A stretch of DNA of 11,702 nt, from the NCBI GenBank assembly GCA_008636095.1, contig VSJD01000191.1, positions 1 through 11,702 on the forward strand, given 5' to 3'. This DNA comes from Kiritimatiellota bacterium (GTDB lineage: Bacteria > Verrucomicrobiota > Kiritimatiellia > JAAZAB01). The position numbers were made by a program, and so were the translations under genes. Positions 1 to 11,702 of this stretch are shown one piece after another (position 1 is the stretch's first letter; each line of letters starts with the position of its first letter). The notes below the pieces were generated by a model. That model saw only the letters and a list, made by a program, of their open reading frames with translations, searched no databases and was not told the DNA's origin.

Positions 1-326
1 GGAACCATCGGGAGCAGGCGGCCACGTTACATACAGGCATACGGGGTGTTTAGCCCCACGTGGGTGATGTCCGCCGGCGCTCAGACACTGAATCGGAGAG
101 CAACTCCATTGCAATCCTCGAGCGTCTCCCGTGTCGCCCCAGTGAGTGTTTTCACTTTCACCCACTGGCCGTATACGATGCTCCCTTGGTTCCATTTTTT
201 CCACTCTTTTTTGAACCCAAGAGACCACATTACCGACACTGATTTCACAGATGCGATCGAAGAAAATATTCTTGTCTTCCCTATCCGTGTCATCCGTGGT
301 AAATAATTGATTTAATTCCATATTCT
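1..326. other. gene-free left flank after clpP
   Basis: No recognisable gene lies in this stretch. A minus-strand frame of 70 residues (81-293) is open, but its product matches no family I know and its first third is translated from the repeat arms at 237-298, so I do not call it. There is no clpX start, although clpX often follows clpP. No U-tract terminator was found after the clpP stop codon; the bases just downstream are AT-rich. Confidence 0.5.
237..298. repeat. imperfect inverted pair, CACGGAT type
   Basis: The left arm at 237-252 reads CACTGATTTCACAGAT. The right arm at 283-298, read on the minus strand, is CACGGATGACACGGAT. The two agree at 12 of 16 positions. Between them lies a small palindrome, AAGAA-AATA-TTCTT (260-273). 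The layout, two inverted short-period arms around a small hairpin in a spacer, is the same as in other gene-free regions of this window. Its function is unknown. Confidence 0.55.
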
Positions 327-932
327 TCATTTCTTCAGGCGTCCGGCGAGTACCTCATCCACCAGGCCGTAGTTTTTGGCCTCCTCGGGTGACATGAAGA
401 AATCCCGGTCCGTATCCTTGGCAACCATCTCGATTGATTTGCCGGTATGCTTGGCCAGGATGCCGTTAAGGATATCACGAATCCGCAGAATTTCCTGGGC
501 CTGGATGCTGATATCGGAGGCTGCCCCCTGCACCCCGCCCCAGGGCTGATGCATCATGATCCGCGCATGCGGCAGGGAAAATCGCTTGCCGGGCGTCCCG
601 GCCGCCAGCAGGATGGATCCCATGCTGGCCGCCTGGCCCACGCAATAAGTGGCAACATCGCACTTGAGAAACTGGATGGTGTCATAAATGGCCATGCCCG
701 CCGTTACCGAACCGCCGGGCGAATTGATGTATAAGCTGATTTCCTTGTTGGCGTCTTCCGCCTGCAGGAACAGCATCTGGGCCACGATGAGACTGCTGGC
801 TTCGTCACCAATTGCGCTGCCCAGGAAAATGATCCGGTCCTTCAACAGCCGCGAATAGATATCATAGGCGCGTTCGCCACGCCCGGTTTGCTCCACCACC
901 ATCGGCACTAACATCTGGTTCTTACTGCCCAT
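327..932 (-). CDS. clpP: ATP-dependent Clp protease proteolytic subunit
   Basis: ClpP is the tetradecameric serine peptidase that degrades proteins unfolded by ClpX or ClpA in the cytoplasm. The 201-residue product has the usual length and aligns along its whole length with bacterial ClpP. The catalytic triad is complete: Ser103 in GQAASMGS, His128 in MMHQPWGG and Asp177 in DTDRDFFM. Each is offset by 6 from mature E. coli numbering (97, 122, 171). [11 protein letters not shown] (70-80) forms the oxyanion-side strand and loop. The mature N-terminus is expected near LVPMVVEQT (from residue 8), leaving a very short propeptide. The ATG at 930-932 is preceded by GGGGG at a spacing of six bases. 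The gene follows tig, as in many bacteria, but 199 bases of repeat-bearing spacer separate them, and clpX does not follow within the window. Identification is secure. Confidence 0.97.
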
Positions 933-948
933 AATAAACCCCCATTTT

Positions 949-1130
949 GATTTTCGATTTGCGATTTCCGATTGTCGATTGCCAAACTCTAATTTTAAAT
1001 TTCAAATAGAAACAGCAATATAATTTTCCTATCCAACCATCCTATCCATCGCAATCAGCCTTGCAACCGGGACGCAAATTATCATTCCCCGTTTTCAATC
1101 GGCAATCGGCAATCGAAAATCGGAAATTCC
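949..1130. repeat. inverted pair of 7-base arrays filling the clpP-tig spacer
   Basis: The left array (949-983) is five heptamers: GATTTTC, GATTTGC, GATTTCC, GATTGTC, GATTGCC. The right array (1096-1130) is five heptamers in the opposite orientation: CAATCGG, CAATCGG, CAATCGA, AAATCGG, AAATTCC. In the minus-strand transcript the two could pair as a long imperfect stem of about 35 positions enclosing about 110 bases. The right array ends one base from the tig stop codon, and the left array begins 16 bases upstream of the clpP start. Inside is a smaller direct repeat of CCTATCCA (1028-1035 and 1041-1048). Any promoter for clpP must lie in or between these arrays; I saw no convincing -35/-10 pair. 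Confidence 0.85.
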
Positions 1131-1131
1131 G

Positions 1132-2457
1132 TTAGTGTCCGACCAGCCGGCTGAAAAAGCCCTCTTCGTTCAGCTTGGCATTGGCCAATAGAAAATCGAG
1201 GGTCTTGTCCATGCGAACCTGGTGCCGGATGGAATCCAGCTCCTTCTTTTCCTCCAGTTCCTTGCGCAGTTCGGCGCCCGGCATGCGATAGCGCTCAGCA
1301 AGGATCTCAATGGACCGGTCCACCTCCGCATCTTCCACTGTGATTTTTTCTTCCTCCGCGATACGGTGCAGAATGTACCCGACCTTGACTTTTTCCGCGG
1401 CCGTGTTCGTCGCCGCCGTCAATAGGTCCGCCCTTTTTGCTTCCACCTGCTCCCGGGAGACGCCCCGCGTCAAGTTCTGACGGACCAGGGACGCGAACAG
1501 ATTACGGGCCTCTTCCTGCACAAGCGTTTCGGGCAGATCCAGCGCGGTTTTGGCCAGCAGGTGCCGGACAATTTCTTCCTTAAGCCGCTCCTTTTCGGAG
1601 CGCTTGGCTTCGTCCTGCAATGATTCTTTCAGCTTGCCCCGCAGGTCGGCCTCGGATTCCACTCCGGCTTTTTTCAGAAGTTCCGCATCCAGCGCCGGAC
1701 GCTTTTTTTCGCGGATCGCCTTGACCTGCACCTGGTAGACGGCCGTCTTACCGGTCAATTCCTGGACTTTGAAATCGGCCGGGAAAGTGACGGTAATCTC
1801 TTTATGAGCGCCGACGGAAAGATCCAGGAGCCCCGTATCGAACCCGGGCAGGAAGGCGTTTTCATCCGCCATGACCCAGAAGTCCTTCCCCTGCCCCAGT
1901 CCGGTGACATGCTTGCCCAGTGCAGCCAGGGGTTTTCCATCAAACCGGCCTTCGTAATCAACCTGCACCAGATCGCCCTTGCGGACGGCGCGACCCTCCA
2001 CCGCCTCGAATTGCGACAGGCGCTCGAGCCACGCATCCAGCGCTTTCTGGACGGCATCCTCGGACACGTCAACCGGGTTCTCCTTGAGGCCGATCCCCTT
2101 GTATTTCGGCAACTTAAACTCGGGCGCCACATCCAGCGTGACCTTGTAGGTCATGGGCTCATTACGTTTCAACGTAACGTTTAAATCCAAAACGGCCAGG
2201 GGGTCCAGCGGCGCCTGCTTCAACGCCTCCGGGTATGTTCGCGCGACCAGGGCATTCTGCACGTCCTCGTCAATTTCCTTGGCGTACCGGTGCTCAACCA
2301 GCGCCTGCGGCGCCCGGCCCGGCCGGAAGCCCGGCACACGCGCCATTTTAACAAACGCGGCAATCACGGTTTTATATTCTGCCGCCACGGTATCCACCGG
2401 CACATCCACGTGCAGTATTTTACGGCACGGCCCCGCCTTTTCCACTTTTACCTTCAT
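1132..2457 (-). CDS. tig: trigger factor, ribosome-associated chaperone and peptidyl-prolyl isomerase
   Basis: Trigger factor binds ribosomal protein L23 at the exit tunnel and shields nascent chains. The 441-residue product has the full three-domain layout. The N-terminal ribosome-binding domain (about 1-115) carries GFRPGRAP at 43-50, matching the GFRKGKVP-type signature loop. An FKBP-like PPIase domain follows (about 155-245, with GDLVQVDYEGRFDG and a later FPADF segment). The C-terminal helical chaperone arms (about 250-435) are rich in Lys and Glu. Length is close to E. coli trigger factor (about 430). The ATG at 2455-2457 is preceded by GGAG at 2468-2471, a rather long spacing of ten bases. 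The next gene downstream is clpP, the usual partner. The stop codon is almost touched by the heptamer array at 1096-1130. Confidence 0.96.
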   Translation of the reverse strand: MKVKVEKAGPCRKILHVDVPVDTVAAEYKTVIAAFVKMARVPGFRPGRAPQALVEHRYAKEIDEDVQNALVARTYPEALKQAPLDPLAVLDLNVTLKRNEPMTYKVTLDVAPEFKLPKYKGIGLKENPVDVSEDAVQKALDAWLERLSQFEAVEGRAVRKGDLVQVDYEGRFDGKPLAALGKHVTGLGQGKDFWVMADENAFLPGFDTGLLDLSVGAHKEITVTFPADFKVQELTGKTAVYQVQVKAIREKKRPALDAELLKKAGVESEADLRGKLKESLQDEAKRSEKERLKEEIVRHLLAKTALDLPETLVQEEARNLFASLVRQNLTRGVSREQVEAKRADLLTAATNTAAEKVKVGYILHRIAEEEKITVEDAEVDRSIEILAERYRMPGAELRKELEEKKELDSIRHQVRMDKTLDFLLANAKLNEEGFFSRLVGH

Positions 2458-2525
2458 GAAAACCGTACTCCAAACTATTGATTAAGATTGACCGAATTAG
2501 ATGCTCCCGAAAACGAAGCTGTATT

Positions 2526-2557
2526 AAATCACTAAATCACTCAATCACTCAACCACT
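2526..2557. repeat. four tandem 8-base units upstream of tig
   Basis: The units are AAATCACT, AAATCACT, CAATCACT and CAACCACT, followed by a partial unit AAATTA. The array lies 68 bases upstream of the tig start codon in the 225-base rho-tig spacer. No inverted partner was found for it. It is AT-rich and could supply part of a promoter for tig, but no clear -35/-10 pair is visible. Confidence 0.75.
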
Positions 2558-2567
2558 AAATTAGGCA

Positions 2568-2668
2568 AGCGTTCACGGAACGCTGAAATTGGAAAAATGC
2601 GATGTGCTAATTATGGCAGATTGCTCGTCTTTCGCCGAAATTTCTAATTTCCAGTTTCCAATTTCAAG
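2568..2668. repeat. small hairpin and inverted heptamer arms after rho
   Basis: A 7-base-pair hairpin, AGCGTTC-ACG-GAACGCT, lies at 2568-2584. Next to it GAAATTGGAAA (2585-2595) is the exact inverse of TTTCCAATTTC (2655-2665). The second arm belongs to a degenerate heptamer array, TTTCTAA-TTTCCAG-TTTCCAA (2641-2661), which ends shortly before the rho stop codon at 2683. The hairpin has no T-tract on its downstream (lower-coordinate) side, so it is not a typical intrinsic terminator. Confidence 0.6.
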
Positions 2669-2682
2669 CCGTGACGGCTACG

Positions 2683-4278
2683 TCATTCCTTCATGGTCAT
2701 CAAAAACTCGGCATTACTCTTGGTCTTTTTCAGTTTGCTGACCACCAGCTCCATGGTTTCCACCGGGGGAACCCCGTTCAAGGCCTTGCGCAGAATCCAG
2801 GTCTTGTTCAGCTCGTCCGGATGCAGCAGCAACTCCTCCTTGCGCGTCCCGGATTTTTCGATATTGATGGCCGGGAAGACACGCTTGTCCACGAGATGCC
2901 GGTCCAAACTCAGTTCCATGTTGCCTGTGCCCTTGAATTCCTCGAAAATCACCTCGTCCATGCGACTACCGGTGTCCACCAGGGCTGTGGCAATGATAGT
3001 CAGGCTTCCGCCTTCCTCAATGTTGCGGGCGGCGCCGAAGAACCGCTTGGGCTTATGCAGGGCATTGGAATCCACGCCGCCGGACAGGATCTTGCCGCTG
3101 TGCGGTTCCATCGTATTGTAGGCCCGCGCCAGGCGCGTGATACTGTCCAGCAGGATGACGACATCCCGCCCGCATTCCACCATGCGCTTGGCCATCTCGA
3201 TGACCATCTCCGCCACCTGGATGTGCCGCTCCGGCGGTTCATCGAAGGTGGAGCTCAACACGTGGGCGCTCGTATGCCGCTCCATGTCGGTCACTTCCTC
3301 CGGTCGCTCGTCAATCAGCATGACGATAAGGTACACATCGGGATGATTCTTGGAAATACTGTTGGCGATTTTTTGCAGGAGTACCGTTTTACCGGTGCGC
3401 GGCGGCGCCACGATCACGCCACGCTGGCCCATGCCGATGGGCGTAAAGATATCCATGACGCGCATGGAAACCTCTTCCTGTTCCCGCTCCAGGATAAACC
3501 GCCGGTCGGGAAAGAGCGGCGTCAGATTTTCAAAGGGAATCTTGCGCCGGCTTCTTTCAGGATCACCGTCGTTCACCTTATCCACGCGCAGCAGCGCGAA
3601 AAAGCGTTCCTTATCCTTGGGCGAGCGGATTTCGCCTTCCACCGTGTCACCGGTTCGCAGGGCAAAGCGCCGGATCTGCGACGGCGAAACGTAAATGTCT
3701 TCCGGGCATGGCAGGTAGTTGTAATTCGGCGAGCGCAGGAAGCCGAACCCGTCCGGCAGGATCTCGATGACGCCTTTGCCGAAAATCGTGCCACGGAAGT
3801 TGGCATTGGCCTTGAGGATTTCGAAGATCAACTCGTGCTTGCGCAAGGCGCCCAGGTCCACCAGGCCGTAGTGGGCCGCCAACTCGTTGAGCTCAGGTAC
3901 GGATTTCTGCTGGAGCTCCGAGAGATGCAGGATCTTTTCCTTGCCCCGCCCGGCGGATGCAGCCGGCGCGCTCGCCGGGGCTGCCCCGGCATGATTCGGC
4001 GTGTTGCCGTTCGATATGTTCCCGTTCGGCCCGCCTGGATCCGCCGCCGACGCGATTACGGGCGCCGACCCGGCCACGGGCGCCGACCCGGCCACGGGTG
4101 CCGACCCGGTGGGATGGTCCGGCGCATTGCCCGGAGCACTATCATGACCATGCCGGACCGGCGGCACGGCACCATTTTCCATGTAAATTTTAGACATTGC
4201 CGGCCGCCCTCGCGGATGGCGCGGGGAATGTCCCGTGCTCCGGGATTTGTTTTCATTCATGTTCCGTTTATCTTCCAT
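2683..4278 (-). CDS. rho: transcription termination factor Rho
   Basis: Rho is the hexameric RNA helicase that ends untranslated transcription. From the ATG at 4276-4278 the product is 531 residues, about 110 longer than E. coli Rho. The extra length is an N-terminal low-complexity extension (about 1-112, rich in Pro, Ala, Gly, Asn). Then follow the Rho N-terminal helical domain (about 117-160), the OB-fold RNA-binding domain with DGFGFLR (176-182) and the RecA-like ATPase: Walker A APPRTGKT (291-298), [10 protein letters not shown] (323-332), Walker B VVILLDS (373-379), the Q-loop region [20 protein letters not shown] (400-419), and [12 protein letters not shown] (476-487). A longer start at 4368 would run 101 bases into coaE. 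The chosen ATG overlaps coaE by 11 bases and has GGAG seven bases upstream. Identification is secure; the start is likely. Confidence 0.96.
4060..4109 (-). repeat. 18-base tandem repeat in the Rho N-terminal extension
   Basis: Two identical 18-base copies (4060-4077 and 4078-4095; GGGCGCCGACCCGGCCAC on the plus strand) are followed by a third, diverged copy. On the coding strand each unit gives six residues, so copy changes keep the frame; the protein reads GSAPVA twice and then GSAPV (residues 58-74). Such perfect copies are prone to slippage and suggest recent expansion in a disordered region. Confidence 0.85.
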
Positions 4279-5005
4279 CGCTGTTCTCCACATGTATTCC
4301 GATATGTTGCATAACTTGGACGGTTTGCCGTTGCGCACACATTTGTGTGCCCGCATTAAAAACCACATAATCCGCGCGTTTCATTTTTTCCTCCACCGGC
4401 CACTGGGCCGCCATCCGATCGTGTGCCTCCTTTTCTGTAAATCCTTTAGAGCGCAAGCGTTTCCGCTGCAGTGCAATCGGCGCGCCGACGCAAATCACCA
4501 GATCCCAGGCCGCCTCCCAGGCCGTCTCATAGAGCAGGGGAATAATGGCCGCCACACCTCCACGCCACACCTGAACGGAATTTATGATTTCTGATTTCTG
4601 ATTTCTGATTTCTGATTTCTGATCGCTGATCGCTGCAACTGGTTGCAGGCGGGCCTCTTCCCGCCGCGCGAGGACCCACGCCTCGATGGCGCCTTGCGCC
4701 GCCGGATGCAGGAGGGCGTTCAACCGGCCCAGCGCCGCCGCATCGTCAAACACGCGCCGCCCCAATACCGCGCGGTCAATACTACCATCCGACGCAAGAA
4801 TCTCGCGGCCAAAGGCGGCCACGATCCGCGGAAACAACGGCGTACCTGCGCGCATAAGGTCATGGCACACCGTATCCGCCTCGATGACCGCAACACCCAG
4901 CGCTTCCAGGTACGCGCCCACCAGGCTTTTCCCACAGGCAATTCCGCCCGTGACACAAATCCGCAACCAGGGGGCGGGGGCTTCGGTTGATGCGTTAGCT
5001 GTCAT
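4268..5005 (-). CDS. coaE: dephospho-CoA kinase with an in-frame repeat insertion
   Basis: CoaE phosphorylates the 3'-hydroxyl of dephospho-CoA, the last step of coenzyme A synthesis. The 245-residue product has the P-loop TGGIACGKS (19-27), [10 protein letters not shown] with Asp44, LNALLHP (95-101), IPLLYE (155-160), the adenine-side RMAAQ (197-201) and the usual end ADYVVFNAG. The family is normally about 200 residues. The excess is mainly an insertion of about 20-25 residues (about 122-147) between the helix after LNALLHP and the strand before IPLLYE. It is partly translated from a 7-base DNA array and contains the heptad RNQKSEI. The insertion keeps the frame and all key residues, so the enzyme is probably active. 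The ATG at 5003-5005 has no clear Shine-Dalgarno sequence. rho follows with an 11-base overlap. Confidence 0.94.
4286..4289 (-). promoter_or_regulatory. Shine-Dalgarno GGAG for rho inside the coaE 3' end
   Basis: GGAG on the minus strand lies seven bases before the ATG at 4276-4278. It sits within the last codons of coaE. Together with the 11-base overlap of the two reading frames it supports residue 31 of the longest open frame as the true Rho start and suggests that rho translation is coupled to that of coaE. Confidence 0.7.
4586..4634. repeat. seven tandem heptamers inside coaE
   Basis: On the plus strand the array is five exact GATTTCT units followed by two GATCGCT units. On the coding strand the unit is AGAAATC, which gives the same heptapeptide RNQKSEI in every frame with no stop codon. 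On the opposite strand every frame contains TGA. The array is 49 bases long, so the complete insertion must include extra bases to keep the frame. Confidence 0.95.
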
Positions 5006-5047
5006 AATCCAACGCGGGCTCTACCCGCAACCCAAACAAAACAAACC

Positions 5048-5230
5048 TCACCACAGAGTTACACGGAGGCACAGAGAGACTTCTCCTCACGTGTTCTCTT
5101 CCGACCAATCGTTGCGTGCATTTTGCGCAGGGCGCAACGCCCTGCGCAAAATGCACGCAACACTCTGTGTGGAGATGGAATGAGATCGAGGAGACGGATC
5201 ACGCTCCGTGCCTCCGTGTCTCTGTGGTGA
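5048..5230. repeat. element with inverted ends (CACCACAGAG type) and central hairpin
   Basis: The left end (from 5048) reads TCACCACAGAG, then TT, then ACACGGAGGCACAGAG. The right end (5204-5230), read on the minus strand, is TCACCACAGAG followed directly by ACACGGAGGCACGGAG. The arms therefore match except for a two-base insertion and one substitution. In the centre is a perfect 24-base-pair hairpin (5111-5161). The right end closely resembles the ends of the element at 7726-7988. There is no open frame of note inside, no transposase and no obvious target duplication. The layout is like that of a MITE, but how it moves, if it does, is unknown. Confidence 0.85.
5111..5161. repeat. perfect 24-bp hairpin
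   Basis: The left arm (5111-5134) starts GTTGCGTGCATTTTGCG; the right arm (5138-5161) is its exact reverse complement, with a three-base loop CAA. It is symmetrical, has no T-tract on either side and lies at the centre of the inverted-end element, so a role as part of that element is more likely than simple termination. Confidence 0.95.
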
Positions 5231-5306
5231 ATCCCTTCTTGCTTTTACATTTTCTTGTTTTTTATAGCGGTTCCTGATGTATCAGGTATTAAAGCCCGCA
5301 AACCAA

Positions 5307-5387
5307 GTATGGGAGTATCTGCGTATGGGTGCATGGAATTGCAAGAAACTCTTTTACTCCCATACACCCAAACTCCCATACACCCAA
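5307..5387. repeat. inverted octamer arrays after the STT3-like gene
   Basis: The right array (5356-5387) alternates ACTCCCAT and ACACCCAA twice. The left array (5307-5338) reads GTATGGGA, GTATCTGC, GTATGGGT, GCATGGAA, a degenerate form in the opposite orientation. The right array ends three bases before the stop codon of the STT3-like gene. In its transcript the arrays could form an imperfect stem just after translation ends. Confidence 0.75.
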
Positions 5388-5390
5388 ACT

Positions 5391-7703
5391 TTACCGCAAC
5401 CGCAGGAGGACCTGCATGGCATTCGTATTCTGCGGGTCGTACATCAGGGCCTGCGTCGCTTTGTTTTCCGCATCCGGCCTTCGGCCATGGCGCAAGGCTT
5501 GCACGGCCTCCGCCGCCAGGCGCCCTGCGGCTTGCTCATCGGCGCGCGTGATAACACGGAACACACGGTACTTGGCATTCCCCCACAAAAACCTGAAATA
5601 GCGGCCCTGCTCGGGACGTTTTTCAAACAGCCGCGCGGCGGCCGACGGCGGCGGATTCAACGCGTTCACGCAATACCGCATTTGGGATTCCGGCTGAATA
5701 TCGGCAAACTCACCCAGCGCGTACACGTAATACGGAACGCCAAAGGGTTCCATCCACGCGCGAAAACCATCCTCGTTGGATTTGAATAGCGCTTCCCCGT
5801 AGGTGCGCACCCGTTCCCGGATGCCTGGCGATTCGAATTTAGGGTGCAGAACGATGGGGCAATTTGCATAGGTCAGCAAAAAAGAACTTAATCCAAAATT
5901 GGCCAGTACCCGCTCGCCGGCCGTATTGGCCCGCAGCCATCGGCAGAGTTCCCGCTTTTCGTTCAAATAGACCGGCACACTGCCCCAGCGCGCGGGGTTG
6001 TTCATAACATGCGCGGCTTCCACGCCCACCCCGGCCAGCAACAGCACCAGGATCAGCCAGCGGGTAAAACTACGCTTGACGGACACCCAGTAACCCAACC
6101 ATCCGAGCAGGGCGGCAAACCCCAGGATCAAGAACACATGGAACCGCACGAAAAATACAAAGGCCAGAAGCGAGATGACCGTGTAACCCAGTAGTTGATT
6201 GATTTCGGGATCTGGATGCGCTCGCGTATGAAAAAAAGCGATGGCGCCTGCTAATACAGACAGGCAGAGTGTTACAGGAAACAGGTTGGCTGTCAACAGT
6301 AAAGTTGCAGAATTTAAGGGCGCCGTCCAGAGTATGCGCTGGTCAAAGGTCAGGAGCGCGGGATCGGCAGGCTTATGGTTAAGGAATCGGAGCTTGGCCC
6401 AGAGCAGTTCGATAAAATGGCTGTATGTTTCACCGTATTGCTGGATCCAGAACGTACCCACAATAAGCGGTAACAGGGCCACCAGCGCCAGTACAAGCGT
6501 ATGCCGGACACAGCGCTGACCCATCTCGTTTTTCTCCGGGAGGGGATCATTAATCAGGCCCCGCAGCGGGGCAACTTTAACACCGGGCGGTGTGGGCACC
6601 GGGCCTACAATATTTGTAGGCCGGGTCCCCTGACCCGGCGGAATTGTCCACCATAGGCGGATCCGCCAATGGCGGAAAATTCCTATGCATTGCAACAGCC
6701 GCTCAGCGCCCAGGCCCAACGCCACGCCATAGGCCAACAACATGGCAAACGAACCTGCAAACGCGTGTGCGCGCAGGTAAGGGTTCAGCAATCCGGCACC
6801 GGCCAGTGCCAGCAAAATCAGCCACCACGCCAGGCAGGCGCAGTGATCCCGGAAATACCTTCCGGCCACGAACCGGACGTAAGACCAAATCCCCCAGAGG
6901 ATGACGTAATACTGAATCATGTCCCAGGTCGACACGGCGCACGCAAGCATCAGGGCGGAAAGCAGGGACGCAATGAAAAAGGCAGTGTTCGGTGTTCGGT
7001 GTTCGGTGTTTGGTCCGGCGCTCGCCCCGCGTAGCTCCTTGAGCGTAGTGGGGTCTGTCGTCCCGCCTTCGCCCAAAGGGCTACGGTGGGCAGGCTGTCG
7101 TCCGCCGTCCGTCTTCAGACATTCGGCGTTAGATGTTCGATGTTCGATGTTTGCTTTTCCGATCCTATTCGCCAGCGCGCCCAGGGCCCAGTGAGCGATA
7201 AGGAACGGCAAAGCAAAATTTTCGTGCTGGAGTTCCTGGCCGGTGGAGCGCATGACAGCGGCCAGTGCCACGGCATAATACGCGCCGGCAATTCCCGCCG
7301 CCCAGACGGAACGCGTCCACGCCCACAGCCACAGGCTCATCAGTGGAATACCCAGGCAGAACCAGGCGGCGGCGATCCAGCGCACGCGATCATCCAGCGG
7401 CATCGGCCGGGGAAACAGGCGGGCCGCCGCGGCATAGACATATTCCGCGCCCAGGGTATAGGTCGCGCGCACCACGACGCCTTCCGGCGCCTGGACGGCT
7501 TTATCGAGGCGGGGAATATGCCCGTTTTCAAAGAGCATGCGGACGTACCGGAATTCCAACGCACTTTCCAGGTTGAACGGCAAGGGCCGGCCATACTGCT
7601 CGAACTGGGCTTCAAGCACCACGCGCCGAATGGCCAGCCCCGCGGCAAACAGCGCGACCAGTCCCAGCACGGCCAGCAAAATTCTAATATAGCGGGCAAT
7701 CAT
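5391..7703 (-). CDS. multi-pass membrane protein, STT3/GT-C glycosyltransferase-like
   Basis: The 770-residue product begins with a membrane segment (about 7-25) and has roughly a dozen more up to about residue 563, followed by a soluble C-terminal domain (about 570-720) and a short TPR-like tail (about 722-768). The first outer loop, with ALEFRYVRMLFENGHIPR (48-65), resembles the corresponding loop of STT3/AglB/PglB oligosaccharyltransferases. QELQHENFALPF (156-167) and RFLNHKPADPALLTF (439-453) resemble later external loops. The expected acidic catalytic residue would be Glu47 or Glu50, not the usual Asp, so activity is uncertain. If this is a GT-C enzyme it would transfer a sugar or oligosaccharide from a polyprenyl carrier at the outer face of the inner membrane. 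Two inserts made of repeat DNA (residues about 183-240 and 355-382) interrupt loops without breaking the frame. The ATG at 7701-7703 lacks a good Shine-Dalgarno sequence. No glycosylation partner gene is nearby. Confidence 0.6.
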   Translation of the reverse strand: MIARYIRILLAVLGLVALFAAGLAIRRVVLEAQFEQYGRPLPFNLESALEFRYVRMLFENGHIPRLDKAVQAPEGVVVRATYTLGAEYVYAAAARLFPRPMPLDDRVRWIAAAWFCLGIPLMSLWLWAWTRSVWAAGIAGAYYAVALAAVMRSTGQELQHENFALPFLIAHWALGALANRIGKANIEHRTSNAECLKTDGGRQPAHRSPLGEGGTTDPTTLKELRGASAGPNTEHRTPNTAFFIASLLSALMLACAVSTWDMIQYYVILWGIWSYVRFVAGRYFRDHCACLAWWLILLALAGAGLLNPYLRAHAFAGSFAMLLAYGVALGLGAERLLQCIGIFRHWRIRLWWTIPPGQGTRPTNIVGPVPTPPGVKVAPLRGLINDPLPEKNEMGQRCVRHTLVLALVALLPLIVGTFWIQQYGETYSHFIELLWAKLRFLNHKPADPALLTFDQRILWTAPLNSATLLLTANLFPVTLCLSVLAGAIAFFHTRAHPDPEINQLLGYTVISLLAFVFFVRFHVFLILGFAALLGWLGYWVSVKRSFTRWLILVLLLAGVGVEAAHVMNNPARWGSVPVYLNEKRELCRWLRANTAGERVLANFGLSSFLLTYANCPIVLHPKFESPGIRERVRTYGEALFKSNEDGFRAWMEPFGVPYYVYALGEFADIQPESQMRYCVNALNPPPSAAARLFEKRPEQGRYFRFLWGNAKYRVFRVITRADEQAAGRLAAEAVQALRHGRRPDAENKATQALMYDPQNTNAMQVLLRLR
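6558..6675. repeat. cluster of hairpins inside the STT3-like gene
   Basis: Several palindromes follow each other: GCCCCGC-A-GCGGGGC (6558-6572), GGCCTACAA-TAT-TTGTAGGCC (6602-6622), GCCGGGTC-CCCT-GACCCGGC (6620-6639) and CCGCC-AAT-GGCGG (6663-6675). On the coding strand the stretch to 6640 gives about 28 residues rich in Pro and Gly (355-382; includes PPGQGTRP and NIVGPVPTPPG) between membrane segments, unlike the surrounding protein. Confidence 0.85.
6985..7154. repeat. two 7-base arrays around a hairpin, inside the STT3-like gene
   Basis: Four units at 6985-7012 (GTGTTCG three times, then GTGTTTG) and five at 7120-7154 (CATTCGG, CGTTAGA, TGTTCGA twice, TGTTTGC) run in the same direction. 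Between them CGTAGCTCCTTGAGCG (7030-7045) is an imperfect inverse of CGCCCAAAGGGCTACG (7070-7085). In the protein this is a hydrophilic insert of about 58 residues with SNAE/EHRT and PNTEHRTPNT motifs between two hydrophobic membrane segments. The length is a multiple of three and no stop codon is created. Confidence 0.9.
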
Positions 7704-7725
7704 GTTCGGCAGAACCTGGAAGAAG

Positions 7726-7988
7726 ATTCACCACGGAGGCACGGAGGGCACGAAATATACAGGACACCGAGACTCGCAAACGCCCACCCCGGACGTTCGA
7801 TGCGTCCGTGTCCGGTGCGTCCGTTTGCGCGCTGTTGATATTTGGAGTTCTCCGAATGGTACTATGGAATCTCTCGTCTTCCTCCCCAATACAGACCATT
7901 CCATCAAATCTGAGATTGGCGCACCGTCAATCTCAGATTTGATGGAACCTCCTCTTCTGTTTTGCTCCTCCGTGTCTCCGTGGTGAAT
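7726..7988. repeat. element with 22-base inverted ends (CACCACGGAG type) and internal hairpins
   Basis: The left end (7726-7747, beginning ATTCACCACGGAGGCACG) and the right end (7967-7988, inverted) match at 21 of 22 positions. Inside are CGCAAACG/CGTTTGCG (7775-7782 and 7822-7829), a direct repeat of TGCGTCCGT (7801-7809 and 7816-7824) and a perfect 19-base-pair hairpin (7900-7946). The ends belong to the same family as those of the element at 5048-5230; the interiors differ. No transposase and no clear target duplication are present. Confidence 0.88.
7900..7946. repeat. perfect 19-bp hairpin
   Basis: The arms are TCCATCAAATCTGAGATTG (7900-7918) and its exact reverse complement (7928-7946), with a nine-base loop GCGCACCGT. 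No T-tract follows on either side. It lies within the inverted-end element, as the 24-bp hairpin does in the element at 5048-5230. Confidence 0.95.
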
Positions 7989-8029
7989 TCCTGCTGATTT
8001 TACCCACAGATCCTGCGGAAGACCCATAT

Positions 8030-8896
8030 TCAGAACAGCGTTGGCTCGCGCAGGGCTTTGGCCAGCGTATGAAACTCCATTTCCTCATAGAACGCCAGCA
8101 GGCGGCGCGCATCCGGCGGCCGCGCCTGCATGTCAGCCAGCGATGCTCCACAATCAATATCCGTCTGCAGGCGGAGCAAAGCCAAGTTGCGCGCGATCAG
8201 TTCGCGATGCTCCTGGAGTGTTCTCCGCGTCTTTTCCGGTTCAACGTCCTCCACATGGTCAAGCGCGTTGGCCAGGGACTGCCATTGCTGAAGCAGTTTC
8301 GCCGCCGTCTTGGCGCCGATACCCGGCACGCCGGAAATATTATCGGAACTGTCGCCGGTCAGCGCCAGCCAGTCCACCACCTGGTCCGGCCGGACGCCCA
8401 TTTTGGCAAGTACTTCGCCCGCCCCCATTTTTTCGGCCACCTTGCCGGGCATTACGACGGTAATGGATGGGGTTACCATTTGCAGCAGATCTTTGTCGCT
8501 GGATGCCACCAGGACGTCCAGGCCCGCGGCTACCGCTTGGACCGCCACCGAGGCCACGACATCATCCGCTTCCTGGCCATCCAGGCGCACATGGGCAATC
8601 GCCGCGGCATCCAGCCAGGCGTCAATGACCGGCAACTGGGCGCGCAGTGCGGGCGGCATGACGGGCCGTTGGGCCTTATACGTGGACAGCAGCTTCAGCC
8701 GTTCGGCGGGCGCTCCGCCGTCAAAGACCACCAGCTTATGCGACGGCCGCCAGATTCGCTCCATCTGCATGATTGTTTTAATGAACCCATACACCGCATT
8801 GGTGGGCTGCCCGGCAGCCGTGGTTAGCCCCGTAATGGCATAAAACGCGCGATAGGCAATGCCCAGCGCATCCACGAGTAAGAGAGAGGAGGCCAT
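8030..8896 (-). CDS. stand-alone 5'-3' exonuclease / flap nuclease (PolA N-domain type)
   Basis: The 288-residue product corresponds to the 5' nuclease domain of DNA polymerase I, which removes RNA primers and 5' flaps. Metal-binding and substrate motifs are in place: LLLVDALG with Asp9, VVFDGG with Asp59, TYKAQR (72-77), EADDVV (109-114), ASSDKDLLQ (131-139), LTGDSSDNISG (179-189) and the helix-hairpin-helix GVPGIGAKTA (189-198). It ends soon after the domain, so the 3'-5' exonuclease and polymerase domains of PolA are absent. An upstream ATG at 9040 is rejected because the added 48 residues are translated from repeat DNA. The chosen ATG (8894-8896) opens the family's typical start (MASSLLLVD) but has no visible Shine-Dalgarno sequence, and the heptamer array begins seven bases upstream. 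The position ahead of coaE and rho matches that of polA in Chlamydia as I recall it. Confidence 0.9.
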   Translation of the reverse strand: MASSLLLVDALGIAYRAFYAITGLTTAAGQPTNAVYGFIKTIMQMERIWRPSHKLVVFDGGAPAERLKLLSTYKAQRPVMPPALRAQLPVIDAWLDAAAIAHVRLDGQEADDVVASVAVQAVAAGLDVLVASSDKDLLQMVTPSITVVMPGKVAEKMGAGEVLAKMGVRPDQVVDWLALTGDSSDNISGVPGIGAKTAAKLLQQWQSLANALDHVEDVEPEKTRRTLQEHRELIARNLALLRLQTDIDCGASLADMQARPPDARRLLAFYEEMEFHTLAKALREPTLF

Positions 8897-8903
8897 GCGA
8901 TGA

Positions 8904-9058
8904 ATTTTCGATTTGCGATTACCGATTTGCGATTTATCAGAGCGAGAAAAACGCAAGGAATAACGAAGATGATGTTCGCTGATGACAGGATGCCATAACG
9001 AGAATTGCCGACTTTGTTTAGGGCAATCGGAAATCGACAATCGTAAATCTAAAATTCC
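8904..9058. repeat. inverted pair of 7-base arrays filling the exonuclease-secretin spacer
   Basis: The left array (8904-8938) is ATTTTCG, ATTTGCG, ATTACCG, ATTTGCG, ATTTATC. The right array (9024-9058) is CAATCGG, AAATCGA, CAATCGT, AAATCTA, AAATTCC. The orientations, the number of units and the final AAATTCC are the same as in the clpP-tig spacer. The right array ends two bases from the secretin stop codon, and the left array begins seven bases upstream of the exonuclease start codon. The 85 bases between them contain no gene. Confidence 0.88.
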
Positions 9059-9060
9059 GC

Positions 9061-11702
9061 TCAGGGGTTTGCCTGGGGGGCAACGGCCGGCGCATTGCCG
9101 GCGCCCGTGGCGGTCGCAATAAGCTCCTTGTTGATCTTGTTGCCGGCCGGATCCACCAGGTTGGCCGTGACAAAGATCAATAGGTTGTATTTTCTGCTGT
9201 TGCTGGTCTTGCTCTGGAAAAGATAGCCCAACAGCGGGATGTCACCCAGGAAGGGGATTTTATCCAGCGTTGTGGTCTGCTTCTCCGAAATCATCCCGCC
9301 CATTACCACGGTCTGGCCATCCCAGATCGTAATGCTGGTGGTAATGTTGCGGCTTTTGAAAATCGGCTGGGGCATATTCATGAGTTCCGGCTCGCCCGTG
9401 GTCGGGTCAATTAACGTGGATCCGTAATTGATCCAGTTAGCGAGTTCACACACCTCGGGGATCATAACCAGGTCAATGGAAAATCCGTCCGGCCCCACCG
9501 TCGGCGTCACGTTCAGAGTCACACCCGTGTTGCGGGTTTGAAATGCCGCCGGCGTAACAAAGGCCTTGGATATCACGGCCTGACTACCACTGCCACTGCC
9601 CGAAACCTGGGGCGGCGTCAACTCAAACTCGGTCGGATAAATCAGCTCCTCGACCACCTTGATTTCGGCATTGGCCCCGCTCTTGGTGGTAACCTTGGGC
9701 GCCGAGAGCAGGTTGGCGCCGCTCTTCTGCTCCAGGGCGTGTAAAACCATGGTCACTTCCGGATTGGTAAGAATACTGGAAATTGAAAGAATGCCGGCCA
9801 TAGTGCCGCCGGGAGTCGCCGCAATGCCGCTGGCACCCTGCCCCAGGTTGCGCAGGCCCTTGGAAAAGGTGTTCTGATTCATCTGGATCCGTTCCCGTCC
9901 CGCCAGCGGAATCGGGGCGCCGGCGCCGGCATTTTCGGCCAGCTCCCAGTTATCGGTCAACAGCCATTCGACGCCCAGCTCTTCCAAATCGTCTTGGGCA
10001 ACTTCCACGAAGCGGGCCTCGATTTCCACCTGCACCGGCACGACGTTCAGGGAGGTCAGGATGCGCTCAAAGCTTTCCAGATTATCGGCCGTGTTTTTTG
10101 CAATCAGCAGGTTAAGACTCGGTTTATATACAATGGAAGTGCCTTCCGGGAAAGGCACGCCGGCATCCACAAAAAACTTTCTAACATCACCACGTTCCAC
10201 GGTCGGCGCCGCGCCGCCCAGCTCCATCCCGCCTCCGCCGCTGCTACCGGCGGCGCCAATGATCGTTTCCGCAATGGAAGGCTGGACTTTATACGTGCGC
10301 GTAATCAGCTCGCCATAGACCACATCGCTCGGGGTAATGACCACCACGTTTTCCTCGATCCGATATTTCAGCCCTGTTACTTCCGTAATGTATTTAATGG
10401 CATCCATCAGGACGATGTTGCGCAAACTCAGGGTTACGGTGGGTAAATTGCCCTGTGTGACTACCGCCCCTCCCTCACCGTTCAATTCATCTTCATTGGA
10501 TTGGACCGCCCCAGTCGGCGCCGTTTCCGCGGCGGCGCCGGCACGCTGAAGTTGCAGAATAAAGTTCACACCTTTTTCGCCCGGCGGCGAATCCTTGTCG
10601 TTAGCGATACTGACCTGATCCAAGTATTTAATGACGTCCACAATATTGGCCTGCCGAAACTCTAACTGCGGAATCACGATGCCGTTCAACTTATCCAGTA
10701 GACGGCGCTTGCCTCTGTCGGTGATGGTGGTTTCCTGAATTCTCGCCTCCGGACCGACTGTTTCGCGCTTCACCGGCGGGGTCCAGGTATCGCGCACCTG
10801 GGAAATCATGTCGGCCTGCTGGCGGTTCATCTGGTCGGTTTCCAGATTATACATTTTTTCGTAGACTTTTTTCAGCCAAGCGGCCGCCTCGTCGTTCTTT
10901 TCGTCAAGCACCAGCACATTTTTAAATTCACGCCGGGCTTTCTCGTACTCGCCAATGACATAATACTGCCGGCCGAGGTCAATTGATGTGCGGATCTGCT
11001 TGGCCCGATCCAAGTGCTCCGCAGAACGGCGCACGGGCACGGGCATGGCGGCGCGCTCAACTTTCCGGGTTTCGTCCTTCTTGATCTGTTCGCTAAGCCG
11101 GGCGGCCTTCTGATACGCCGGATAGTAACCTAACGCACGCCGGATGGCATCCTTGGCTTCCTGATATTTGCCATCCTTATAATAATTCAGGGCAATGCGG
11201 TATTCGCACTCGGCCTGACTTTGCATGGCTTTCTGCCGCGTCTCCACCGTATGCGGACGGACGGGCATCACGTTCATGGCCTGGTTGAAAGACTTCAAAG
11301 CGGCTTCAAATTCATTCCGACCCATCGCCTGGTAGGCCAGATCCAGGGCCTTCAACGCCTCCACTTCCTTAGCCTGCCGACGGACTTCTTCCTGGGCCGC
11401 AACGACTTCTTCCGGGGTAAGCATCTTATTGGTCACCGCTATGTCGGCGGCCGTTTCCGAAGGCTTTTCCGGAACGTCCCCGGCGCCGACCTCTGACTTC
11501 TGACCTCTGACTTCTGACTGCTGACTGCTGCCCCCCGCGGCCGCGCCCTTTTCGCGACTGAACAGGCGACTCCAGAACGATGCCTTCGGTTGTGGACTGG
11601 CGTCGTCTTTGGCAACCACCTCCGCCGCATTCCCCGAACTACGATCCAATTCAAAATCCGAGTTTTTTTCCGCGGCGGGCGTGGAGGTTGCAGGTTTTTC
11701 AA
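9061..11702 (-). CDS. secretin of a type IV pilus / type II secretion-like system, 5' end missing
   Basis: Secretins form the outer-membrane ring through which pili or exoproteins pass. The frame is open to the window edge, and the visible start (Pro/Ala/Lys-rich, no signal peptide) shows that the true N-terminus lies beyond it. A TTG at 11647-11649 could be read as a start but is probably internal. Residue numbers count from that TTG. A linker (1-75) is followed by TPR-like helices (about 95-270: ALDLAYQAMGRNEFEAALKS, IALNYYKDGKYQEAKDAIRR), two N1/STN-like modules (about 327-440), a further module up to about 540 and the secretin core (about 540-832) with LLSAPKVTTKSG (647-658), VVMGGMIS (781-788) and IPFLGDIPLLGYLF (798-811). 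The TPR plus secretin layout recalls the Akkermansia Amuc_1098 family, but I cannot confirm that. Partner pilus genes would be expected upstream, outside the window. A 14-residue repeat insertion lies at 41-54. Confidence 0.9.
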   Translation of the reverse strand, partial: EKPATSTPAAEKNSDFELDRSSGNAAEVVAKDDASPQPKASFWSRLFSREKGAAAGGSSQQSEVRGQKSEVGAGDVPEKPSETAADIAVTNKMLTPEEVVAAQEEVRRQAKEVEALKALDLAYQAMGRNEFEAALKSFNQAMNVMPVRPHTVETRQKAMQSQAECEYRIALNYYKDGKYQEAKDAIRRALGYYPAYQKAARLSEQIKKDETRKVERAAMPVPVRRSAEHLDRAKQIRTSIDLGRQYYVIGEYEKARREFKNVLVLDEKNDEAAAWLKKVYEKMYNLETDQMNRQQADMISQVRDTWTPPVKRETVGPEARIQETTITDRGKRRLLDKLNGIVIPQLEFRQANIVDVIKYLDQVSIANDKDSPPGEKGVNFILQLQRAGAAAETAPTGAVQSNEDELNGEGGAVVTQGNLPTVTLSLRNIVLMDAIKYITEVTGLKYRIEENVVVITPSDVVYGELITRTYKVQPSIAETIIGAAGSSGGGGMELGGAAPTVERGDVRKFFVDAGVPFPEGTSIVYKPSLNLLIAKNTADNLESFERILTSLNVVPVQVEIEARFVEVAQDDLEELGVEWLLTDNWELAENAGAGAPIPLAGRERIQMNQNTFSKGLRNLGQGASGIAATPGGTMAGILSISSILTNPEVTMVLHALEQKSGANLLSAPKVTTKSGANAEIKVVEELIYPTEFELTPPQVSGSGSGSQAVISKAFVTPAAFQTRNTGVTLNVTPTVGPDGFSIDLVMIPEVCELANWINYGSTLIDPTTGEPELMNMPQPIFKSRNITTSITIWDGQTVVMGGMISEKQTTTLDKIPFLGDIPLLGYLFQSKTSNSRKYNLLIFVTANLVDPAGNKINKELIATATGAGNAPAVAPQANP
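11488..11529. repeat. six tandem heptamers inside the secretin linker
   Basis: Plus-strand units are GACCTCT, GACTTCT, GACCTCT, GACTTCT, GACTGCT, GACTGCT. The array is 42 bases, exactly 14 codons. On the coding strand it gives SSQQSEVRGQKSEV, close to the peptide in CoaE. The opposite strand would carry TGA in every frame. Confidence 0.92.

Follow-up and report, generated by a model that had tools for sequence, protein, structure and literature searches.

Paired short-period repeat arrays in Kiritimatiellota spacers as the probable ends of small mobile elements with IVP or GxxExxY genes

The window, by which we mean the whole 11,702 nt stretch of contig VSJD01000191.1 that was analysed, contains protein genes including clpP, tig, rho, coaE, exo and gspD, and holds tandem arrays of short units that lie between or inside these protein genes and not in an rRNA gene. 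An Rfam search of the window returned no RNA, and a tRNA search of the window returned no tRNA. The features are as follows, with a strand given for those inside genes only:

237-298: weak, degenerate inverted pair of the 9-mer CACGGAT family, recognised by eye and resembling TACCACGGATATCACGGATAACACTGAT elements
945-1127: element of the clpP-tig spacer, heptamer GATTTNC, arms 945-981 and 1096-1127, period 7
2525-2560: lone 8-mer array of the TTTAGTGA family, tig-rho spacer
2585-2595 and 2639-2665: weak inverted pair GAAATTGG / GAAATTGGAAACTGG, tig-rho spacer, small hairpins outside the arms
4580-4635, minus strand: in-frame heptamer array ATTTCTG inside coaE
5052-5226: inverted pair of the 8-mer CACGGAG, arms 5052-5076 and 5204-5226, core with a 24-bp perfect hairpin (5111-5161)
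5307-5389: inverted pair of the 8-mer ATGGGAGT, arms 5307-5346 and 5348-5389
6985-7014 and 7099-7158, minus strand: heptamer arrays GTGTTCG and AACATCG, about 85 bp apart, inside a membrane-protein gene
7726-8023: gene-less GxxExxY-type element, CACGGAG arms 7726-7747 and 7967-7988, hairpin 7899-7947, subterminal sequence to 8023
8904-9055: element of the exo-gspD spacer, heptamer GATTTNC, arms 8904-8935 and 9025-9055, period 7
11488-11530, minus strand: in-frame heptamer array AGAGGTC/AGAAGTC inside gspD

The common architecture described in the first-pass annotation (two arrays facing each other across a core that often contains a hairpin, with units that differ between families) held up, and the cores of two window elements, 5052-5226 and 7726-8023, contain strong hairpins. 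The arms were confirmed in four of the five spacers listed there as paired, while the pair at 237-298 was called by no tool and is accepted by eye alone; the weaker version suspected in the rho-tig spacer corresponds to the weak pair, accompanied by the lone array. The ATGGGAGT pair ends 2 bp from the stop codon of the gene at 5391-7703. Predicted stems of the window spacers had z-scores of -1.7 to -12.8, and 44 array spacers had a median z of -2.41, against -0.87 in 118 others (p 2e-5).

We estimated the frequency of arrays in every sixth contig of the genome (60 of 357 contigs, 658,204 bases, including the window's own contig), with genes called by a home-made dicodon finder. Of the 370 spacers that measured 40 bp or more, 63 contained an array, whereas five dinucleotide shuffles gave 0.6 on average, and period 7 dominated, with 62 arrays in the sample and none in the five shuffles. 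The arrays are thus genuine and non-random. Families recur across the genome and in other genomes, so that an artefact of one contig does not account for them. With 7-nt tandem units that are mostly intergenic and multicopy, they have the properties of tandem heptameric repeats (STRRs or long SSRs). The claim that every sizeable spacer holds an array is true of the window only, as in the sample an array is present in 71 of the 306 spacers that have a called gene on either side (8/49 at 40–99 bp, 26/89 at 100–199 bp, 20/83 at 200–399 bp and 17/85 at 400 bp or more). Nor are arrays restricted to spacers, with 16 of 439 genes holding one (2 in one shuffle). In-frame readthrough of arrays is common, both within genes and where small ORFs begin or end, which explains the repeat peptides noticed earlier.

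Units are 7, 8 or 9 bp long and belong to many families; they often form inverted pairs, and each family has a single polarity. A script found the fixed polarity in 48 of the 49 pairs assigned to a family, the remaining one being a tie that is forward by eye, which is the behaviour of terminal inverted repeats; for GTGTTCR, 19 of 19 pairs among 100 listed places of 114 were convergent by eye. The same order of units also recurs at unrelated loci, such as GAAATTGGAAACTGGAAATTAG at four places. Phylum-wide, a CACGGAG pattern was present in 69 of 288 genomes, a count that is poorly controlled, since these arrays are matched by the reversed pattern as well.

Arrays of the same kinds flank, in inverted orientation, genes for IVP, the "23S rRNA-intervening-sequence protein" (PF05635/TIGR02436), an Avd-like four-helix bundle. 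The IVP genes exceeded the curated PF05635 cut-off, and an IVP sequence matched PDB entries 2gsc (XCC0516) and 2rld (E about 8e-8), which have five chains per entry and are reported as a homopentameric ring. Using an inverted flank score of at least 16, 18 of 21 IVP genes passed, the misses being L268, L278 and L282, with L274 passing narrowly (16.5). The score was reached by 11 of 357 control genes and, among short controls, by 1 of 65 (Fisher p 1.6e-20). The 21 IVP genes comprised 10 of the 12 hits in the window's own genome (G000), 6 of 8 in G003 and 5 of 5 in G004. Arrays on both sides were detected at 8 of 10 IVP genes and 10 of 368 controls. Across the class, where homologous loci inflated the cut-off, just 9 of 29 IVP loci passed; strong inverted flanks were found there at 4 of 20 Y1 transposase genes, of another kind, and at 0 of 24 clpP genes. 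The layout extends to plasmids of cyanobacteria, Azospirillum and Gemmatirosa, where 10 of 16 IVP genes (strict) or 13 of 16 (loose) have arrays on both sides, compared to 2 of 145 other coding sequences, both neighbours of an IVP gene. Furthermore, related IVP proteins from different species share unit families: ACGACGG in contig C296, G004 and G003, GTGTTCG in contig C328 and G003, and GATTTNC in contig C53 and G004.

A second gene family, GxxExxY (PF13366/TIGR04256, of the PD-(D/E)XK superfamily), has the same layout. The gene at 10348-10719 of locus L109 was over the curated cut-off (E 4e-44 and 4.5e-44), and 27 of the best 30 of 88 matches passed the flank test, versus 67 of 870 mismatched flank pairs. 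The detector found arrays on both sides at 9 of these 30 loci, a low count because most arms have 2–3 units. One locus (L309, genome G026) was irregular, with reversed arm order near a contig start, and genome G023 has two IVP and three GxxExxY genes, yet no period-7 or period-8 array in 71 kb. The gene-bearing elements lie outside the coordinates covered by the first-pass annotation.

Comparison of gene-free spacers with gene-bearing loci shows that some of the former are internally deleted copies of IVP or GxxExxY elements. Window positions 7853-8023 match one end of the GxxExxY element of the same genome (L109/L304) at 81.6% over 179 bp (E 2.4e-45), and 7726-7745 match it at 100% over 20 bp; the arms at 5052-5226 match the GxxExxY element at about 83–90% over 28–35 bp. 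At other loci, L111 6634-6844 aligns with the GTGTTCG IVP element in three collinear pieces, L116 9006-9146 aligns with both ends of the AAATTCC IVP element, and tblastn detected IVP remnants (best E 5e-8). Ends and subterminal sequence of a parent around an internal deletion, as in a MITE, were thus found for GTGTTCG, AAATTCC and CACGGAG. In the two GATTTNC elements of the window, only the arms match L269, the IVP element on contig C53, at 85–92% (945-1127) and 87–92% (8904-9055), and the core of 945-1127 is homologous to an element of G004. The tig-rho arrays and the 237-298 pair had no match among the gene-bearing loci; the 8-mer array at 2525-2560 has an inverted partner in the sister species G003 and G004.

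In the Kiritimatiellota MAGs used as relatives, sister species have the same slots, yet with another array family or none. The coaE array is 21 bp (3 units) shorter in G004 and absent in G003, G001 and G008, and the site in the membrane-protein gene is one uninterrupted array in G003, with none in G004 and G001. Among the arrays inside genes, those at 6985-7158 match IVP locus L271 (90% over 40 bp), and the gspD array has matches of 83–97% to the arrays at two IVP loci, L266 and L272. No target-site duplication was seen by eye at sites too diverged to decide; likewise, no excision product was found among spacers too diverged to fix insertion points, and the outer flanks of GTGTTCR arms gave weak conservation beyond 2 bp and no fixed target. 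Arms of the same element matched each other slightly better than swapped arms in the clean families (0.675 vs 0.645, N=40, p 0.0077), an excess that came mainly from GATTTNC (p 0.004; p 0.16–0.69 in the other eight families tested), and we do not build on concerted change between arms.

We propose, with a probability of roughly 85%, that the arrays in the spacers form the termini of small mobile elements, and that the gene-free spacers hold MITE-like copies that lack the IVP or GxxExxY gene. A full-length element would be roughly 0.5–0.7 kb, with one small IVP or GxxExxY gene between two facing arrays, the arms comprising about 4–5 units of 7–8 bp in IVP elements and about 3 units of 8–10 bp in GxxExxY elements; the MITE-like copies would have lost the gene and kept both ends. 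The encoded protein, or a machine recruited by it, may recognise its own family's array at each end of the element, and may act on full-length and gene-less copies alike, although IVP is not a known transposase, and GxxExxY is not for certain one either. Afterwards the arrays would drift, with slippage shifting the number of units. In RNA, base pairing of the two arms could close the spacer with a stem; such a stem may make an insertion tolerable in the way of a 23S rRNA IVS that is cut by RNase III. The earlier suggestion of one mechanism for all arrays thus survives as one kind of mechanism, divided over at least two element types.

Other origins can be considered for the same arrays. Simple-sequence repeats may arise in place by polymerase slippage. 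According to PMC4679880, heptanucleotides outnumbered other long repeats in many genomes and slippage had been proposed; the change by whole units in coaE is as slippage would have it. We nevertheless consider this origin highly improbable because sequence outside the arrays is shared: there is subterminal homology and a tie to two gene families, while the recurrence of one unit order at unrelated loci and the fixed polarity of inverted partners also argue against it. Alternatively, the arms could be bound by a global regulator or a nucleoid protein, the reading given to multicopy paired sites in Geobacter metallireducens in PMC2700814 (IHF/HU), and many copies do lie close to gene starts or stops. 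Slots that are empty or swapped between sister species, copies inside coding genes, collinear gene remnants and the association of array family with IVP lineage make this very unlikely, although arrays may later have been put to regulatory use.

The arrays could also mark tolerated slots or integration hotspots with IVP and GxxExxY as passengers, which would suit two unrelated gene families with one layout, an IVP gene found inside CRISPR operons and recR bracketed by two separate array pairs. This is unlikely, as the array family tracks the IVP lineage across species, and insertion into a direct array leaves flanks of the same orientation, whereas the observed flanks are inverted. Spread of REP/REPIN-like repeats by a RAYT (Y1 HUH) transposase, finally, would accord with Y1_Tnp genes in 25 of 29 genomes searched, including four in the window's own genome, and with short hairpins outside the arms of one array family. 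However, the strong inverted flanks of Y1 genes are long hairpin clusters and not such arrays, and we rejected a Y1 driver because G017 (95% complete) has no Y1 match and yet 21 period-8 and 8 period-7 arrays in 100 kb; the RAYT that defines REP/REPIN repeats thus gave no hit in this array-rich genome, and we regard this origin as extremely improbable. A reverse transcriptase driver, by analogy with Avd, is weakened by the absence of an RVT_1 hit in 12 of 29 genomes, including G017, with a small doubt from genome incompleteness. Neither a Y1 transposase nor a reverse transcriptase seems to be needed for the small mobile elements proposed here.

It is possible, if somewhat doubtful, that these elements exemplify a broad and as yet unnamed class of minimal mobile element in which a small protein recognises its own tandem array at both ends. 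The IVP pentamer ring might then bind the array with one unit per subunit, the usual array having 4–5 units, and GxxExxY might make the cut as a PD-(D/E)XK nuclease. Gene-less copies could then have given rise to the heptamers known from cyanobacteria, Xanthomonas and Geobacter, and 23S rRNA intervening sequences could descend from them.

Tandem heptamers in spacers are on record for cyanobacteria, Xanthomonas, Geobacter and Beggiatoaceae, and guesses at their function have been slippage, regulator sites and G-quadruplexes. To our knowledge, the common and small IVP and GxxExxY genes have no known role, and we know of no agreed origin of 23S rRNA intervening sequences. If our reading is true, these become one testable question, and both spurious repeat-peptide 'genes' and IVP genes in cas loci are simply explained; it would offer an origin for short bacterial repeats so far noticed and left unexplained, with the presence/absence slots as a natural system for studying element movement and the tolerance of insertions in operons and genes. 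A search of open-licence literature gave no tie of dispersed arrays to IVP or GxxExxY genes.

MITEs keep both ends, lose the internal gene and reach many copies. The elements described here differ in having short-period arrays as ends, a parent without a proven transposase, and no target duplication seen. The heptamers of Xanthomonas (GGGAATC) and Nostoc have, according to the available text of PMC4692102, variable positions, are mostly intergenic and mostly in about 4 units, with 70 convergent pairs in Xcc and 75 in Xac, and are discussed as possible G-quadruplexes of unknown function. They resemble our arrays as tandem heptamers in convergent pairs, but have one main unit per genome instead of many, and that text proposes no gene-bearing parent. 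Geobacter metallireducens has four classes of mostly paired sites (PMC2700814), of which class 3 consists of five tandem MTYCTGA units; the inverted pairing, multiple copies and absence from a sister species are shared with our arrays, and the difference lies in the reading as IHF/HU or other regulator sites. IVP also resembles Avd, the accessory protein of diversity-generating retroelements (PMC10053308), with one IVP scoring 41.2 bits on Pfam bAvd (cut-off 40) and far below the cut-off on NCBIfam DivGenRetAVD, but no reverse transcriptase partner seems needed because 12 of 29 genomes have no RVT_1 match. Another comparable system is the 23S IVS of Coxiella burnetii, which in the accessible portion of PMC4990558 has an S23p/IVP ORF between terminal inverted repeats that form a 28-bp stem, tandem GACAGAT heptamers immediately upstream of this ORF (2–3 copies, depending on the strain), and a sporadic distribution; it has long been regarded as a possible mobile element. 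The IVP ORF between inverted repeats, the adjoining heptamers and the sporadic distribution are common to both, the ORF being present at our gene-bearing IVP loci and absent from the gene-less window elements. The Coxiella IVS, however, is located within rRNA, from which RNase III excises it, and that portion of the account mentions neither dispersed gene-less copies nor a multitude of unit families, whereas the elements reported here are located in spacers and protein genes.

In a systematic sample of 60 contigs, including the window's own (C297), from the MAG that contains the window (3.8 Mb in 357 contigs), tandem arrays were present in 63/370 spacers versus 0.6 in dinucleotide shuffles, showing the arrays to be real, with the excess over shuffled sequence that the first-pass annotation had set as a test. 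Period 7 predominated (62/75 spacer arrays), and arrays were also detected inside genes (16/439). At a slightly lower threshold, 71/306 spacers of the contig sample contained an array and the majority did not; the earlier statement that every sizeable spacer holds one thus does not extend beyond the window, whose array richness is luck.

The unit of each family has a few fixed and 1–3 variable positions, and arrays comprise approximately 4–5 units (median 4.57, n = 82). From the genome and its relatives 52 inverted pairs were gathered, and after leaving out two family-unassigned pairs and one ATTTCTG pair, polarity was identical by script in 48 of 49 pairs from 15 families, three of which are single pairs and uninformative on polarity; the 49th was a tie, with the same polarity by eye. 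The GTGTTCR pattern matched the genome 114 times and its reverse 0 times, and among 100 listed places of the 114, pairs within 250 bp were convergent in 19 cases and divergent in none.

Named in part from homology, the seven window genes, all on the minus strand, are presumably gspD, a 5′-3′ exonuclease (exo), a membrane protein matching Dpy19 (GT), coaE, rho, tig and clpP, in an order also found in relatives. Array presence in orthologous spacers, which the first-pass annotation had proposed to compare, varies, with the family swapped, reduced or missing by species in the sister species G003 and G004 and in the relative G001.

Arrays in orthologous spacers of the window and relatives
gspD-exo spacer: GATTTNC in the window; AATGCAG in G003 and G004; a GATTTNC-like pair in G001
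exo-GT spacer: CACGGAG in the window; CGCAAAGAA in G003; GACTGTAG-like in G004; none in G001
GT-coaE spacer: two pairs in the window; a remnant in G003; none in G004
tig-clpP spacer: a pair with homologous core in the window and G004; a collapsed remnant in G003
rho-tig spacer: a single arm in the window; full TTTAGTGA pairs in G003 and G004

In G004 the array inside coaE is shorter by 21 bp, and G003, G001 and the relative G008 lack it; that in the membrane-protein gene is uninterrupted in G003, interrupted in the window and absent from G004 and G001. Arrays are gained and lost, with the reading frame kept where they are intragenic. The interruption in the window (7015-7098) is a palindromic GC-rich insert of the GTAGCCCTTTGGGCGAAGGCGGG type; since 7055-7109 shows an 87% match to the flank of locus L273, which carries an IVP gene ("23S rRNA-intervening-sequence protein", PF05635), the insert represents a separate dispersed repeat family.

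Read inward from the arms, GTGTTCR cores resemble a small ORF's beginning and end, which led to a search for PF05635, with 12 matches in the genome itself and matches in 28/29 genomes. Comparison of each gene's 300-bp upstream flank with its reverse-complemented 300-bp downstream flank gave an inverted flank score of at least 16 for 18/21 IVP genes, versus 11/357 control genes and 1/65 short genes, and of at least 20 for 16/21 versus 5/357 control genes. The flanking units are those of the spacer families (AGAGGTC, GTGTTCG, GATTTNC, AATGGTT, AACATCG, AAATTCC, ACGACGG, AATGCAG and others), and the same family surrounds related IVP proteins of different species. The IVP genes scoring below 16 were L278 and two that are closely related in sequence, L268 and L282. 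In a class-wide test, looser in design but with a strict cut-off, 9/29 IVP loci passed, G017 included and again with differing families; strong inverted flanks were found at 0/24 clpP genes and at 4/20 Y1 genes, the latter being long hairpin clusters. Such inverted clusters enclose the Y1 transposase genes of L131, L132, L153 and L155, and are a different, REP-like system within the same class. The top scorer among the short control genes was recR (L115 14299-15126), which lies between two separate ATGGGAGT inverted pairs, one per side.

A second parent was found in an ORF (L109 10348-10719) inside a CACGGAG pair with arms 568 bp apart, which encodes GxxExxY (TIGR04256, E 4e-44; PF13366, E 4.5e-44). 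Among the best 30 of 88 PF13366 matches (21 genomes), 27/30 loci scored at least 16, versus 67/870 mismatched flank pairs, and 19/30 at least 20. GxxExxY arms are shorter, often 2–3 units of 8–10 bp, so that the array detector sees both sides at just 9 of these 30 loci. At L309 (G026, contig C108), a GxxExxY gene near the contig start is surrounded by several CACGGAG arms whose order is mixed, which violates the simple polarity rule.

Some spacer elements match these gene-bearing elements with parts deleted. The element at L111 6634-6844 aligns with the GTGTTCG IVP element (L267) as three collinear segments separated by two gaps, and both parental ends are retained in the L020 element, the L111 2746 element and the AAATTCC element at L116 9006-9146. 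By tblastn, IVP remnants were detected in four GTGTTCG spacer elements (two each in L020 and L111; E 5e-8 to 0.012), and AATGGTT matches were confined to the array-coded tail. In the window, 7853-8023 aligns over 179 bp with the genome's own GxxExxY element and 7726-7745 with its other end, indicating that this spacer is a GxxExxY-type element minus the gene. For both GATTTNC elements of the window, the pair between coaE and GT, and the arrays inside gspD and coaE, the match to gene-bearing loci covered arrays only; the tig-rho and 237-298 features matched none of the gene-bearing loci compared. At L098 885-1264, a CACGGATAT inverted pair encloses approximately 330 bp with an apparent small membrane-protein ORF, possibly a third kind of cargo. 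The GAAATTGG family (L105 9177-9311, L116 14066-14245, window 2563-2680) is set apart from other families by small hairpins, AGCCGTTCACGGCT and AGCGTTCACGGAACGCT, immediately outside the arms.

Two IVP proteins matched 29 and 19 plasmid records by tblastn, mainly from cyanobacteria. Among the matches listed, 16 loci were picked before their flanks were seen, and both-side arrays were detected at 10/16 (strict setting) or 13/16 (looser setting). An inverted score of at least 16 was reached by 11/16 versus 33/240 mismatched pairs, a control inflated by cyanobacterial families common to several loci. For other genes in four 50-kb stretches the corresponding counts were 2/145 for both-side arrays, these two being cas6 and cas4 adjoining an IVP gene, and 5/145 for the score. 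The array-flanked layout also occurs in Azospirillum lipoferum and Gemmatirosa. IVP genes in cas loci are reported in PMC3936711; on a Pseudanabaena galeata plasmid (L291) the IVP gene lies between cas6 and cas4 with arrays on both flanks, and on a Picosynechococcus plasmid (L294) between cas10 and cmr3 with a detector-called array on one flank. Given these arrays, IVP genes at such loci may have been inserted there and not be cas genes themselves.

The analysis shows the array-flanked layout, shared unit families, a fixed polarity, copies with deletions, turnover of slots and changes in unit number, together with predicted stems (median z −2.41 in 44 array spacers versus −0.87 in 118 others). 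As for mechanism, the encoded protein or a partner may recognise its own array at the two element ends, and would move full and gene-less copies alike. PDB relatives of IVP (2gsc, 2rld) have five chains per entry, and a homopentamer is cited for Xanthomonas in PMC4990558; with arrays of 4–5 units, a ring that binds one unit per subunit would be an attractive model. GxxExxY, a PD-(D/E)XK nuclease superfamily member according to Pfam, could do the cutting, and RNA stems could be RNase III targets, as PMC4990558 describes for the Coxiella IVS. As for other candidates, neither a Y1 transposase nor a reverse transcriptase is present in every array-bearing genome. No AT-containing period-7 or period-8 array was detected in 100 kb of G012, which has neither IVP nor GxxExxY, nor in 71 kb of G023, which has both, so gene presence alone does not imply many arrays.

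A link between dispersed arrays and IVP or GxxExxY genes had no earlier proposal in the open-access literature searched. Apparent instances of this phenomenon in print are the GGGAATC pairs of Xanthomonas (PMC4692102), the MTYCTGA pairs of Geobacter (PMC2700814) and TAACTGA repeats (PMC4679880), and in the Coxiella IVS (PMC4990558) a single element already unites IVP with heptamers and inverted ends.
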